Assembly: GCA_027490815.1 (NCBI GenBank)
Contig: JAIXXJ010000019.1
Location: forward strand, 124,001 to 188,000
DNA from: Streptomycetaceae bacterium
GTDB lineage: Bacteria; Actinomycetota; Actinomycetes; Nanopelagicales; Nanopelagicaceae
DNA: 64,000 nucleotides
Direction of reading: 5' to 3'
Positions 1 through 64,000 of this stretch are shown here, in pieces; position 1 is the stretch's first letter, and every line of letters starts with the position of its first letter. Below the pieces are notes generated by a model. It was not told the DNA's origin, searched no databases, and saw only the letters and a program-made list of their open reading frames with translations. The translations under genes and the position numbers were made by a program.

Positions 1-166
1 CAATCGCGATTCCAATTCCAATTCCGATAGCCCAGGTCACAAGAAATACTGCGATAAGTGCGATCGATATCCAAGGCTTAACCTGTTTGGTTACAGCATA
101 GGCATCGCGAAATGTTTGAAAACGGGGAGTCTTGATCTTCTTTTCTTTAGCTTTTCTTTTGAGCAT
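1..166 (-). CDS. DUF4191 family membrane protein, N-terminal part
   Basis: Only the first 55 codons lie in the window; the gene runs off the left edge. The start is ATG at 166-164. The product opens with a strongly basic stretch (MLKRKAKEKK), then about 25 mixed residues, then a hydrophobic segment with repeated Gly-Ile pairs, i.e. a cytoplasmic tail followed by a membrane helix. I assign DUF4191 from this layout and from its place directly downstream of lipA and an acyltransferase, where this family occurs in other Actinobacteria. Its function is unknown. It follows plsC by 4 bp, so it is probably in the lipB-lipA-plsC operon. Confidence 0.7.
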   Translation of the reverse strand, partial: MLKRKAKEKKIKTPRFQTFRDAYAVTKQVKPWISIALIAVFLVTWAIGIGIGIAI

Positions 167-170
167 GGCT

Positions 171-869
171 CTAGTTTAGGGGAGCCGGCGCAGTTCCACC
201 AAGACGAAGTGGCGCCCAACGCTGGCCCACATGGCTATCGGGGTATTTCTGCTGAACTTCATGGAGCAAATCGAGCATAACTTTACGTAAATGAATTTGT
301 GCCTGTTCTATATCTGCCGTCGGTTTATAGAAAATTGGTTCACCAAAAGCAACGCTAATGGGGAAGTGATTTCGTTTGAAGTTGGGCTTTAGTCCCTTAG
401 TGATGACTCTCTGACTGCCCCAGACAATTGTTGGAACTATTGGAGAGCCCGACTCAACGGCAAGTCGAATCGCACCTGATTTAATCTCCTTTATTTCAAA
501 ACTAACTGAAATTGTTGCCTCTGGGAAGATGCCGATTATTTCCCCAGATTTAAGAGCATCTAGGGCTGCAGCAAAAGATGGCCCTCCATTGCTTCGATCA
601 ACATTTATATGGTGCATGCCTCGCATGAGTGGACCGGCAACTTTGTGGTTAAAGATTTCCTTTTTTGCCATAAAGCGAACGTAGCGTTTTGCTGGTAAGG
701 CAGCCGTTCCCGCAATTGCAAAGTCCAAATAACCGACGTGATTGATTGCAAGAATTGCTCCACCTTTTCGCGGTACATAATCTTGACCTTCAAAATGAAA
801 ACGTAATCCAAGATATTTCCAAAAACCTTTTATAAAAACGACAACTGGGGGATAAACCAGATCAGCCAC
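171..869 (-). CDS. plsC: 1-acyl-sn-glycerol-3-phosphate acyltransferase (PlsC/LPLAT family)
   Basis: Membrane-associated acyltransferase of about 232 residues that would acylate lysophosphatidic acid to phosphatidic acid, or a related lysophospholipid. The HX4D catalytic motif is visible as NHVGYLD (His44, Asp49 from the chosen start). A second block reads FPEAT where FPEGT is usual. The reading frame stays open upstream to 932, but that would bury 71 bp in lipA. GTG 869 overlaps the lipA stop by only 8 bp and is preceded by GGAG, so I prefer it. The position in the lipB-lipA operon is typical of Actinobacteria. The exact acyl acceptor cannot be read from sequence. Confidence 0.87.
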
Positions 870-1794
870 GAAGGGCCTTTTTCTCCATTGCTTGTTTGTA
901 TAAGCGGCCCGCTCTATAACTTGAACGCACAAGTGGTCCGCTCATCACCCCAAGGAATCCAACCTCTTCTGCTTCTTGGGCAAGCTCTACGAACTCCTCA
1001 GGTTTAACCCAACGCTCTACCGGGTGATGTGTTTGAGTAGGACGTAGGTATTGCGTAATTGTTATCAGATCGCAACCTGCGTTGTGGAGATCACGCAATG
1101 CCTGTGAGATCTCTTCTCTAGTTTCCCCTAATCCTAAGATCAAGTTTGATTTAGTGATTAGGCCAAAATCTTGTGCCATGCCAATAACTTTCAAAGATTT
1201 TTCATATGTAAACGCTGGACGGATCTGCTTAAAAATACGCGGAACTGTTTCTAGGTTGTGTGCGAAAACTTCTGGACGTGTTTCAAATATTGGATTTAAT
1301 AGTTCAGGATTTGCATTGAAATCTGGCGCGAGCATCTCTACTCCCGTTCCAGGGTTTAGTTCATGAACCTTACGAATTGTCTCTGCGTATAGCCATGAAC
1401 CTTCATCCTCTAAATCATCACGGGTTACTCCAGTAATAGTTGCATAGCGCAACCCCATCGAAAGCACAGACTCTGCGACCTTGCGAGGCTCTTGCCTGTC
1501 AATTGGAAGTGGCTTTCCAGTATCGATATTGCAAAAGTCACAACGGCGCGTACAGCGGTCTCCACCAATAAGAAATGTTGCTTCTTTGTCTTCCCAACAT
1601 TCAAAAATATTTGGACAAGCAGCCTCTTGGCAGACCGTATGCAGCCCCTCGCTTTTAACTAGCGCACGAAGGCGTGTGTATTCAGGTCCCATGTTTGCTC
1701 GGGTCTTTATCCACTCAGGCTTTCGCTCAATTGGGGTCTGGGCATTTCGGGCTTCAATTCTGATCAGCTTGCGACCCTCTGGTGCCATTGTCAT
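862..1794 (-). CDS. lipA: lipoyl synthase, radical SAM
   Basis: Inserts two sulfur atoms into protein-bound octanoyl groups, completing the lipoyl cofactor of the E2 and GcvH proteins. The 310 residues have the family length. Both cluster motifs are present: the auxiliary [4Fe-4S] cysteines (Cys55, Cys60, Cys66) and the radical SAM CX3CX2C (Cys81, Cys85, Cys88, in RCTRRCDFC). The C-terminal RSS serine motif that ligates the auxiliary cluster is present in VRSSYRAG. The ATG start overlaps the lipB stop by 4 bp (ATGA), so the two are translationally coupled. Its client, the two-lipoyl-domain E2, is encoded at 7746-9422. Confidence 0.97.
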
Positions 1795-2447
1795 GAGCAG
1801 ACCTTACGTAATGATTTCAACACATGAGTTTCAACAACTTCTGAAATCTCTTCGATAGTAATTTCGCGGCCTAACTCTTTTTTCAAGGAAGTTACTTGTG
1901 CATCTTGAATGCCACAGGCGACAATTTGATCATAAGCAGTTAAATCTGGATTTACATTAAGTGAAAATCCATGCATGGTCACACCCTTGGCAACCCTGAC
2001 TCCAATAGCTGCAATTTTCCGATCTCCCTGAGAGTCAACAACCCAAACCCCCGAACGTCCTTCAATGCGCAAGGCGCTAACTCCAAGATCTGAACAAACA
2101 TTAATTAATGCACTTTCAATTTCTCGCACAAAACCTACGACCTCAGTAGGTTCTAAGAGTTTTACAATGGGATAACCAACTATTTGGCCAGGGCCATGCC
2201 AAGTAATTCGCCCGCCACGATCGACTTCAATGACTTTACTTCCATCTAATGGACGCTCGAACTCTTCTGTTCGCCGTCCAGCTGTGTAAACCGAAGGATG
2301 CTCAAGAAGCAATAGAACGTTTGGGCGAGTGCCCGCTGCGACTTCGGCATGCAAGGTTCTTTGCAATTCCCAGGCCTGTTCGTAATCCATGGATGTATAA
2401 CGAGAGAGCGAAATTACTTTCTCTACATCGTTAACAAGTTGGGGCAC
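1791..2447 (-). CDS. lipB: octanoyl-[acyl carrier protein]:protein N-octanoyltransferase
   Basis: Transfers octanoate from acyl carrier protein to the lipoyl-domain lysine, the step before LipA. The 218 residues carry the family block [12 protein letters not shown] (77-88) and the catalytic Lys144 (in DRKIAAIGV) and Cys178 (in VACGIQD). It starts with GTG at 2447 and has no Shine-Dalgarno sequence; a -10 element TAAGAT ends 6 nt before the start, so the message is probably leaderless. It is the first gene of the lipB-lipA-plsC-DUF4191 unit. Confidence 0.96.
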
Positions 2448-2459
2448 GCTCTAATCTTA
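2448..2459 (-). promoter_or_regulatory. leaderless promoter of lipB
   Basis: On the minus strand TAAGAT (2459-2454) is followed by 6 nt and then the GTG start of lipB. On the plus strand the same bases read TAATCT (2452-2457), so TAATCTTA could serve as a -10 element in both directions, the plus reading serving the MMPL gene with a leader of roughly 70 nt. Motif-based prediction only. Confidence 0.5.
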
Positions 2460-2531
2460 AAGGTAGGCTTGCCCCATGCCCAATCGGGCCACGCGCAGTG
2501 ACATTTGAACCCTAGAAAGGTCCTCTCAATC

Positions 2532-4679
2532 GTGAGTACTACAAAGAAAAGCCGCCGTCCACTGGTCTATGCATTAATTGTAATTTTTCTCTGGTTTGGG
2601 ACCAGCGGTGTCATGGGGCCTTTGTTTGGAAAGCTGTCCACAGTTCAAGAAAATGACAATTCAGCCTTTCTCCCAGATAGTGCTGAATCCACTCAGGCTT
2701 CAAAAATTATTGCAAAGTTCAATGATTCAGAGAACCAAAGTCTTCCTACATTAGTTCTATATCGTGGCGAGATAGATGCGGAAAAAATTTCAGGTCTAAA
2801 CATCCATCTTGCTCAACTTGGATCGAAAAATATTGGAACAAGTGATGTGCCAATTTCTGCGTATTTAAATCCTGGCGAACAAATCTTTGCCTTCCCTTCT
2901 CAAGATGGTAAAGCGCTTCTGGTTAATCTGCCCTTTAACGCAAATGTTGCCTCTGATCTGTTGCCAGATGATAAGCCGGTATTGCCTGAGCTTATTGAAA
3001 CCTTGCGTGAGGATGCCACTGAGTATGCAAGCGCCAATGATTTGCTCTCTAACGTAACTGGTATTGGCGCTATCTTGGGTGATCTATTTGGCGCCTTCGA
3101 AGGTATTGACTCATCATTGCTCTTTACAACATTAATTGTTGTTGGGCTTATTTTGATTGTTGTTTATCGATCCCCAGTGCTTTGGATTCTTCCGCTCTTT
3201 TCAGCAGTAATTGCACTCTCAACTGCGGGTGGATTGATCTACTTGCTAACAAAAAATAATGTCATTGACCTTAATGGTCAGTCTCAAGGAATTCTCTCTG
3301 TTCTCGTCCTGGGCGCGGCAACAGATTATGCATTGCTCTTGATTGCTCGTTACCGTGAAGAACTTCACCATTTTGATACACCGTTTAATGCAATGAAGGC
3401 CGCTCTCAAAGGTGTGGTTGAGCCAATTGTTGCATCTGGTGCAACAACTGCAACGGCATTGATGGTTTTACTACTAAGCGATCTATCTGGAAACAGAGGC
3501 TTAGGTCCAGTTGGCGCAATTGGAATTATCTGTTCAGTTATCACTATTTTAACTTTATTGCCGGCGTTACTTGTTGCTTTCGGTCGTTGGGTTTTCTGGC
3601 CACGTATTCCAAGACACGATGATGTTAACGCCCAGCTTGATGGTTCATGGGCAAAAGTTGGAGCGATGGTTGCAAAGCGCCCTCGCAAACTGTGGATTGG
3701 AACCTCAATCGGATTGACTATTTTGGCAGGATTTTCTACAACTTTAAATGCAAGAGGACTTTCTACTGCAGATGCATTTACACAGCGCCCAGACTCTGTT
3801 GTTGGTCTTGAATTTTTGAGTCAACATTTCCCTGGAGGTTCAGGACAACCAACAGAGGTGGTTGTTAATCAAGAACAAATCGCTTCTGCTTCAGCTGCAT
3901 TAATGAGTGTGGAGGGCGTTGCATCTGTTGAACCTTTACGCAGCGCCCCAACGATTCCTGGTCTGCCACCGGCTGAGATCAAAATTGTCGAAGGCAAAGC
4001 AATACTTAACGCAACGCTTTCGTTAAATCCCGACAGCGTAGAAGCACGTGATGTGATTCCAAAAATTCGAGATTCTGTTCACGCAATTGATCCAGGGATT
4101 TTAGTTGGAGGATCTACGGCTGTTGCTTTTGATACTGATGTTGCGGCAAATCACGATAATCGGACGATCATTCCTATTGTTCTGGTTCTGATTACGTTGA
4201 TTCTGGGACTACTTCTCCGAAGTATTCTCGCTGCTGGCCTGCTCCTTGGCACGGTTGTGTTGTCATACTTTGCAACTCTGGGCGCATGCCAATTGGTCTT
4301 TGAACATATATTTGGATTCAAAGGCGCGGATGTCTCCTTCCCACTATTTGCTTTTATCTTCTTGGTAGCACTTGGAATTGATTACAACATTTTCTTAATG
4401 ACAAGAGTTCGAGAGGAAAGCACAAAGATTGGAACCCGAGCAGGTGTCATTAAGGGATTGACTGTTACAGGCGGTGTTATCACTTCGGCGGGAATCGTTC
4501 TTGCAGCGACCTTCGGAGTTCTAGGAGTTTTGCCTCTTGTTTTCTTGGCACAGCTTGGATTTGCAGTTGCTTTTGGCGTTCTATTAGACACAATGATTGT
4601 TCGAACAATATTGGTTCCAGCACTGGTTCACGATATTGGCGGAAAAGTATGGTGGCCTTCTAAATTACAAAGTAAGTAA
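2532..4679 (+). CDS. MMPL-family (RND superfamily) membrane transporter
   Basis: Large integral membrane protein of about 715 residues with the internal duplication of MMPL/RND proteins: an N-terminal helix, a large extracytoplasmic loop, a helix bundle, then a second loop and bundle. The paired cytoplasmic helix ends DYALLLIARYREE and DYNIFLMTRVREES mark the two halves. I chose GTG 2532 because AGAAAGG lies 11 nt upstream; the frame is also open from TTG 2505. The substrate is unknown; relatives export lipids or small hydrophobic compounds. It is divergent from lipB and is followed 10 bp later by an oxidoreductase gene. This three-gene block is not part of the conserved lipB-dlaT neighbourhood of mycobacteria. 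Confidence 0.88.
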   Translation: MSTTKKSRRPLVYALIVIFLWFGTSGVMGPLFGKLSTVQENDNSAFLPDSAESTQASKIIAKFNDSENQSLPTLVLYRGEIDAEKISGLNIHLAQLGSKNIGTSDVPISAYLNPGEQIFAFPSQDGKALLVNLPFNANVASDLLPDDKPVLPELIETLREDATEYASANDLLSNVTGIGAILGDLFGAFEGIDSSLLFTTLIVVGLILIVVYRSPVLWILPLFSAVIALSTAGGLIYLLTKNNVIDLNGQSQGILSVLVLGAATDYALLLIARYREELHHFDTPFNAMKAALKGVVEPIVASGATTATALMVLLLSDLSGNRGLGPVGAIGIICSVITILTLLPALLVAFGRWVFWPRIPRHDDVNAQLDGSWAKVGAMVAKRPRKLWIGTSIGLTILAGFSTTLNARGLSTADAFTQRPDSVVGLEFLSQHFPGGSGQPTEVVVNQEQIASASAALMSVEGVASVEPLRSAPTIPGLPPAEIKIVEGKAILNATLSLNPDSVEARDVIPKIRDSVHAIDPGILVGGSTAVAFDTDVAANHDNRTIIPIVLVLITLILGLLLRSILAAGLLLGTVVLSYFATLGACQLVFEHIFGFKGADVSFPLFAFIFLVALGIDYNIFLMTRVREESTKIGTRAGVIKGLTVTGGVITSAGIVLAATFGVLGVLPLVFLAQLGFAVAFGVLLDTMIVRTILVPALVHDIGGKVWWPSKLQSK

Positions 4680-4689
4680 CCCAGAAATA

Positions 4690-5706
4690 ATGACTATTAA
4701 AGTCGGTATCGCCGGTTACGGATTGGCAGGTCGGTACTTCCATGCTCCACTACTTAAGGGCTGCGGCTTTGAAGTAGTTGGCGTGCAAACATCGAATCAA
4801 GAGAGAAGCAAGCACGCACTTGAAGACTTTCCCCATACAAAAGTCGTCGCCAATATCTCTGAACTTGTTGAACTTGATCTAGATCTTTTGGTTGTTGCCT
4901 CTGCAAACTTAGTTCACGCAGAACACGCAATAGCAGGCATCAATAAGGGCATACCAGTTGTAATTGATAAGCCTATGGGCAGAACAGCAAAAGAGGTTGC
5001 AGAGATAATTTCTGCAGCAGAGTCCAAGAATGTTCCCATAACAACTTTCTTTAATCGCCGTTGGGATAGTGACGCTCTTACAATTAAGAAAGTTTTGGAA
5101 AGTAAAGTTTTGGGTGAGATTCACCGACTTGATTCGCGTTTTGAAAGATTTCGACCAGATCTCAACTTGAACTCCTGGCGAGAGAGCATGAGCGCTGAAC
5201 AAGGGGGAGGACAGTTACTAGACCTTCAACCTCACTTAATCTCTACAGCCCTTGATTGGTTTGGTAAAGCTTCATTAGTAACGGCCACAGTTCGTTGCTT
5301 AAGAGGTGGAGCCGATGATGATTCGGTTTTGGTTCTTCATCACGAAACGGGAGTCAACGCTTATCTTTCTGCAAGTGCGGTTGTTGGTGCACCTGGTCCA
5401 CGCATTCGCATATTAGGGACCAAAGGTGCACTTGTTATCAATGATCTAGATCCTCAAGAGGCACTTCTTCGTGAAGGAAAGTTTCCAGAAAATGGAACAT
5501 GGACTTACCCAACAACTTCTGAGGCCTTTATTCATCGCGGGGACGAGATTGAAAAGATCGAATCCGTTCCCGGCAACTATGGCCATTTCTACAAGCAGGT
5601 AGAAGTTGCAATTACGAATGGTAAACCTTGGCCAGTTTCAACCTCTGATGCATTACTTGTTGCTCAGATCATTGATCAAGCACGAGAAATTGGGGCACGT
5701 GGATAA
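4690..5706 (+). CDS. Gfo/Idh/MocA family NAD(P)-dependent oxidoreductase
   Basis: A 338-residue cytoplasmic dehydrogenase with an N-terminal Rossmann fold (GIAGYGLAGRYFHAPLL, near residues 7-23) and the family's DKPMG variant of the EKP motif. The C-terminal half, with GGGQLLDLQPHLI, matches the substrate-binding domain. The family oxidises or isomerises sugars and related polyols; the substrate is not readable here. ATG 4690 is chosen because the open frame upstream (from 4597) lies wholly inside the MMPL gene. It lies 10 bp after that gene and overlaps the next gene by 8 bp. Confidence 0.87.
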   Translation: MTIKVGIAGYGLAGRYFHAPLLKGCGFEVVGVQTSNQERSKHALEDFPHTKVVANISELVELDLDLLVVASANLVHAEHAIAGINKGIPVVIDKPMGRTAKEVAEIISAAESKNVPITTFFNRRWDSDALTIKKVLESKVLGEIHRLDSRFERFRPDLNLNSWRESMSAEQGGGQLLDLQPHLISTALDWFGKASLVTATVRCLRGGADDDSVLVLHHETGVNAYLSASAVVGAPGPRIRILGTKGALVINDLDPQEALLREGKFPENGTWTYPTTSEAFIHRGDEIEKIESVPGNYGHFYKQVEVAITNGKPWPVSTSDALLVAQIIDQAREIGARG

Positions 5707-6862
5707 AGATTTTGACGTTCTGATTATTGGTGGGGGATTAGCTGGCTTAAATGCCGCGATTCATTGTCAGTCACGAGGGGCCAATGTAAAAGTTCTAGAA
5801 TCTTCAGATCGCCCTGGTGGTCGAGTATCTAGTGATGTCATTGATGGTTTTATCTGCGACCGTGGGTTTCAGTTGGTTAATGCTAATTATCCAGCTTTGA
5901 AGGAGTTACACGTAATCAATGAATTAGAGTTTCAACTTGCTCCAAAAGTTGTGGAGGTTGCACTAGATGAAACCCGACATAAAATCGGTGATCCAAGGAA
6001 TGCATTTCTGTCAGTCTTTGATGGATCTTTAGGATCGATCTCTGAAAAAATTGCACTCCTTTCATTTATTTATGGCCCGAAGTTAAAGGATAAATCATTG
6101 GCCGATGGGTTAAAGCGGTGCGGTCTTACATTTGAAAGAGTACTTCGACCCTTCTTGCAGGGAGTTTTTCTCACCGATCCCAAGCATGTGGATGCAACAT
6201 ATGGTCAATTAACACTTCGAAGTTTTGTTAGTGGCGCCATTGGGATACCTAAAAATGGAGTGGGAGAGCTTTCCTATGCATTAGCAAAACGTGTTTCAGA
6301 TATTTCCTATAACGTCCAAGTTGATCGAATTGTTGACAAGACTGTTTACACACATGATGGAGCATTTAGCGCAGACAAAATCATCGTTGCAACCGATGCT
6401 ACGACTGCAACTCAACTATTAGGGTTATCTGAAATTCCAAAGATGGTCGGATGTATTACGTGGTATCACGCCGTGACAGTCAATCCATCGGGTACTGGGC
6501 GTCTTGTTATTGATGGACAAAATAGGGGCCCAGTTATCAATTCACTGGTGATATCAGATATCTCAAAAAACTATGCTCCTGCTGGTTTTCATTTAATCTC
6601 AACAACAACTGCAGTTAACACCACAGAATCTGATGTGCGCAGACACTTGGCCCTCATGTGGTCTGTTTCAACACATGATTGGCAGTTAATTGCTAAGTAT
6701 GAGATTCCTGCTGCGCTGCCCTTGCAAAACGTTGGTCGATCCTTATCCCAAACCCACAAAATTAATGATCACCTTTACGTAGCAGGAGATCACAGAACTA
6801 TCCCGTCTCAGCAAGGCGCTCTTTTTTCTGGGCGACTTGTGAGTGATTTAATCTTTAACTAA
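5699..6862 (+). CDS. FAD-dependent oxidoreductase, amine oxidase / phytoene desaturase-like
   Basis: A 387-residue flavoprotein. The dinucleotide-binding motif is GGGLAGLNAA near the N-terminus, followed by the family's second glycine motif DRPGGRV and, at the C-terminus, LYVAGDH plus a helix that would contact FAD. It belongs to the broad amine oxidase / protoporphyrinogen oxidase / desaturase group; the substrate is unknown. GTG 5699 gives an 8-bp overlap with the upstream oxidoreductase, and the motif begins about 10 residues in, as expected. The 3' end overlaps the convergent SDR gene by 15 bp, leaving no room for a conventional terminator. Confidence 0.83.
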   Translation: MDKDFDVLIIGGGLAGLNAAIHCQSRGANVKVLESSDRPGGRVSSDVIDGFICDRGFQLVNANYPALKELHVINELEFQLAPKVVEVALDETRHKIGDPRNAFLSVFDGSLGSISEKIALLSFIYGPKLKDKSLADGLKRCGLTFERVLRPFLQGVFLTDPKHVDATYGQLTLRSFVSGAIGIPKNGVGELSYALAKRVSDISYNVQVDRIVDKTVYTHDGAFSADKIIVATDATTATQLLGLSEIPKMVGCITWYHAVTVNPSGTGRLVIDGQNRGPVINSLVISDISKNYAPAGFHLISTTTAVNTTESDVRRHLALMWSVSTHDWQLIAKYEIPAALPLQNVGRSLSQTHKINDHLYVAGDHRTIPSQQGALFSGRLVSDLIFN

Positions 6863-7744
6863 CTCGGCTAGCGCTTCAGAAATATGTGGATAGTCCCAAA
6901 CGAATCCTGCATCTTGTAGAACTTGAGGAACAACCTTTTTTGATCCAAGCACTTCAGATGAAAATCCACCTAAAGCAATTTTCAAAGCAAGTGCTGGTGC
7001 AGGAAAGAGAGCTGGACGGTGCATTGCACGTGCTAGCGCCGATGTGAATTCTTGATTAGTTACCGGATTCGGTGTGGTTATGTTTACGGGACCAGAAATT
7101 GGATTTTCTAAGGCAAACATAATTGCACGAATTTGATCATGCAAAGTAATCCAAGACCACCATTGTTTACCACTGCCTAGTTTTCCACCAAGGCCGAATC
7201 TAAATAGAGGCAGCATCTTTCCAAGTGCGCCACCAGTTGGATCTAGAACTAAACCGGTTCTAAGTTTTACTGTACGAATTTCTCCCGCTAAATCTGCTGC
7301 GCCTTCCCATTCTCGACAAACAGTTGCTAAAAAGTCATCGCCGTACCTATCAGTTTCTACAACGGCTCGATTTCCGCTTTCCCCGTACCAACCAATTGCA
7401 GAAGCTGAAATAAACACCTCAGGCTTAAGTTCTGTCGCAGCTGAGGCAATGGCGGTAGTACCCAGAAGTCTGGAGTTCAAGATCTCTGCTTTGTACTTTC
7501 TATTCCAACGCTTATCTCCAACTCCAACACCAGCTAAATGAATGATGGCATCGACACCATTTAATGGTTGTAGATCTACAAAACCTGTTAGTGGATTCCA
7601 TTGAACTTCATCGGATGAAATAGGAGAGCGGCGCACAAGACGTTGGACAGTGTGGCCCTCTGACTTTAGGTGCCCAACAAGGGCGCTACCAATCAAACCC
7701 GACGCACCTGTTACTGCAATTCGTTTTGCGTTGAACTTTGCCAT
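6848..7744 (-). CDS. TIGR01777-type NAD-dependent epimerase (SDR39U1/YfcH family)
   Basis: A 298-residue extended short-chain dehydrogenase with the N-terminal TGASGLIGSALV nucleotide-binding motif and the family block SASAIGWYG that carries the YG part of the active site. The C-terminal KVVPQVLQDAGFVWDYP is typical of this subfamily. No substrate is established. It starts one base after the E2 stop codon, so the two are co-transcribed. The same gene sits between dlaT and lipB in mycobacteria, which supports a conserved though unexplained link with lipoate metabolism. Confidence 0.88.
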   Translation of the reverse strand: MAKFNAKRIAVTGASGLIGSALVGHLKSEGHTVQRLVRRSPISSDEVQWNPLTGFVDLQPLNGVDAIIHLAGVGVGDKRWNRKYKAEILNSRLLGTTAIASAATELKPEVFISASAIGWYGESGNRAVVETDRYGDDFLATVCREWEGAADLAGEIRTVKLRTGLVLDPTGGALGKMLPLFRFGLGGKLGSGKQWWSWITLHDQIRAIMFALENPISGPVNITTPNPVTNQEFTSALARAMHRPALFPAPALALKIALGGFSSEVLGSKKVVPQVLQDAGFVWDYPHISEALAELVKD

Positions 7745-7745
7745 A

Positions 7746-9422
7746 TTAAAGACCTAGATCAGATTCGAAAGCGCCACCTTCTAGACGATCCTTTAAAGTA
7801 ACTAAGAATCGTGCTGCATCTGCGCCATCAACAACTCTATGATCATAAGAAAGGGCTAGATAGACCATTGATCTAATGGCGATACTTTCTCCGCCGTCAT
7901 CACCTTTTACAACCATTGGTCTTTTCACGACAGCGCCAAGTCCAAGTATTGCAACTTGTGGTTGACTGATGATGGGAGTGTCAAAGAGTGCTCCGCGACT
8001 TCCAGTATTTGTTAATGTGAAAGTGCCACCACCTAATTCATCAGGTGTAACTTTGTTATCGCGTGTGCGAGCTGCAAGATCGGCAATCTTTCTTGCAATT
8101 GCTCCCATGTTCAAATCACCGGCATTTGCAATCACTGGAACTAACAGGCCTCGCTCTGTGTCAACTGCGATTCCAAGATGTTCTGAGCCGTGATAAGTAA
8201 TTTGATCACCTTCAACAGATGAGTTGAGAACAGGGTGCTGCTTAAGTGCTTCACACACGGCAACAGAGAAGAATGGCAAGTAAGACAATTTCACGCCTTC
8301 GCGGGCTTCAAAACTAGCTTTAGCGCGATCACGCAATCTAGAAATCTTTGTAACATCCACTTCAACAACAGTCGTTAACTGCGCACTTACTTGTAGTGAT
8401 TCAACCATGCGCGCTGCAATCACTTTACGTAGGCGCGACATTGTTACCGTCGTTCCACGCAGAGGTGAGGCAGCAACTGTTGTCGTGCGAGGGGCAGAAG
8501 GGCTAGTTGCAACTGCATGTGAACTGGAAGCAGTTGCAACGGCTAGTGGGCGAGCTGCTTCAACGTCCTCTCGGCGAATTCGACCACCGATGCCTGTGCC
8601 CTTAACGTTGGCAAGGTTTACACCTAAATCTGAAGCGAGTTTTCGAACAAGGGGAGTTACATAAGCATCAAGAGGTTGCGCAACTGAAGGTGTAGTAATT
8701 GGTGCCACAACAGGAGCAACTACAGGTGCTGAAACTACGGGTGCTACTACTGGTGCAGGAACCGATGGAGCAACAACAGGGGCTGCAACAACTGGTGGGA
8801 CAACAGGAGCTTGTACTGGAGCTGCAACAGCTCCACCAGATACCCCAATCAAACCTAACCGTGCTCCCACAGGAACTGTTGTGTCTACAGCTACATCTAT
8901 GGCTAACAAAGTTCCAGAAACTGGTGAAGGGATTTCGGTATCTACTTTGTCAGTTGATACTTCAAGCAAAGATTCATCGGCTGCAACAGTGTCGCCAACA
9001 TTTTTTAACCAACGAGTTACCGTTCCCTCGCTGACACTTTCACCTAGTGCAGGCATTGTTATCACTGTTCCAGCAGTAGAAGCAGTAGCAGCCGGAGCAG
9101 GTGTTGAAACCGGCGCAGAAACAGGCGCTGCAACAACTGGGGCTGCAACAGGAGCAGCAGGAGTTGAAACAACAGAAGCTGCGGCGACATCAGCGATTAC
9201 CGCTAATTCGGCGCCAACTGGAACTGTCTGATCAACTTGGACAACAATTTTTTCAAGTGTTCCGGAAACGGGTGAAGGAATTTCTGTATCTACTTTGTCG
9301 GTTGAAACTTCCAAAAGTGGTTCATCAACATTGACGTGATCACCCTCGGCCTTTAACCAACGAGTTACCGTTCCTTCACTCACACTTTCACCAAGTGCCG
9401 GCATCGTTACAGAAAATGTCAT
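7746..9422 (-). CDS. sucB: 2-oxoacid dehydrogenase E2 (dihydrolipoyl acyltransferase) with two lipoyl domains
   Basis: Core E2 of pyruvate and/or 2-oxoglutarate dehydrogenase. Order: lipoyl domain 1 (3-78, Lys43 in STDKVDTE), an Ala/Pro/Val linker, lipoyl domain 2 (119-193, Lys159 in the same motif), a long Pro-Val-Ala linker, the E1/E3-binding domain (about 240-280, ending GGRIRREDV), and the acyltransferase domain ending in YDHRVVDG (His528, Asp532). At 558 residues it fits actinobacterial SucB/DlaT. AAGGGAG lies 8 nt before the ATG. It follows lpd by 15 bp, and lipA/lipB lie further along. Which E1 it serves cannot be told from this window. Confidence 0.93.
   Translation of the reverse strand: MTFSVTMPALGESVSEGTVTRWLKAEGDHVNVDEPLLEVSTDKVDTEIPSPVSGTLEKIVVQVDQTVPVGAELAVIADVAAASVVSTPAAPVAAPVVAAPVSAPVSTPAPAATASTAGTVITMPALGESVSEGTVTRWLKNVGDTVAADESLLEVSTDKVDTEIPSPVSGTLLAIDVAVDTTVPVGARLGLIGVSGGAVAAPVQAPVVPPVVAAPVVAPSVPAPVVAPVVSAPVVAPVVAPITTPSVAQPLDAYVTPLVRKLASDLGVNLANVKGTGIGGRIRREDVEAARPLAVATASSSHAVATSPSAPRTTTVAASPLRGTTVTMSRLRKVIAARMVESLQVSAQLTTVVEVDVTKISRLRDRAKASFEAREGVKLSYLPFFSVAVCEALKQHPVLNSSVEGDQITYHGSEHLGIAVDTERGLLVPVIANAGDLNMGAIARKIADLAARTRDNKVTPDELGGGTFTLTNTGSRGALFDTPIISQPQVAILGLGAVVKRPMVVKGDDGGESIAIRSMVYLALSYDHRVVDGADAARFLVTLKDRLEGGAFESDLGL
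8844..9416 (-). repeat. duplicated lipoyl-domain coding repeat
   Basis: Two copies of a roughly 225-bp lipoyl-domain segment (about 9189-9416 and 8844-9068) within the E2 gene encode nearly the same protein core, including GTVTRWLK, LLEVSTDKVDTE and PSPVSGTL. They are separated by a low-complexity Ala/Pro/Val linker. Their DNA stays very similar, so homologous exchange between copies is possible. Confidence 0.85.
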
Positions 9423-9437
9423 TGTTATCTCCCTTGG

Positions 9438-10805
9438 TTATCCGTGTGCGTGAAGCGGTTTGCCGGCAAGTGCCATATGAGCCTCACCCATAGCCTCTGA
9501 AAGTGTTGGATGTGCATGGATTAACGGTGCAACATCTTCTGCACGCGCTTCCCAGTTATAAATCAATTCTGCCTCAGCTAACAGTTCACCAACTCGCGCT
9601 CCAACCATGTGAACGCCTAGAAGAGGACCATTCTTTTGGGAAACCAATTTAATCGACCCTGAAGTATTTAGAATCTGCGCTTTTCCATTTCCTGCAAGGT
9701 CATAGGTTAGTTCTACAACATCATGGCCGCGTTTTTTCGCCTCCGCAGTTGTTAATCCAACAGATGCAACTTCAGGATCTGAGTAGGTCACGCGAGGGAT
9801 CCCGTCATAATTTATTGGATGAGGATTTAACCCCGCGATTTCCTCTGCAACTAAAATTCCTTCAGCAAATCCAACGTGTGCCAACTGCAATGTTGGGATC
9901 AAGTCACCAACTGCCCAGATACCTGGAATGTTTGTTCGGCACTTGTCATCGACTAGTACATAACCACGATCCATAGTTATGCCCTGTTCTTGGTAGCCAA
10001 TATTGTCTGAAACAGGCCCTCGACCCACTGCAACCATCAGCAGTTCGGCAGTTAATGATTTTCCATCTTCTAGCGTAACGGTTACATCTTTTTTGTTTTT
10101 TACTGCCGATGCAAACTTAACACCTAGCTCTAAATTAATTCCACGCTTGCGAAATGCTCGCTCAAGTTGCTTGCTGGAGGATTCATCCTCAAGTGCGATC
10201 AACCGCGGTAAACCTTCAACAATTGTCACTTCACTTCCAAATGATTTCCAGACTGATGCAAATTCGGAGCCAATGACACCGCCGCCAAGAACGATGACAC
10301 TTTTTGGAACGTAGTTCAATTTTGTTCCATGATCAGAAGTAATGATTCGTTCCCCATCAATTTCTAAACCAGGAAGAGTTTTTGCATATGAGCCGGTTGC
10401 CAAAACAATATTCTTTCCAGAGTATTTAACCCCAGCTACCTCAACGGTATCTTTTGAAACAAGTTTTCCATGACCTTCAACAAAAACTATGCCTCGTGAC
10501 TTAACTAGTCCGGATAAGCCTTTATACAGCTTATTAATTACGCCATCTTTGTAGGCGTTGACCCCATCCATATCCATGCCATTAAGCGTTGACTTAACGC
10601 CAAACTTTGCACCTTCGCGAGCGCCATCTGCTATCTCGGCAGAATGAAGCAGTGCCTTTGTTGGTATGCAACCGCGATGTAGACAGGTACCACCGACTTT
10701 GTCCGATTCGATTAATGCGACCTTAAGGCCAAGTTGTGCTCCTCTAAGTGCTGCGGCGTATCCGCCACTTCCACCACCAAGGATTACAAGATCGAATTGC
10801 GACAC
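9438..10805 (-). CDS. lpdA: dihydrolipoyl dehydrogenase (E3)
   Basis: Flavoprotein that reoxidises dihydrolipoyl groups with NAD+, shared by 2-oxoacid dehydrogenases and the glycine cleavage system. The 455 residues contain the FAD motif GGGSGGYAAA, the redox disulfide GGTCLHRGC (Cys41, Cys46), a second Rossmann motif GGGVIGSEFASVW, and the C-terminal His-Glu dyad region HAHPTLSE. Start is GTG 10805 with AAAGGAG 7 nt upstream. It is the first gene of the lpd-E2-SDR unit and has a 147-bp upstream region with an inverted repeat. Confidence 0.96.
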   Translation of the reverse strand: MSQFDLVILGGGSGGYAAALRGAQLGLKVALIESDKVGGTCLHRGCIPTKALLHSAEIADGAREGAKFGVKSTLNGMDMDGVNAYKDGVINKLYKGLSGLVKSRGIVFVEGHGKLVSKDTVEVAGVKYSGKNIVLATGSYAKTLPGLEIDGERIITSDHGTKLNYVPKSVIVLGGGVIGSEFASVWKSFGSEVTIVEGLPRLIALEDESSSKQLERAFRKRGINLELGVKFASAVKNKKDVTVTLEDGKSLTAELLMVAVGRGPVSDNIGYQEQGITMDRGYVLVDDKCRTNIPGIWAVGDLIPTLQLAHVGFAEGILVAEEIAGLNPHPINYDGIPRVTYSDPEVASVGLTTAEAKKRGHDVVELTYDLAGNGKAQILNTSGSIKLVSQKNGPLLGVHMVGARVGELLAEAELIYNWEARAEDVAPLIHAHPTLSEAMGEAHMALAGKPLHAHG

Positions 10806-10875
10806 AGACGACTCCTTTCAACAACTAAAAAATCTATCGGCTTCTCGTTTAGCAGATTCACTAGGGCCTATCTTG

Positions 10876-10907
10876 CCTCACATGGGGGCAAAGTTCACAA
10901 TGTGAGG
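10876..10907. promoter_or_regulatory. 8-bp inverted repeat upstream of lpd, possible operator
   Basis: CCTCACAT (10876-10883) and ATGTGAGG (10900-10907) form a perfect 8-bp inverted repeat with a 16-nt spacer, about 70 bp before the lpd start in the only sizeable intergenic region of the neighbourhood. The spacing suits a dimeric repressor or activator of the lpd-E2 operon. I do not recognise the binding protein. Confidence 0.4.
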
Positions 10908-10952
10908 GCAAGGCCCCCGGCCACAGAGTTTGCCAACGGCTATTGATGCTTT

Positions 10953-12443
10953 TTAACCCTGCTCAGCCAAAGTCACAAGTGTGCGAAAAGCGACTCCAGT
11001 GCCACCAACTGGCGTGTAGCCATGAGGCTTGCCTTCGTTATAGGCAGGTCCTGCAATATCTAGATGCAGCCATGGAAGTTCAGATGAGACAAAGTCCTTG
11101 AGGAACAATCCCGCAACTAACATTCCGCCCATTCGATCACCGATGTTTGCTAGATCTGCAACTGGTGAATCCAGTGATGCTCGGAGTTCTTCAGGTAATG
11201 GCATAGGCCAGAACTGCTCACCACTTATGGCAGCACTATTTAAAAATGCATCACAAAACTCTTGGTTATTTGTCATTACAGCACTCGTTCTTGTGCCCAA
11301 GGCAACTACTTGCGCACCCGTTAGAGTGGCAACATCAACAATTCCATCTAGTTTATTTTTAGTTGCCTGAGCCTTAACAAGTGCATCTGCTAGTACTAAT
11401 CGACCTTCTGCATCGGGATTTAGCACTTCGACAGTCTTTCCACCAAAGATAGTAATAATGTCACTTGGTCTAACGGCAGTATCACTTGGCATGTTCTCTG
11501 CCAATGGCGCCCACATTTCAATAGCAACAGGAAGTTTTAGTTGTGCAATGGCTAGCACCGCTGCGCAAACTGCTGCCGCACCACTCATGTCCGACTTCAT
11601 TGCTTCCATGCCTGCCGCCGGCTTTAGCGCTAATCCACCTGTATCAAAAGTAATTCCCTTACCAACGTAGGCGTATCTTTTTACAGATTTACCTTTAGGG
11701 GTATAGGAGACATGAAGAAGTCGTGGGGGATTTGCTGAACCTTGGCCTACTCCAATAATTCCACCGAAACCTTGGCTCTTTAAAGCTTTTTCGTCCCAGA
11801 TCTGAATCTTTAGACCTGATTTTGCGCCCCCAGCAGATTTCACTTCTGCTGCAATCTTTTTACAAAACGATTCAGGAGTTAAATGGCTCGGCGGCATGTT
11901 GATTAAATCTCGCACCAAGAATGCATATTGCCCAATTATTTCAGCCCGCGAAGCAGCCGACTTGCCCTGGGCATTGTTTGCCAATTTAGAGTAGATGGTT
12001 ATGTTTTTTATTGGCTCTTTGTGAGTAGTTTTTGTTGAACCTTTAAACGATGTGAAGTTATACGCACCAAGTGCGGCGCCTTCTGCAACGGCTGCTAACT
12101 CTGTGGTTTTTTTGGCTGGTAATGCAAAGGTTACAGAAGCATTTCCATGTAACTCGCGAGCGGCACTTCCAGCAGCTCTGCGCAGTGTTTCATGTGAATA
12201 CGATGGTGATTTTGCACCTAGACCTGTAAAGACCATGACTCTTACCAGAGTGCCCGGGATCTTAACTACTTCATCGGCTTTGCCTGTGGCACCCACATCG
12301 GTTAACTGGGCGATGATTTTTTTGGTATCGATAACCATGTCACCGGATTCAATGGCCAAACCGCCCTTTGAATTAGTCGAGGCCAAACCAAGTACCAATA
12401 CTTCATCTTTGACGACGCCATCAGAAATTCTAATTTTGCTCAT
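10953..12443 (-). CDS. pepA: leucyl aminopeptidase, M17 family
   Basis: Cytosolic metallo-aminopeptidase of 496 residues that releases N-terminal residues during peptide turnover. The M17 signature is NPDAEGRLVLADAL, and the metal/bicarbonate site is visible around GKGITFDTGG and KSDMSGAA. The frame is open to 12497, but that would run into divergent gcvT. ATG 12443 yields the expected beginning MSKIRISDG and is preceded by a TAGGCT -10 element 7 nt away, predicting a leaderless transcript. Its place beside gcvT and the E2 gene is the same in mycobacteria (pepB). Confidence 0.94.
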   Translation of the reverse strand: MSKIRISDGVVKDEVLVLGLASTNSKGGLAIESGDMVIDTKKIIAQLTDVGATGKADEVVKIPGTLVRVMVFTGLGAKSPSYSHETLRRAAGSAARELHGNASVTFALPAKKTTELAAVAEGAALGAYNFTSFKGSTKTTHKEPIKNITIYSKLANNAQGKSAASRAEIIGQYAFLVRDLINMPPSHLTPESFCKKIAAEVKSAGGAKSGLKIQIWDEKALKSQGFGGIIGVGQGSANPPRLLHVSYTPKGKSVKRYAYVGKGITFDTGGLALKPAAGMEAMKSDMSGAAAVCAAVLAIAQLKLPVAIEMWAPLAENMPSDTAVRPSDIITIFGGKTVEVLNPDAEGRLVLADALVKAQATKNKLDGIVDVATLTGAQVVALGTRTSAVMTNNQEFCDAFLNSAAISGEQFWPMPLPEELRASLDSPVADLANIGDRMGGMLVAGLFLKDFVSSELPWLHLDIAGPAYNEGKPHGYTPVGGTGVAFRTLVTLAEQG

Positions 12444-12481
12444 ATAAGCAAGCCTATTAGAACTCTTGGTAGGTTTGCACA
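12444..12481. promoter_or_regulatory. compact divergent promoter pair of pepA and gcvT
   Basis: The 38-bp gap holds two TANNNT -10 elements. On the minus strand TAGGCT (12456-12451) ends 7 nt before pepA; on the plus strand TAGGTT (12470-12475) ends 6 nt before gcvT. Both predict leaderless mRNAs that diverge from within 40 bp. There is no space for a riboswitch ahead of gcvT. Confidence 0.5.
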
Positions 12482-13570
12482 ATGAACACTTCGCCACTAA
12501 ACGATAAACATCTGGCCCTTAAGGCCAAGATGTCAGATTTTGGTGGCTGGATGATGCCTATCGAATATCCAGGCACTGGTGTCCTGATCGAACACGCAGC
12601 AGTTCGTGAGCGAGTGGGTATCTTTGATGTCTCACACCTCGGGAAAGCCTCTGTTGCAGGTCCTGGAGCTTTAGATTTTCTGAACACAATTTTTACCAAC
12701 GATTTGAATAAAATCGGCGAGGGATCTGCGCAGTACACACTTTTGTGCAATGAAAATGGTGGGGTAGTCGATGACTTGATTGTCTATCGAAAAAGTGACA
12801 GTGAATTCTTTTTAGTTCCCAACGCTTCAAATACAACAGAAGTCGTAAGGATTCTTCAAGAAAAGGCACCAAGTGCGATCAAGGTAGAAAATTTGCATAC
12901 GCAATACGCCGTGATTGCACTTCAGGGTCCGCAAGCTCCAAAAGTTTTAGAAAAACTCGGAGTGACGGCAGATATTGAATACATGGCTTTTACCCACTCA
13001 AAAATCAGTGGCGCCGAGGTAATCATTTGCCGGACTGGATACACAGGTGAGATGGGATTTGAGATTTTGCCAAAGGTTGGAGATTCTTCTGCAGTGTGGG
13101 ATCACTTGGTCGATGCAATCAAAGAGTTTGACGGCGCAGTCTGTGGGTTAGGAGCCAGAGACACACTGAGAACTGAGATGGGCTATCCACTACATGGACA
13201 CGAACTTTCATTAGAGATTTCACCCTTGGAAGCAAACACATCATGGGCAGTGGGTTGGGATAAAGCGGAGTTCGCGGGTTCAAAGGTTTTGAAAAATCAA
13301 AAGATGGCCGGCCTAAAACGCAGAAGTATGGCCTTGAAATCTTTAGATAAGAATATCCCGCGAGCAGGTATGGTTGTGAAAAATGTTGAAGGTGAAATAG
13401 TTGGAGAAGTTACAAGTGGCACCTTCTCACCATCACTTAAAGTCGGGATTGCCCTAGCTCAAGTGAGCGCAGAGATTAAAGCAGGTGACAAGTTAGTTAT
13501 CGATGTTCGGGGTAGACAAGGAAGTGTTGAGGTAGTAAAACTTCCTTTTGTTACTTCACATGTTCGTTGA
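12482..13570 (+). CDS. gcvT: glycine cleavage system aminomethyltransferase (T protein)
   Basis: Tetrahydrofolate-dependent T protein, which takes the aminomethyl group from lipoyl-GcvH to give methylenetetrahydrofolate and ammonia. The 362 residues have family length, with FGGWMMPIEY near the N-terminus, FDVSHLGK, the CGLGARDTLRTEMGYPLHG folate-site block and the C-terminal barrel domain. The other subunits (gcvH, gcvP) are not in this window, but the E3 it depends on is encoded nearby. It begins at ATG 12482 with a likely leaderless start. It ends 26 bp before a convergent gene with no evident terminator. Confidence 0.95.
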   Translation: MNTSPLNDKHLALKAKMSDFGGWMMPIEYPGTGVLIEHAAVRERVGIFDVSHLGKASVAGPGALDFLNTIFTNDLNKIGEGSAQYTLLCNENGGVVDDLIVYRKSDSEFFLVPNASNTTEVVRILQEKAPSAIKVENLHTQYAVIALQGPQAPKVLEKLGVTADIEYMAFTHSKISGAEVIICRTGYTGEMGFEILPKVGDSSAVWDHLVDAIKEFDGAVCGLGARDTLRTEMGYPLHGHELSLEISPLEANTSWAVGWDKAEFAGSKVLKNQKMAGLKRRSMALKSLDKNIPRAGMVVKNVEGEIVGEVTSGTFSPSLKVGIALAQVSAEIKAGDKLVIDVRGRQGSVEVVKLPFVTSHVR

Positions 13571-13596
13571 GATTGAGCTCTTGTTCCCGTCAACTT

Positions 13597-14136
13597 CTAT
13601 TTAATACTCTCGCCAACTTTTACTGTTGGATGGGGGGCGCGAAGCCGTCTCATCTGTGTCGATCGTAGCCAGGCATACATACCTAATCCCTTAGTAGGGG
13701 TGTCAGGGAATTTCTCTTCAACGATTCGGCGAATTCGTCGCGCGAGGAAGAATCCATCTATGACTGCAAAAAGTAGAACGCCATACATAAGAGCGATTGC
13801 GGCAATCTGAATTGCGGCCACAGGGATTAATGTCAAAATAAGAACAAGAAAAATTATTGGTAGAAAATATTCGCCTGTAGATCGTCTGGAATCAACATAA
13901 TTGCGAACAAATCTGCGTACTGGTCCGCGATCTCGAATAGGAAGTGCTGAATCCTCTCCACGCAGATATGCAGCTCGTTGAACTAAACGATTTTGTTTTG
14001 CCAGAGCTTTAGCTGCCTTTTTTTGCTCTTTACCGACGATTGGTGAGAGAGATGATTTCTTTCTTTTGGACTCTGATTCCTTGCGCTTTGGAGTGGCGCG
14101 ACCCTTGCCCGTGTTATCTAGTCCTTGAGGTGTCAT
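13597..14136 (-). CDS. DUF3043 family membrane protein
   Basis: A 179-residue actinobacterial protein of unknown function. The first 65 or so residues are very basic and Ser/Lys-rich (TPKRKESESKRKKS) and probably disordered. Two adjacent hydrophobic segments around residues 95-130 form a membrane hairpin, followed by a basic tail with RRIRRIVEEKFP. This is the DUF3043 layout. The gene is divergent from erpA, as in mycobacteria. TACAAT ends 6 nt before the ATG, a near-ideal -10 element for a leaderless message. Confidence 0.82.
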   Translation of the reverse strand: MTPQGLDNTGKGRATPKRKESESKRKKSSLSPIVGKEQKKAAKALAKQNRLVQRAAYLRGEDSALPIRDRGPVRRFVRNYVDSRRSTGEYFLPIIFLVLILTLIPVAAIQIAAIALMYGVLLFAVIDGFFLARRIRRIVEEKFPDTPTKGLGMYAWLRSTQMRRLRAPHPTVKVGESIK

Positions 14137-14148
14137 GGGTGAATTGTA
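14137..14148 (-). promoter_or_regulatory. leaderless promoter of the DUF3043 gene
   Basis: Minus strand TACAAT (14148-14143) is followed by 6 nt and the ATG. It differs from TATAAT at one position and no ribosome-binding site fits in between. Confidence 0.55.
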
Positions 14149-14250
14149 GAGGTCTGATCGGCTAGGTTAAACTCGCCGAGCAAGGATGCTGGGAGTAGTA
14201 TTAAGGGTAGAACCACAGGCAACTGGGATTTTTAGTTAAGGGGAGTAATC

Positions 14251-14598
14251 ATGACAACTGAATCAACAACGACTACCGGTATTTTGTTAACCGATGTTGC
14301 CGCGACGAAGGTCTCAGCTCTACTTGCACAAGAAGGTCGAGATGATTTGAATCTTCGAGTCGCAGTCCAGCCAGGCGGATGCTCAGGGTTGAAATACCAG
14401 TTGTATTTTGATGATCGAAACATGGATGGTGACATCGTTCGAGAATTCGGCGCAGTAAAGGTTATAACTGACAAAATGAGCGACCCTTATCTTTCAGGTG
14501 CCACAATAGATTTCGTCGATACGATTGAAAAGCAGGGATTTACGATTGATAATCCAAATGCGGCCGGTTCATGCGCATGCGGCGATTCTTTTAACTAA
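14251..14598 (+). CDS. erpA: iron-sulfur cluster insertion protein, HesB/IscA/ErpA family
   Basis: Small A-type Fe-S carrier of 115 residues that would hand clusters to apo-enzymes such as LipA or the Rieske protein. The three conserved cysteines are Cys44 (PGGCSGLKY), Cys108 and Cys110 (GSCACGDSF). Start ATG 14251 has AAGGGGAG 5 nt upstream, so unlike many neighbours this gene has a normal leader. It lies just before a kinase gene and the oxidase genes, the same order as in mycobacteria. The name erpA follows that synteny; IscA-like naming would be equally defensible from sequence alone. Confidence 0.92.
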   Translation: MTTESTTTTGILLTDVAATKVSALLAQEGRDDLNLRVAVQPGGCSGLKYQLYFDDRNMDGDIVREFGAVKVITDKMSDPYLSGATIDFVDTIEKQGFTIDNPNAAGSCACGDSFN

Positions 14599-14614
14599 AA
14601 AAACTTATTACACA

Positions 14615-14626
14615 TAGGATCCCAAC
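14615..14626 (+). promoter_or_regulatory. leaderless promoter of the PfkB kinase gene
   Basis: TAGGAT (14615-14620), then a 6-nt gap to ATG 14627; no Shine-Dalgarno sequence. Confidence 0.5.
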
Positions 14627-15601
14627 ATGAAAATCGGTGTTGCGGGCTCTGTTGGTGTTGACCATTTAATGGTGTTTTCCGGAAAGTTTACCGATTCACT
14701 CGTTGAAGGATCTTTGGAGAAAGTCTCTCTGTCTTTTCTTGTCGACAGCATGGATGTTCGCCGTGGGGGATGTGCTGCCAACATAGCCTTCGGAATGGGT
14801 GTTCTTGGGCTAGAGCCAATTCTTATAGCAGCGGTTGGAAAAGACTGGGCAGATTATGACTCGTGGTTAACTCGCCATGGTGTTGACACCTCGCACGTTC
14901 ATATTTCAACAACGCTTCACACAGCTCACTTTGTGGTGACAACTGATCAGAGTTTGAATCAAATTGCTTCCTTTTTTCCAGGTGCAATGAGTGAGGCAAG
15001 AAATATTGAGCTTTCACCGATTATGGAAAAAGTTGGACGCCTAGACATGATGGTCATCTCTCCTGATGATCCTACGGCGATGCTGAATTACTCCGATGTT
15101 TGTCGACAACTTTCAATTCCCTTTGCAGCCGATCCATCTCAACAAATGGCTCGCATGAATGGTGATGAGATTAAGGCGTTAATTGAAGGAGCGACATATC
15201 TGTTTCTTAACGAATATGAATTGGCGCTAGCAATCCAAAAAACAGGCTGGAGTAATCAAGAGATTCTCGAGCGAGTGAATTACCGGGTTGTCACTCTGGG
15301 TTCAAAGGGAGCTAAGGTTGAAAGTTCAAGCGGAGAGTTTGTCCAGGTTGGATGTCCTGCAGAAAAATCAAAGATAGATCCAACGGGCGTTGGAGACTCT
15401 TTCCGATCAGGTTTCATTGCTGGGCTTTCTTGGGGAGTTTCACATGAACGATGCGCGCAGTTAGGGGCGATGATTGCGACTTATGTCATCGAAACATTAG
15501 GTACCCAGGAATATAGATTTACCAAGCCCGAATTTGTAGACAGGTTTGCGGTCGCATACGGTCAAAGCGCCGCTGATGAAATAGCCCTGCACCTAAAATA
15601 A
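14627..15601 (+). CDS. PfkB-family carbohydrate/nucleoside kinase
   Basis: A 324-residue ribokinase-fold kinase. The N-terminal RRGGCAANIAFGMGVLG matches the PfkB substrate/lid region, and DPTGVGDSFRSGF is the C-terminal signature with the catalytic Asp and anion hole. Its position between erpA and ctaC is that of the mycobacterial adenosine kinase (AdoK), so adenosine is a plausible substrate, but this is inferred from synteny. A TAGGAT -10 element ends 6 nt before the ATG. Confidence 0.87.
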   Translation: MKIGVAGSVGVDHLMVFSGKFTDSLVEGSLEKVSLSFLVDSMDVRRGGCAANIAFGMGVLGLEPILIAAVGKDWADYDSWLTRHGVDTSHVHISTTLHTAHFVVTTDQSLNQIASFFPGAMSEARNIELSPIMEKVGRLDMMVISPDDPTAMLNYSDVCRQLSIPFAADPSQQMARMNGDEIKALIEGATYLFLNEYELALAIQKTGWSNQEILERVNYRVVTLGSKGAKVESSSGEFVQVGCPAEKSKIDPTGVGDSFRSGFIAGLSWGVSHERCAQLGAMIATYVIETLGTQEYRFTKPEFVDRFAVAYGQSAADEIALHLK

Positions 15602-15690
15602 CCCTTCAAGGCAGATGGCTCGATCTGGGTGTGAGGAGTGCCACCACTTACCGGCCATGGACTCATGCAACGCTAGCGCCAAATACAAAC

Positions 15691-15703
15691 TATCCTTAGC
15701 CCT
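15691..15703 (+). promoter_or_regulatory. leaderless promoter of ctaC
   Basis: TATCCT (15691-15696) ends 7 nt before the ctaC ATG. The 102-bp gap between the kinase gene and ctaC contains nothing else I recognise. Confidence 0.5.
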
Positions 15704-16456
15704 ATGCGATTGAGCCCTTTCACAAAGCGCCTAAGAGGGCTTTTCTTAGTGGTGCCAATACTTTTTCTGACCGGATGTTCGCAAGTCTCAGGATTGGGAT
15801 TTGAAGAGGGTATTACAAGCGTTAACGATCAATCTCTGTCTTTGTGGCAGGGTGCATGGATCGCCGGTGGAGTTGTTGGAGTCATCACTCTGATTTTGAT
15901 TTTATGGCCGGCAGTTTTTCACCGTGGAAAAAAAATTGGTCCTGAATTTCCGAAGCAAACCCAGTACAACATTCCTGTCGAGCTTGCTTACACAATCATT
16001 CCATTCATTATTGTTGCGGTTTTGTTTTACTACACCGTTCAGAAACAAAATGTTATTACAGAAAAAACTGACACATATGCCCACGAAATCATTGTCGAGG
16101 GATTCCAATGGTCGTGGCAGTTTGCCTATCCTGAGGCCGGACCTGATGCAGTTGTAACGGGAACTCCGGGACAACCTCCAACATTGGTAGTTCCAGTGGG
16201 CCAGCGTGTACGATACACATTAACGGCAAATGATGTTGTGCATGGATTTTGGATCCCAGCCTTCATGATTCAGATGCAGAACTTACCCGGAGTAACTAAC
16301 CATCTAGAGTTCACGGCAAATAAGGTCGGTGAATATCCAGGTAGATGTAACATCTTATGCGGGCGCAATCACTCGCTCATGTTATTTAAGGTCAAGGTAG
16401 TAACACTTGCCGAATACAACGCTTATCTAGAGACAATCAAGGGGAGCCAAGCATGA
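15704..16456 (+). CDS. ctaC: cytochrome c oxidase subunit II (aa3 type)
   Basis: Carries the CuA centre that passes electrons from the bc1 complex to subunit I. The 250 residues start with a lipoprotein signal (lipobox LTGC, Cys25), followed by two membrane helices and an extracytoplasmic cupredoxin domain. The CuA ligands are in [12 protein letters not shown]: Cys215, Cys219, His223, Met226; a further His is in VVHGFWIP. A lipidated subunit II is usual in Actinobacteria. The stop overlaps the ctaD ATG by 4 bp, so the two are translationally coupled. Confidence 0.97.
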
Positions 16457-18105
16457 CAACTTATGCCGAACGTCCAACGATTTCATCGGCGCCTCCAATG
16501 CAATCTCCTAAAGGGAAATCTTTTGTAAAGTGGATTACTTCTACCGATCACAAGACAATCGGTTACTTGTATCTGTTTACTTCTTTCGCTTGGTTTTTAA
16601 TCGGAGGTATTTTGGCACTTGCCCTGCGCGCCGAGCTTGCCCGTCCGGGTATGCAGTTTTTGAGTAATGAGCAGTACAACCAGATCTTTACTATGCACGG
16701 AACCATCATGTTGTTGATGTTTGCTACGCCGCTTTTCGTCGGCTTTGCAAATGTCATCATGCCACTTCAGATCGGCGCAGCTGACGTAGCCTTTCCTCGT
16801 CTAAACATGCTTTCGTACTGGTTGTACTTGTTTGGTTCATTGATGGCTTTCGGTGGCTTCTTATCACCTGGGGGAGCAGCTTCATTTGGTTGGACTGTCT
16901 ATGCACCTTTATCAAATGCAACGTATTCACCAGGGATCGGTTCTGATCTTTGGCTTATAGGACTTGCAATCAGCGGTGTTGGAACAATTCTTGGTGGCGT
17001 TAACTTCATTACAACAATTTTCACAATGCGTGCTCCTGGAATGACAATGTTCCGTATGTCTATTTTCTCGTGGAACGTGCTTTTGACGGCAATTCTTGTC
17101 TTGCTTGCATTCCCACCATTAGCGGCAGCATTACTTGGTCTAGAGGCCGATCGATTGTATGGAACTAACCTGTTTAATCCAGAAAATGGTGGGGTTATGT
17201 TGTTCCAGCATCTTTTCTGGTTCTTTGGTCACCCTGAAGTTTATATTTTGGCCCTTCCATTCTTCGGCATAGTCACTGAGATCTTGCCTGTCTTTAGTCG
17301 TAAACCAATATTTGGTTATAAAGGTTTGATTGCTGCAACTATTGCAATCGCTGCATTATCGGTATCTGTTTGGGCCCACCACATGTTTGCAAGTGGACAG
17401 GTACTTCTTCCATTCTTCTCGTTTATGACGTTTCTTATCGGTGTGCCAACTGGTGTTAAGTTCTTCAACTGGATCGGAACTATGTGGCGAGGCCACGTTA
17501 CATTTGAAACGCCAATGTTGTGGGTAATGGGCTTCTTAGTAACCTTCTTATTTGGTGGAATTACCGGAATCATCTTGGCTTCACCACCACTAGATTTCGC
17601 AGTATCTGCTAGTTACTTCGTTGTTGCTCACTTCCATTATGTTCTCTTTGGAACAGTGGTGTTTGCTATGTTTGCCGGCTTTTACTTCTGGTGGCCTAAA
17701 TTTACTGGTCGTATGCTCAATGAAACTCTGGGAAAGATCCATTTCTGGACTCTGTTCGTCGGGTTTCACTTAACTTTCCTTATTCAGCACTGGCTTGGAA
17801 TTAAGGGATTCCCACGACGCTACGCTGATTACTTAGCTACCGACGGCTTTACATTCATGAACACTGTTTCAACAATTGGTTCCTTCTTGTTGGCTCTTTC
17901 AATGATTCCATTTGCGATCAACATTTGGATCACTCGAAATGCGCCTTTAGTGCAAGTCGATGACCCTTGGGGCTATGGCTCTTCACTTGAGTGGGCCACA
18001 TCTTGTCCGCCACCACGTCACAACTTCCTGACCATGCCTAGAATTTCAAGTGAGCGTCCAGCCTTTGACCTTCATCATCCGCACATAAAGACAGAAGGGC
18101 ACTGA
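16453..18105 (+). CDS. ctaD: cytochrome c oxidase subunit I
   Basis: Haem-copper oxidase catalytic subunit, 550 residues with about twelve membrane helices. Visible landmarks are TMHGTIMLL (low-spin haem a ligand), [18 protein letters not shown] (CuB histidine cross-linked to tyrosine), WAHHMF (the two further CuB ligands) and [10 protein letters not shown] (haem a3 and haem a ligands). The C-terminal tail after [10 protein letters not shown]-type sequence (here [13 protein letters not shown]) is the actinobacterial/proteobacterial form. Together with ctaC, ctaE, ctaF and the qcr genes it forms the bcc-aa3 supercomplex. Confidence 0.98.
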
Positions 18106-18111
18106 TAAATC

Positions 18112-18510
18112 ATGAAGGCTTCATGGAAACTATTTGGCGGCCTTAGCGTCTTCTACTTTTTACTCACCGTTGTCTATTGGTATGTCGGCGGGGAAGAGGT
18201 TGGAATTGCCGGATTACTGCTATCTGGCTGTCTTGCAGGCATGGTTGGCTTCTATGTTTGGTTTACTCAAAAGCGAATCGGTGTAACTCTTCCAGAAGAT
18301 AACCTAACGGCTGAAATCGCAGATGGGGCAGGAGAACTTGGTTTCTATTCTCCTCATTCTTGGTGGCCACTTCCTGTAGCACTTGCTGCTTGCACAATGG
18401 GCCTTGGATTAATTATTGGCTGGTGGCTTGCACTCATTGGTCTCGGAGCTTTAGTGATCTCTGTAATTGGAATGGTTACAGAGTATGAAAAGCCACTTAC
18501 ATCTCACTAA
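18112..18510 (+). CDS. ctaF: cytochrome c oxidase subunit IV, actinobacterial (CtaF)
   Basis: Small accessory subunit of the actinobacterial aa3 oxidase: 132 residues with four hydrophobic helices in two pairs, separated by a polar stretch (LPEDNLTAEIADGAGELG), then the family block FYSPHSWWPLP. It lies 6 bp after ctaD. Found only in the actinobacterial supercomplex; its role is structural as far as known. Confidence 0.93.
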   Translation: MKASWKLFGGLSVFYFLLTVVYWYVGGEEVGIAGLLLSGCLAGMVGFYVWFTQKRIGVTLPEDNLTAEIADGAGELGFYSPHSWWPLPVALAACTMGLGLIIGWWLALIGLGALVISVIGMVTEYEKPLTSH

Positions 18511-18529
18511 CCAGTAAGGCTTCTTTGTC

Positions 18530-19003
18530 ATGAGTGATATTCGAGCCCAGATTCTCTCCACAGAACATCCATTCAAAACTGCGGCGAGAATTACTATAGA
18601 GGCAACACCTGCAAAGATTTTCGATTTACTTTCAAATCCACGAGCCCACCATCAATTCGATGGGTCGGGAACGGTAATGAATGCAGTATCGGGCCCTGAA
18701 CGTTTGTTTCTTGGGGCAACCTTTTCTATGTCGATGAAAGTTAAAGTGCCGTATCGGATAAAGAACACCGTTGTCGCCTTTGAAGAGAGCAAAAAGATTT
18801 CATGGTGTCATCTAATGAAATGGACTTGGACGTATGAACTTCAAGATCTAGGCAACGGCGCTACACAAGTAACGGAGTCTTTCGATGCCAGCAATATTCC
18901 GGCATTTGCAACATGGTGGCTTAAGAAAACAGGTGCGATGGCACATAACCCAAAATGGATGGCGAAATCACTCGTTTCTCTCAAGAGAATAAGCGAATCG
19001 TAA
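18530..19003 (+). CDS. SRPBCC (START-like) domain protein
   Basis: A 157-residue soluble protein made of one SRPBCC/polyketide-cyclase-like domain: ARITIEATPAKIFDLLSNP at the N-terminus, a central beta-sheet, and the closing long helix near the C-terminus. Such domains bind small hydrophobic ligands; no ligand can be inferred. It is 19 bp downstream of ctaF, so probably in the oxidase transcript, but I know of no role in respiration. Its stop is 7 bp from the convergent qcrB stop. Confidence 0.8.
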   Translation: MSDIRAQILSTEHPFKTAARITIEATPAKIFDLLSNPRAHHQFDGSGTVMNAVSGPERLFLGATFSMSMKVKVPYRIKNTVVAFEESKKISWCHLMKWTWTYELQDLGNGATQVTESFDASNIPAFATWWLKKTGAMAHNPKWMAKSLVSLKRISES

Positions 19004-19010
19004 ATCGCGC

Positions 19011-20594
19011 TTAGTGGCTTTCGATCTCCTTGAGATCATCAGCTGAGACTTTAGGAATTGCTTCTGCGTTAGCTTTACTCAAACGCGCACGTAGTTTATT
19101 CTTCAAGGCACCGGCTCGTTTAACTCCTCGAGCGTCAACGGCAGGTAGATCTAATGCTGGCATTTGTTCATGTGATGTGAGAATAAATGCCTTCTCTGGA
19201 GAGATTGGCTCATGAACTTCTACGAACTCACCACTTGGCATACGAAGTAAGCGACCAGTTTCGCGGCCGTGTAGCACTAACTCACGGTCTGCTCTTTGAA
19301 GCGAGAGGCAAAGTCTTTTCGTAATGATGAATGCAAGTGGCGGAAGTACGAATACTCCGATTCGCGTGCCCCACATGATTTGATTGATTGAGAGATCAAA
19401 GTGCGTTGCAATTAAGTCATTTCCACCATTGATCAGCGTTACCAACATGAAGGTAAGTGACATTGCGCCAAGTGCTGTGCGATTTGGAGCATTGCGTGGA
19501 CGATCCAGTAAGTGGTGTTCGCGCTTGTCGCCTGTAATCCAGCTTTCGATAAATGGATACAGAGCCATTCCTGTAAACAGAATTCCCGGAATAATCAATC
19601 CCGGAATTAAAATGTTCCAGGAGATTGTGTATCCAAAAAAGTAGGTCTCAATCGGTGGCGCCATACGAACAAGCCCATCAAGCCAACCCATGTACCAGTC
19701 TGGTTGTGAACCTGCGGAAATTTGTGCCGGTGTATATGGCCCGTACAGCCAAATCGGGTTAATCGAAGCTACGGCGCCTAGGAAAGCTGTAACACCAAAG
19801 ACGATAAAGAAGAATCCACCAGCTTTAGCCATATACATAGGCATAAGTGGGTAACCAACAACATTTTTCTCGGTGCGTCCTGGACCTGGATACTGAGTGT
19901 GCTTCTGGTACCAAACCAACATTAAGTGCACGGTTATTAATGCTAAAAAAGCACCGGGTAGCAATAGAACGTGAACTATGTAAATTCTTGGGATAAACAA
20001 TTCACCGGGGAACACTCCACCGAAGGCAAAGTATGAAAGATAGGAACCCACAACTGGAATCGCTTGAATGATGGCTTCAGCGATTCGAATACCTGTACCG
20101 GACAAAAGATCATCTGGAAGAGAGTATCCAAGGAAGCCTTCAACAATTCCTAAAGTTAGTAGCCCAACACCGATGATCCAGTTTCCTTCACGTGGCTTAC
20201 GGAAAGCACCTGTGAAGAAAACTCGCAACAAGTGAGCAACAATAGCTGCCATAAAAATTAGCGCTGCCCAGTGGTGAATCTGGCGCATTAGCAAACCACC
20301 GCGTACTTCAAATGAGATATGTAATGCAGAGGCGTAGGCGGCCGACATCTTCACACCTTCAAGTGGTTGATATGAGCCTTCATAAACAACTTCGCGCATT
20401 GAAGGATCAAACCAAAAAGTTAAGAATGTTCCTGAAAGTAGCAAAATAACAAAAGAGTAGAGAGCGACTTCACCAAGAAGGAAAGACCAGTGATCAGGAA
20501 AGACTTTCTTCAAACTCTTCTTTAAGAATGCGGCAGCGCCTGTTCGCTCATCAACATAATTAGCAACTTGGCCGAGCTTTGCTTCAACTGTCAT
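19011..20594 (-). CDS. qcrB: cytochrome bc1 complex cytochrome b subunit
   Basis: Integral subunit with haems bL and bH and the quinol sites. The 527 residues are longer than mitochondrial cytochrome b because of a C-terminal extension, as usual in Actinobacteria. Haem-ligand histidines are seen in MRQIHHWAA and in IVHVLLLPGAFLALITVHLM; the Qo-site PEW-type loop appears as QPDWYMGWLDG. The charged C-terminal tail (about 110 residues) is cytoplasmic. The ATG overlaps the qcrA stop by one base. It is last in ctaE-qcrC-qcrA-qcrB. Confidence 0.96.
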   Translation of the reverse strand: MTVEAKLGQVANYVDERTGAAAFLKKSLKKVFPDHWSFLLGEVALYSFVILLLSGTFLTFWFDPSMREVVYEGSYQPLEGVKMSAAYASALHISFEVRGGLLMRQIHHWAALIFMAAIVAHLLRVFFTGAFRKPREGNWIIGVGLLTLGIVEGFLGYSLPDDLLSGTGIRIAEAIIQAIPVVGSYLSYFAFGGVFPGELFIPRIYIVHVLLLPGAFLALITVHLMLVWYQKHTQYPGPGRTEKNVVGYPLMPMYMAKAGGFFFIVFGVTAFLGAVASINPIWLYGPYTPAQISAGSQPDWYMGWLDGLVRMAPPIETYFFGYTISWNILIPGLIIPGILFTGMALYPFIESWITGDKREHHLLDRPRNAPNRTALGAMSLTFMLVTLINGGNDLIATHFDLSINQIMWGTRIGVFVLPPLAFIITKRLCLSLQRADRELVLHGRETGRLLRMPSGEFVEVHEPISPEKAFILTSHEQMPALDLPAVDARGVKRAGALKNKLRARLSKANAEAIPKVSADDLKEIESH

Positions 20595-21586
20595 TATTTT
20601 TCACGCCCCCAGAAACTAGGTCCTACCGGTTCAGAAAATGGCTTACGGGCAATGAGGTAACCCTCACCGTCCACAGTGATATCTAACTGCGGAAGTGGTC
20701 TGGCCGCAGGTCCAAATATCACTTTTGCGGCGCGAGTCACATCAAATGTGGATTGGTGACATGGGCACAACAGATGCTTGGTTGTTTGTTCATACAAAGC
20801 CACTGCGCAGCCCATGTGGGAACAGATTTTGGAGAAGGCGATAATTCCTTCATGCGTCATGGCAAGGCGATCAGGTTCCAAGTTGAACTCTGAAGGCCGT
20901 AGACGAATGAGTAAGAGCGCATCTTTTGCGATGTCATCCAAATGACGATCTTTGGGATCTGCAAACTCGGGCATAACTTGGGCCACAGAACCAACCTCTA
21001 AATCTGAGGCTTTGATTCGGCGATCACCAGGATCAGTCACCAAATAAGTACCAGATTTCCAATTGGTCATTTTTTGTTCTGGACCAGGCAGTGGACCTAA
21101 ATCACGCAACAGTAAAATTGGGGAAAGGGCTGACAATCCGAGAGCAGCCCCTAACGATTTTTTAATGAGTGAGCGACGTCCCAGACCAGAACTAGCAGCA
21201 CCTTCCTTGACGGTATCGACAAAGTCTTTTCGATCTTGCTCTGGTGAACGAAACTCATGACGCTGCATCACAACTTCTTGATCCGGCATCAAAGTTTTTG
21301 CCCAATGAATAGCGCCCAGTCCGATAAAGAAGAGCGCAATCGCCATACCTAAGCCAAGACCTAATTGGTGCGCGTTTTGATTACCCATGATTGGGATGAA
21401 AACAAAAACATCATCTGGAATAAATACATAGGAAACAATAAGCAAAACAGTTCCTAGCGCCGAAATTCCAAACATCGCGGCAACTTGTCGTTCTGCGCGA
21501 TCTGCAGCCTTTGGATCGGTGTCAGTTTTGCGATGAACGTGAGCCGGCAGACCTGGATCTTTACTTGGTTCTAGTTGGCTGCTCAT
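20594..21586 (-). CDS. qcrA: cytochrome bc1 complex Rieske iron-sulfur subunit
   Basis: Membrane-anchored 2Fe-2S protein that takes electrons from quinol. About 330 residues with three membrane helices, the actinobacterial architecture. A twin-arginine motif GRRSLIKKS (Arg137-Arg138) precedes the third helix, consistent with Tat translocation of the C-terminal domain. Cluster ligands: Cys255 and His257 (CSHMGC), Cys274 and His277 (CPCH), with Cys260/Cys276 for the stabilising disulfide. ATG 21586 lies 5 bp after the qcrC stop; an upstream in-frame start at 21610 would overlap qcrC. Confidence 0.96.
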   Translation of the reverse strand: MSSQLEPSKDPGLPAHVHRKTDTDPKAADRAERQVAAMFGISALGTVLLIVSYVFIPDDVFVFIPIMGNQNAHQLGLGLGMAIALFFIGLGAIHWAKTLMPDQEVVMQRHEFRSPEQDRKDFVDTVKEGAASSGLGRRSLIKKSLGAALGLSALSPILLLRDLGPLPGPEQKMTNWKSGTYLVTDPGDRRIKASDLEVGSVAQVMPEFADPKDRHLDDIAKDALLLIRLRPSEFNLEPDRLAMTHEGIIAFSKICSHMGCAVALYEQTTKHLLCPCHQSTFDVTRAAKVIFGPAARPLPQLDITVDGEGYLIARKPFSEPVGPSFWGREK

Positions 21587-21590
21587 GTAG

Positions 21591-22382
21591 TTACTTCGCC
21601 TTCGTGGCAAGCCATACAGCTACACCGATTAATAGACCAAGCCCTAAAGTCCATGCAAGTAAACCCTCTGTAACTGGACCAACGCGACCAAGCGATGCAC
21701 CACCGAGATTGGGTTCAGCCTCTGCAGATTTAATCCACTTGATGATTGAGAGTTTTTCTTCTGGAGTAATAGTTTTGTCATTAAACACTGGCATTGCCTG
21801 TGGGCCTGTAACCATCGCTTCATAAATATGTTTTGGAAGAACACCCATAACTGTTGGTGCGTACTTTCCCTGAGTGAGCGCGCCACCTTGGCCTGCAAAG
21901 TTGTGACACATTGCGCAGTTGTTTCTAAACAACTCTCCACCTTCGGCTGTGCTTCCATCTCTTTCGAAGTTGAGCAATTCCATGCCAGGAATTTCTGGAC
22001 CTGGGGCAAGGGAGGCAACATATGCTGCCAGAGCTGCTACTTCTTCTTCGTCATAGACAGGAGCCTTTCGCATGGCCTGTGTACTCATATCTGCCATCGG
22101 CATGCGACCTGTTCCAACTTGGAAATCAACAGAAGCTGCGCCAACTCCAATTAACGATGGAGCGATAGAGACACCTTCTGCATTTAGTCCGTGACAGGAA
22201 GAACATCCCTTCAAGAAAATCTGTCGTCCTTCTTCAATCAAGGTTGAACGCTCAACCGCGCTTGTCTCGTTAGCGGTAGTCGCACTTGCAACGCTAAAGG
22301 TTCCACCGATTCCAAGCAAGGCAAAAGTCAAGAGAAGTGGTGCTGCCGCTTTATGGCGACGAAATCGAGATAACCGTTTCAC
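21591..22382 (-). CDS. qcrC: cytochrome bc1 complex diheme cytochrome c subunit
   Basis: Diheme cytochrome c1 of the actinobacterial supercomplex, which transfers electrons directly to CuA without a soluble cytochrome c. The 263 residues show an N-terminal signal/anchor, CSSCH (60-64) and CAMCH (156-160) haem sites, and a C-terminal membrane helix (GLLAWTLGLGLLIGVAVWLATK). GTG 22382 is preceded by AAAGGAAA. It sits between ctaE and qcrA. Confidence 0.96.
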   Translation of the reverse strand: MKRLSRFRRHKAAAPLLLTFALLGIGGTFSVASATTANETSAVERSTLIEEGRQIFLKGCSSCHGLNAEGVSIAPSLIGVGAASVDFQVGTGRMPMADMSTQAMRKAPVYDEEEVAALAAYVASLAPGPEIPGMELLNFERDGSTAEGGELFRNNCAMCHNFAGQGGALTQGKYAPTVMGVLPKHIYEAMVTGPQAMPVFNDKTITPEEKLSIIKWIKSAEAEPNLGGASLGRVGPVTEGLLAWTLGLGLLIGVAVWLATKAK

Positions 22383-22394
22383 AGTTTTCCTTTG

Positions 22395-23018
22395 CTACTT
22401 AATGAGATAGATCGCAGAGAAAAGAGCGATCCATACAACGTCGACGAAGTGCCAGTAATAAGAAACTACAATTGCTGTTGTTGCCTGCTGACTTGTGAAC
22501 CTGCGTGCTTTTGACACACGGACCATCACGATCAAAAATGCAATCAATCCGCCAACAACGTGAAGTCCATGGAATCCAGTCGTCACATAAAAGACAGAAC
22601 CATATGCATTAGAAGAAAGAGTGAGGCCTTCACTTACCAGAACTGCATATTCATAAACCTGGCCAGAAACGAAATAGCCACCCATAAGAACAGTTAGAGC
22701 AAACCATTCCCGCATTCCCCATTTGCTAACTTGAAAAATCGTTCCAGTTCGTCGATTTTGAAAACGCTCTGCGGCGAAAACTCCAAACTGACATGTGACC
22801 GATGACAAAACTAAAATTGTTGTGTTAAACGCTGCAAATGGAAGATCCAAAAGCGTTGTTGATTCGCCCCAAATACCCGGGCCTTGGACTGCGCGAATTG
22901 TGAAATACATTGCAAAGAGTGCAGCAAAAAACATTAACTCACTTGAGAGCCAGACGATCGTCCCGACAGCTACGGCGTTGGGACGAGTGATCTTATGATG
23001 GTCAACGTTGCTGGTCAT
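22395..23018 (-). CDS. ctaE: cytochrome c oxidase subunit III
   Basis: Subunit III of the aa3 oxidase: 207 residues, five predicted membrane helices, with the family block [11 protein letters not shown] and the closing [17 protein letters not shown]. Subunit III sits in the bc1 operon rather than beside ctaD, as in mycobacteria and Streptomyces, matching assembly of one supercomplex. The start ATG is preceded by CCCCC and TAATCT, suggesting a leaderless or nearly leaderless message. Confidence 0.96.
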
Positions 23019-23029
23019 GGGGGAGATTA
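23019..23029 (-). promoter_or_regulatory. promoter of the ctaE-qcrCAB operon
   Basis: Minus strand TAATCT (23029-23024) is followed by five C residues and the ctaE ATG. This gap is one base shorter than the common 6 in this window, so the exact transcription start is less certain. Confidence 0.4.
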
Positions 23030-23166
23030 TTCCCGAAAATGATGCTCCCGTCTGCCTGGCTACCCCTCAAACCCCATCGATTTCAGGCCCGATTGGGTGA
23101 AACCGATCACTGTATTTGAAGGTTTTTTGGACAATAGAAATGGGTCGAACATGGCATTACTGGCAA

Positions 23167-23179
23167 TAGACTTTTACCT
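23167..23179 (+). promoter_or_regulatory. leaderless promoter of the receiver-like gene and trpD
   Basis: TAGACT (23167-23172) ends 7 nt before ATG 23180. The rest of the 161-bp divergent gap to ctaE shows no other clear element. Confidence 0.5.
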
Positions 23180-23602
23180 ATGGCTGAATCGAAAAAACAG
23201 ATCATCGTCTATTCAAATGATTCGAGTGTTCGCGCTTCGGTGATTTCTGCTTTGGGAAAACGTGCGGCAAAAGACCTTCCAGAACATGAATTCCATGAGT
23301 TTGCTACAGCACCAGCCATGCGGGCCTATATAGATACCAAGAATCTCTCAGGTGGCTTTAGAGCAGACCTGTTCATTCTTGATGGAGAGACTTCCCCAGA
23401 AGGTGGATTAGGTGTAGCAAGACAATTAAAAGATGAAGTTTTTAACTGCCCTCCTGTTTTAGTTATCACTGGAAGACAGGAAGACTCTTGGCTAGCGGCG
23501 TGGTCGATGGCAGAAGCATCGGTAGTCCATCCGATTGATCCATTCACATTGGCAAAAACTGCGGCGGAGCTACTGCGCGGAGCAACGCAAGCATCTGCTT
23601 AA
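23180..23602 (+). CDS. degenerate receiver-domain protein, function unknown
   Basis: A 140-residue soluble protein with the alternating fold of a CheY-like receiver: strand IIVYSND, strand LFILDGE with Asp68 at the phospho-acceptor position, strand VLVITG with Thr97 at the conserved Thr/Ser position, then VVHPIDPFTLAKTAAELL. The lysine that normally precedes the final cis-proline is His117, and the N-terminal acidic pair is reduced to Asp14, so ordinary phosphorylation looks unlikely. No output domain follows. It lies 8 bp before trpD and has a TAGACT -10 element 7 nt before its ATG. Confidence 0.65.
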   Translation: MAESKKQIIVYSNDSSVRASVISALGKRAAKDLPEHEFHEFATAPAMRAYIDTKNLSGGFRADLFILDGETSPEGGLGVARQLKDEVFNCPPVLVITGRQEDSWLAAWSMAEASVVHPIDPFTLAKTAAELLRGATQASA

Positions 23603-23610
23603 CTTTAACT

Positions 23611-24660
23611 ATGAGTGATTCTCAGTGGCAGGAATACATTTCAGTTTTGGATTCTGGCCGCGATTTATCGGTTAAGTCGGTTCAGTGGTGCATGAATGAA
23701 ATTCTCACTGGCCAGAGTTCAGACGAGACGATTAAAAAGTTTTTACTTTCACTCAAAGCTAAAGGCGAGACACCAGAGGAAATCAGCGCCCTGGTTTCAC
23801 AGATGTATAGATATGCCAGCCCAATAACAATTACCGAGCGTGCCGTCGATACCGTGGGTACAGGTGGAGACGGGGCAAACACAATAAACATCTCTACAAC
23901 TGCAGCCATCATTGCAGCTGCAGCAGGGGTTAAAGTTATTAAGCATGGCAATCGAGCCGCTTCGTCAAAATCTGGATCAGCAGACTTATTGGAAAACCTT
24001 GGAATCAATATCAACTTAGATGGAAAAGCTGTTGAGACAACCTTTTCCAATCTAGGAATAGGCTTTTGTTTTGCTCCAATTTTTCACCCCGCTATGCGCT
24101 TTGCAGCCGCCGCAAGAAAACAATTGGGCCTACCAACGGTTTTTAATATTTTGGGTCCACTTGCTAATCCTGCACAACCAAAGGCTGCGGCAATTGGAGT
24201 TGCTAACAAGGAGATGATGCCGGTGATGGCGCAAGTTCTCGCAGAAAAAGGAGTAGATGGTTTTGTCTTTAGGGGAGACGATGGAATTGATGAGATAACT
24301 CTTGCAACAACAACGACTGTACTAACTCTGGCTGATGGAAGGATTTCATCTGAGCAGTTTGATCCTTTGGACCTAAAAATCTCCCGTGCTCCGATCTCAG
24401 ATTTAAGGGGTGGCGACGGTTCTCATAATGCAGGAATAACTACTGCGATCTTTGATGGTGAACATGGTGCGTCTCGGGATGCGGTTTTGTTAAACGCCGC
24501 TGCGGCAATTGCAGCTTATGACGCGCGAGTTGATTTGAATCTTATTGAGCGAATCGCTTTAGGGCTTGAAAGAGCTACCGAAGCAGTTGATTCAGGGGCG
24601 GCCAAAGAGTTAGTGCGCCAATGGGCAACGCTCAGCCAACAACTACACATCGCGCAATAG
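23611..24660 (+). CDS. trpD: anthranilate phosphoribosyltransferase
   Basis: Second step of tryptophan synthesis, joining anthranilate and PRPP. The 349 residues contain the PRPP-binding GTGGDGANT (83-91), the anthranilate-site KHGNRAASSKSGSADLLE and the GPLANP block. It stands apart from other trp genes, next to the respiratory operon, as in mycobacteria. TAACTT ends 5 nt before the ATG, so it may also have its own leaderless start. Confidence 0.96.
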   Translation: MSDSQWQEYISVLDSGRDLSVKSVQWCMNEILTGQSSDETIKKFLLSLKAKGETPEEISALVSQMYRYASPITITERAVDTVGTGGDGANTINISTTAAIIAAAAGVKVIKHGNRAASSKSGSADLLENLGININLDGKAVETTFSNLGIGFCFAPIFHPAMRFAAAARKQLGLPTVFNILGPLANPAQPKAAAIGVANKEMMPVMAQVLAEKGVDGFVFRGDDGIDEITLATTTTVLTLADGRISSEQFDPLDLKISRAPISDLRGGDGSHNAGITTAIFDGEHGASRDAVLLNAAAAIAAYDARVDLNLIERIALGLERATEAVDSGAAKELVRQWATLSQQLHIAQ

Positions 24661-24705
24661 ATTGTGACTTCAATTTAAAGCGTTAGAGAAATTATGATTT
24701 AGGCG

Positions 24706-24717
24706 TACTCTCAACTC
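24706..24717 (+). promoter_or_regulatory. leaderless promoter of the hydrolase gene
   Basis: TACTCT (24706-24711) ends 6 nt before ATG 24718; no Shine-Dalgarno sequence. Confidence 0.5.
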
Positions 24718-25506
24718 ATGGCTATAAGCGGTGCTCCACAAGGTTGGATTTCAGACTGGGCTGCTTTAGGACACGGTGAGAATTCAAGAATTGGAATCAT
24801 CTTGGTTCATGGATTTACTGGTTCACCTGCTGCAATGCGCCCTTGGGGGGAGTTTTTAAATTCAAAGGGTTATTGCGTAACTGTGCCGTTGCTACCAGGA
24901 CATGGAACTAAAGTTGAAAACCTCAACAAAGTAAAATGGCAAGAGTGGCCAGCAAAGGTTATTTTTGAGATTGAACAGATGTCCAAATCATGTGATCAAA
25001 TTGTTTTGATTGGACTATCAATGGGCGGTAGCACGATTCTCAATGTTGCAGCATCTTTCAGTGGAGGTAATAAAAATATCGTCGGACTTGTCTTAGTCAA
25101 TCCAATGATTCATGTTCGAGGAGTTCCAGCCGAGTTAGCATATTTTCTATCTCGCTTTCAGTTGCTACGAAAAAGTGTTGGAGATGACATAAAGAGACCC
25201 GGAATGACCGAGTGGGGATATGACGCTCTTCCAACCCGGGGTGTTCATCAACTCCTTAAAATGCTGCGAATTACAAGACGTAATCTCCCAACGATAAAGC
25301 TTCCATTACAACTTTTTCATTCTGTTGATGATCACACTCTGCCAGTGAGTAATACAGAGATCATTTTGAGAGAGATTGGTTCACTTGAAAAGAATCGAAT
25401 TGAACTGGTCAATAGTTATCACGTAGCCACCATGGATTATGACCAGGAGTTAATCTTTCAAAATTCGTTGACTTTCATAGAAAGTCTTACAAACAAACAA
25501 AAGTAG
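24718..25506 (+). CDS. alpha/beta-hydrolase, carboxylesterase / monoacylglycerol lipase-like
   Basis: Soluble 262-residue serine hydrolase. The nucleophile elbow is GLSMGG (Ser101), the oxyanion region is LVHGFTGSP, and the acid and base appear as HSVDDHTLP and NSYHVATMDYD. This pattern matches the Est30-type carboxylesterase / monoacylglycerol lipase group. It could hydrolyse short acyl esters or glycerides; the substrate is not determined. No signal peptide is seen. It stands alone between trpD and a convergent nitroreductase. Confidence 0.85.
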   Translation: MAISGAPQGWISDWAALGHGENSRIGIILVHGFTGSPAAMRPWGEFLNSKGYCVTVPLLPGHGTKVENLNKVKWQEWPAKVIFEIEQMSKSCDQIVLIGLSMGGSTILNVAASFSGGNKNIVGLVLVNPMIHVRGVPAELAYFLSRFQLLRKSVGDDIKRPGMTEWGYDALPTRGVHQLLKMLRITRRNLPTIKLPLQLFHSVDDHTLPVSNTEIILREIGSLEKNRIELVNSYHVATMDYDQELIFQNSLTFIESLTNKQK

Positions 25507-25529
25507 TCAGTGTTTTTAAATTTGGCCTG

Positions 25530-25597
25530 CGGAGATCTGGGATGCAAATCTTGTGCTTTTGCCCACCAACAGACAAGTGCGAAACTATAGATCTCCG
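25530..25597. repeat. 9-bp inverted repeat across a convergent 3' end
   Basis: CGGAGATCT (25530-25538) and AGATCTCCG (25589-25597) are perfect inverted copies, 50 nt apart, spanning the region where the hydrolase and nitroreductase genes converge. The second copy lies inside the last codons of the nitroreductase. It might act as a two-way transcription stop, but the long loop and lack of a T-tract make this weak. Confidence 0.35.
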
Positions 25598-26163
25598 GAA
25601 ATGATTAAATCTGAAAGTGGAAAGCGCTCACGCGGTAGCAGCTCTCGATCTCTTGCTTGCCCCTCAGGAAGATTTTCTGCCGGTCCCTGTCGACCAATTG
25701 CTAGAATTACAATGCAATCGCGCTGGCCGGAAATACCAAATGACTTATTCATTTTCTCTTTATCAAAACCGATCATCTGGTGAACAATGAATCCTCGATG
25801 GTGAGCCTCAACTGTCAATTGAGAAACCGCTAAGCCTGTATCAAAGAGTGCAATCGGAGGATAGATATGACCTTCAGTCTTTTGTTCAACCACGACTGCT
25901 ACCAACGCCGATGCATTTGGCGCCCATACTTGATTAAATCCTGATATGGCCTCGCATATTTTTTGAAAAGTTTCATCTCCGCGCCTTGAGATGATAAATC
26001 TCCACGGTTGGAAGTTATATGAGGAAGGAGCCCACCTAGCCGCTTCCAAAAGCGCTGTCATATCTTCAGTCGAAATCAAAGCTGTGGGATCAAAGGATCG
26101 AGGGCTCCAACGATCAGTAAGAATGGGATGAATTGGAACGGATGTTTGCGCTTTTTTCTGCAT
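25585..26163 (-). CDS. nitroreductase family protein (FMN-dependent)
   Basis: A 192-residue flavin oxidoreductase. The FMN-phosphate arginine block is DRWSPRSFD near the N-terminus, the mid-region is WAPSSYNFQPWRFI, and the C-terminal loop is VILAIGRQG, all typical of compact nitroreductases. Substrate unknown; relatives reduce nitro compounds, quinones or flavins. The frame is open from TTG 26169, but ATG 26163 is preceded by TAGAGT with a 6-nt gap, so I take that as the leaderless start. Confidence 0.87.
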   Translation of the reverse strand: MQKKAQTSVPIHPILTDRWSPRSFDPTALISTEDMTALLEAARWAPSSYNFQPWRFIISRRGDETFQKICEAISGFNQVWAPNASALVAVVVEQKTEGHIYPPIALFDTGLAVSQLTVEAHHRGFIVHQMIGFDKEKMNKSFGISGQRDCIVILAIGRQGPAENLPEGQARDRELLPRERFPLSDLIISGDL

Positions 26164-26175
26164 ATTCAAACTCTA
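26164..26175 (-). promoter_or_regulatory. leaderless promoter of the first nitroreductase gene
   Basis: Minus strand TAGAGT (26175-26170) is followed by 6 nt and ATG 26163. Confidence 0.45.
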
Positions 26176-26197
26176 GCCCAAATCAGCAAGGGTCACG

Positions 26198-26425
26198 TTA
26201 GTTAAACCAGCGAATCATTCCAATGACTCCTGCGGTTGCATAGAAGAATTGAAGAAAGAGAATTCCATTGTGCCCACTGATTTTTGCCCAAATTCCAATT
26301 AGTACCGATGAGCTGAGCAATAGCGTGAAACCAATAAATTCGGCTCCAATGTTTGCCGCAATGAGCATCGAATAAACAATTGCAGTGACAACTCCACTCC
26401 ACTCTAAAGCCTTAGCTCGTGTCAT
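26198..26425 (-). CDS. small three-helix membrane protein, unknown function
   Basis: A 75-residue hydrophobic protein with three membrane segments: GVVTAIVYSMLIAANIG, FIGFTLLLSSSVLIGIWA and ILFLQFFYATAGVIGMI. I do not recognise the family; the short helices with a C-terminal RWF recall a fragment of PnuC-like transporters, without firm support. ATG 26425 is chosen because AGAGG lies 5 nt upstream; GTG 26431 is the alternative. It lies between two nitroreductase genes in the same direction and may share transcription with the downstream one. Confidence 0.6.
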   Translation of the reverse strand: MTRAKALEWSGVVTAIVYSMLIAANIGAEFIGFTLLLSSSVLIGIWAKISGHNGILFLQFFYATAGVIGMIRWFN

Positions 26426-26486
26426 GGCCACCTCTTTTCATTCGAAACCGTCAGGGAAACTACTTGGTTAGGGCTAATTGCGGCGA

Positions 26487-27239
26487 CTACAAATTCTTTG
26501 AAGAAACCACCATCTCGCTCACATCAATTCTATGAGCTTGGAAGGCATTGACAGGGGAGTCACTCGGATAGCCGATTGCTATTCCACAGAGCAGCCGATA
26601 ATCCTTTGAAATATCAAACTCTTTACGAACCACATCATCCCAAACAGCTACGGCGCCCTGGGCACAAGTGCCAAGACCATGAGAGTGGGCAGAGAGCATG
26701 AGGTTTGACATCATTAAACCAGCATCTGATGCTGCGTAGATGTGAAGACTTTTGTGAATGTAAATAAACAATTCAACGGGAGCACCAAAAAACGAATAGT
26801 TCTTTGCCCATTGTTGATCTCGCGCCGCTCTGTCGCCTCGCTTCACTCCAAAAAGCTCATAGAGCTCTTTACCAACTCGTTCTGATCGCGGCTTGAGCTC
26901 TGTTGGATATGGCCTAGCAATACTTCGATTACTCGTAGGAAGCCCGTAGCGAGAGTAAATGATGCGAAGTTTGTTTTTGAAACCTTTACGCAAAATTCGA
27001 GAAAGGGCCGCCCAACGAGATAAAAACTCCGAACTGATCCGATCGCGGGTCGGCCCTGTTGCTACTGCAACTTTGAATGGCCGAGTGTTAGACCAACTAG
27101 CTGCGGTAAGAGAGTCTTTAAGAATTTGATCAAGAATCTCTTGGGGGACAGGAGTGGGAAGAAAATCTCGTGTGCTTCTGCGTGAGGCAAGAAAATTAGA
27201 GAAATCTTTAGAACTGAAGGCAGTGTTGGAATTATTCAC
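26487..27239 (-). CDS. nitroreductase family protein, larger form
   Basis: A 250-residue FMN-dependent reductase. RRSTRDFLPTPVP at the N-terminus carries the FMN-phosphate arginines and SWSNTRPFKVAVATG follows. An insertion of about 60 residues (after LRKGFKNKL) separates this from the C-terminal half with HSHGLGTCAQGAV and LLCGIAIGYP. The length and insertion resemble the larger NfnB-like group rather than the compact one next door, so the two are not recent duplicates. GTG start with TAGGCT 6 nt upstream. Confidence 0.85.
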   Translation of the reverse strand: MNNSNTAFSSKDFSNFLASRRSTRDFLPTPVPQEILDQILKDSLTAASWSNTRPFKVAVATGPTRDRISSEFLSRWAALSRILRKGFKNKLRIIYSRYGLPTSNRSIARPYPTELKPRSERVGKELYELFGVKRGDRAARDQQWAKNYSFFGAPVELFIYIHKSLHIYAASDAGLMMSNLMLSAHSHGLGTCAQGAVAVWDDVVRKEFDISKDYRLLCGIAIGYPSDSPVNAFQAHRIDVSEMVVSSKNL

Positions 27240-27251
27240 TGGAGAAGCCTA
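27240..27251 (-). promoter_or_regulatory. leaderless promoter of the second nitroreductase gene
   Basis: Minus strand TAGGCT (27251-27246) is followed by 6 nt and GTG 27239, the same hexamer and gap as thrS and the DUF948 gene. Confidence 0.5.
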
Positions 27252-27282
27252 GCGAAAATCGATTGTACTCAGCGGTAATCTT

Positions 27283-27885
27283 TCAGAACTTATAGAAGGT
27301 TAGATATGCCGCCAGAGTAAACATGATTGCCGCAACAGCCAGGTCCAGAATCTTCCAGAATATTACCTTAACCATAAACCGAGCAGCCATTGTGGAACCA
27401 TATCCGATTGAGAAAAACCAAAAGAAACTCGCTGTCATAGCACCTGATGAAAAAAGCCATTTTTCGGCTGGGAATTGATTTGCAATGCTGCCTAGAAAGA
27501 TAACAGTGTCTAAATAAACGTGAGGATTTAGAAATGTTAGAGCCAGAACAGTAAGGATTATCTTCTTTCGTGAAACAACCGCGCCTTGCTCTAAGGTGAG
27601 GGAATTATGCCTAAATGCTGATCGTATAGATTTTAAACCGAAGAAGATTAAGTAGGTAACACCAAACCAACGAACAATCTCCAAGACTCCAGGAGCTGAA
27701 TCAATAGCTTTACCAAGACCTGCTGTTCCGGCTGCGATTAATAAAGCATCTGAGATAGCGCAGAATAGAACAACAGTCAGAACATGTTGGCGTTGAAGAC
27801 CTTGCCTGATAACGAATGCATTTTGGGCGCCAATTGCAATTATCAAAGCCAAACCCGATGCAAGACCCGAAGAAAAGGCAATCAT
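27283..27885 (-). CDS. LysE/ArgO-type amino acid exporter
   Basis: A 200-residue inner-membrane protein with about six helices. The N-terminal IIAIGAQNAFVIRQGL is the LysE/ArgO signature, and FLNPHVYLDTVIFLGS matches the conserved mid-helix motif of this subfamily. Relatives export basic amino acids (lysine, arginine); the exact substrate is inferred from the family. The normal partner regulator (LysG/ArgP) is not adjacent. TATAGT lies 8 nt and TAGTTT 6 nt before the ATG, so the message is probably leaderless or has a leader of 1-2 nt. Confidence 0.88.
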   Translation of the reverse strand: MIAFSSGLASGLALIIAIGAQNAFVIRQGLQRQHVLTVVLFCAISDALLIAAGTAGLGKAIDSAPGVLEIVRWFGVTYLIFFGLKSIRSAFRHNSLTLEQGAVVSRKKIILTVLALTFLNPHVYLDTVIFLGSIANQFPAEKWLFSSGAMTASFFWFFSIGYGSTMAARFMVKVIFWKILDLAVAAIMFTLAAYLTFYKF

Positions 27886-27903
27886 GCTCGGAAACTATAG
27901 TGG

Positions 27904-27978
27904 TGGTGGACGATACTGGGATCGAACCAGTGACCCCCACAATGTCAATGTGGTGCTCTACCGCTGAGCCAATCGTCC
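27904..27978 (-). tRNA. tRNA-Val (anticodon GAC)
   Basis: On the minus strand the acceptor GGACGAT pairs with ATCGTCC, the D-arm contains AGCGGTAGAGC, the anticodon stem-loop is CCACA-TTGACAT-TGTGG (anticodon GAC), and the T-loop is TTCGATC. Discriminator A and CCA are encoded. Total 75 nt. It lies directly upstream of the LysE gene on the same strand. Confidence 0.95.
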
Positions 27979-28034
27979 TCGGTGGTCAAACTATACAACA
28001 GCGCATTTAGATCAGATAGCCAGAATTTTTCTGC

Positions 28035-28376
28035 TTATCGCGCGAAATCATCTTCAATACGCTCAATGTCATCTTCTCCAAAGTACGTACCTGTTTGAAT
28101 CTCGATGAAAACTAATTCCTTTTCTCCAGCATTTCCAATGCGGTGTAACTGTCCTATGGCCACATCTACTGTCTCTCCAGGTTGTTTTGTAAATCTTTGT
28201 CCATCAAGAACAACAGTGGCGATACCTGAAACAATGAACCAATGTTCAGCCCGCTTTTGGTGTCGTTGATATGAAAGTCTGGCACCAGGATTTACATAGA
28301 TGCACTTAACTTTATGGACAGAGCTTTCTTGAAGAATTTCATACCGCCCCCAAGGTCTATTTGAATCATCAAGCAC
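28035..28376 (-). CDS. cupin-domain protein, mannose-6-phosphate isomerase type II-like
   Basis: A single-domain cupin of about 113 residues resembling the C-terminal domain of type II phosphomannose isomerase / ManC: RPWGRYEIL at the start, LSYQRHQKRAEHWFIVSG with the first metal-binding histidines, GQLHRIGN with the later histidine, and LVFIEIQTG. It may isomerise a sugar phosphate alone or be a stand-alone cupin of unknown activity. The frame is open through the upstream tRNA-Cys, so a long start is unlikely. GTG 28376 has GAGGTG 6 nt upstream; GTG 28385 is the alternative. Confidence 0.78.
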   Translation of the reverse strand: MLDDSNRPWGRYEILQESSVHKVKCIYVNPGARLSYQRHQKRAEHWFIVSGIATVVLDGQRFTKQPGETVDVAIGQLHRIGNAGEKELVFIEIQTGTYFGEDDIERIEDDFAR

Positions 28377-28431
28377 GATGTTCACCTCAGCTCTAGAACA
28401 GTTTGTCCTGCATTCAATCTTTATATAAGTA

Positions 28432-28505
28432 TGGAGGTCGGGACGGGATTTGAACCCGTGTAGAGGGATTTGCAGTCCCTTGCCTCGCCTCTCGGCCACC
28501 CGACC
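28432..28505 (-). tRNA. tRNA-Cys (anticodon GCA)
   Basis: Minus strand: acceptor GGTCGGG pairs with CCCGACC, anticodon stem-loop AGGGA-CTGCAAA-TCCCT (anticodon GCA), T-loop TTCAAAT, discriminator U and encoded CCA. 74 nt. A discriminator U is a tRNA-Cys identity feature. Confidence 0.95.
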
Positions 28506-28566
28506 ATAGAAAAATCGCTGGTAGACAAAAATCTATGAAAATTTTTGACCGAGGTGCGATTATCAG

Positions 28567-28639
28567 AGCGGACGACCGGGTTCGAACCGGCGACCTGAAC
28601 CTTGGCAAGGTTCCGCGCTACCAACTGCGCTACGTCCGC
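28567..28639 (-). tRNA. tRNA-Gly (anticodon GCC)
   Basis: Minus strand: acceptor GCGGACG pairs with CGTCCGC, anticodon stem-loop GAACC-TTGCCAA-GGTTC (anticodon GCC), T-loop TTCGAAC, discriminator U. The 3' CCA is not encoded (TCTG follows), unlike the Val and Cys tRNAs nearby. It lies 61 bp upstream of tRNA-Cys on the same strand and could be co-transcribed with it. Confidence 0.94.
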
Positions 28640-28695
28640 GAGGAAGTTAAATCTATCGCAGGAGGGCCCTAAGCGCCAAAGTGGGATGCATTCGT

Positions 28696-28707
28696 TAGCG
28701 TTCTCCT
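28696..28707 (+). promoter_or_regulatory. leaderless promoter of pabB
   Basis: TAGCGT (28696-28701) ends 6 nt before GTG 28708. The remaining 56 bp back to tRNA-Gly show nothing else I recognise. Confidence 0.45.
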
Positions 28708-29700
28708 GTGTCCACTTCACATGACGATGCCTTCTTTTGGATGGGAGGCAGATTAGCCACAGACTTAATTGAGATTGCTTCGGACCCATCGTCATTATCA
28801 GATGGTGGTTTTTGGGCAGTGAGCACGACATTTGAAGGTGAATTTATCGCAGCAAAGTTTGCGACAGTAGAAGATAAAGAATTTCCAACTCATAACTGGG
28901 AACCGCTCAGACAAGAGTGGACAAGTTCCTTAAATCAAAGCGAGTACGTTGGTTATGTTGATCGAATTAGACAATCAATTGCCGATGGCTGGGTGTATCA
29001 AGTTAATGCCTGTCGAATTTTAAGTAACAGTTCCCAGGTAAGTTCACTTCGTGGATTATTTAGCAAAATACTAAAAGAAAACCCTTCGCCATGGGCGTGC
29101 TACTTGGAAATTCCGAAACTAAACATTGCCTCGGCATCACCGGAGCTCTTTCTCAAACGAAGAGGTAATGATGTCAAGACTTCGCCAATCAAGGGGACTC
29201 AATCACCATCTGGTGGCGTTTTTGGTCACAAGGATCGTGCTGAGAACATAATGATTGTTGATCTTATGCGAAATGATTTGGGTCAAATTTGTGAGAACGG
29301 AAGTGTTGAGGTTCCTAGGCTTTTATCAAGTGAAGATCATCCGGGATTACAGCATCTTGTTTCCGATATACATGGCACCTTAAAAGACGGCGTTAGTTGG
29401 AGTGAAATTTTTGCGCGTCTATCACCGGCAGGTTCTATAAGTGGTGCCCCTAAATCATCGGCAACGCAGGTGATCAGAGAGAACGAAGTTGCTCGAGGTC
29501 CTTACTGTGGTGTCTTAGGGTGGGTGCAGGCAGATAATGCAGAATTATCTGTTGCGATTCGAATTTTTTGGAATGACCGTGGAATTCATTTTGGAACTGG
29601 CGCTGGAATCACATGGTCAAGTGATCCTTTTGAAGAATGGAATGAGACAGTCTTAAAGGCTGATCGCCTCATAAAAATTGCTGGAGGTGTTATCAAGTGA
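28708..29700 (+). CDS. pabB: aminodeoxychorismate synthase component I
   Basis: Converts chorismate to 4-amino-4-deoxychorismate for folate synthesis, using ammonia from a PabA-type glutaminase. The 330 residues consist of the chorismate-binding domain with only a short N-terminal part. PIKGT (Lys162) is the PabB form of the motif, where anthranilate synthases have PIAGT. Other family blocks are ENIMIVDLMRNDLG, SPAGSISGAPK and GTGAGITWSSDPFEEW. The GTG start is leaderless by prediction. It overlaps pabC by 4 bp. No pabA is in this window. Confidence 0.92.
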   Translation: MSTSHDDAFFWMGGRLATDLIEIASDPSSLSDGGFWAVSTTFEGEFIAAKFATVEDKEFPTHNWEPLRQEWTSSLNQSEYVGYVDRIRQSIADGWVYQVNACRILSNSSQVSSLRGLFSKILKENPSPWACYLEIPKLNIASASPELFLKRRGNDVKTSPIKGTQSPSGGVFGHKDRAENIMIVDLMRNDLGQICENGSVEVPRLLSSEDHPGLQHLVSDIHGTLKDGVSWSEIFARLSPAGSISGAPKSSATQVIRENEVARGPYCGVLGWVQADNAELSVAIRIFWNDRGIHFGTGAGITWSSDPFEEWNETVLKADRLIKIAGGVIK

Positions 29701-30455
29701 AAGTAATTTTTAATGCAGATTTACTAAATCAGCATCAAACTGTATGTGATGACAAGGGCTGGCTTCCTGGCACTGGAATTTTTGAAACGATTAAGACTAT
29801 TAATTCAAAGCCTTGGGCCTTAGCTAGGCACATGCGCAGAGCTATAAACAGTGCTTCATCGGTTGGCGCGAAGATACCGGACGAATCATCCTTGCGCTCA
29901 GGAGTCGAACTATTACTCAAGGAACAAAGACAGGATCCTGGACTACTACGTTTGTCATTTGGCAGTAACGGTGATTGGTTAGCTGTGCATCTTGCTTATT
30001 CCGAGTTAGCTGCTCCAGCAAAGATCATGACCTATCCGCAAGCTGTTCCAACGGATGGCTCACAAGTAAAGCGTTTTCCATATGATCATAGAATTTCAAT
30101 TGTAGAATTTTCAAAGAACAACGGTTTTGATGAGGCAATAGTTCTAAATCCTGACAACAAAGTCAGCGAGGCTGGAGTGAGTAACCTACTCATCAAAATT
30201 GGCGATTCGTGGTGGACTCCACCACTATCTGATGGGGCGTTGCCGGGAGTTGTTCGAGCCCTAGTCATAGAGAACTTTGATGTCGGTGTCCGAAGTATTG
30301 ATGCCTCAGAGATCAAAGATATTGAGTCAGCTTTTTTGATTGGTAGTCTTCGTATTGCGCAGCCAATAGAGTCAATTGATGCAAGAGAACTAGTACAAAG
30401 TTTGGATTTCAAGCGCGAAATCGAAGCGATGGCCCTGAGGACTTCGGTAGGCTAA
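29697..30455 (+). CDS. pabC: aminodeoxychorismate lyase / class IV aminotransferase-fold enzyme
   Basis: PLP enzyme that splits aminodeoxychorismate into 4-aminobenzoate and pyruvate. The 252 residues are somewhat divergent: the PLP lysine is probably Lys125 in VKRFPY, at the expected 18 residues before GFDEAIVLN, and [12 protein letters not shown] takes the place of the usual TEGSxSNLF block. GALPGVVR matches the closing signature. Overlap with pabB supports the PabC role over a branched-chain or D-amino-acid aminotransferase. Confidence 0.85.
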
Positions 30456-30459
30456 TCAC
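30448..30459 (+). promoter_or_regulatory. leaderless promoter of thrS
   Basis: TAGGCT (30448-30453) ends 6 nt before ATG 30460 and overlaps the last codons of pabC. No T-box or other leader can fit. Confidence 0.5.
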
Positions 30460-32448
30460 ATGCCCACGATTGCGATTACCGTTGACGGCGTTTCGGTCAA
30501 TGTTGAAGCCGATCAACGCCCGACACATATCTTTGCCGAGAACAAAGAGATTGTTGTGGCGCGTATTAATGGTGTCTTAAAAGATCTTTGGACTGAGCTA
30601 TCTCAAGGAGATGTGGTCGAAGGCGTCTCGATCAATTCAGAAGATGGCCTTGCTGTTCTTCGACATTCAACAGCGCACGTTATGGCACAAGCTGTTCAAG
30701 AGGTTTTTGCAAACACAAAATTGGGAATTGGTCCCCCAATCAAAGATGGTTTCTATTATGACTTTGACCCACAAGAGAATTTCAATCCTGATGACCTGAT
30801 CAAAATTGAAAGTGCGATGAGAAAAATCATCAAGGAGGGTCAACGCTTTCGCCGACGTGTGTCCACTGAGAAAGATGCGCTTAAAGAGTTAGCGCATGAG
30901 CCGTTTAAATGCGAATTAATTGGAATTAAAGGACCGGCAGGTGAAGAGGCATCGGTTGAAGTTGGCGGCGCCGAATTAACGATTTACGATAATTTAGGTA
31001 GAGATGGAAATCCTGTGTGGAGCGATCTTTGCAGGGGTCCACATTTGGCATCTACTAAGCTAATTCCAGCTTTTAAACTGATGCGAACCGCTGCGGCATA
31101 TTGGCGCGGTTCTGAAAAAAATCCAATGTTGCAGCGTATATACGGAACTGCATGGCCATCTGTTGATGAGTTGAATGCTTATTTAGAGTTCCTGGCAGAA
31201 GCTGAAAAAAGAGACCATCGACGTTTAGGAAACGAGCTTGATTTGTTTTCATTTCCTGAAGAAATTGGTTCTGGTTTGGCGGTCTTTCACCCTAAGGGTG
31301 GAATTATTCGCCGGGCCATGGAGGATTACTCACGGCTAAGACACGAGGAAGAAGGCTACGACTTTGTTTATTCACCACATTTAACAAAAGCTGCATTGTT
31401 TGAAACCTCTGGTCATCTGCAGTGGTATGCCGATGGAATGTATCCACCCATGATTTTAGATGAAGAACACAATCCAGATGGAACGATCAAACGAGCCGGC
31501 CAACAATATTTTATGAAGCCGATGAACTGCCCGTTTCACAATTTGATCTACAAGGCAAGAGGTCGCTCATATCGAGAACTTCCATTAAGGCTCTTTGAAT
31601 TTGGAACGGTATATCGCTATGAAAAATCAGGTGTTCTCCACGGAATTACGAGGGCTAGAGGCTTTACTCAAGATGACGCGCACATCTACTGCACTAAAGA
31701 GCAAATGGTTGGTGAACTTGATTCACTCTTAACGTTCGTACTCAATCTACTTCGCGACTATGGACTCACTGACTTCTATTTGGAACTTTCTACCAAGAAT
31801 CCTGAAAAATCCGTAGGAGAGGAATCCGATTGGGTTGAAGCGACCGAAGCGTTGCGCAAAGCGGCCAATGCACAGAATTTAGAGTTAGTTTTAGATGAAG
31901 GTGGCGCAGCTTTTTATGGACCTAAGATTTCTGTTCAGGCAAAAGATGCGATCGGTCGTACATGGCAGATGTCAACGATCCAAGTTGATTTTCAACTGCC
32001 GCAAAGATTCGAACTTGAATATTCAGCAAGTGATGGAACAAGACAACGCCCAGTTATGATTCACCGTGCCTTGTTTGGCTCTATCGAAAGATTCTTCGGC
32101 GTCTTAACTGAACATTACAGTGGCGCATTTCCACCATGGCTCGCACCGGTGCAAGTTATTGGAATACCGGTTGCAGATAGTTTTGCTGATTATTTGGGTG
32201 AGGTCATACAAACTATGCGCAAAGCCGGTATTCGCGCCGATCTTGATGCATCCGATGATCGCATGCAAAAGAAAGTTCGAAATGCACAGATGCAAAAGAT
32301 CCCATTTATGGTTATTGCCGGTGAAGAAGATCAGGCAGCTGGAGCGGTTTCATTTAGATATAGAAATGGCGATCAGAAAAATGGAATTCCTATCGCTGAT
32401 GCAATTGTAGAAATAAAAAAAGTAATCAAAGAACGTACACAGGTTTAA
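30460..32448 (+). CDS. thrS: threonyl-tRNA synthetase
   Basis: Charges tRNA-Thr. The 662 residues have the full bacterial order: N-terminal TGS domain (1-60), the editing domain with [11 protein letters not shown] and the Cys/His block SDLCRGPHL, the class II catalytic core with the zinc-site MNCPFH, motif 2 [15 protein letters not shown] and motif 3 [16 protein letters not shown], and a C-terminal anticodon-binding domain. It begins the thrS-HIT-(pgsA-pimA) block conserved in Actinobacteria. Confidence 0.98.
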
Positions 32449-32451
32449 TCC

Positions 32452-32979
32452 GTGAGCAATGAAATCACGGGCGGGGGAATGCCAGATGGTTGGCAAAGAC
32501 TTTGGGCGCCACACCGTCTTGAATATCTAAAAGGTGAAAACCGTCCACTACCCGGGAACTTAGTCACCTGCCCTTTTTGCGAAATACCTGCTAAACCCGA
32601 TGAGGAAGGTCTAGTAGTTTTTAGAGGCGTAACGGCATACGTTGTTATGAATTTGTATCCTTACAATCCGGGACACTTATTGATCTGTGCAAACCGGCAT
32701 GTGGCTGACTTAACGCAATTAACAGATGAAGAACGCAATGAGATTTCCCAACTTACATCACATGCCATGAATGTGATTCGAAAGGTTTCTTCGCCACAAG
32801 GTTTTAATCTTGGAATGAACCAGGGTGAGGTATCGGGCGCAGGAATAGCCGAGCATATTCATCAACATGTCGTGCCCCGCTGGGGAGGCGATGCAAATTT
32901 CATGCCAATAATAGGAAAAACTAAAGTGATGCCTCAATTGCTTGCTCTAACGAGAGACGAAATAGCAGCTGCCTGGTAG
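32452..32979 (+). CDS. HIT-domain hydrolase, Ap4A phosphorylase-like
   Basis: Nucleotide-binding protein of 175 residues. The histidine triad is HIHQHVVP (His135, His137, His139), and a Cys40-x2-Cys43 pair near the N-terminus likely binds zinc with later histidines. Actinobacterial members beside pgsA resemble diadenosine tetraphosphate phosphorylases. It begins 3 bp after thrS with GTG and ends one base from the convergent pseudo-GTPase gene. Confidence 0.92.
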   Translation: MSNEITGGGMPDGWQRLWAPHRLEYLKGENRPLPGNLVTCPFCEIPAKPDEEGLVVFRGVTAYVVMNLYPYNPGHLLICANRHVADLTQLTDEERNEISQLTSHAMNVIRKVSSPQGFNLGMNQGEVSGAGIAEHIHQHVVPRWGGDANFMPIIGKTKVMPQLLALTRDEIAAAW

Positions 32980-33564
32980 TTAAACAGCAAGTTGTTTTAT
33001 TAGATCATTGACCTTATCAACGCCTATACCTTTATCTATCCAAAGCGGAATTGCTGGAAATTGCAGACCAGCAGCAAATGAACCTTCTCCATCGGATGTA
33101 AATTTTTCTAAATATTCTTCCCGAAACTCTTGAACCAGTGTTTGGTGCTCATCATCACTATTGGTGATCGTTGGGGGAGTTGTTGAGTAATCAATGATCT
33201 GCAAATCTGCCAGACTGATCAAAGCTACTGGTATTCCTAGATCATCGTGAAGGACTAAGAATGGAGTTATCAATTGATCAAATACTCTATTTGCAAGCAT
33301 TACCGCATCATCAAAATCAGCCTCTGATTTTTCTAACTGTGTAACGACAACTATTCGAGGAACCTGAAATTCATCTAAGGCTTGCCAATTCTCAATTGTT
33401 TGCTGGTCTATTCCTGTTGCTGGGTTTATGGCAAAGATCGCAAGATCGCTCTGACTGTGAGGCTCTTGGGAGTAGGTTCCTGAAAACGCTTTGGCCACGC
33501 TATGCGGGTCTGCGCTCTCGTGGCCATACACGTGAATTCCTATTTTGGTGTTCAAAGATTGCAC
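32980..33564 (-). CDS. EF-G-like pseudo-GTPase, single degenerate G domain
   Basis: A 194-residue soluble protein of unknown function that reads like the G domain of an EF-G (FusA2-type) factor with its nucleotide site lost. Residues 14-22 (GHESADPHS) sit where EF-G has GHSGAGKTT, so the P-loop Lys and Thr are gone; about 45 residues with switch I/II and DxxG are missing; SDLAIFAINPATGIDQQT matches the next strand and helix; TQLEKSEADF (75-84) replaces NKxDxxxADF. The C-terminus (GIGVDKVNDLI) matches the end of the EF-G G domain. No domains II-V follow. It is antisense between HIT and pgsA, with its own predicted leaderless promoter. Assignment by eye. Confidence 0.6.
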   Translation of the reverse strand: MQSLNTKIGIHVYGHESADPHSVAKAFSGTYSQEPHSQSDLAIFAINPATGIDQQTIENWQALDEFQVPRIVVVTQLEKSEADFDDAVMLANRVFDQLITPFLVLHDDLGIPVALISLADLQIIDYSTTPPTITNSDDEHQTLVQEFREEYLEKFTSDGEGSFAAGLQFPAIPLWIDKGIGVDKVNDLIKQLAV

Positions 33565-33588
33565 TGGGTCAGCCTACGATGTCCCTTG
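33565..33588. promoter_or_regulatory. overlapping divergent promoters of the pseudo-GTPase gene and pgsA
   Basis: AGCCTACGAT (33571-33580) contains two -10 elements that share the central TA: TAGGCT on the minus strand (33576-33571), 6 nt before GTG 33564, and TACGAT on the plus strand (33575-33580), 8 nt before ATG 33589. Both transcripts would be leaderless or almost so. The whole divergent gap is only 24 bp. Confidence 0.5.
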
Positions 33589-34182
33589 ATGATTAGTGCA
33601 AAGATCAAGCCGGCTGTTACGAGAGTTATCACACCCGTAGCCTCAATTGCCCTGCGATTGGGCATAACACCAAATGCCGTTACATGGACTGGAGCAATAG
33701 CAGTTGTTGCCGCAGCTTTGTATTTTTATCCTAAAGGTCAGTTTCTTCTTGGAACAATAGTCATCTCACTTGCAGCGCTCAGTGATTTGTTTGATGGAAC
33801 TATGGCCCGAATTTCAAAAGCTGGCTCAAGTAGGTGGGGAGGATTCTTAGACTCCACAATCGATCGAGTTACAGATTCGGCCATATTAGTCGGTGTAAGT
33901 CTTTATCTAATTCAGGAAGATGACAGACTAACTTCTGTGGTTCTAGTCGCCTTATTAACGGGAATGCTTGTTCCTTATGTAAGGGCGAAGGCAGAGTCAC
34001 TAGGAATTGAATGTTCAGGTGGACTAGCTGAGCGAACCGAGAGATTAATAATTGCATTGACCGCAATAGGTTTTGAAGGTTTGGGAGTTCCACACGTTCT
34101 TGCGGTTGGAATGTGGTCACTTGCTTTGCTCGGTTCTTTCACAGTTGTTCAACGGATGATTATCGTTAAACGGGCGATTTAA
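33589..34182 (+). CDS. pgsA: CDP-alcohol phosphatidyltransferase, probable phosphatidylinositol phosphate synthase
   Basis: Integral membrane enzyme (197 residues, about six helices) joining CDP-diacylglycerol to an inositol phosphate. The CDP-OH-P signature is complete: Asp66, Asp69-Gly70, Ala73-Arg74, Gly85, Asp88 and Asp92, in SDLFDGTMAR and GGFLDSTID. Function is narrowed from general phosphatidyltransferase to inositol phosphate by position: HIT-pgsA-acyltransferase-pimA is the actinobacterial PIM operon. The frame is open upstream to 33502, but ATG 33589 fits the domain start and avoids overlapping the antisense gene. Confidence 0.9.
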   Translation: MISAKIKPAVTRVITPVASIALRLGITPNAVTWTGAIAVVAAALYFYPKGQFLLGTIVISLAALSDLFDGTMARISKAGSSRWGGFLDSTIDRVTDSAILVGVSLYLIQEDDRLTSVVLVALLTGMLVPYVRAKAESLGIECSGGLAERTERLIIALTAIGFEGLGVPHVLAVGMWSLALLGSFTVVQRMIIVKRAI

Positions 34183-34184
34183 CC

Positions 34185-35069
34185 GTGAAGGAAAATCTTT
34201 CAGCCTTAGTTTATTTTGCTGGGTGGCGTTTAGTTCGTTGGCTGCCAGAGAAAACTGCATACAACATTGCCTATGCATTAGGCGATTACCTCGTGAAGCG
34301 AAACGGCAAAAGCGTTGCAAGGTTTCGCAGCAATCTCTCTCGCACTCAGGGTTCAATAAGTGATTCAGATCTTGATATTCTTTTAAAGAATGCCATGCGT
34401 TCAAATATGCGTTACTGGATCGATACCTTTAGGTTCCCAGATTGGTCAATACAAAGAGTGCAAGGAACTGTAAGCGTTACAAATGAACACCTCATGATGG
34501 ATGCAATTGCGGCCAAAACGGGTGTAATTGTTTCTCTCCCACATGCCGGAAATTGGGATCACGCAGGGGCATATTTTTGCGCGAAAGGAATTCACCTTGT
34601 TACTGTGGCAGAGAGATTGAAGCCAGAGAAGTTATTTTTGAAATTTCTTAAGTATCGACAAGACATGGGAATGGAAGTTTTGCCTTTAGATAGTCAAACT
34701 ATCGGGGTACTGGCAACAAGATTGCGCGAGGGTCACCTAGTTGCACTCGTTGCCGATCGAGACCTTTCCAAATCTGGAATTGAAGTTCAGTTCTTTGATG
34801 GGCCTACAAGAATGCCAGCAGGACCGGCAGTTCTGGCTTTACAGACTCAAGCACCATTGATTACTGCTTTTGTTTCATACACACCAACAGGAATTCATGT
34901 GGAGTTTAAGGATGTATTGATTCCATCGGAAGGTGAAGATAAGGATCGCGTCAATGAGATTGTTTCAATGACGGCAAAACATTTTGAAGAAGGCATACGA
35001 AATAATCCACAAGATTGGCATATGTTGCAAAGAATTTGGACAGATGGCGATTTCAAGGAGCGTCGGTGA
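34185..35069 (+). CDS. phosphatidylinositol mannoside acyltransferase (LpxL/HtrB family)
   Basis: Peripheral membrane acyltransferase of 294 residues that would acylate a mannose of PIM1/PIM2. The HX4D motif is HAGNWD (His120, Asp125) in a typical LPLAT setting, followed by VALVADRDLSKSGIEVQFF, the family's Arg-Asp and substrate block. It starts with GTG two bases after pgsA and shares one base with pimA, so all three are translationally linked. Mycobacterial PatA (Rv2611c) occupies the same place. Confidence 0.9.
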   Translation: MKENLSALVYFAGWRLVRWLPEKTAYNIAYALGDYLVKRNGKSVARFRSNLSRTQGSISDSDLDILLKNAMRSNMRYWIDTFRFPDWSIQRVQGTVSVTNEHLMMDAIAAKTGVIVSLPHAGNWDHAGAYFCAKGIHLVTVAERLKPEKLFLKFLKYRQDMGMEVLPLDSQTIGVLATRLREGHLVALVADRDLSKSGIEVQFFDGPTRMPAGPAVLALQTQAPLITAFVSYTPTGIHVEFKDVLIPSEGEDKDRVNEIVSMTAKHFEEGIRNNPQDWHMLQRIWTDGDFKERR

Positions 35070-36250
35070 TGCTGAGTAAATTACTTAAGATTGGAATTGT
35101 ATGTCCCTATAGTTGGGACACTCCTGGCGGTGTAGGAAATCACGTCAGAGATCTTGCAGAGTACTTAATCGCACAAGGTCATGATGTCTCTGTACTAGCA
35201 CCCGCATCTGAAGATGCACTCCTACCTTCTTATGTTGTTAATGCCGGAAAACCAATTTCAATACCTTATAACGGAGCGGTAGCACGAATTCTTTTTGGAC
35301 CAGTTGCATATTCAAGGGTTAGAAGCTGGATAGCTGAAGGAAATTTTGATCTTCTACACCTGCATGAACCGGCAATACCCTCTATATCTTTGCTTGCATG
35401 TTGGGCGGCAGAGGGACCCATGGTTGGAACTTTTCATGCAGCCGCAAAACATCAGAAAATCATTTTTGCGATAGGTCCCATCTTAGAACCGGCTATTGAA
35501 AAGCTTTCGGCACGTATTGCAGTCTCAGAGGCAGCTCGATTAACTCTTACGGATCATTTGGATACAGACGCAGTGGTAATTCCCAACGGGATATATGCCT
35601 CTCGATACATGCACGGATCACCACAAAGTAAGTGGCAAGGTAACACCATTGGTTTTATTGGACGTTTTGAAGAATCGAGAAAAGGTTTAAGTGTTCTAAT
35701 CGATGCACTGCCAGTAATCTCTAGGTTTGCACCAGATGTCAAAGTATTTGTTGCAGGCCCTGGAGATCCGGAAGAGGCAATCAAAAGTATTGATCCGCAA
35801 TTAAGAACACGTTTTGAGTTTCTTGGAAAGATATCTGAATCTGATAAAGCAGATTTCATGGCATCGGTTGCACTCTATGTTGCTCCTAATACTGGCGGCG
35901 AATCTTTTGGAATTATTGTTGCCGAGGCCTTAGCTGGAGGGGCATGTGTTGTTGCAAGTGACATCCCAGCCTTTGATGATTTGTTAGGTCATGGCCAATT
36001 TGGCGCTCTCTTTGAATCTGAAAACTCAACGGAGTTAGCAAAAGTAGTAATTGACCTACTTCGAAATAAAGACAAGAGATTGGAACTTGCAAAATCAGGT
36101 AAGGATCACGCTCAAGTTTTTGATTGGTCGGTTGTTGCTGAACAGATTTATTCTGTATATGAAATGTCAATGGTCGGTGGCTCCAAAGTCCGAGTTGCTC
36201 AGGACTCTAGATCATGGAGTAGATTCCTTTCGAAAGAGGAGAAGCCATGA
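35069..36250 (+). CDS. pimA: GDP-mannose-dependent phosphatidylinositol alpha-mannosyltransferase
   Basis: GT4-family glycosyltransferase of 393 residues that adds the first mannose to phosphatidylinositol at the inner membrane face. N-terminal SWDTPGGVGNHVRDLAE carries the Gly-rich acceptor loop; HLHEPAIPS and GTFHAAAKH follow; the C-terminal domain has GRFEESRKGL and the nucleotide-sugar motif ESFGIIVAEALAGG. ATG 35069 overlaps the previous stop (TGATG) and has AAGGAG 9 nt upstream; the frame opens earlier inside the acyltransferase gene. Inferred to be PimA from family plus operon. Confidence 0.93.
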   Translation: MLSKLLKIGIVCPYSWDTPGGVGNHVRDLAEYLIAQGHDVSVLAPASEDALLPSYVVNAGKPISIPYNGAVARILFGPVAYSRVRSWIAEGNFDLLHLHEPAIPSISLLACWAAEGPMVGTFHAAAKHQKIIFAIGPILEPAIEKLSARIAVSEAARLTLTDHLDTDAVVIPNGIYASRYMHGSPQSKWQGNTIGFIGRFEESRKGLSVLIDALPVISRFAPDVKVFVAGPGDPEEAIKSIDPQLRTRFEFLGKISESDKADFMASVALYVAPNTGGESFGIIVAEALAGGACVVASDIPAFDDLLGHGQFGALFESENSTELAKVVIDLLRNKDKRLELAKSGKDHAQVFDWSVVAEQIYSVYEMSMVGGSKVRVAQDSRSWSRFLSKEEKP

Positions 36251-36750
36251 GGTATCTGTTACCCACAATCATCTTTGTCTTGTTTGTAATCTGGTATCTA
36301 ACTTTTCTAGCAAGAAGATTAGATCGATTGCACCATCGCGTAGATAACAGTTGGGCAAATCTTGATGTGCTCTTGCAGAAAAGGGCTGCAGTTGCATTGG
36401 AAATAGCCCACAGTGATATCGCAGATCCCGCATCTTCTCTCTTGCTAACGGGTGCTGCTTATCAGGCTCGTGATGCTTCTATTCAATACAGATCTAATGC
36501 TGAAAGTGGTTTATCTGGTGCATTAGGTTTACTTTTAGAAGACTCTAGACATCTTGCAACGGCGGCAGATAGCCAACTTCTTACAGAGCTTTCGGCACTT
36601 ACGGATAAAATTCGTGTTGCAATTGCAATTCACACTGACGCTGTCAGTCGCTCGCAGATGCTAAGGCGCAAATATGTTGTACGAACATTTCGTTTAGCGG
36701 GAAATGCGCCTCTACCTGTCACTTATGAATTTGAAGCCGATGTACTTTAA
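36247..36750 (+). CDS. LemA-like single-pass membrane protein
   Basis: A 167-residue protein with one N-terminal membrane helix (YLLPTIIFVLFVIWYLTFLA) followed by a helical region. The block RRLDRLHHRVDNSWANLDV is close to the LemA pattern around VExSWAxIDVQLxRR, and LRRKYVVRTFRLAGNAP is shared by actinobacterial homologues next to pimA. Function unknown. It overlaps the pimA stop by 4 bp and the next gene by 11 bp. In mycobacteria the equivalent place is taken by a Nudix protein; no Nudix box is present here. Confidence 0.65.
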   Translation: MRYLLPTIIFVLFVIWYLTFLARRLDRLHHRVDNSWANLDVLLQKRAAVALEIAHSDIADPASSLLLTGAAYQARDASIQYRSNAESGLSGALGLLLEDSRHLATAADSQLLTELSALTDKIRVAIAIHTDAVSRSQMLRRKYVVRTFRLAGNAPLPVTYEFEADVL

Positions 36751-37735
36751 AAAACCAATACTCTTTTTGTTAGCTGCCACTATGACGCTAAGTGGTTGCG
36801 CGGTCATTGAAAAAGTTCTACCTGAGAAAGCGGCGACAAATGTGCTCAGTGGCCGGGAGGGTATTAATGGTCCTGTACTTGCAGTCAAAATTGATGATAC
36901 AAATCCAGCACATCCACAAATAGGAATTGAGGACGCTGACGTTGTCTACATCGAACAAGTTGAAAGTGGACTAACGCGTCTTATGGCGATTTTCTCTTCA
37001 CGGATTCCACAAAGAGTGGGACCAGTGCGCAGTGCTCGAATTTCTGACATTGATATTTTAAGTCAGTACGGAAATGTTGCATTTGCCTACAGTGGAGCTC
37101 AATCTAAATTATTACCCATTATCGGTCAGGCAAATCTTCTTGATTTAGGAGCCCAGCGCCAAAGTCCTACGATCTATACAACTGACCCTATGCGCAATCA
37201 ACCATATGCAATGGTTCTACGTGCAGATTTATTGATGGAAAGGATTAAAGAGAAAGAATATGCAATTGATAGTGCAAGAAGTGTAGGTTTCATTTTTGGG
37301 GATGAGCCTAAAGATGGTTTATTGACGGATGAAGTTGTAATCGACTGGCCATCTGCCACCTATAAAGCGACGTGGTCTTCATCTGAAGAGCGTTGGTTTT
37401 TATCTCATAACGGAAAGGTAAATAGCGCAGAATCAGGAATCATATTGGGACCCACAACTCTAGTTATTCAGATGGTTTCAATTACACCATCTGAGTTCGG
37501 CGATAAATTTGGGGGAGTAACACCCTTTTCAGAAACAATTGGAGAGGGAAGCGCTTATGTACTTCGCAATGGCAAACGCTTTGCAGGTACATGGAAGCGA
37601 AAAGATGCTAGTTCTGGGACCACATTCTCCTTAGCCAATGGAGATCAGATAAAATTTGCACCAGGTCAGGTTTGGGTTGCATTGACCGATCGTGAGCCTA
37701 AATTCGCCTCGCCAGCAACATCTAAAGCAAAGTAG
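36740..37735 (+). CDS. DUF3048 domain lipoprotein (YerB family)
   Basis: About 331 residues: a lipoprotein signal (ILFLLAATMTLSGC, Cys20) then the DUF3048 region beginning GPVLAVKIDDTNPAHPQIG, with VESGLTRLMAIF and RVGPVRSARISD, and a C-terminal domain ending QVWVALTDREP. YerB-like proteins are extracytoplasmic and of unknown function. ATG 36740 puts the signal peptide at the very N-terminus; the frame opens at 36704. It ends the PIM-operon transcript, 40 bp before pdxS. Confidence 0.85.
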   Translation: MYFKKPILFLLAATMTLSGCAVIEKVLPEKAATNVLSGREGINGPVLAVKIDDTNPAHPQIGIEDADVVYIEQVESGLTRLMAIFSSRIPQRVGPVRSARISDIDILSQYGNVAFAYSGAQSKLLPIIGQANLLDLGAQRQSPTIYTTDPMRNQPYAMVLRADLLMERIKEKEYAIDSARSVGFIFGDEPKDGLLTDEVVIDWPSATYKATWSSSEERWFLSHNGKVNSAESGIILGPTTLVIQMVSITPSEFGDKFGGVTPFSETIGEGSAYVLRNGKRFAGTWKRKDASSGTTFSLANGDQIKFAPGQVWVALTDREPKFASPATSKAK

Positions 37736-37775
37736 TATGTGCACCTAAACTTTTGATGGAAGCGGAGTATTCGTG

Positions 37776-38663
37776 ATGGCTGAAGTAACAGGAACCGGTC
37801 GCGTCAAGCGCGGTATGGCTGAAATGCTTAAGGGCGGCGTAATCATGGACGTCGTTAATGCCGAGCAAGCCAAAATCGCCGAAGACGCAGGAGCTGTTGC
37901 TGTCATGGCATTAGAGCGAGTGCCAGCAGATATTCGTGCGCAAGGTGGAGTTGCGCGAATGTCGGATCCAGACATGATCGAAAAAATTCAAGCAAGTGTT
38001 TCGATTCCTGTGATGGCAAAGGCACGCATCGGTCACTTCGTCGAAGCACAAGTTCTGCAGTCACTCAATGTTGATTACATTGATGAGTCAGAGGTTTTGA
38101 CGCCATCTGATTATGAGAATCACATTGATAAGTGGAATTTCACTGTGCCATTTGTTTGTGGTGCAACAAATTTGGGAGAGGCTCTTCGACGCATTAATGA
38201 AGGCGCCGCAATGATTCGCTCAAAAGGTGAAGCAGGCACAGGTGATGTTTCCAATGCAATGATGCACATGAGAAAAATTGGCGGGGAGATCAGGCGACTT
38301 TCTTCACTTCGCGAAGATGAGCTATATGTCGCGGCAAAAGAACTCCAAGCACCATATGCATTAGTTAAGGAAGTTGCAGAGACTGGAAAGCTTCCTGTTG
38401 TGCTCTTTACGGCTGGCGGGATTGCTACTCCCGCCGATGCTGCATTGATGATGGCGATGGGCGCTGATGGTGTTTTCATTGGTTCAGGAATATTTAAATC
38501 TGGAAATCCAGCACAAAGAGCTGCAGCTTGTGTGAAGGCAACAACGTTTTGGGATGATCCAAAAGTAGTCGCAGATGCATCTCGTGGTTTGGGTGAAGCG
38601 ATGGTTGGAATCAATGTTGCTGATTTACCAGCACCGCACCGTCTTTCAGAGCGCGGCTGGTAA
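37776..38663 (+). CDS. pdxS: pyridoxal 5'-phosphate synthase, PdxS subunit
   Basis: Synthase barrel that makes PLP from ribose 5-phosphate, glyceraldehyde 3-phosphate and ammonia supplied by PdxT. About 295 residues, highly conserved: [39 protein letters not shown] with a catalytic Lys, and the C-terminal phosphate-site [31 protein letters not shown] lies 8 nt before ATG 37776; GTG 37773 is an in-frame alternative. It lies 11 bp before pdxT. Confidence 0.97.
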
Positions 38664-38674
38664 CTAACTCTAAA

Positions 38675-39271
38675 ATGAAGGTTGGAGTGCTTGCTCTGCA
38701 AGGAGATTTTCGCGAGCACCTAAACGCCCTCATTGCGTGTGGAGTGGATGTATTTCCGGTCAGACACAACGAAGAACTTGCAGTAGCTGATGCATTGATT
38801 ATTCCTGGGGGAGAATCAACAACGATCGCCCACCTTGCTCAAACATTTGGAATATTTGATGCAATTAAATTTCGAATCTCATCAGGTATGCCAGCCTATG
38901 GTTCCTGTGCTGGAATGATTTTGCTTGCCGATGAGATTTTGGATGCAACTAAGGACCAAAAAACTTTCGGTGGTTTAGATATTGTCGTGCGCAGAAATGC
39001 CTTTGGTCGACAGGTGGACTCTTTTGAAACAGAGATCGAGTTTAGAGATGGATTTCCAGAGCCACTCAGAGCTGTGTTTATACGTGCTCCTTGGGTTGAG
39101 CAAGTAGGACCGAAAGTAGAAGTTTTAGCAACGGTGAAATCCCATCCTGTGGCAGTGCGATCAAGAACTCTTTTGGCTACTTCTTTTCATCCAGAACTAA
39201 CCGGTGATCATCGGATTCATCAATATTTTGTGGATCAAGTGGCACGCCCGGCTCTGAAAAAGGTACAGTAA
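38675..39271 (+). CDS. pdxT: pyridoxal 5'-phosphate synthase, glutaminase subunit PdxT
   Basis: Class I glutamine amidotransferase supplying ammonia to PdxS. The 198 residues show GVLALQGDFREH, the oxyanion/binding block PGGESTT (45-50), the nucleophile Cys78 in YGSCAG and the His172/Glu174 pair in FHPELTGD. The family signature is complete. It follows pdxS directly; the thioesterase gene that separates the two in mycobacteria is absent. Confidence 0.96.
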   Translation: MKVGVLALQGDFREHLNALIACGVDVFPVRHNEELAVADALIIPGGESTTIAHLAQTFGIFDAIKFRISSGMPAYGSCAGMILLADEILDATKDQKTFGGLDIVVRRNAFGRQVDSFETEIEFRDGFPEPLRAVFIRAPWVEQVGPKVEVLATVKSHPVAVRSRTLLATSFHPELTGDHRIHQYFVDQVARPALKKVQ

Positions 39272-39306
39272 GCACATATTCGCAATTGTGAAATTGAGGT
39301 GTTTCA

Positions 39307-40059
39307 ATGTCAGGCCATTCCAAATGGGCGACAACCAAGCATAAAAAGGCAATCATCGATAGCCGTCGTGCAAAGGTATTTGCAAAGCAGATTCGTGCGA
39401 TTGAAGTAGCGGCACGAAATGGTGGCGCAGATATGGATGGCAATCCAACACTTTTCGACGCTGTTGCAAAAGCTAAAAAGTCCTCTATGCCGGCTGACAA
39501 CATTGAACGTGCGATAAAGCGTGGCGCCGGTCTAGAAGCTGGCGCAAAAGACTGGATAACAATTATGTATGAGGGCTATGGCCCGAATGGCGTTGCAATC
39601 ATGATTGAATGCTTATCTGATAATCGAAATCGCTCCGCATCAGAGGTTAAAGTTGCAGTCACTCGAAATGGCGGTTCGATGGCTGATTTAGGATCAGTCT
39701 CATATCTTTTTAATCGCAAAGGTGTAATCATTGTGAAAAAAGATGGTTCACTATCTGAGGATTCTATTCTTGAAGCAGTATTGGAAGCCGGTGCTGAGGA
39801 AGTTAATGATTTAGGTGAGGCATTCGAGATTGTTAGCGAACCAGTCGATTTGGTTCCAGTTCGTGAGGCGCTACAGACAGCCGGAATTGATTATGAATCT
39901 GCGGATTCTTCATTTCTTCCTTCCATGAGTATTCCCTTGGATGCAGAGGGCGCAGCTAAGGTTTTTGAACTCATTGATGCAATAGAAGAGCTCGATGACG
40001 TGCAGAATGTCTATAGCAACTTTGATGTTTCTGATGAGGTTATGGCGAGCCTCGGATAA
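39307..40059 (+). CDS. yebC: YebC/PmpR family protein (TACO1-type)
   Basis: A 250-residue cytosolic protein with the conserved start [14 protein letters not shown], the [13 protein letters not shown] block and the C-terminal [12 protein letters not shown]. The family is annotated as a transcriptional regulator, and recent work links it to translation of proline-rich stretches; which role holds here is open. It stands immediately upstream of ruvC, a very widespread arrangement. A GAGGTG sequence lies 6 nt before the ATG. Confidence 0.95.
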
Positions 40060-40077
40060 GGACTTTCTGAACAACCT

Positions 40078-40083
40078 TAGGCT
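40078..40083 (+). promoter_or_regulatory. -10 element of the ruvCAB promoter
   Basis: TAGGCT lies 38 nt before the ruvC ATG, predicting a leader of roughly 32 nt that carries GAGGA. It is the same hexamer as in the leaderless promoters but here in a leadered setting. I did not find a convincing LexA box next to it. Confidence 0.35.
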
Positions 40084-40121
40084 TTAACCTTTAATCCAGC
40101 GACGAAAGCGTGAGGAACACA

Positions 40122-40661
40122 ATGAGAGTTTTGGGCGTTGACCCCGGTCTTACTCGTTGTGGTGTCGGAATTGTTGAGGGTGCAATTGGCTCTCCACTTT
40201 CACTAGTTGAAGTTGGGGTTATTCTTACAGGCACAGACCTTGCACTAGAACACCGACTGCTTGAGTTGGATCGTGAACTTTCACAATGGGTAAATCTTTG
40301 GCAACCTGATGTGATCGCAGTTGAGAGAGTCTTCTCTCAACACAATGTGCGAACAGTTATGGGAACCGGTCAAGCTGCCGGAGTCGCGCTTCTAATTGCC
40401 GCAAAATCTGGAATCCCAGTAGTGATGCATACTCCATCAGAGGTGAAAGCTGCAGTAACGGGAAATGGACGTGCCAATAAAGTGCAGGTTGCAACAATGG
40501 TTCAAAAGCTTCTCAACCTTGAAAGCATCCCTAAGCCAGTAGATGCCACTGACGCCCTTGCCCTAGCAATTTGTAATATCTGGCGCGGTGGTGGCAACAA
40601 CAAAGTTAATCAAGCCTTAGCTGCAGAAAAAATTCGTCTCAAGAAATTACGATCCAGATGA
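40122..40661 (+). CDS. ruvC: Holliday junction resolvase RuvC
   Basis: Endonuclease that cuts Holliday junctions in recombinational repair. 179 residues with the acidic active site spread over [10 protein letters not shown] (first Asp), [10 protein letters not shown] (Glu), and DATDALALA (C-terminal acidic pair). ATG 40122 has GAGGA 5 nt upstream; GTG 40110 is an in-frame alternative adding four residues. It overlaps ruvA by 4 bp in ruvC-ruvA-ruvB. Confidence 0.96.
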
Positions 40662-41272
40662 TTTCATCTTTAACTGGAACGGTTCGATCACTTACAAGCG
40701 ATAGAGCTATTGTCGAGGTTGGTGGAGTTGGATTAAGCCTAATTCTGACTCCTTCAACAACAGGGCAGATAACTTTGGGTTCACAGCAACAGTTCTTTAC
40801 TTCGCTAGTGGTTCGTGAAGACTCACTGACTTTGTATGGTTTTCTCACTGATGAAGCAAAGGGACTTTTTGAACTGGTTCAAACAGTCTCTGGGATTGGA
40901 CCAAAAGTTGCAATGTCAATCGTGGGGGCGATGTCACCTGAAGATTTAGCACGAGCAATTTCACAAGAAGAGATTGCAGTTATTGAGAAAGTGCCAGGGA
41001 TAGGTCGCAAAGGTGCGCAGCGTTTAATTCTTGAACTTAAGGGAAAGCTCAGTGATCTATCAAATAATCAAACCTATAAGGGTCATCAACCAGTGTGGCG
41101 CGAAAAACTTGTAAGTGGTTTAACTTCCCTTGGTTTTTCTCCAAAGGAGGCTGATGGTGCGATCACAGAAGTTATCGCAACACTATCTTCAGAGGGAATT
41201 GATGCATCAACAAAGGACTTAAGTGAGTTATTAAGAATGGCGTTGGCCAGCGGAAAGAGTTCTCGTGGCTGA
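40658..41272 (+). CDS. ruvA: Holliday junction branch migration protein RuvA
   Basis: Tetrameric DNA-binding partner of RuvB. 204 residues: an OB-fold start ([23 protein letters not shown]), two helix-hairpin-helix motifs ([16 protein letters not shown] and [20 protein letters not shown]), and the C-terminal RuvB-binding domain beginning [14 protein letters not shown]. Confidence 0.96.
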
Positions 41273-41282
41273 GGATCGTTTA

Positions 41283-42305
41283 ATGACTTCTCATGTCACT
41301 AAAGATGAGTCTGCCTTAGAGCTAGCCCTTCGCCCCAAAACTCTTAAGGATTTTATTGGGCAAAAGCGAGTAAGAGATCAGATAGATGTATTGCTCACTG
41401 CGGCCAGACACAGAAATTCTCCCGCCGATCACATTCTACTTTCTGGTCCACCGGGATTAGGTAAAACGACCTTAGCTCTCATTCTTGCGAGTGAGATGGC
41501 TACGCCTATTCGATTAACAAGTGGACCTGCAATTACACACGCTGGTGATTTAGCAGCAATTCTCTCATCACTTGTTGAGGGTGAGATTTTATTCATTGAT
41601 GAAATTCATCGATTACCTAGGCCGGCTGAAGAACTTCTCTACTTGGCGATGGAAGATTTTAGAGTTGACGTGATTGTTGGTAAGGGTCCTGGTGCAACGG
41701 CCATTCCCTTGCAGTTGCCGCATTTCACATTAGTGGGGGCAACAACTCGCGCAGGACTATTGCCTAGTCCCTTGCGGGATCGATTTGGTTTTACCGCCTA
41801 TCTAGATTTTTATGAGGAAGCTGATATTGCGCAAGTAATTTCTCGAAGTGCTGAGTTGTTAAAGATTGCGATTGATAAAGAGGCAGTCATCGAGGTTGCC
41901 GGAAGATCTCGAGGGACTCCACGAATTGCAAACCGTTTACTTCGCCGTGTTCGCGATTTTGCGCAAGTTAATGGGAGCAAGAAAATATCCCTTTCAGATT
42001 CTCAGGCGGCTTTAGAAATGTACGAGGTTGATGAACTCGGACTCGATCGCCTCGATCGCGCAGTTCTAGTTGCGCTGATAGAAAGGTTTAATGGTGGACC
42101 AGTCGGTCTTTCGACACTTGCCATAGCCGTTGGTGAGGAGATTGAAACGGTTGAGTCTGTAGCCGAACCTTTCTTGGTCCGTAATGGATTTATGGCCAGA
42201 ACACCACGTGGTCGAGTGGCAACTTCCCAGGGTTGGCTTCACATTGGGCGAACTCCTCCTGCGGAAATTTCCACGCTTTTCGACTTACCTGCCCCTGACG
42301 CCTAG
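41283..42305 (+). CDS. ruvB: Holliday junction branch migration ATPase RuvB
   Basis: AAA+ motor for branch migration. About 340 residues with [12 protein letters not shown], Walker [10 protein letters not shown], Walker [10 protein letters not shown], sensor 1 [10 protein letters not shown], the arginine finger in PLRDRFG, and a C-terminal winged helix. Two starts fit: ATG 41283 with GAGGA 7 nt upstream, which I use, and GTG 41265, which overlaps the ruvA stop by 8 bp. It is followed 11 bp later by secD with no yajC between. Confidence 0.96.
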
Positions 42306-42316
42306 ACTCTGCGCTT
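42303..42316 (+). promoter_or_regulatory. possible leaderless promoter of secD
   Basis: TAGACT (42303-42308) lies 8 nt before ATG 42317, over the ruvB stop codon. This would let secD-secF be transcribed apart from the ruv genes. Confidence 0.4.
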
Positions 42317-43828
42317 ATGTCTACTACAAATAAACCGATTAAGACGTCCAGCCGGCCAGTTAGAACTTTAGCTATTTTGGCGCTGGGCATAGTAGCGATG
42401 ACAGGTCTTGTTTTTGTTCAGGGTGCTACTTCAGTAAAGCTAGGTCTAGATCTACGTGGTGGAACTTCGGTAACTCTTCAACCACGAATTGCACCAGGTG
42501 ATGAGGGAACCATTACTAATGAGGCAATTGATCAAGCTGTTGCCATAATTCGACAGCGCGTTAACTCCTTAGGTGTTGCCGAATCTGAAGTTGCGGCACA
42601 GGGTTCTGGAACAAGTCGCCAGATTGTTATCTCAGTTCCTGGAGATACTGGTCGACGTGTAGTTGATTTAGTAGGCCAGACTGCAGAACTTCGTTTTCGC
42701 CAAGTGCTCGCCACGGGAGCCGGTGCATCTTCAGTTGTAGATCCGACGGCAACACCAGTTGCTGGAGTTACTCCTGAGTTAAATGCCCAGTTCGCTTCAT
42801 TTGACTGCTCATTGGCCGAAAATCGCCAAGGAACTGGAACCGATCTTCCTACTCAAACAATAGTTGCTTGTGATCGAGCTGGTTTAACAAAATATATTCT
42901 TGGACCTGCAGAAGTTTTGGGACGTCAAATTTCAGAAGCATCAGCCGGAATTGATCCACAGTCTGGAAGTGCATGGTTTGTTAGTTTAACTTTTAATAGC
43001 GAGGGCACATCAGCATTTGCAGCTGTGACTTCTCGTGTCACTTCACTTCCAGAACCAAACAACCAGTTGGCAATTGTTCTAGATGGTTTGGTTGTTTCTG
43101 CCCCACGTATCAATGAAGCGATTCCTTCAGGAACTGCTCAAATTACTGGAAGCTTTACTCAATTAGAGGCCAAAGACTTAGCAAATGTTTTGAAGTACGG
43201 CGCTCTTCCACTTGCATTTGATCGTGGTGAGGTTCAACAGGTATCTCCAACGTTAGGTGCCGATCAATTGGAAGCAGGATTGCTAGCTGGAGCTTTAGGT
43301 ATGATTCTTGTGGTTTTGTTCACGCTTGCCTATTATCGAGTATTGGGATTTGTAACAGTTGGATCATTAGCGATAGCGGGATTAATCCTCTACTTGTCGT
43401 TCTTGCTTCTGGGTGAGTGGATTGGATTCACATTGACTCTGGCAGGTATTGCGGGTGCAATTGTTGCAATCGGTGTCACTGCTGACTCATTTATCGTTTA
43501 TTTTGAACGCGTGCGAGATGAGATGCGAGAGGGTCGCTCTCTTCGAACGGCAGTTGAAACCGGCTGGGTTAGAGCCCGCCGAACTATTCTGATTGCAGAC
43601 TTTGTCTCTCTTATCGCTGCAGTGCTTCTGTACTTCTTCGCAGTAGGAGGCGTAAGAGGCTTTGCATTTACTCTTGGTCTGACAACTGTTATTGACCTCA
43701 TCATTATCTTTGCTTTCACAAAACCGGCATTGGTTGTTGTGTCGCGACTGAAATTCTTTAATTCAGGTCATCGTTTATCTGGCTTCTCGAGCAAGAGTCT
43801 CGGTATGCCAACCACGAAGGAGGCATAA
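42317..43828 (+). CDS. secD: protein translocase subunit SecD
   Basis: Inner-membrane partner of SecYEG that uses the proton gradient for late protein export. 503 residues: an N-terminal helix, the SecD_TM1 block KLGLDLRGGTSV, a large periplasmic domain rich in Ser/Thr, and a six-helix bundle with ALGMILVVLFTLAYYR, TLAGIAGAIVAIGVTADSFIVYFERVRDE and the closing DLIIIFAFTKP. It is separated from secF by two bases. Confidence 0.96.
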   Translation: MSTTNKPIKTSSRPVRTLAILALGIVAMTGLVFVQGATSVKLGLDLRGGTSVTLQPRIAPGDEGTITNEAIDQAVAIIRQRVNSLGVAESEVAAQGSGTSRQIVISVPGDTGRRVVDLVGQTAELRFRQVLATGAGASSVVDPTATPVAGVTPELNAQFASFDCSLAENRQGTGTDLPTQTIVACDRAGLTKYILGPAEVLGRQISEASAGIDPQSGSAWFVSLTFNSEGTSAFAAVTSRVTSLPEPNNQLAIVLDGLVVSAPRINEAIPSGTAQITGSFTQLEAKDLANVLKYGALPLAFDRGEVQQVSPTLGADQLEAGLLAGALGMILVVLFTLAYYRVLGFVTVGSLAIAGLILYLSFLLLGEWIGFTLTLAGIAGAIVAIGVTADSFIVYFERVRDEMREGRSLRTAVETGWVRARRTILIADFVSLIAAVLLYFFAVGGVRGFAFTLGLTTVIDLIIIFAFTKPALVVVSRLKFFNSGHRLSGFSSKSLGMPTTKEA

Positions 43829-43830
43829 GG

Positions 43831-44886
43831 ATGTCAAAGTTTTCAGGTTTAGGTGGTCGCCTCTATCGTGGGGAAACTTCTGTTGAGTTCATTGGTAAGC
43901 GACGTCGCTGGTATGCAGTGTCGATTCTCTTCATTCTGGTCTCCATTGGATCACTTGCGGTACAGGGCTTACATCTTGGCATCGAGTTCAAGGGCGGATC
44001 TTCTTTCACGGTGACCACTAACTCACCATCAGTTGAGCAAGCTCGTTCTGCAGTTCAGTCGGCAGGTATTGACGGAGAACTAATCGTTCAAGTAATTGGT
44101 GATGACAAAGTGAGAGTTCAAACTGGATCACTTGATAGTCAAGCAAATAATGCTGTCCAAGACGCACTTGCTGCCAGTTTTTCAGTCAACGTTGCAACTA
44201 TTGATACACAGATTATTGGACCTTCATGGGGAGAAGAAATTACTAGAAAAGCCCTATACGGACTCTTCGGTTTTCTCTTTGTAATCATGATTTATTTGGC
44301 AATGGCGTTAGAGCCAAAAATGGCGGTTGCTGCAATTGTCGCAGTCTTACACGATGTGTTTATTACTGTTGGTGTTTATGCGTTAGTTGGCTTTGATGTC
44401 ACGCCAGCAACTGTGATCGGATTCCTAACCATTTTAGGCTATTCACTGTATGACACCGTTGTTGTCTTCGATAAGGTTCGGGAAAATACACGGTCGATTA
44501 CAGCCTCTTCAACCAAGACTTACTCTCAGGCAGTAAATCTTGCGGTCAATCAGACAATTGTTCGCTCGGCAAATACTTCCATCGTTGCGCTCTTGCCTGT
44601 TGCTGCAATTTTATTTGTTGGTGCCGGTTTATTGGGTGCAGGAACTTTGAAGGACTTGTCACTAGCTTTGTTTATTGGTCTAATCGTTGGTACTTACTCA
44701 TCAATTTTTATCGCGCCGCCGATTCTGGCATCGCTGCGCGAAAGAGAACCTGCTATGCAGGCATTAGCAAAGCGAGTAAGTGCTCGTTCAGGTGGAGTAG
44801 TTTCATCTTCTGCAGTGCAGGGATCAACAACTTCGATTATTGGTCGAGGACCTCGCAATCAACCAAAGCGCAAGGGTCGTAAGTAG
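43831..44886 (+). CDS. secF: protein translocase subunit SecF
   Basis: Partner of SecD in the SecDF complex. 351 residues: N-terminal helix, LGIEFKGGSSFTV, periplasmic domain, then the helix bundle with VAAIVAVLHDVFITVGVYAL and TILGYSLYDTVVVFDKVREN. The C-terminal 40 residues are basic and Ser/Gly-rich and end in RNQPKRKGRK. A GGAGGCATAAGG sequence precedes the ATG. In many Actinobacteria apt follows; here relA starts after 8 bp. Confidence 0.96.
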   Translation: MSKFSGLGGRLYRGETSVEFIGKRRRWYAVSILFILVSIGSLAVQGLHLGIEFKGGSSFTVTTNSPSVEQARSAVQSAGIDGELIVQVIGDDKVRVQTGSLDSQANNAVQDALAASFSVNVATIDTQIIGPSWGEEITRKALYGLFGFLFVIMIYLAMALEPKMAVAAIVAVLHDVFITVGVYALVGFDVTPATVIGFLTILGYSLYDTVVVFDKVRENTRSITASSTKTYSQAVNLAVNQTIVRSANTSIVALLPVAAILFVGAGLLGAGTLKDLSLALFIGLIVGTYSSIFIAPPILASLREREPAMQALAKRVSARSGGVVSSSAVQGSTTSIIGRGPRNQPKRKGRK

Positions 44887-44894
44887 GGATTCTT

Positions 44895-47057
44895 GTGGAT
44901 ACTTTGATTGCACCACTTATCAGTGCGCTCAAAGAAAATCATGCCTCGGTTAATGCTGAGGACGTAACACGCGCATTTGAAGTTGCTAGGGATGCCCACG
45001 AAGGACAACTTCGCAAATCAGGTGAGGAATACATTACCCATCCGGTTGCGGTGGCCGAGATTCTTGCGAATTTGGGACTTAATCCAGCAACAATTATTGC
45101 GGCATTACTGCATGACACGGTTGAAGATACAAAGTACTCACTTGATCAAATGCGATCAGAGTTTGGCGAGGAGATAGCAAATCTTGTCGATGGTGTAACA
45201 AAACTAGACAAACTGGCCTATGGGCCAACCGCTGAAGCAGAGACCGTGCGCAAGATGGTCATTGCAATGTCTAGAGACATTCGGGTGTTAGTAATTAAAC
45301 TTGCTGACAGATTACACAATGCTCGTACTTGGGCATATGTCACACCTGAATCTGCTGAAAGAAAAGCGCGTGAAACTTTAGACATTTATGCACCCCTTGC
45401 ACATCGTCTTGGAATGAATGCCATTAAATGGGAATTAGAAGATCTATCCTTTGAAGTACTAGAGCCTAAAAAGTTTGAAGAGATTTCAAGATTAGTAGCA
45501 GAGCGTTCTCCGTCCCGAGAAAAATTAACAGCAGAAGTGATAAAAACTGTTCAGGCGGACCTTTTAAAGGATCATATCGAGGCAACAGTAACTGGGAGGC
45601 AGAAACACTTTTTCTCTGTTTATCAAAAAATGGTTGTTCGGGGACGCGAGTTCAATGAGATCTATGATCTAGTCGGTATTCGAGTACTTGTAAATGATGT
45701 TCGCGATTGTTACGCCGTTCTGGGTTCGATCCATGCACGCTGGAGTCCGGTACCAGGTCGTTTTAAAGACTACATCGCCATGCCAAAGTTCAATCTTTAT
45801 CAATCCCTCCATACAACTGTTATTGGGCCAACAGGCAAAGCGATAGAGATTCAGATTCGTACAAACGATATGCATGCAAGGGCCGAGCTTGGAATTGCGG
45901 CTCACTGGAAATACAAGCAAGGACCGGATAACAATAATTCTTCGCCGGAGTTGTTATGGCTTCGCCAACTTCATGAGTGGCAAAAAGAGACTGAAGATCC
46001 AGCAGATTTTCTAGAAGCATTACGTTTTGATCTAGGTTCTCCTGAGGTTTTTGTTTTTACTCCCAAAGGCAATGTTGTCGCTTTGCCAGGTGGCTCGACT
46101 CCAGTTGACTTCGCTTTTTCTGTGCATACAGATGTTGGGTTACGTTGTGCTGGCGCCAAGGTGAATGGGCGATTGGTTCCGCTTGAGTCACGTTTGGTTA
46201 ACGGTGATGTCGTTGAGATTGTTACTAACAAGAGTGAGAATGCAGGACCAAGTCGAGATTGGTTGAACTTTGTACAAAGTCCGAGAGCTCGTTCAAAAAT
46301 AAAGGCTTGGTTTAGCAAGGAAAGACGCGAAGAGGCGATTGATGCCGGAAGAGAATCAATAGCCCGTCAGATGCGTAAAGCTGGCTTGCCCCTACAAAAG
46401 ATTTTTGCAGGTCATTCATTACTTGAACTGGCACACGATCTTAGGTATTCAGATATTGATGGTCTTTACTCTGCTGTAGGGGATGGACATGTTTCAGCAT
46501 CGTCCATAGTAGAAAAGCTAGTTGCATCTTTGGGAGCAGAAGATTCACATCCTGAACCAACGATGGATGTTTACCTCAACCGCGCTCCCGTGCAACGACG
46601 CTCTAGTAATGCTATCGATGTCGAGGGAACTGATGATGTATTGGTAAAACTTGCACGCTGCTGCACTCCTGTCCCAGGCGACGAGATCATGGGATTTATT
46701 ACTAAAGGAAGTGGCGTATCGATCCACAGAGCTGATTGCACAAATGCATCCGACCTAGAGAAACACCAATTGGATCGAGTGGTAAAAGTTAAATGGAGAT
46801 TGGGAGCATCATCTGTATTTCTTGTAAATATTCAAGTGGAAGCACTTGATCGGGCCTCTCTACTTGCAGATGTCACTAGAACACTGTCTGAACAACATGT
46901 AAATATTTTGAGCGCATCAGTTAGCACCTCAAAAGATCGAACTGCATTTTCTCGCTTTACTTTTGAAATGGCAGATGCCACTCATTTAGATGCAGTCCTT
47001 GGTGCGGTGCGGGGGATTGAGGGCGTTTATGACGTTTACAGGACCACTAACAATTAA
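44895..47057 (+). CDS. relA: bifunctional (p)ppGpp synthetase/hydrolase (Rel/RSH)
   Basis: Stringent-response enzyme, 720 residues. The hydrolase HD domain is intact (His49, His73-Asp74, Glu77-Asp78 in ALLHDTVEDT). The synthetase domain has the RFKD form of the motif that marks bifunctional Rel/SpoT rather than EXDD, plus YIAMPKFNLYQSLHT. TGS (VFVFTPKGNVVALPGG), a zinc-finger-like block (LARCCTPVPGDEI) and a C-terminal ACT domain follow. It should be the only long RSH of the genome. GTG start, 8 bp after secF. Confidence 0.96.
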   Translation: MDTLIAPLISALKENHASVNAEDVTRAFEVARDAHEGQLRKSGEEYITHPVAVAEILANLGLNPATIIAALLHDTVEDTKYSLDQMRSEFGEEIANLVDGVTKLDKLAYGPTAEAETVRKMVIAMSRDIRVLVIKLADRLHNARTWAYVTPESAERKARETLDIYAPLAHRLGMNAIKWELEDLSFEVLEPKKFEEISRLVAERSPSREKLTAEVIKTVQADLLKDHIEATVTGRQKHFFSVYQKMVVRGREFNEIYDLVGIRVLVNDVRDCYAVLGSIHARWSPVPGRFKDYIAMPKFNLYQSLHTTVIGPTGKAIEIQIRTNDMHARAELGIAAHWKYKQGPDNNNSSPELLWLRQLHEWQKETEDPADFLEALRFDLGSPEVFVFTPKGNVVALPGGSTPVDFAFSVHTDVGLRCAGAKVNGRLVPLESRLVNGDVVEIVTNKSENAGPSRDWLNFVQSPRARSKIKAWFSKERREEAIDAGRESIARQMRKAGLPLQKIFAGHSLLELAHDLRYSDIDGLYSAVGDGHVSASSIVEKLVASLGAEDSHPEPTMDVYLNRAPVQRRSSNAIDVEGTDDVLVKLARCCTPVPGDEIMGFITKGSGVSIHRADCTNASDLEKHQLDRVVKVKWRLGASSVFLVNIQVEALDRASLLADVTRTLSEQHVNILSASVSTSKDRTAFSRFTFEMADATHLDAVLGAVRGIEGVYDVYRTTNN

Positions 47058-47119
47058 TGGACCCAGTATCCAACTTTTCGCACAACAAAGAGTACAACAG
47101 AAAACTAGTCGCAAAAAAC

Positions 47120-48445
47120 TTAGTTGAACTCATCCAAACTCTTTTGAGCTTCGGCAAGCCAAACTTTTCGTGCTTGAGCTGACTCACTGGCTTCACTAGC
47201 TTTCTTTGCATTTCCTGCAGCCGATGATTTTGCAGCAATCTTTTCGTAGCTTTCAATTGACGCAGTCAATTGAGCAACAACTTCTTCGGCGCGTTTCTTT
47301 GCAGCAGGATCAGATTTTCTCCAGATATCTGCCTCTGCCTCTTTAATTCTCTTTTCAACAGCATTGACGCGAGCATCAAGTGCTGCTCGCTTATCACGAT
47401 GGGTCATGCCAATTTTTTCCCACGCTCTTAAATGTTCAGATAGAGCCTTTCGTGCGATTTTCACATCAGTGAAAGGAATGAGCGCTTCGATAACAATTAC
47501 TAACTCTTCGCGTTTGGCAAGATTAGCGGCCATAGTTACATCCCGCTTTTCTAAATCTGCATTTTTTGCAGCAAAGAATTGATCTTGCGCAGCTTTAAAG
47601 CGTCCCCACAACTTCGCATCATCACTTGGTTTGCCACGACCAGAGGCCTTCCACTGATCCATTAATAATTTGAATTTCTTAGCCGTTGGAACCCACTCAG
47701 TAGAGGTTGCTAGTTTTTCAGCCTCAGCAACGATTAGTTTCTTTGCATCAGAGACAACAGATTGGGTGGCTTCAAGTGCTGCAAAATGGGTCCTTCGTCG
47801 CTTATCAAATTTATTCCGAGATGATGAAAAACGCTTCCATAATTGGGTATCGGTAGCTTTGTCTAGACGTGGTGCAGCCTTCCATTCATCCATAAGAACT
47901 TTCAGACGATCTCCGGTGGTTTTCCAACTTTCAGATAACGCAAGTGACTCAGCTTCGGCAACAATCTTTTCTTTCTCCACAATGATTTGTGCACGTCGGG
48001 CTTCTTTTGCAGCAGACTCTGCAGCCTTCTTCGCCTCATATGCTTCACGGTGGCCCTCAATAAGGGGTTCGATTTGTTCAACTGATGCTGCAAGCGAATC
48101 AAGATCTCCAACACCGTTTAAATCTTTGACTTGTTCACGCAGTTTTTTTACTGCCGCATATGCATCCGATGGCACCATTGCACCGCTTTTGATTCGTGCA
48201 GCAAGTAGGGCAACTTCAGATGCTAGATGTTCGAACTTTCGCACGAAATAGTTCAGAGCCTCTTCAGGACTCTTCCCGGGATATGAACCTACGGCTTTCT
48301 CACCACTGGCAGTGCGAACAAAAACTGTTCCATCTTCTCCAACTCGACCAAAGGCTGAAGGATCTCCAATCAACGCGCTAGCTGCACTTACAGCCTGAGG
48401 CATAACTGCCGGGTTGACCTGTTCTGGAAAATTGGTATCTGTCAT
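47120..48445 (-). CDS. DUF349 repeat protein
   Basis: A 441-residue, highly charged, mostly alpha-helical protein. Three or more DUF349 repeats are visible from shared patterns around WKxxxxxLxxLMDxWKAxxR (for example SWKTTGDRLKVLMDEWKA and EWVPTAKKFKLLMDQWKA) with LWxRFxxxxxxFxxxR helices between; the last third is a Lys/Ala/Glu coiled coil. No membrane segment or signal. Function unknown; the family lies next to relA/hisS in Actinobacteria. It is convergent with relA across 62 bp and divergent from the MBL gene. Confidence 0.87.
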   Translation of the reverse strand: MTDTNFPEQVNPAVMPQAVSAASALIGDPSAFGRVGEDGTVFVRTASGEKAVGSYPGKSPEEALNYFVRKFEHLASEVALLAARIKSGAMVPSDAYAAVKKLREQVKDLNGVGDLDSLAASVEQIEPLIEGHREAYEAKKAAESAAKEARRAQIIVEKEKIVAEAESLALSESWKTTGDRLKVLMDEWKAAPRLDKATDTQLWKRFSSSRNKFDKRRRTHFAALEATQSVVSDAKKLIVAEAEKLATSTEWVPTAKKFKLLMDQWKASGRGKPSDDAKLWGRFKAAQDQFFAAKNADLEKRDVTMAANLAKREELVIVIEALIPFTDVKIARKALSEHLRAWEKIGMTHRDKRAALDARVNAVEKRIKEAEADIWRKSDPAAKKRAEEVVAQLTASIESYEKIAAKSSAAGNAKKASEASESAQARKVWLAEAQKSLDEFN

Positions 48446-48621
48446 GAGAGTGATCCTTTCAGCGCGGTGTTCAATATGAACGTCGCTATGTACTGGGCGA
48501 TGCTAAGAAGTCTTTAGACATCCAAGCGTGGATAGAGTCTGTATTCAGTGGTAAAAGGTACCCTGTCTACCTGTGCGGGCGTAAATCTCGCTAATTCTGA
48601 GCGTACTGGAGGGCTTGTTTA

Positions 48622-49284
48622 ATGTTGGTCGACTCCTTTGCCGCTAAAATGTATGCGACAAACTGCTGGGTTCTAGCTTCTGAGCCAGGATCAGAGTGTG
48701 TTGTGGTTGATCCGGGCATGCCCGATGTTTCACTGCAACTAGAGGAAATTCTTTCACGGCATAAGTTAAAACCAGTTGCAATCATCGCTACACATGGACA
48801 TCTTGACCATACATTTTCAATTCAACCAATTGCTGATGGTTACGACATTCCTACCTACATACACAGTCAGGATCGGCCATTTCTAGTAAGACCGCAGGAT
48901 CAAGTCAGTCCTGAATTCGCGGAAACGTTGCAGGAGATGATTTTTACGGAACCGCATGAAGTCAGGGAATTACGAAACGGTGAAGTATTGGAATTGGTTG
49001 GACTTTCATTTAAGGCAATTCACTCGCCAGGTCACACTGGAGGATCCTTGATGTTTGAAGTTGATAATGAAGTCTTGATAAGTGGTGACGTTCTTTTTGC
49101 CGGTGCTATTGGGCGCACTGATTTGCCAACGGGATCTCCTGTACAAATGGAGGAGACCTTACGTAAAAAAGTTTTGCCACTGGCCGATCATCTTCGAGTT
49201 TTACCCGGTCATGGGCCAGAGACCGTTTTGTCACATGAGAAGAAAACAAATCCGTATTTGACTAGTTTGATAGGACGACACTGA
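48622..49284 (+). CDS. MBL-fold hydrolase, glyoxalase II-like
   Basis: Metallo-beta-lactamase-fold enzyme of 220 residues. Metal-binding motifs: THGHLDH (HxHxDH), SPGHTGGS with the next His, [14 protein letters not shown] with the bridging Asp, and [13 protein letters not shown]. It resembles YcbL-type glyoxalase II proteins that hydrolyse thioesters such as lactoylglutathione or related conjugates; the natural thiol substrate here is unknown. GGAGGG lies 8 nt before the ATG. It overlaps hisS by one base. Confidence 0.9.
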
Positions 49285-50534
49285 TGTCCGAACAGAAAAT
49301 TCAAGCACCTAAAGGTGTCAGTGAATACGTTCCTGAGCGTTCAAAATCTTTTGAATTCGTTCGAAACGCTTTAATTGAACCGGCAAAAAGAGCTGGATAT
49401 CAGTTAATCGAACTACCTGTTTTTGAAGACACCGAACTTTTTCGAAGAGGTGTCGGAGAATCCACGGATGTAGTTTCGAAAGAAATGTATACATTTGAAG
49501 ATCGAGGCGGAAGATCCATAACTTTAAGACCAGAAGGAACTGCTGGCGTAATGCGCGCAGTTATAGAACATGGTTTAGATCGAGGCCAGCTACCCGTAAA
49601 ACTTTGGTATGCAGGTCAATTTTTTAGGGCAGAACGTCCGCAAGCCGGAAGATTCAGACAGTTTTATCAAGTTGGCATCGAAGCAATTGGTTTAGACGAT
49701 CCAGCCATTGACGCGGAAGTGATAGCCATTGCAGATGCCGGTTTCAAATCTTTAGGTTTGAGCAAGTATCGATTAGAGATCACTTCTCTAGGCGATCTCG
49801 CATCTAGGGCTGCTCACCGAGTTGAACTTTCGAAATTTATAGAAACGTTAGATTTAGATGAAGCAACTGCAGAGCGTGCAAAGTTAAATCCATTGCGTCT
49901 CTTTGATGATAAGCGCGAAGAAATGAAGGAAGCAATGTTGGGTGCACCGCTTCTCATGGATTACTTGAATGAAGAGTCCTTGCAACATTTTAAGTCGGTT
50001 ATGAAATATTTGGACCAAATGGAAATCGCATATGTTTTGAATTCAAGAATGGTTCGTGGTTTGGATTACTACACAGGAACCACTTTTGAGTTTGTGCATG
50101 AGCTTCTAGGCGCGCAATCAGGTATTGGTGGCGGCGGTCGCTATGACGGGTTAATGCAAGCCTTAGGTGGTCAGGCTCTTTCTGGAATTGGATTTGGATT
50201 AGGGATTGATCGAGTGTTGCTTGCTGCAGAGGCCGAGGGAATTATTAGTCAAGAGTCATTTGTTTCAGATCTCTACATCATTCCTTTGGGAGATACGGCC
50301 AAGGAAATGGCCCTAAAAATAGCCAAGGATCTTCGCAGTGCTGGAAAAACAGTGGAGATTGCTTTTGGTGATCGAGGACTCAAGGGTTCAATGAAAGCCG
50401 CCGATAAAACAGGTGCTTCCTATGTTGTAGTTCTCGGAGAGTCAGAATTGGAGAGCTCTGTGGTGGAGTTAAAACGCATGAAAACAGGAGAGAGTTCTTC
50501 AGTTAAGATTGCATCATTGCTGCAGTACCTATGA
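49284..50534 (+). CDS. hisS: histidyl-tRNA synthetase
   Basis: Class II synthetase for histidine, 416 residues. Visible: N-terminal [10 protein letters not shown], motif 2 [18 protein letters not shown], histidine-specific blocks [13 protein letters not shown] and GGGGRYDGL, motif 3 [14 protein letters not shown], and a C-terminal anticodon-binding domain. In many Actinobacteria the same MBL-hisS pairing follows relA. Confidence 0.97.
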
Positions 50535-50568
50535 CCGCGATTTACAAAAACTAAGGGATTTCATCTAA

Positions 50569-52323
50569 ATGCTAAGAACTCATGATGCTGGTTCACTCCG
50601 CAAATCTTTAGCGGGTCAAACAGTTACTTTGGCAGGATGGGTTTCACGCCGACGTGATCATGGTGGAGTGGCCTTCATCGATCTCCGCGATGCTTCAGGT
50701 TCGGTCCAAGTTGTTATTCGTGATGAAAAAATGGCTGGATCACTCAGAGCCGAGTGGTGTTTATTAATCACTGGTGAAGTAGTAGCGCGTCCTGATGGAA
50801 ATGAGAATAAGAACATTCCAACTGGAGAAATCGAAGTGATGGGTGATGTTGTCGTTGTGCTTTCAGAGTCAGCACCGCTGCCATTTCCAGTAGACAGTGG
50901 GGATGATTCCGAGATCAATGAGGAATCTCGTTTGCGATATCGATATCTGGATCTGCGTCGCGAGAAACCAGCTCAGAATCTGCGCCTGCGTTCGAAGGTG
51001 ACATCGACCATTCGTAGAGTGATGGAGGAGGAAACCTTTCTTGAGATTGAAACTCCCTACTTAACACGTTCAACTCCAGAGGGTGCTCGAGATTTCTTGG
51101 TTCCAGTTCGTCTTCAGCCGGGAAGTTGGTATGCACTTCCTCAGTCTCCACAACTGTTTAAGCAATTGCTGATGGTCGCAGGAATGGAAAAGTACTACCA
51201 AATTGCTCGCTGTTTCCGCGATGAAGATTTTAGAGCAGATCGACAACCTGAGTTCACGCAGTTAGATATTGAGATGTCATTCATTGATCAAGAAGACATT
51301 CTTGCGATAGCAGAAAAGATTGTCGCAAGAGTCTGGAAAGAAGCAGTCAGTTACGAAATTTCATTGCCAATACCTCGCATGACTTATGCCGATGCAATGA
51401 AAGATTATGGGTCAGACAAGCCTGATCTTCGCTTTGGGAACAAACTTGTAGATCTCACAGGATTCTTTTCGCAAACTCAGTTTCGCGTCTTTCAGGCGCC
51501 ATATGTGGGCGCAGTTGTCATGCCAGCAGGTGCATCCTCGGCGCGCCGGGAACTAGATGCTTGGCAAGATTGGGCAAAGGCACGAGGTGCCAAAGGATTG
51601 GCATACATATTAGTCAATGATGATTTAACTTTAGGTGGTCCCGTCTCAAAAAATCTTTCAGAGACAGAAAGTTCGGGAATTGTGTCGGCGGCAGGTGCAA
51701 AGGCTGGAGATGCAATATTTTTCGCAGCTGGTGAGCGCACCGCTTCACTCAATCTTCTTGGCGCTGTTCGACTGGAAATAGGCAAGCGCTGTAATTTGAT
51801 ACCTGAAGGAAAATGGGAATTTGTTTGGGTTGTCGATGCACCAATGTTCGAACCGACCGATGGGGGAGGTTGGACTGCAGTTCATCATCCCTTCACAGGT
51901 CCTAAACCTGAGTTTGCGAAAACTTTTAAATCTAATCCTGGCGATGCACTTGCCTATGCTTATGACATTGTTCTAAATGGAACAGAGCTCGGTGGAGGAT
52001 CTATCCGTATCCACGATAGACAGATTCAAAAAGATGTTTTCTCTGTAATTGGTTTAAGTGATGATGAAGCAGCCAGCAAATTTGGTTTCTTACTTGAGGC
52101 ATTTAACTATGGACCTCCGCCACACGGAGGCATCGCACTTGGCCTAGATCGAGTGTGTGCATTATTGACAGGATCAGATTCGATTCGCGAAGTAATCGCC
52201 TTTCCAAAAACGGCCAGTGGGGGAGATCCATTAACTGGTGCACCAACTCCCATAACCCCGGCCCAACGCAAGGAAAGCGGAATCGATTGGGTCCCAGAAG
52301 TAAAATCCAACGAAGACAAGTAG
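50569..52323 (+). CDS. aspS: aspartyl-tRNA synthetase, bacterial type
   Basis: 584 residues: N-terminal OB-fold ([19 protein letters not shown]), class II motif 2 [20 protein letters not shown], the bacterial GAD insertion domain (about residues 290-410) and motif 3 [14 protein letters not shown]. Whether it also mischarges tRNA-Asn (with GatCAB repair) cannot be settled here. AAGGGAT lies 10 nt before the ATG. Confidence 0.97.
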
Positions 52324-52331
52324 ATCTCAGA

Positions 52332-52343
52332 TAGGCTTCTGAC
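52332..52343 (+). promoter_or_regulatory. leaderless internal promoter of the DUF948 gene
   Basis: TAGGCT (52332-52337) ends 6 nt before ATG 52344, in the 20-bp gap after aspS. It may give alaS and the following genes transcription independent of hisS-aspS. Confidence 0.5.
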
Positions 52344-52706
52344 ATGGGTCCAGGTGGAATAGCAACGATTATTGCGGCTTCTTCATTAGCTGTTATAGCA
52401 ATCGCGATTGCCTATGTAGTGGTGCGAGTTGGCCGCCTAGTAGATGAGGCAAAGGCTTCGCTCAAGGCATTAACGGCAGAGACGGCCCCGCTAATCGATG
52501 AAGTTCATACAACCGTCACGCTAGTTAATGGTCCTTTGCATAGCCTCAACCGGATCACTAAAAACGCTGAGGAAGTCACCAATAAATTGACTGAAGCAAC
52601 TGGTGATTTGATTACTAAGAATAGTTCTGTTGTGAAAGTTGCAGGAGCCCTTATTTCTGCAGCACAAATGAAAAAAGGTCGTTCAAAAAAGAAGAAGGCT
52701 GAGTGA
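52344..52706 (+). CDS. DUF948 family protein
   Basis: A 120-residue protein with one N-terminal membrane helix (IATIIAASSLAVIAIAIAYVVVRVG) followed by an amphipathic helical region (LVDEAKASLKAL, INVNGPLHSLNRITKN-like spacing) and a Lys-rich end (KKGRSKKKKAE). This is the DUF948 layout, probably a membrane-tethered coiled coil. Function unknown. It lies between aspS and alaS, as in other Actinobacteria. Confidence 0.83.
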   Translation: MGPGGIATIIAASSLAVIAIAIAYVVVRVGRLVDEAKASLKALTAETAPLIDEVHTTVTLVNGPLHSLNRITKNAEEVTNKLTEATGDLITKNSSVVKVAGALISAAQMKKGRSKKKKAE

Positions 52707-52715
52707 TTCTAGACA

Positions 52716-55388
52716 GTGGAATCCGCCGAGATCCGTTCGCGCTGGCTGCGCTTTTTTGAATCTGACAACCGACAGGGTCTGCTTCATACAGTTGTACCCT
52801 CGGCTTCCCTGATTGCCGATGATCCAAATCTTTTACTAGTAAATGCGGGAATGGTTCCCTTTAAGCCATATTTCTTGGGTGAGGTAACTCCGCCATATAA
52901 GCGCGCGACTTCTGTTCAAAAGTGTGTACGCACTTTAGATATCGACGAGGTTGGAAAAACTACTCGACATGCATCGTTTTTCCAGATGTGTGGAAATTTC
53001 TCTTTTGGGGATTACTTCAAAGAAGGTGCTATAGCGCTAGCTTGGGAACTTTTAACCCGCCCAATTAGCGATGGTGGTTATGGGTTACCTGAGGAAAAAC
53101 TATGGGTGACCGTCTATCTCGATGACGACGAGGCTGCAGATATTTGGCATATGAAAATCGGAATACCTAAAGAGCGCATACAACGAAGAGATATGGCAGA
53201 TAACTTTTGGTCGATGGGCGTTCCTGGTCCATGTGGCCCTTGTTCTGAGATTTATTACGATCGTGGTCCTGCATACGGAGTTGAAGGCGGTCCGATTGCC
53301 GATGAGAATAGATATTTAGAAGTTTGGAACCTCGTGTTTATGCAGAACGAAAGAGGTGCAGGAGGAGGTAAAGATAGCTACCCAATTTTGGGCGAACTCC
53401 CTGCAAAAAGTATTGATACAGGTTTAGGTCTAGAAAGAACCGCTGCAATCTTGCAAGGTGTAGAAAATATCTATGAAATAGATACAACAGTTCAAATTCT
53501 CAATAGAGCGACGCAGTTAACTGGTGTGAAGTATGGCAGCAATGAAAAATCCGACATTTCACTCCGTGTAATTGCAGATCACGCTCGCACATCGGCAATG
53601 TTGATCGGTGATGGTGTGACGCCAGGCAATGAAGGTCGCGGATATGTTCTTCGACGAATGATGAGACGCACAATAAGAAATATGCGCCTATTGGGCTCAT
53701 CTGATCCGATTATGTCTGAACTAACCGTGGCTGCGATATCAGCCATGGGTTCTCAGTATCCAGAGTTAGTAAGTGATAAGAAAAGGATTCTTGAAGTAAG
53801 CGCATCAGAAGAGGAAAGCTTCCTAACTACTCTAAAGAGTGGAACGGCAATTTTTGATATGGCATCTTCTGCGACTAAGAAGACAAGCGGCAAAGTAATT
53901 GCAGGAGATGAAGTATTCAAACTCCACGACACGTATGGGTTTCCTTTTGACCTTACTTTAGAAATGGCTCGCGAAGAGGGTCTAACAGTTGATGAGGATG
54001 GATTCCGCCGGCTCATGAAAGAACAACGCGAGCGAGCAAAGGCAGATGCCAAGTCTAAGAAATCTGGACACACAGATGTCTCCGTATATCGTCAGATAGC
54101 TGACAAAAGCGGAAAGAGTGAGTTTGTAGGTTATGTTCAGCAAAGCTGCGAATCGAAAATTACGGGATTGCTTGTAGATGGAACTGGTGTTGCATCTGCT
54201 TCAGAAAATGATGAAGTAGAAATTACATTAAATAGAACTCCCTTTTATGCAGAAGGTGGAGGTCAATTAGCAGATGGTGGCCGTATCACTCTAGAAAACG
54301 GGGCCATTGTTGAAATTGATGATGTTCAAAATCCAGTTCCCGGATTATCTGTTCACCGTGGTCGAATTATTCGAGGAAATGTTGATGTTGGTGCCGAAGT
54401 TCTGGCCGAGATTGATAAGGAGAGGCGCAACGGTATTTCACGCGCTCACACCGCAACGCACATGGTACATAAGGCCTTTCGCGAGACTTTAGGTGAAACC
54501 GCCGTACAGGCTGGTTCTGAAAACTCACCAGGACGTTTTCGTTTTGATTTCCCAGCGACAGGTTCGGTCCCATCTTCTGTGTTACATGAAGTTGAATCTA
54601 GAGTTAATACACTACTTCTAGATGATCTTGAAGTGACTGCTGAAAGCATGAGTCAGGCTCAGGCTAAAGAGTTGGGCGCTATGGCTTTGTTTGGCGAAAA
54701 ATATGGAGATGTAGTTCGAGTTGTCAGTGTCGGCGATTGGGCACGAGAGCTTTGCGGCGGCACACATGTAAATCGATCAGGTCAGCTCGGAATTGTGAAG
54801 TTACTCGGAGAGTCATCTATTGGTGCGGGTGTGCGTCGCGTTGAAGCACTTGTGGGAGTTGATGCATATAAGTTTTTAGCAAGAGAACACGTATTGTTAA
54901 ATTCTCTGACAGAGATTATCAAAGGTGCTCGCACCGAAGAATTACCCGAGAGAATCTCTGAGCTCATCAGCAGAATGAAAGATATCGAGAAGGATTTAGC
55001 ATCCTTTAGATCAACTGCGGCTCTGGCCCAAGTTGGAGAACTAGCTAAGAAGGCACAAACTGTTAAGGGATTCTCCTTCGTTTCAGCCGTTATGGCCGAT
55101 GGACTTCTTCCTGACGATCTGCGCAAGATTTCACTGGATTTAAGGGGACGTTTAAAGAATTCAGTAGTCGCACTCATTAGCAGCAATGATGGTAAGCCAG
55201 TACTTGTTGTTGCAGTAAGTGACGAAGCAAGAGCTGCTGGAATTAAGGCTGGGGCGCTTGTAAAGATTGGTTCAGTGGTCCTTGGCGGTGGTGGTGGAGG
55301 TAAGGATGATTTTGCCCAAGGCGGCGGAGTAGATTCCTCTCGTTCAGTTGATGCACTTTCGGCAATATCTGCCTCACTAGCTGGTTAA
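52716..55388 (+). CDS. alaS: alanyl-tRNA synthetase
   Basis: 890 residues with the full bacterial order: catalytic domain starting [11 protein letters not shown] with [18 protein letters not shown], the tRNA-recognition region, the editing domain with zinc-binding [11 protein letters not shown] (HxxxH) and [13 protein letters not shown] (CxxxH), and the C-Ala domain ending in the Gly-rich [18 protein letters not shown] start 9 bp after the DUF948 gene. Its editing domain removes mischarged Ser and Gly. Confidence 0.98.
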
Positions 55389-55392
55389 TGCA

Positions 55393-55818
55393 ATGCAGCG
55401 TGGGCGTCGTATCGCATTTGACTACGGAGATGTCCGAATAGGCGTTGCAACAAGTGATGCGGACTCAATATTGGTTTCGCCCTTAAGGACATTATCGACA
55501 TCATCGAAGAATTTACTGAAAGAGATTTCTGCAATTTTTGAAGAGATTGCACCTATCGAAATCTATGTAGGTAGACCAACTAACTTGAGCGGATTAGATG
55601 GGTTAGCTACATCCAAAGCACTAGATTTCTCTAAAGAATTAGAAAGCATTACGCAGATTCCTGTAAAACTAATTGATGAGCGTATGAGCACAGTTTCTGC
55701 GTCAAAAATGCTTCGAGAAGCCGGAAAAGACGCAAAGCACGCTAAATCAATGATCGATATGGCTGCAGCTGTGGCAATTCTAGAATTTGCAATATCAGTA
55801 GAAAAGGCAAAACAATGA
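55393..55818 (+). CDS. ruvX: Holliday junction resolvase-like protein RuvX/YqgF
   Basis: RNase H-fold nuclease of 141 residues: IAFDYGDVRIGVATSD carries the first Asp, VGRPTNLSG the second block, and LIDERMSTVSASKML with the Glu of the active site. The family acts in pre-16S rRNA end processing in E. coli; a recombination role has also been proposed. It lies 4 bp after alaS and overlaps mltG by 4 bp. Confidence 0.94.
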   Translation: MQRGRRIAFDYGDVRIGVATSDADSILVSPLRTLSTSSKNLLKEISAIFEEIAPIEIYVGRPTNLSGLDGLATSKALDFSKELESITQIPVKLIDERMSTVSASKMLREAGKDAKHAKSMIDMAAAVAILEFAISVEKAKQ

Positions 55819-56843
55819 GGTTAACTGCAGAGACCAAAAGAGTTCTCTTAGCCCTTGTTTTAATCGCCGCGCTCACGCTTGGTCTTTTTTCCATTCGGTC
55901 ACAGAACTCTTCGGCCCCAGATTATCCGTACGCTCAAATTGTAGAAGGATCCCCGGAAGTAATCATTGAGATACCCAATGGAGCAAGTGGTTCACAGGTT
56001 GCGCAGATTCTTTTTGAAAATGGCGTTGTGAAATCAGTTGCCTCATATTTTCGAACCGCTGTGGGGGATCCAAGGTCAGAAAGAGTTGCCCCAGGTTCAC
56101 ATAGAGTAAATCTTCAAATTTCGGCAAAGCAGGCACTAGAGCAATTGTTGGATCCATCCAGAATACCTAATCTTTTAAAAGTTTTCGAAGGCGAGTGGAA
56201 GAGCGAAGTAGCTCAATCCTTGAAGGATTATGGTTTCAGTTCATCTGAAATCGAGCGAGCATTTCGCAGTGTGAAACTTCCAAAAGGTTTTTCCGATGTG
56301 GAAGGTTTGCTTTTCCCAGCCCAATACACGTTTGGAGAGTCGACAACTGCCCTAGAAGTTGTGCAGGCAATGATTGACCGCTTCACGACCGATGAATCAG
56401 CTCAACGAATTCTAAATTCTAATGGCACTTTTACAGCTCAAGAACTCTTAACGATCGCTTCCATAGTTCAGGCCGAGGGTGAGACTAAAGCATTCACGAA
56501 GGTGGCAAGAGTTATTTTTAATCGTCTAGAAATTGGAATGCCACTTCAGATGGATTCAACTGTTCACTATGTAAAAAAGTCCAGAGGCAACATATTCCTA
56601 AGTACTAAGTCAACGTTTCTCAAGTCTGCATACAACACCTACAGAAATCGCGGACTACCACCAGGACCGATAGGTAATCCTGGCAGCCTTGCAATGTCGG
56701 CAGCTCTTTCACCAGAGAGTGGAAAGTGGCTATATTTTGTAACCGTTGCCCCGCAGGATACGAGATTCACGGCATCCTTCGATGAATTTAACATTTGGAA
56801 AGCTCTCTACATAAAGAATAGAAAGGCAGGGCTTTTCCAATGA
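55815..56843 (+). CDS. mltG: endolytic murein transglycosylase MltG
   Basis: Membrane-anchored YceG-like lytic transglycosylase that cuts nascent peptidoglycan strands. 342 residues: one N-terminal helix (VLLALVLIAALTLGLFSI), a LysM-like subdomain around VIIEIPNGASGSQVA, and the catalytic domain with IASIVQAEGE (the catalytic Glu), RVIFNRLEIGMPLQMDSTVHY, and NTYRNRGLPPGPIGNPG. It overlaps both neighbours by 4 bp. Confidence 0.94.
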   Translation: MRLTAETKRVLLALVLIAALTLGLFSIRSQNSSAPDYPYAQIVEGSPEVIIEIPNGASGSQVAQILFENGVVKSVASYFRTAVGDPRSERVAPGSHRVNLQISAKQALEQLLDPSRIPNLLKVFEGEWKSEVAQSLKDYGFSSSEIERAFRSVKLPKGFSDVEGLLFPAQYTFGESTTALEVVQAMIDRFTTDESAQRILNSNGTFTAQELLTIASIVQAEGETKAFTKVARVIFNRLEIGMPLQMDSTVHYVKKSRGNIFLSTKSTFLKSAYNTYRNRGLPPGPIGNPGSLAMSAALSPESGKWLYFVTVAPQDTRFTASFDEFNIWKALYIKNRKAGLFQ

Positions 56844-57670
56844 TAAGAGGCGCAGTTCTCGGATCGCCCATTTCGCATTCATTAAGTCCACAACTTCATA
56901 ACGTTGCATATGATTTTCTAAAGATTCATGCCGAGTACACGCGCCATGAAGTTGAATCCGGAGATCTTCCGAAGTTTCTGTCACTACATCCAGAATTAAA
57001 CTCACTTTCACTTACAATGCCACTTAAGGAAGAAGCATTAAAAATTGCAGATGCGATATCACCGATTTCAAACCAGATAAAAAGTGGAAACACTTTAAGT
57101 AAAAGAGACGATAAGTGGAGCCTTACGAGTACGGACGTTGAAGGATTTCAGATGGCACTTGCTGCCAATGATGTTAAATTGAATGACTCGGTAGTTATAA
57201 TTGGTTCAGGTGCGACAGCTCGCGCAGTTGCTGCTGCGATCGATTTGGATAATAGTATTCAAAACCGACAGATTCACATTGTCCACAGGAATCCCGATCG
57301 AGAGTCAGATATGCGCCAAGCCGCCCCATCCTCTGATTTGATTTTTCACGGTTGGGATTCAAGCAAGTTGCTTAATGAGGTTAGTTTGATAGTTAATACA
57401 ACCCCTGCCCGGGCCGCAGATGTTTTTTGTGCTGATCTTCAAAAGCCTGTGGGTGTTTATTTCGAAGCACTCTATAACCCTTGGCCTACCGCACTTTTTA
57501 AGAAGTTTAGTGATTTGGGCCAACGGACGATTGATGGAATTGAGCTGCTCGTGCATCAAGGTATTTCACAGATTGAAATATTTTCAGGAGTTAAAGTTGA
57601 TCGCAAAGCATTATCGCAAGTTATGAGAAGCAGAGCAATAGAGCTTTTGACGCAATCCACACAGGGATAA
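56840..57670 (+). CDS. aroE: shikimate dehydrogenase
   Basis: NADPH-dependent reduction of 3-dehydroshikimate to shikimate. 276 residues: substrate-site GSPISHSLSPQLHN with the paired Ser, MPLKEEAL with the catalytic Lys (usual form MPxK), the cofactor motif IIGSGATARAVAAA, and a C-terminal GIELLVHQG. It stands upstream of the aroC-aroK-aroB-aroQ cluster, separated by the A24 peptidase gene, the same order as mycobacteria. Confidence 0.94.
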   Translation: MIRGAVLGSPISHSLSPQLHNVAYDFLKIHAEYTRHEVESGDLPKFLSLHPELNSLSLTMPLKEEALKIADAISPISNQIKSGNTLSKRDDKWSLTSTDVEGFQMALAANDVKLNDSVVIIGSGATARAVAAAIDLDNSIQNRQIHIVHRNPDRESDMRQAAPSSDLIFHGWDSSKLLNEVSLIVNTTPARAADVFCADLQKPVGVYFEALYNPWPTALFKKFSDLGQRTIDGIELLVHQGISQIEIFSGVKVDRKALSQVMRSRAIELLTQSTQG

Positions 57671-57689
57671 CTCTTTATCCCAAAAAGAC

Positions 57690-57701
57690 TATGTTGGGTA
57701 G
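57690..57701 (+). promoter_or_regulatory. leaderless promoter of the A24 peptidase gene
   Basis: TATGTT (57690-57695) ends 6 nt before ATG 57702, in the 31-bp gap after aroE. Confidence 0.45.
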
Positions 57702-58112
57702 ATGCTTTTTCTTTGGTCAGTTTTTTGGCTATTTTCGTTTCCAATCATGGTACGAGATCTTGACTCACAACGTATTCCGAACGTTTATCTCAAGGTTTTA
57801 GCAGTCCCAACTTTTCTTGTTCTGATAGTTGATGGAATTGGGCCCTTGCTTAATCTCCTCATTTTGTTTCTTGTTCTAGTTTCCACAGTATTCTTGGGTG
57901 TAGGAATGGGTGATGTTAAATTGCTTGCTCTGTCATTCATGATATTTAACTCACAAATGAATTTTTCGATCCTTGTTTTTCTCTCACTATTGTTTACCTG
58001 TGCATTTGCTCATTTACTGATCCATGGTCTCGTAACCCGGCAAATGCCACAACGAATAGCCCTTGCACCGAGTATTTTCCTAGCCTTTGCACTCTATTTT
58101 GCAGCGAGATGA
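57702..58112 (+). CDS. minimal prepilin peptidase (A24 family)
   Basis: A 136-residue membrane protein with about four helices that corresponds to the peptidase half only of a type IV prepilin peptidase. The two active-site aspartates are Asp19 (in [10 protein letters not shown]) and Asp71 (in GVGMGDVKL, the GxGD motif). The N-terminal methyltransferase domain of PilD is missing, as in FlaK/TadV-like enzymes. No pilin, ATPase or other Tad gene lies nearby, so its target is unknown. A homologue sits at the same place (after aroE) in mycobacteria. Confidence 0.82.
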
Positions 58113-58137
58113 GCCTTGGATCTGCAAGAATAGGCAC

Positions 58138-59319
58138 ATGCGTTGGTTAACAGCTGGTGAATCACATGGTCAAGCTTTAAGTGCGATCGTAGAGGGGATC
58201 CCTGCTTCGGTTACCTTAACTACTGCTGATATAGATTTCCATCTTCGCCGCCGGCGTTTGGGTGTAGGAAGAGGCGCTCGACAAAACTTCGAGGCCGATA
58301 AAGTGACGATACTGGGTGGAGTAAGACTTGGCTTAACGCAAGGTGGGCCAATAGCTATTCAAATTGATAATTCAGAATGGCCTAAATGGGAAAAGGTGAT
58401 GTCGGCCGATCCCGTACCTGCCGAGGAAATTGAAAATTTAGCGCGCAACGCTCCATTAACACGACCGCGACCTGGACATGCAGATTTAGTGGGAATGCAA
58501 AAATATAATTTTGACGATGCTAGACCCATCTTAGAACGTGCGAGTGCGCGAGAGACAGCATCACGAGTTGCTTTAGGGGCGGTTGCGCGAAATTTCTTGG
58601 AGCAATCGGTTGGAATAAAAATTCTAAGTCACGTTTTATCTATAGGAACGGTTCGAGTTGAAGATGATGCGCCACTGCCATCGTCTTCGGATATGGATAG
58701 AGTTGATGCCGATCCAGTGAGATGTTCAGACTCTCAAACAAGCGCGAAAATGGTTGCTGAAATAGAGGCCGCACATCGTGATGGAGATACATTAGGTGGA
58801 GTTGTTGAAGTATTAGCTTTTAACATGCCTCCAGGTTTAGGTTCACATGTGCATTGGGATCGGCGTCTGGACGCACGATTAGCAGGAGCGATCATGGGTA
58901 TTCAGGCAATTAAAGGCGTGGAAGTCGGCGATGGTTTTCAAACTGCGACGCGACGCGGATCTGTTGCACATGATGAAATTGAGAAAAACAAAGCTGGTTC
59001 AATTGTTCGTCGAACTGATCGAGCCGGTGGGACCGAAGGTGGAATGTCTAATGGTGAAATCTTGCGAGTCAGAGCGGCAATGAAACCAATTTCTACCGTT
59101 CCAAAGGCCCTGGACACAGTGGATGTATCAACTGGCGAAGCTGCAAAGGCTATAAATCAGCGTTCAGATGTTTGCGCCGTTCCTGCAGCAGGTGTTGTTG
59201 CCGAGGCTATGGTTGCATTAGTCCTTGCTGAAGCCGTTCTGGAGAAGTTTGGTGGAGATTCAGTGTCAGAGACGCGTCGCAATTTTCAGTCATATATGGC
59301 TACGTTGAACTATAAGTAA
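58138..59319 (+). CDS. aroC: chorismate synthase
   Basis: FMNH2-dependent last step of the shikimate pathway. 393 residues with signatures [45 protein letters not shown] with [22 protein letters not shown], and the C-terminal [20 protein letters not shown] 58138 gives the canonical [11 protein letters not shown]; the upstream open frame (58087) overlaps the A24 gene and lacks similarity. Confidence 0.97.
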
Positions 59320-59324
59320 TTTCA

Positions 59325-59840
59325 ATGAAATCGATAGTTTTGATAGGCCCGCCAGGAAGTGGAAAAAGCACAGTTGGCAGGGCCTTATCACGCCGGCTGA
59401 AATTATCCTTTTTTGATACAGACTCAATGATTGAAGAGAAATCGCAAAAGAAGATTGGGGAAATCTTCGTTGATGAAGGCGAAGATGCTTTTCGTAATCT
59501 CGAGTACATCGTTTTGCAAGAAGTTCTACTGTTGCCCAATTGCGTTATTAGTCTTGGAGGCGGCGCACCGATTAAAGAGCAGTCTCAAGCGTTGATCACG
59601 AATTCAAATGTGTTTGTGGTTTTTCTCGACATATCATTGGCATCAGCGGCGCCTCGAGTTGGTTTTAGTAGAGATCGTCCTTTACTGCTTGGAAATCCTA
59701 GGGCGCAGTGGCAGGCACTAAATGAGATTCGAAGACCCATTTACCAGTCTCTAGCCGCGATGAGTATTAAAGTTGATGATATGAATATCGAGGATATTGT
59801 GAGTCAAATTGTGCCAACATTTGAAGCGGTGGCAAATTGA
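59325..59840 (+). CDS. aroK: shikimate kinase
   Basis: 171-residue P-loop kinase: Walker A GPPGSGKST, substrate-site FFDTDSMIEE with Asp, the DEGEDAFRNLE block, LGGGAP, and the RDRPLL lid. It lies 5 bp after aroC and overlaps aroB by 4 bp. Confidence 0.96.
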   Translation: MKSIVLIGPPGSGKSTVGRALSRRLKLSFFDTDSMIEEKSQKKIGEIFVDEGEDAFRNLEYIVLQEVLLLPNCVISLGGGAPIKEQSQALITNSNVFVVFLDISLASAAPRVGFSRDRPLLLGNPRAQWQALNEIRRPIYQSLAAMSIKVDDMNIEDIVSQIVPTFEAVAN

Positions 59841-60892
59841 AGAAACTATCCGTTAAGGCCGAACATGAGTATGAAATTAAAATCGATGTTGAGTGGAAAA
59901 ACGAGATTGCGGTTTTAATGAAAGGGCGAAGTAAAACCGCCTTCATCACTTCTTCATCGTTTTCTCCAGATCTTGGGGAACTTCTAAACTTAGATTCAGA
60001 GGCACATCAATTTGCAGTTCCAGATGGTGAAGCAGGTAAATCATTTCAAACACTCAATTCCATTTGGAATTGGTTGGGCGCTGCAGGATTTACTCGGAAC
60101 GATTTAATCGTTGCAATAGGTGGGGGAGCACTTACTGATCTCTCCGGATTTGCAGCCGCAACTTGGCTTAGAGGTATTGATTGGGTAGCTGTCCCTACTT
60201 CATTGGCGGGAATGGTCGATGCTGCAATAGGCGGAAAAACTGCCATTAACTCGGACTACGGAAAAAACTTGATTGGATCTTTTCATTCACCGGTTGCAGT
60301 GGTCATCGATCCTATTTGGTTGAAGACGCTCTCTGATAGGGATTTCTCTGCAGGAATGGCAGAGGTCATCAAATGTGGCTTTATTGCAGATCCAAAAATT
60401 CTTGAGATCGCATCCGGCGTAGCATTGGAACAGCTTCGTGCAGATGATTCAAAGGTTGTGGATCTTGTTTATCGGGCAGCAAAAGTTAAAGCTGAAGTTG
60501 TGTCGGTAGATTTTAGGGAGAGTTTTGCTCGCGAAATTCTTAACTATGGTCACACATTGGGACACGCAGTTGAGATTCATTCCAAGTTTAAGCTTCGCCA
60601 TGGTGAAGCTGTATCTATTGGCCTTGTCTATGCTGCAGAGTTGGCATCTGCTCGATCGCTAATCTCTTCAGACGTAGTTGCAATGCACAGGGATTTGCTG
60701 TCAAACTTGAATCTGCCAATAACCTACGATCACGCAGCCTGGGCTACTTTGAGGCCGATCTTGGCACTTGATAAGAAATCAAGAGGAGCAACTATTCGGT
60801 TCGTTACTCTCACTGGTTTAGGGGCAACATCGCGTCTTGAAGATTTCACCTCCGATGAACTGGATGCAGCTTATGAGAGAATTTCGTCATGA
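59837..60892 (+). CDS. aroB: 3-dehydroquinate synthase
   Basis: NAD+- and metal-dependent enzyme making 3-dehydroquinate from DAHP. 351 residues with the NAD site IAIGGGALTDLSGFAAATWLRG-type block (here VAIGGGALTDLSGF), PTSLAGMVDAAIGGKTAIN, and metal ligands in GMAEVIKCG, REILNYGHTLGHAVE and LRHGEAVSIG. Start is TTG 59837, overlapping the aroK stop as TTGA, which couples translation. Confidence 0.96.
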   Translation: MKKLSVKAEHEYEIKIDVEWKNEIAVLMKGRSKTAFITSSSFSPDLGELLNLDSEAHQFAVPDGEAGKSFQTLNSIWNWLGAAGFTRNDLIVAIGGGALTDLSGFAAATWLRGIDWVAVPTSLAGMVDAAIGGKTAINSDYGKNLIGSFHSPVAVVIDPIWLKTLSDRDFSAGMAEVIKCGFIADPKILEIASGVALEQLRADDSKVVDLVYRAAKVKAEVVSVDFRESFAREILNYGHTLGHAVEIHSKFKLRHGEAVSIGLVYAAELASARSLISSDVVAMHRDLLSNLNLPITYDHAAWATLRPILALDKKSRGATIRFVTLTGLGATSRLEDFTSDELDAAYERISS

Positions 60893-61323
60893 AGATTCTT
60901 GTATTAAACGGTCCCAATCTTGCACGCCTTGATATACGTGATTCTTCCATGTACGGAGACCTTAACTACAGTGAATTAAAATCAATGATTGAGATCGCTG
61001 CAACAAAGCATGGTTTTCAGGCCGATGTACGTCAAAGTGATGACGAGGCAACAATCATTGGATGGTTACATGAGGCCGCCGATACGAATAGGCCAGTAAT
61101 TATTAATCCGGCGGCATTTACTCACTATTCATACGCCATTCGAGACGCTGCTGAACTAGTCAAGGCCCCTTTGATTGAAGTTCACTTGTCCAATCCGCTA
61201 GCTCGAGAAGAGTTTCGCCACACTTCAGTAATTTCTGGTGTTGCAAATGGAACGATCGGGGGCTTTGGTCCAAATTCATATGTTTTGGCGATAATTGCCC
61301 TCACAAACTTGATTTCTAGGTAG
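60889..61323 (+). CDS. aroQ: 3-dehydroquinate dehydratase, type II
   Basis: 144-residue type II dehydroquinase, forming a dodecamer in relatives. NGPNLARLDIRDSSMYG differs slightly from the usual NxLGxREPxxYG (Asp for Gly at one position) but keeps Asn, Arg and Tyr. INPAAFTHYSYAIRDA holds the catalytic His region and VHLSNPLAREEFRHTSVIS the substrate loop. It closes aroC-aroK-aroB-aroQ. Confidence 0.95.
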   Translation: MKILVLNGPNLARLDIRDSSMYGDLNYSELKSMIEIAATKHGFQADVRQSDDEATIIGWLHEAADTNRPVIINPAAFTHYSYAIRDAAELVKAPLIEVHLSNPLAREEFRHTSVISGVANGTIGGFGPNSYVLAIIALTNLISR

Positions 61324-61347
61324 TACGAAACAGTCATTAACTGCAGG

Positions 61348-61353
61348 TATCCT
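61348..61353 (+). promoter_or_regulatory. -10 element of the efp-nusB promoter
   Basis: TATCCT lies 49 nt before the efp GTG, giving a leader of about 40-45 nt with GGAGAAGAA. No clear -35 element. Confidence 0.35.
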
Positions 61354-61402
61354 TAACCCTTCGAGATGACAAAAATGAGAGTAAAGAGCGGGTGGAGAAG
61401 AA

Positions 61403-61963
61403 GTGTCAACAACGAATGATTTAAAAAATGGAATGTGCCTTGACATAGAAGGTCAGCTATGGACTGTTGTTGAATTTCAGCACGTAAAGCCAGGTAAAGG
61501 TCCAGCTTTCGTTCGCACTAAGTTGAAGTCTGTTCTTTCAGGGAAAGTTGTAGATCGAACATATAACGCTGGAGTCAAGGTTGATGTAGCAATACTTGAA
61601 AAACGTGAAATGCAGTATCTCTATAAAGAGGGTGATGATTTCGTTTTCATGGATACTAAAACCTATGATCAGATGACTATTTCACAAGCAACTGTTGGGG
61701 ATGCAGCAAATTACATGCTTGAAAATACCGAGGCAATCGTTGCAGTAAACGAGGGCAACCCTTTGTACATCGAGCTTGCTGCATCTGTTCCTCTTAAAAT
61801 TACCTACACAGAGCCAGGCATACAAGGTGATCGATCCTCGGGTGGTACTAAGCCAGCCACTGTAGAGACTGGAATCGAAGTAGCTGTCCCACTTTTTATC
61901 AAGCAGGATGAAGTTATCTTGGTTGACACTCGCGATGGGTCATACCAAGGTCGCGCTAGCTAG
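61403..61963 (+). CDS. efp: translation elongation factor P
   Basis: Relieves ribosome stalling at polyproline. 186 residues, three beta-barrel domains. The tip of domain I reads PGKGP (30-34, Lys32), the palindromic loop of the actinobacterial EF-P group reported to work without lysine modification in Corynebacterium; this agrees with the absence of epmA/epmB-like genes nearby. GTG start with GGAGAAGAA directly upstream. It overlaps nusB by one base. The polyproline-type linkers of the E2 protein in this window are possible clients. Confidence 0.97.
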
Positions 61964-62385
61964 TGTCTGCACGTAGCAAGGCCCGCAAACAGGCGTTGGA
62001 TTTGTTATACGAATCCGATATCCGTGGCACTGATGCTTTGCAAACTTTAGAACAGCGGGATCTGCCAGAGGAAGGCCCATATGCCAGACCAATTCGCGAT
62101 TACACACGCGAACTCATATCGGGTGTTGTCGAAAATCGGCGCAAAATTGATGAATTGATCATGACCTATGCCCAGGGTTGGGACATGGATCGTTTGCCGG
62201 CAGTTGACAGAAACATTCTAAGAATTGGAATATTCGAAATTCTTTGGAGTACCGCCGTTCCAACGAGTGTGTCTATCGATGAAGCATTAAACCTAGCTAA
62301 AGAGTTGTCTAGTGATGAGTCATCAAAATACATCCACGGTGTACTGGGCAGAATTTCATCGCTCAAGGACTCTATTTCGATCTAG
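61963..62385 (+). CDS. nusB: transcription antitermination factor NusB
   Basis: All-helical RNA-binding protein of 140 residues that with NusE/S10 binds boxA of rRNA leaders. Family patterns: SARSKARKQALDLLYESD at the N-terminus, WDMDRLPAVDRNILRIGIFEIL and the closing VSIDEALNLAKEL with KYIHGVLGRI. GTG start overlaps the efp stop by one base; the 3' end overlaps convergent bldD by 14 bp. Confidence 0.96.
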   Translation: MSARSKARKQALDLLYESDIRGTDALQTLEQRDLPEEGPYARPIRDYTRELISGVVENRRKIDELIMTYAQGWDMDRLPAVDRNILRIGIFEILWSTAVPTSVSIDEALNLAKELSSDESSKYIHGVLGRISSLKDSISI

Positions 62386-62845
62386 GAACGCAGAAATCAT
62401 CTATACATGACTGAATTTCAGATCCAGTTAACCCTGTGAATAGAGACAGGTTTGTTATGTCAGTCGCCCGGATAGAGATTATCTCCCCATTCCAATCTCC
62501 TCTTAGTTTGGTAATTTCTCTTAATACCCGTGTGGTTTTCACAGACTCACGACGTGCACTTTGACCTATCTTTCTTAAGTCAACTGTGATTCGTATCGGT
62601 TCTACTCGCTCTGTTTTTTGGGTCAGTATTTCTGATGCTGGAAGTTCATAGACTCTGGCTATCTGTAGAAGTTTGGAAAGACTAATTTGTCTATCTCCTC
62701 TTTCGTAACTTCCTAGGGCAACGGCAGTGACTTCGCCCCCTGATTTTTGTTCAACATCGAGTAAGGTCAAGGATCTCTCCTCACGAACACGACGTAACCG
62801 TTGGCAAACCTTGTCAACTTCGTCTTGCGTATTTAGATTCTCCAT
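62372..62845 (-). CDS. bldD: BldD-like transcriptional regulator with c-di-GMP signature
   Basis: 157 residues: an N-terminal Cro/XRE helix-turn-helix (RLRRVREERSLTLLDVEQKS to SLSKLLQIARVYELPASEIL, with SYERGDR) and a C-terminal domain that keeps the c-di-GMP-binding pattern RxD-X8-RxxD as Arg115, Asp117, Arg126 and Asp129 (RGDWNGEIISIRATD; Streptomyces BldD has RGD...RQDD). Location between nusB and pyrR is the same as in Streptomyces. ATG 62845 is used; GTG 62854 is an alternative. In streptomycetes it represses development genes when bound to c-di-GMP; the target set here is unknown. Confidence 0.88.
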   Translation of the reverse strand: MENLNTQDEVDKVCQRLRRVREERSLTLLDVEQKSGGEVTAVALGSYERGDRQISLSKLLQIARVYELPASEILTQKTERVEPIRITVDLRKIGQSARRESVKTTRVLREITKLRGDWNGEIISIRATDITNLSLFTGLTGSEIQSCIDDFCVPRSK

Positions 62846-62885
62846 GCGAGCCACGGTAGTCGAGAAGTGCGGCGCGAGTTATGGC

Positions 62886-62894
62886 TTATCCACA
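62886..62894 (+). promoter_or_regulatory. perfect DnaA box in the bldD-pyrR gap
   Basis: TTATCCACA, the consensus DnaA 9-mer, lies 41 bp before the bldD start (opposite strand) and 17 nt upstream of the pyrR -10 element, i.e. over its -35 position. It is a single copy, so not an origin. Confidence 0.4.
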
Positions 62895-62911
62895 AGAACT
62901 TGCGAGGATGC

Positions 62912-62917
62912 TATAGT
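62912..62917 (+). promoter_or_regulatory. -10 element of the pyr operon promoter
   Basis: TATAGT, about 52 nt before the pyrR ATG, giving a leader of about 45 nt that contains the PyrR-binding hairpin. No good -35 hexamer is seen 17 nt upstream. Confidence 0.45.
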
Positions 62918-62938
62918 TCGCAGCGCATCCTTTAACAA

Positions 62939-62956
62939 CCCATCCAGAGAGGTGGG
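62939..62956 (+). promoter_or_regulatory. PyrR-binding RNA hairpin in the pyrR leader
   Basis: CCCATCC-AGAGA-GGTGGG folds into a stem with one bulged U (position 62943): C45-G51, C44-G52, A42-U53, C41-G54, C40-G55, C39-G56 (numbers within 629xx). The bases AUCCAGAGAGGU fit the PyrR-binding consensus RUCCNGNGAGGY. The ribosome-binding site AAAGGAG follows after one base, so PyrR-UMP bound here would block ribosomes, the mechanism described for Mycobacterium smegmatis. No intrinsic terminator follows, which argues against Bacillus-type attenuation. Confidence 0.75.
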
Positions 62957-62969
62957 AAAGGAGATTTAA

Positions 62970-63506
62970 ATGAACGTTGTCCTGTCCGCTGAGGATATTT
63001 CTCGCGCGTTAACCCGCATCTCACACGAAATATTAGAGCGCAATCATGGCTCAACAAATGTTGCTATACTTGGAATTCCAACTCGCGGTGCCCATCTGGC
63101 GCTACGAGTTGCAGAAATAATGGCAAAAATAGAGGGTACGAATATCCCTTGCGGAACACTCGATATAACTTTGCATCGAGATGATCTGAGGTTACGTCCT
63201 CCTCGAGCAATCATGCCAACGTTAATTCCTCAGTCGGGAATTGAAGGCAGAGATGTTGTTCTGATTGATGATGTCCTCTTTTCTGGTCGAACAATTCGAT
63301 CAGCACTAGATGCATTAGGTGAAGTTGGACGCCCAAAAACAGTTCAATTGGCCGTGCTTGTTGATCGTGGCCACCGGGAACTTCCAATTAAGGCCGATTT
63401 TGTTGGAAAGAATTTGCCTTCATCGTTAGATCAATCAGTTCGAGTATCGTTGACAGAGATAGATGGTCGCGATGAAGTTGTTATCGAGAGCCGGAAACAA
63501 CCATGA
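62970..63506 (+). CDS. pyrR: bifunctional pyr operon regulator / uracil phosphoribosyltransferase
   Basis: RNA-binding regulator of pyrimidine synthesis with PRTase fold, 178 residues. The PRPP motif is [18 protein letters not shown]; the N-terminal [19 protein letters not shown] and the [13 protein letters not shown] block with the basic RNA-binding patch match the family. AAAGGAG lies 6 nt before the ATG and immediately after the PyrR-binding hairpin. It overlaps pyrB by 4 bp. Confidence 0.97.
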
Positions 63507-64000
63507 AGCACTTACTCTCGATTGCGGACTTAAATCTGCAAGAAGCGATTGGAATTTTAGATACTGCTACAGAGCTTTCCCGCATTAACGATGGTCAGAT
63601 CAAGAAGCTGCCTACTTTGCGCGGAAGAACTGTTGTCAATTTATTTGCGGAGGATTCAACTCGCACAAGAATATCTTTTGAGGCCGCTGCGAAAAGATTA
63701 TCTGCTGACGTAATCAATTTCTCAGCCAAGGGTTCAAGCATTAGTAAGGGAGAGTCACTCAAAGATACCGCCATGACTCTCCAGGCGATGGGCGCAGATG
63801 CCGTAGTTATTCGTCATAGCGCATCAGGTGCTGCTCAAAGGTTGGCCGATAATCAATGGATGTCAGGAGCAGTAATTAATGCCGGTGATGGAACACATGA
63901 GCATCCAAGTCAGGCACTATTAGATGCCTTCACAATACGTAAACATCTAGGCAAAGGTTCTAGCGACTTGCAGGGTCTACACGTTGCAATTGTTGGGGAC
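63503..64000 (+). CDS. pyrB: aspartate carbamoyltransferase catalytic subunit, N-terminal part
   Basis: The first 166 codons are present; the gene runs off the right edge. It joins carbamoyl phosphate and aspartate in pyrimidine synthesis. The carbamoyl phosphate motif STRTRISFE, the [12 protein letters not shown] loop with the active-site Ser/Lys, and [14 protein letters not shown] are all intact. ATG 63503 overlaps the pyrR stop by 4 bp (ATGA). pyrC, carA and carB would be expected beyond the window. Confidence 0.97.

Follow-up and report, generated by a model that had tools for sequence, protein, structure and literature searches.

In EF-G complexes the G' subdomain contacts the C-terminal domain of bL12 (PMC7395135), and a negatively charged G' region, which has been linked to L7/L12, is conserved in the EFG II subfamily (PMC3150367). 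The M. smegmatis EF-G2 has no ribosome-dependent GTPase activity (PMC9067457; PMC3150367), and its structure has been solved on the 70S ribosome (9k0z, which is also a Foldseek match of the protein described here). Actinobacterial EF-G2 (EFG II; NF009377; M. smegmatis fusA2) has five domains in ~700 aa and keeps the G1-G5 motifs intact, whereas the window, a stretch of 64,000 nt, carries a 194-aa ORF at the junction of HIT and pgsA that lacks G1-G3 and domains II-V. The features of this locus are as follows.

32452..32979, plus strand: HIT-family gene, convergent neighbour of the 194-aa ORF
32980..33564, minus strand: reduced EF-G2 of 194 aa from GTG to TAA, a putative pseudo-GTPase G domain that includes the G' subdomain
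33025..33060, minus strand: last core strand and G5-position remnant FPAIPLWIDKGI, residues 169-180
33085..33279, minus strand: G' subdomain, residues 96-160, including the best conserved stretch TP[YF]LVLHDxxGxPxALI...DYS
33091..33153, minus strand: acidic G' helix, residues 138-158, EHxxLVxEFRxEYLE, matching the EF-G helix to which bL12 contact has been ascribed
33331..33342, minus strand: G4 remnant TQLE, residues 75-78, in place of TKLD/NKxD and variable within the host family
33505..33525, minus strand: P-loop (G1) remnant GHESADP, residues 14-20, without the Lys and Thr of GKT (compare GHSGSGKT in the full-length EF-G2 of locus L117)
33571..33581, no strand assigned: conserved AGCCTACGATG with overlapping divergent -10-like hexamers for the ORF and pgsA, from the comparison of upstream regions
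33589..34182, plus strand: pgsA (CDP-alcohol phosphatidyltransferase), divergent neighbour, its start inferred from the alignment of homologues

The TAA of the ORF directly meets the HIT stop (32977-32979), tail to tail with zero gap, and 24 bp separate the ORF start from the pgsA ATG at 33589. The preliminary description had reported an intact frame of 194 codons, and this holds: more than 250 homologues were found in the host family, nearly all with an open frame rather than one filled with stop codons.

The similarity of the predicted protein to EF-G lies far above chance. The EF-Tu-type GTP-binding domain (GTP_EFTU, PF00009) is its only Pfam match above threshold, with 29.3 bits against a gathering cut-off of 26.5 bits, and several relatives score under that cut-off. 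The NCBIfam EF-G2 profile (NF009377) matches residues 39-160 (E=1.3e-17, 63.5 bits), and the closest solved structure by sequence is the M. smegmatis EF-G2 (9k0z, E=4.4e-10). The best match is EF-G2, not EF-G1 or any unrelated family, and the ORF lies at the same locus as EF-G2; its parent lineage is the actinobacterial EF-G2 of the EFG II subfamily. The two share the slot, the best profile, the G-domain fold and the G' signature (the DYS and DPEH region). The score of 63.5 bits, however, falls far short of the curated full-length cut-off of 890 bits for the EF-G2 equivalog; G1 (GxxxxGKT), G3 (DxPG) and G4 (NKxD/TKLD) are absent or replaced in the ORF and likewise in its homologues, and domains II-V are missing, the frame ending at HIT. 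The ORF is a derivative of EF-G2 and stands outside EF-G2 itself under the curated definition. It also resembles domain I of canonical EF-G (EFG I) in fold, G' subdomain and order of elements, but lacks the nucleotide motifs, the switches and the translocation domains, and the sequence signature of its G' is of the EF-G2 type, unlike that of canonical EF-G.

The AlphaFold model of the ORF (pLDDT 91.9, pTM 0.88) retrieved EF-G structures and the M. smegmatis EF-G2 in Foldseek, and VIA-align superimposed 192 of its 194 residues on residues 5-281 of S. aureus EF-G with a Z of 21.0 and an rmsd of 2.6, many other EF-G structures giving Z between 18 and 21. The model thus has the predicted fold of the EF-G G domain including G', as the comparison with EF-G domain I proposed in the preliminary description had anticipated.

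That description had regarded the ORF as inserted antisense into the HIT-pgsA junction, which does not agree with the occupancy of the slot elsewhere. In several other actinobacterial families (L121, L122, L124, L137 and L150-L153) this slot is taken by full-length EF-G2 (~700 aa) in the same orientation, and therefore the ORF is not an insertion, and an insertion or mobile origin is rejected: by position it is the orthologue of actinobacterial EF-G2, shortened in place to the G-domain core with G'. Inside the host family, full-length EF-G2 was seen in the slot of a single genome, in one genus (G140, locus L135), where GHSGSGKT and DTPG are intact and the score of 1094 bits exceeds the NF009377 cut-off. 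A scan of viral contigs gave no relative in support of a viral origin, and a search of a phage collection gave one weak match, to an unannotated contig and at the level of EF-G. A split gene with relocated domains II-V was also rejected, as no orphan remainder appeared among the matches listed in the EF-G2 profile search.

The family-wide search found the ORF in 277 of 296 host-family genomes (a few of these matches being canonical EF-G only), in all 17 of 17 genera and in 106 of the 108 genomes of good quality. When 30 genomes without the ORF or with a weak match were searched for HIT, 28 lacked HIT as well, and the remaining two end at contig ends, one of them still showing the C-terminus of the ORF. 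Because the genomes without the ORF also lack HIT or have a contig end there, their lack of the ORF is not taken as real loss, and no true loss was seen among host-family genomes with an intact locus. The gene order thrS>HIT>ORF<pgsA>patA> is complete in about 100 of 132 loci, and most of the others show the same order from thrS to patA, cut by contig ends; L093 (G325) differs from the other loci in that no HIT was detected between its thrS and the ORF. Between close relatives the dN/dS of the ORF is 0.05-0.10 (Nei-Gojobori), similar to that of pgsA and somewhat higher than those of HIT and thrS. Two of the checks put forward in the preliminary description, homologues with conserved synteny and purifying selection, thus both came out in its favour, as did its central proposal of a stand-alone, constrained EF-G pseudo-GTPase without domains II-V. 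Judged by sequence, the loss of the catalytic and nucleotide motifs together with purifying selection qualifies the ORF product as a probable pseudo-GTPase; like pseudo-GTPases generally, it combines a GTPase fold with degenerate catalytic motifs under selection. The window's own assembly (93% complete) shows no canonical EF-G at E<=1e-30, while close relatives have one, and this is probably an assembly gap.

It is also evident that the shortening is not confined to the host family. A class-wide search revealed further short EF-G2 forms at the same slot in f39 (344-360 aa), f34 (201-423 aa) and G355 (359 aa), and genomes with reduced forms carry canonical EF-G only, with no second EF-G2. On the tree of thrS, HIT, pgsA and patA, parsimony requires seven changes between full and reduced states, five of them forced by well-supported branches. 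AU tests reject a single clade of the reduced f34 rows (p 6e-5) and a single clade of the reduced f1 and f39 rows (p 0.0017); within the host family, a single reduction shared by genus g40 and the rest was not rejected (p 0.10). Parsimony and the AU tests together indicate at least four independent shortenings of EF-G2, and the number is probably 5-7. In the reduced forms the profile positions up to ~147, with the P-loop, the switches and DxPG (at 130), are gone, and a core of ~115 residues (profile positions ~150-262) from strand 4 through the first G' helix is common to them. Exceptions to the loss are L147, whose match at positions 53-86 shows that a degenerate P-loop is still there, and L142, where the profile match begins at 119; G190 is too divergent to judge and matched only at 210-258. 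EF-G2 has a third fate, outright loss: at L171, L174, L175 and L176 of other actinobacteria HIT and pgsA adjoin with nothing in the slot between them, so that the role of EF-G2 must be dispensable in some backgrounds. Forms found in single genomes of f34 could be decaying genes.

In the open-access literature searched, we came across no account of the reduced form of EF-G2, nor of any stand-alone pseudo-GTPase with a translational GTPase as its ancestor, one paper there being loosely related to the latter. The earlier remark that no described family matches the ORF stands for the reduced form and fails for its parent, the known EF-G2/EFG II lineage.

The form that runs through the host family has neither domains II-V nor either switch, and its P-loop lysine, DxPG and NKxD side chains are gone, in agreement with the motif losses first listed; what is retained extends from strand 4 to helix 4 with most of the G' subdomain; in the 194-aa form the G' helices beyond the first are mostly deleted. 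With the P-loop Lys and Thr, DxPG, the NKxD side chains and both switches (I and II) gone, we infer that the product lacks GTPase activity, and very probably it does not bind GTP either. An alignment of 71 homologues contains 8 invariant and 23 nearly invariant columns. Information content peaks in the G' strands, with the acidic G' helix also high; the minimum falls in the former P-loop and helix 1 region, and values are low too in loop 127-137 and the last helix (helix 5). The acidic helix has a net charge of -5 in the ORF and -4.8 on average over the 71 homologues, and the whole protein is very acidic (net charge about -20). T100, P101, H106, F163, P170 and P173 are strongly conserved and atypical for EF-G1; such residues could mark a new partner.

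The 'own predicted promoter' of the preliminary description found no support in a general promoter scan of the ORF, which gave none better than chance, so that a strong sigma-70 promoter was rejected, although a conserved divergent -10-like element exists. On the minus strand the element AGCCTACGATG contains TAGGCT, 6 nt ahead of the ORF GTG and at leaderless spacing; on the plus strand it contains TACGAT, ahead of pgsA. Among 81 upstream regions, 65 have TANNNT at leaderless spacing, and of 122 loci classed by a script as reduced-form, a class including a few full-length loci by mistake, 108 carry CCTACGAT ahead of pgsA. These results suggest that AGCCTACGATG may act as a divergent promoter common to the ORF and pgsA, the ORF being translated leaderless. 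Some loci with full-length EF-G2 have related CTACGAT elements upstream of pgsA.

What the protein does can be approached through the parts that were kept. The motor parts were lost repeatedly and the G' core was retained, which suggests that a binding function was already present in full-length EF-G2, and this fits the M. smegmatis EF-G2 with its lack of ribosome-dependent GTPase activity. The reading we lean to, with rather less than even confidence, is that the product is a GTP-independent ligand of the translation machinery that would bind the ribosomal stalk (bL12) through G'. Of the roles raised in the preliminary description, ribosome binding is the likeliest guess. Once bound to the stalk, the product might compete with EF-G, IF2, EF-Tu or RF3, or tune their recruitment, for example as a brake or store during slow growth. 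The bL12 interface may be incomplete, as little is left of the G' helices that follow the first. Since these helices are missing and some invariant residues are specific to the lineage, the main rival to stalk binding is that the reduced domain forms a stable scaffold for a newly acquired partner outside the ribosome, such as an enzyme of membrane lipids or of metabolism, its EF-G ancestry explaining the fold only. The lineage-specific residues (TPYLVLH, F163 and PAIP) are absent from EF-G1, the second half of G' is deleted and the slot adjoining pgsA/patA never changes, all of which would fit such a scaffold. LVLH and GSP, however, are already present in the full-length EF-G2 of G140, and therefore some of the signature residues are older than the reduction; the synteny was inherited from EF-G2, not gained with a new role, and several lineages independently keep the same core, suggesting a function that existed before. 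We consider a new partner somewhat unlikely.

A partner within translation other than the stalk is less probable still. The product might bind canonical EF-G or another translational factor, in a dominant-negative-like or chaperone-like manner, as could be imagined from a fold derived from EF-G in cells that otherwise have canonical EF-G only; but translational G domains are not known to dimerise with each other, and mimicry of intramolecular contacts would need the switch and domain II surfaces, which were lost. Regulation of the divergent pgsA operon, at the protein or the transcription level, is very improbable. The preliminary description had proposed a regulator of the flanking phospholipid genes, and nothing speaks for it beyond the divergent promoter region in common, a 24-bp spacer with its conserved overlapping -10-like element, whereas full-length EF-G2 loci have the same divergent layout, the fold is no known DNA-binding one and a protein with a net charge of -20 is very acidic. 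Least credible of all is a slowly decaying, functionless relic of EF-G2. A streamlined lineage, the occurrence of intermediate lengths (201-423 aa) and the outright loss of EF-G2 elsewhere would fit decay, but for the host family it is contradicted by dN/dS of 0.05-0.10 over many pairs, frames that stay open in nearly all homologues, the lack of any demonstrated loss and the columns that are invariant (8) or nearly so (23) in 71 sequences.

Extended to the other reduced forms, stalk binding through G' leads to a broader and more doubtful proposal, namely that the G' half of EF-G2 may be an autonomous GTP-independent regulator at the ribosome stalk, freed repeatedly by convergent reduction in small-genome actinobacteria. 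If so, a stand-alone pseudo-translational-GTPase would be nearly universal in an abundant freshwater bacterial family, and such convergent conversion of a core translation factor into a pseudo-GTPase would be an unusual way for streamlined genomes to reuse their machinery. The function of actinobacterial EF-G2 is unsettled; its recurrent stripping to the same core would show which part matters, and the reduced form offers a small soluble protein for experimental tests.

Individual forms depart from the common pattern. That of genus g40 is 329 aa long, and its model (pLDDT 83) shows the same core as the 194-aa ORF followed by a C-terminal tail with a ferredoxin-like beta-alpha-beta-beta-alpha-beta arrangement, as in EF-G domains III and V. 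The tail model aligns to domain III or V depending on the chain, and in both of two sequences the signal for domain V scores above every one of 500 shuffles, by a margin of <1 bit, which makes a domain V tail in g40 suggestive. In G190, a longer, fast-evolving homologue of 27% identity (L120:1435-2190) has a frame that overlaps the end of HIT. In G140, two extra ORFs, by eye homocysteine methyltransferase-like and RNA methyltransferase-like, lie between the full-length EF-G2 and HIT (L135:7114-8712).
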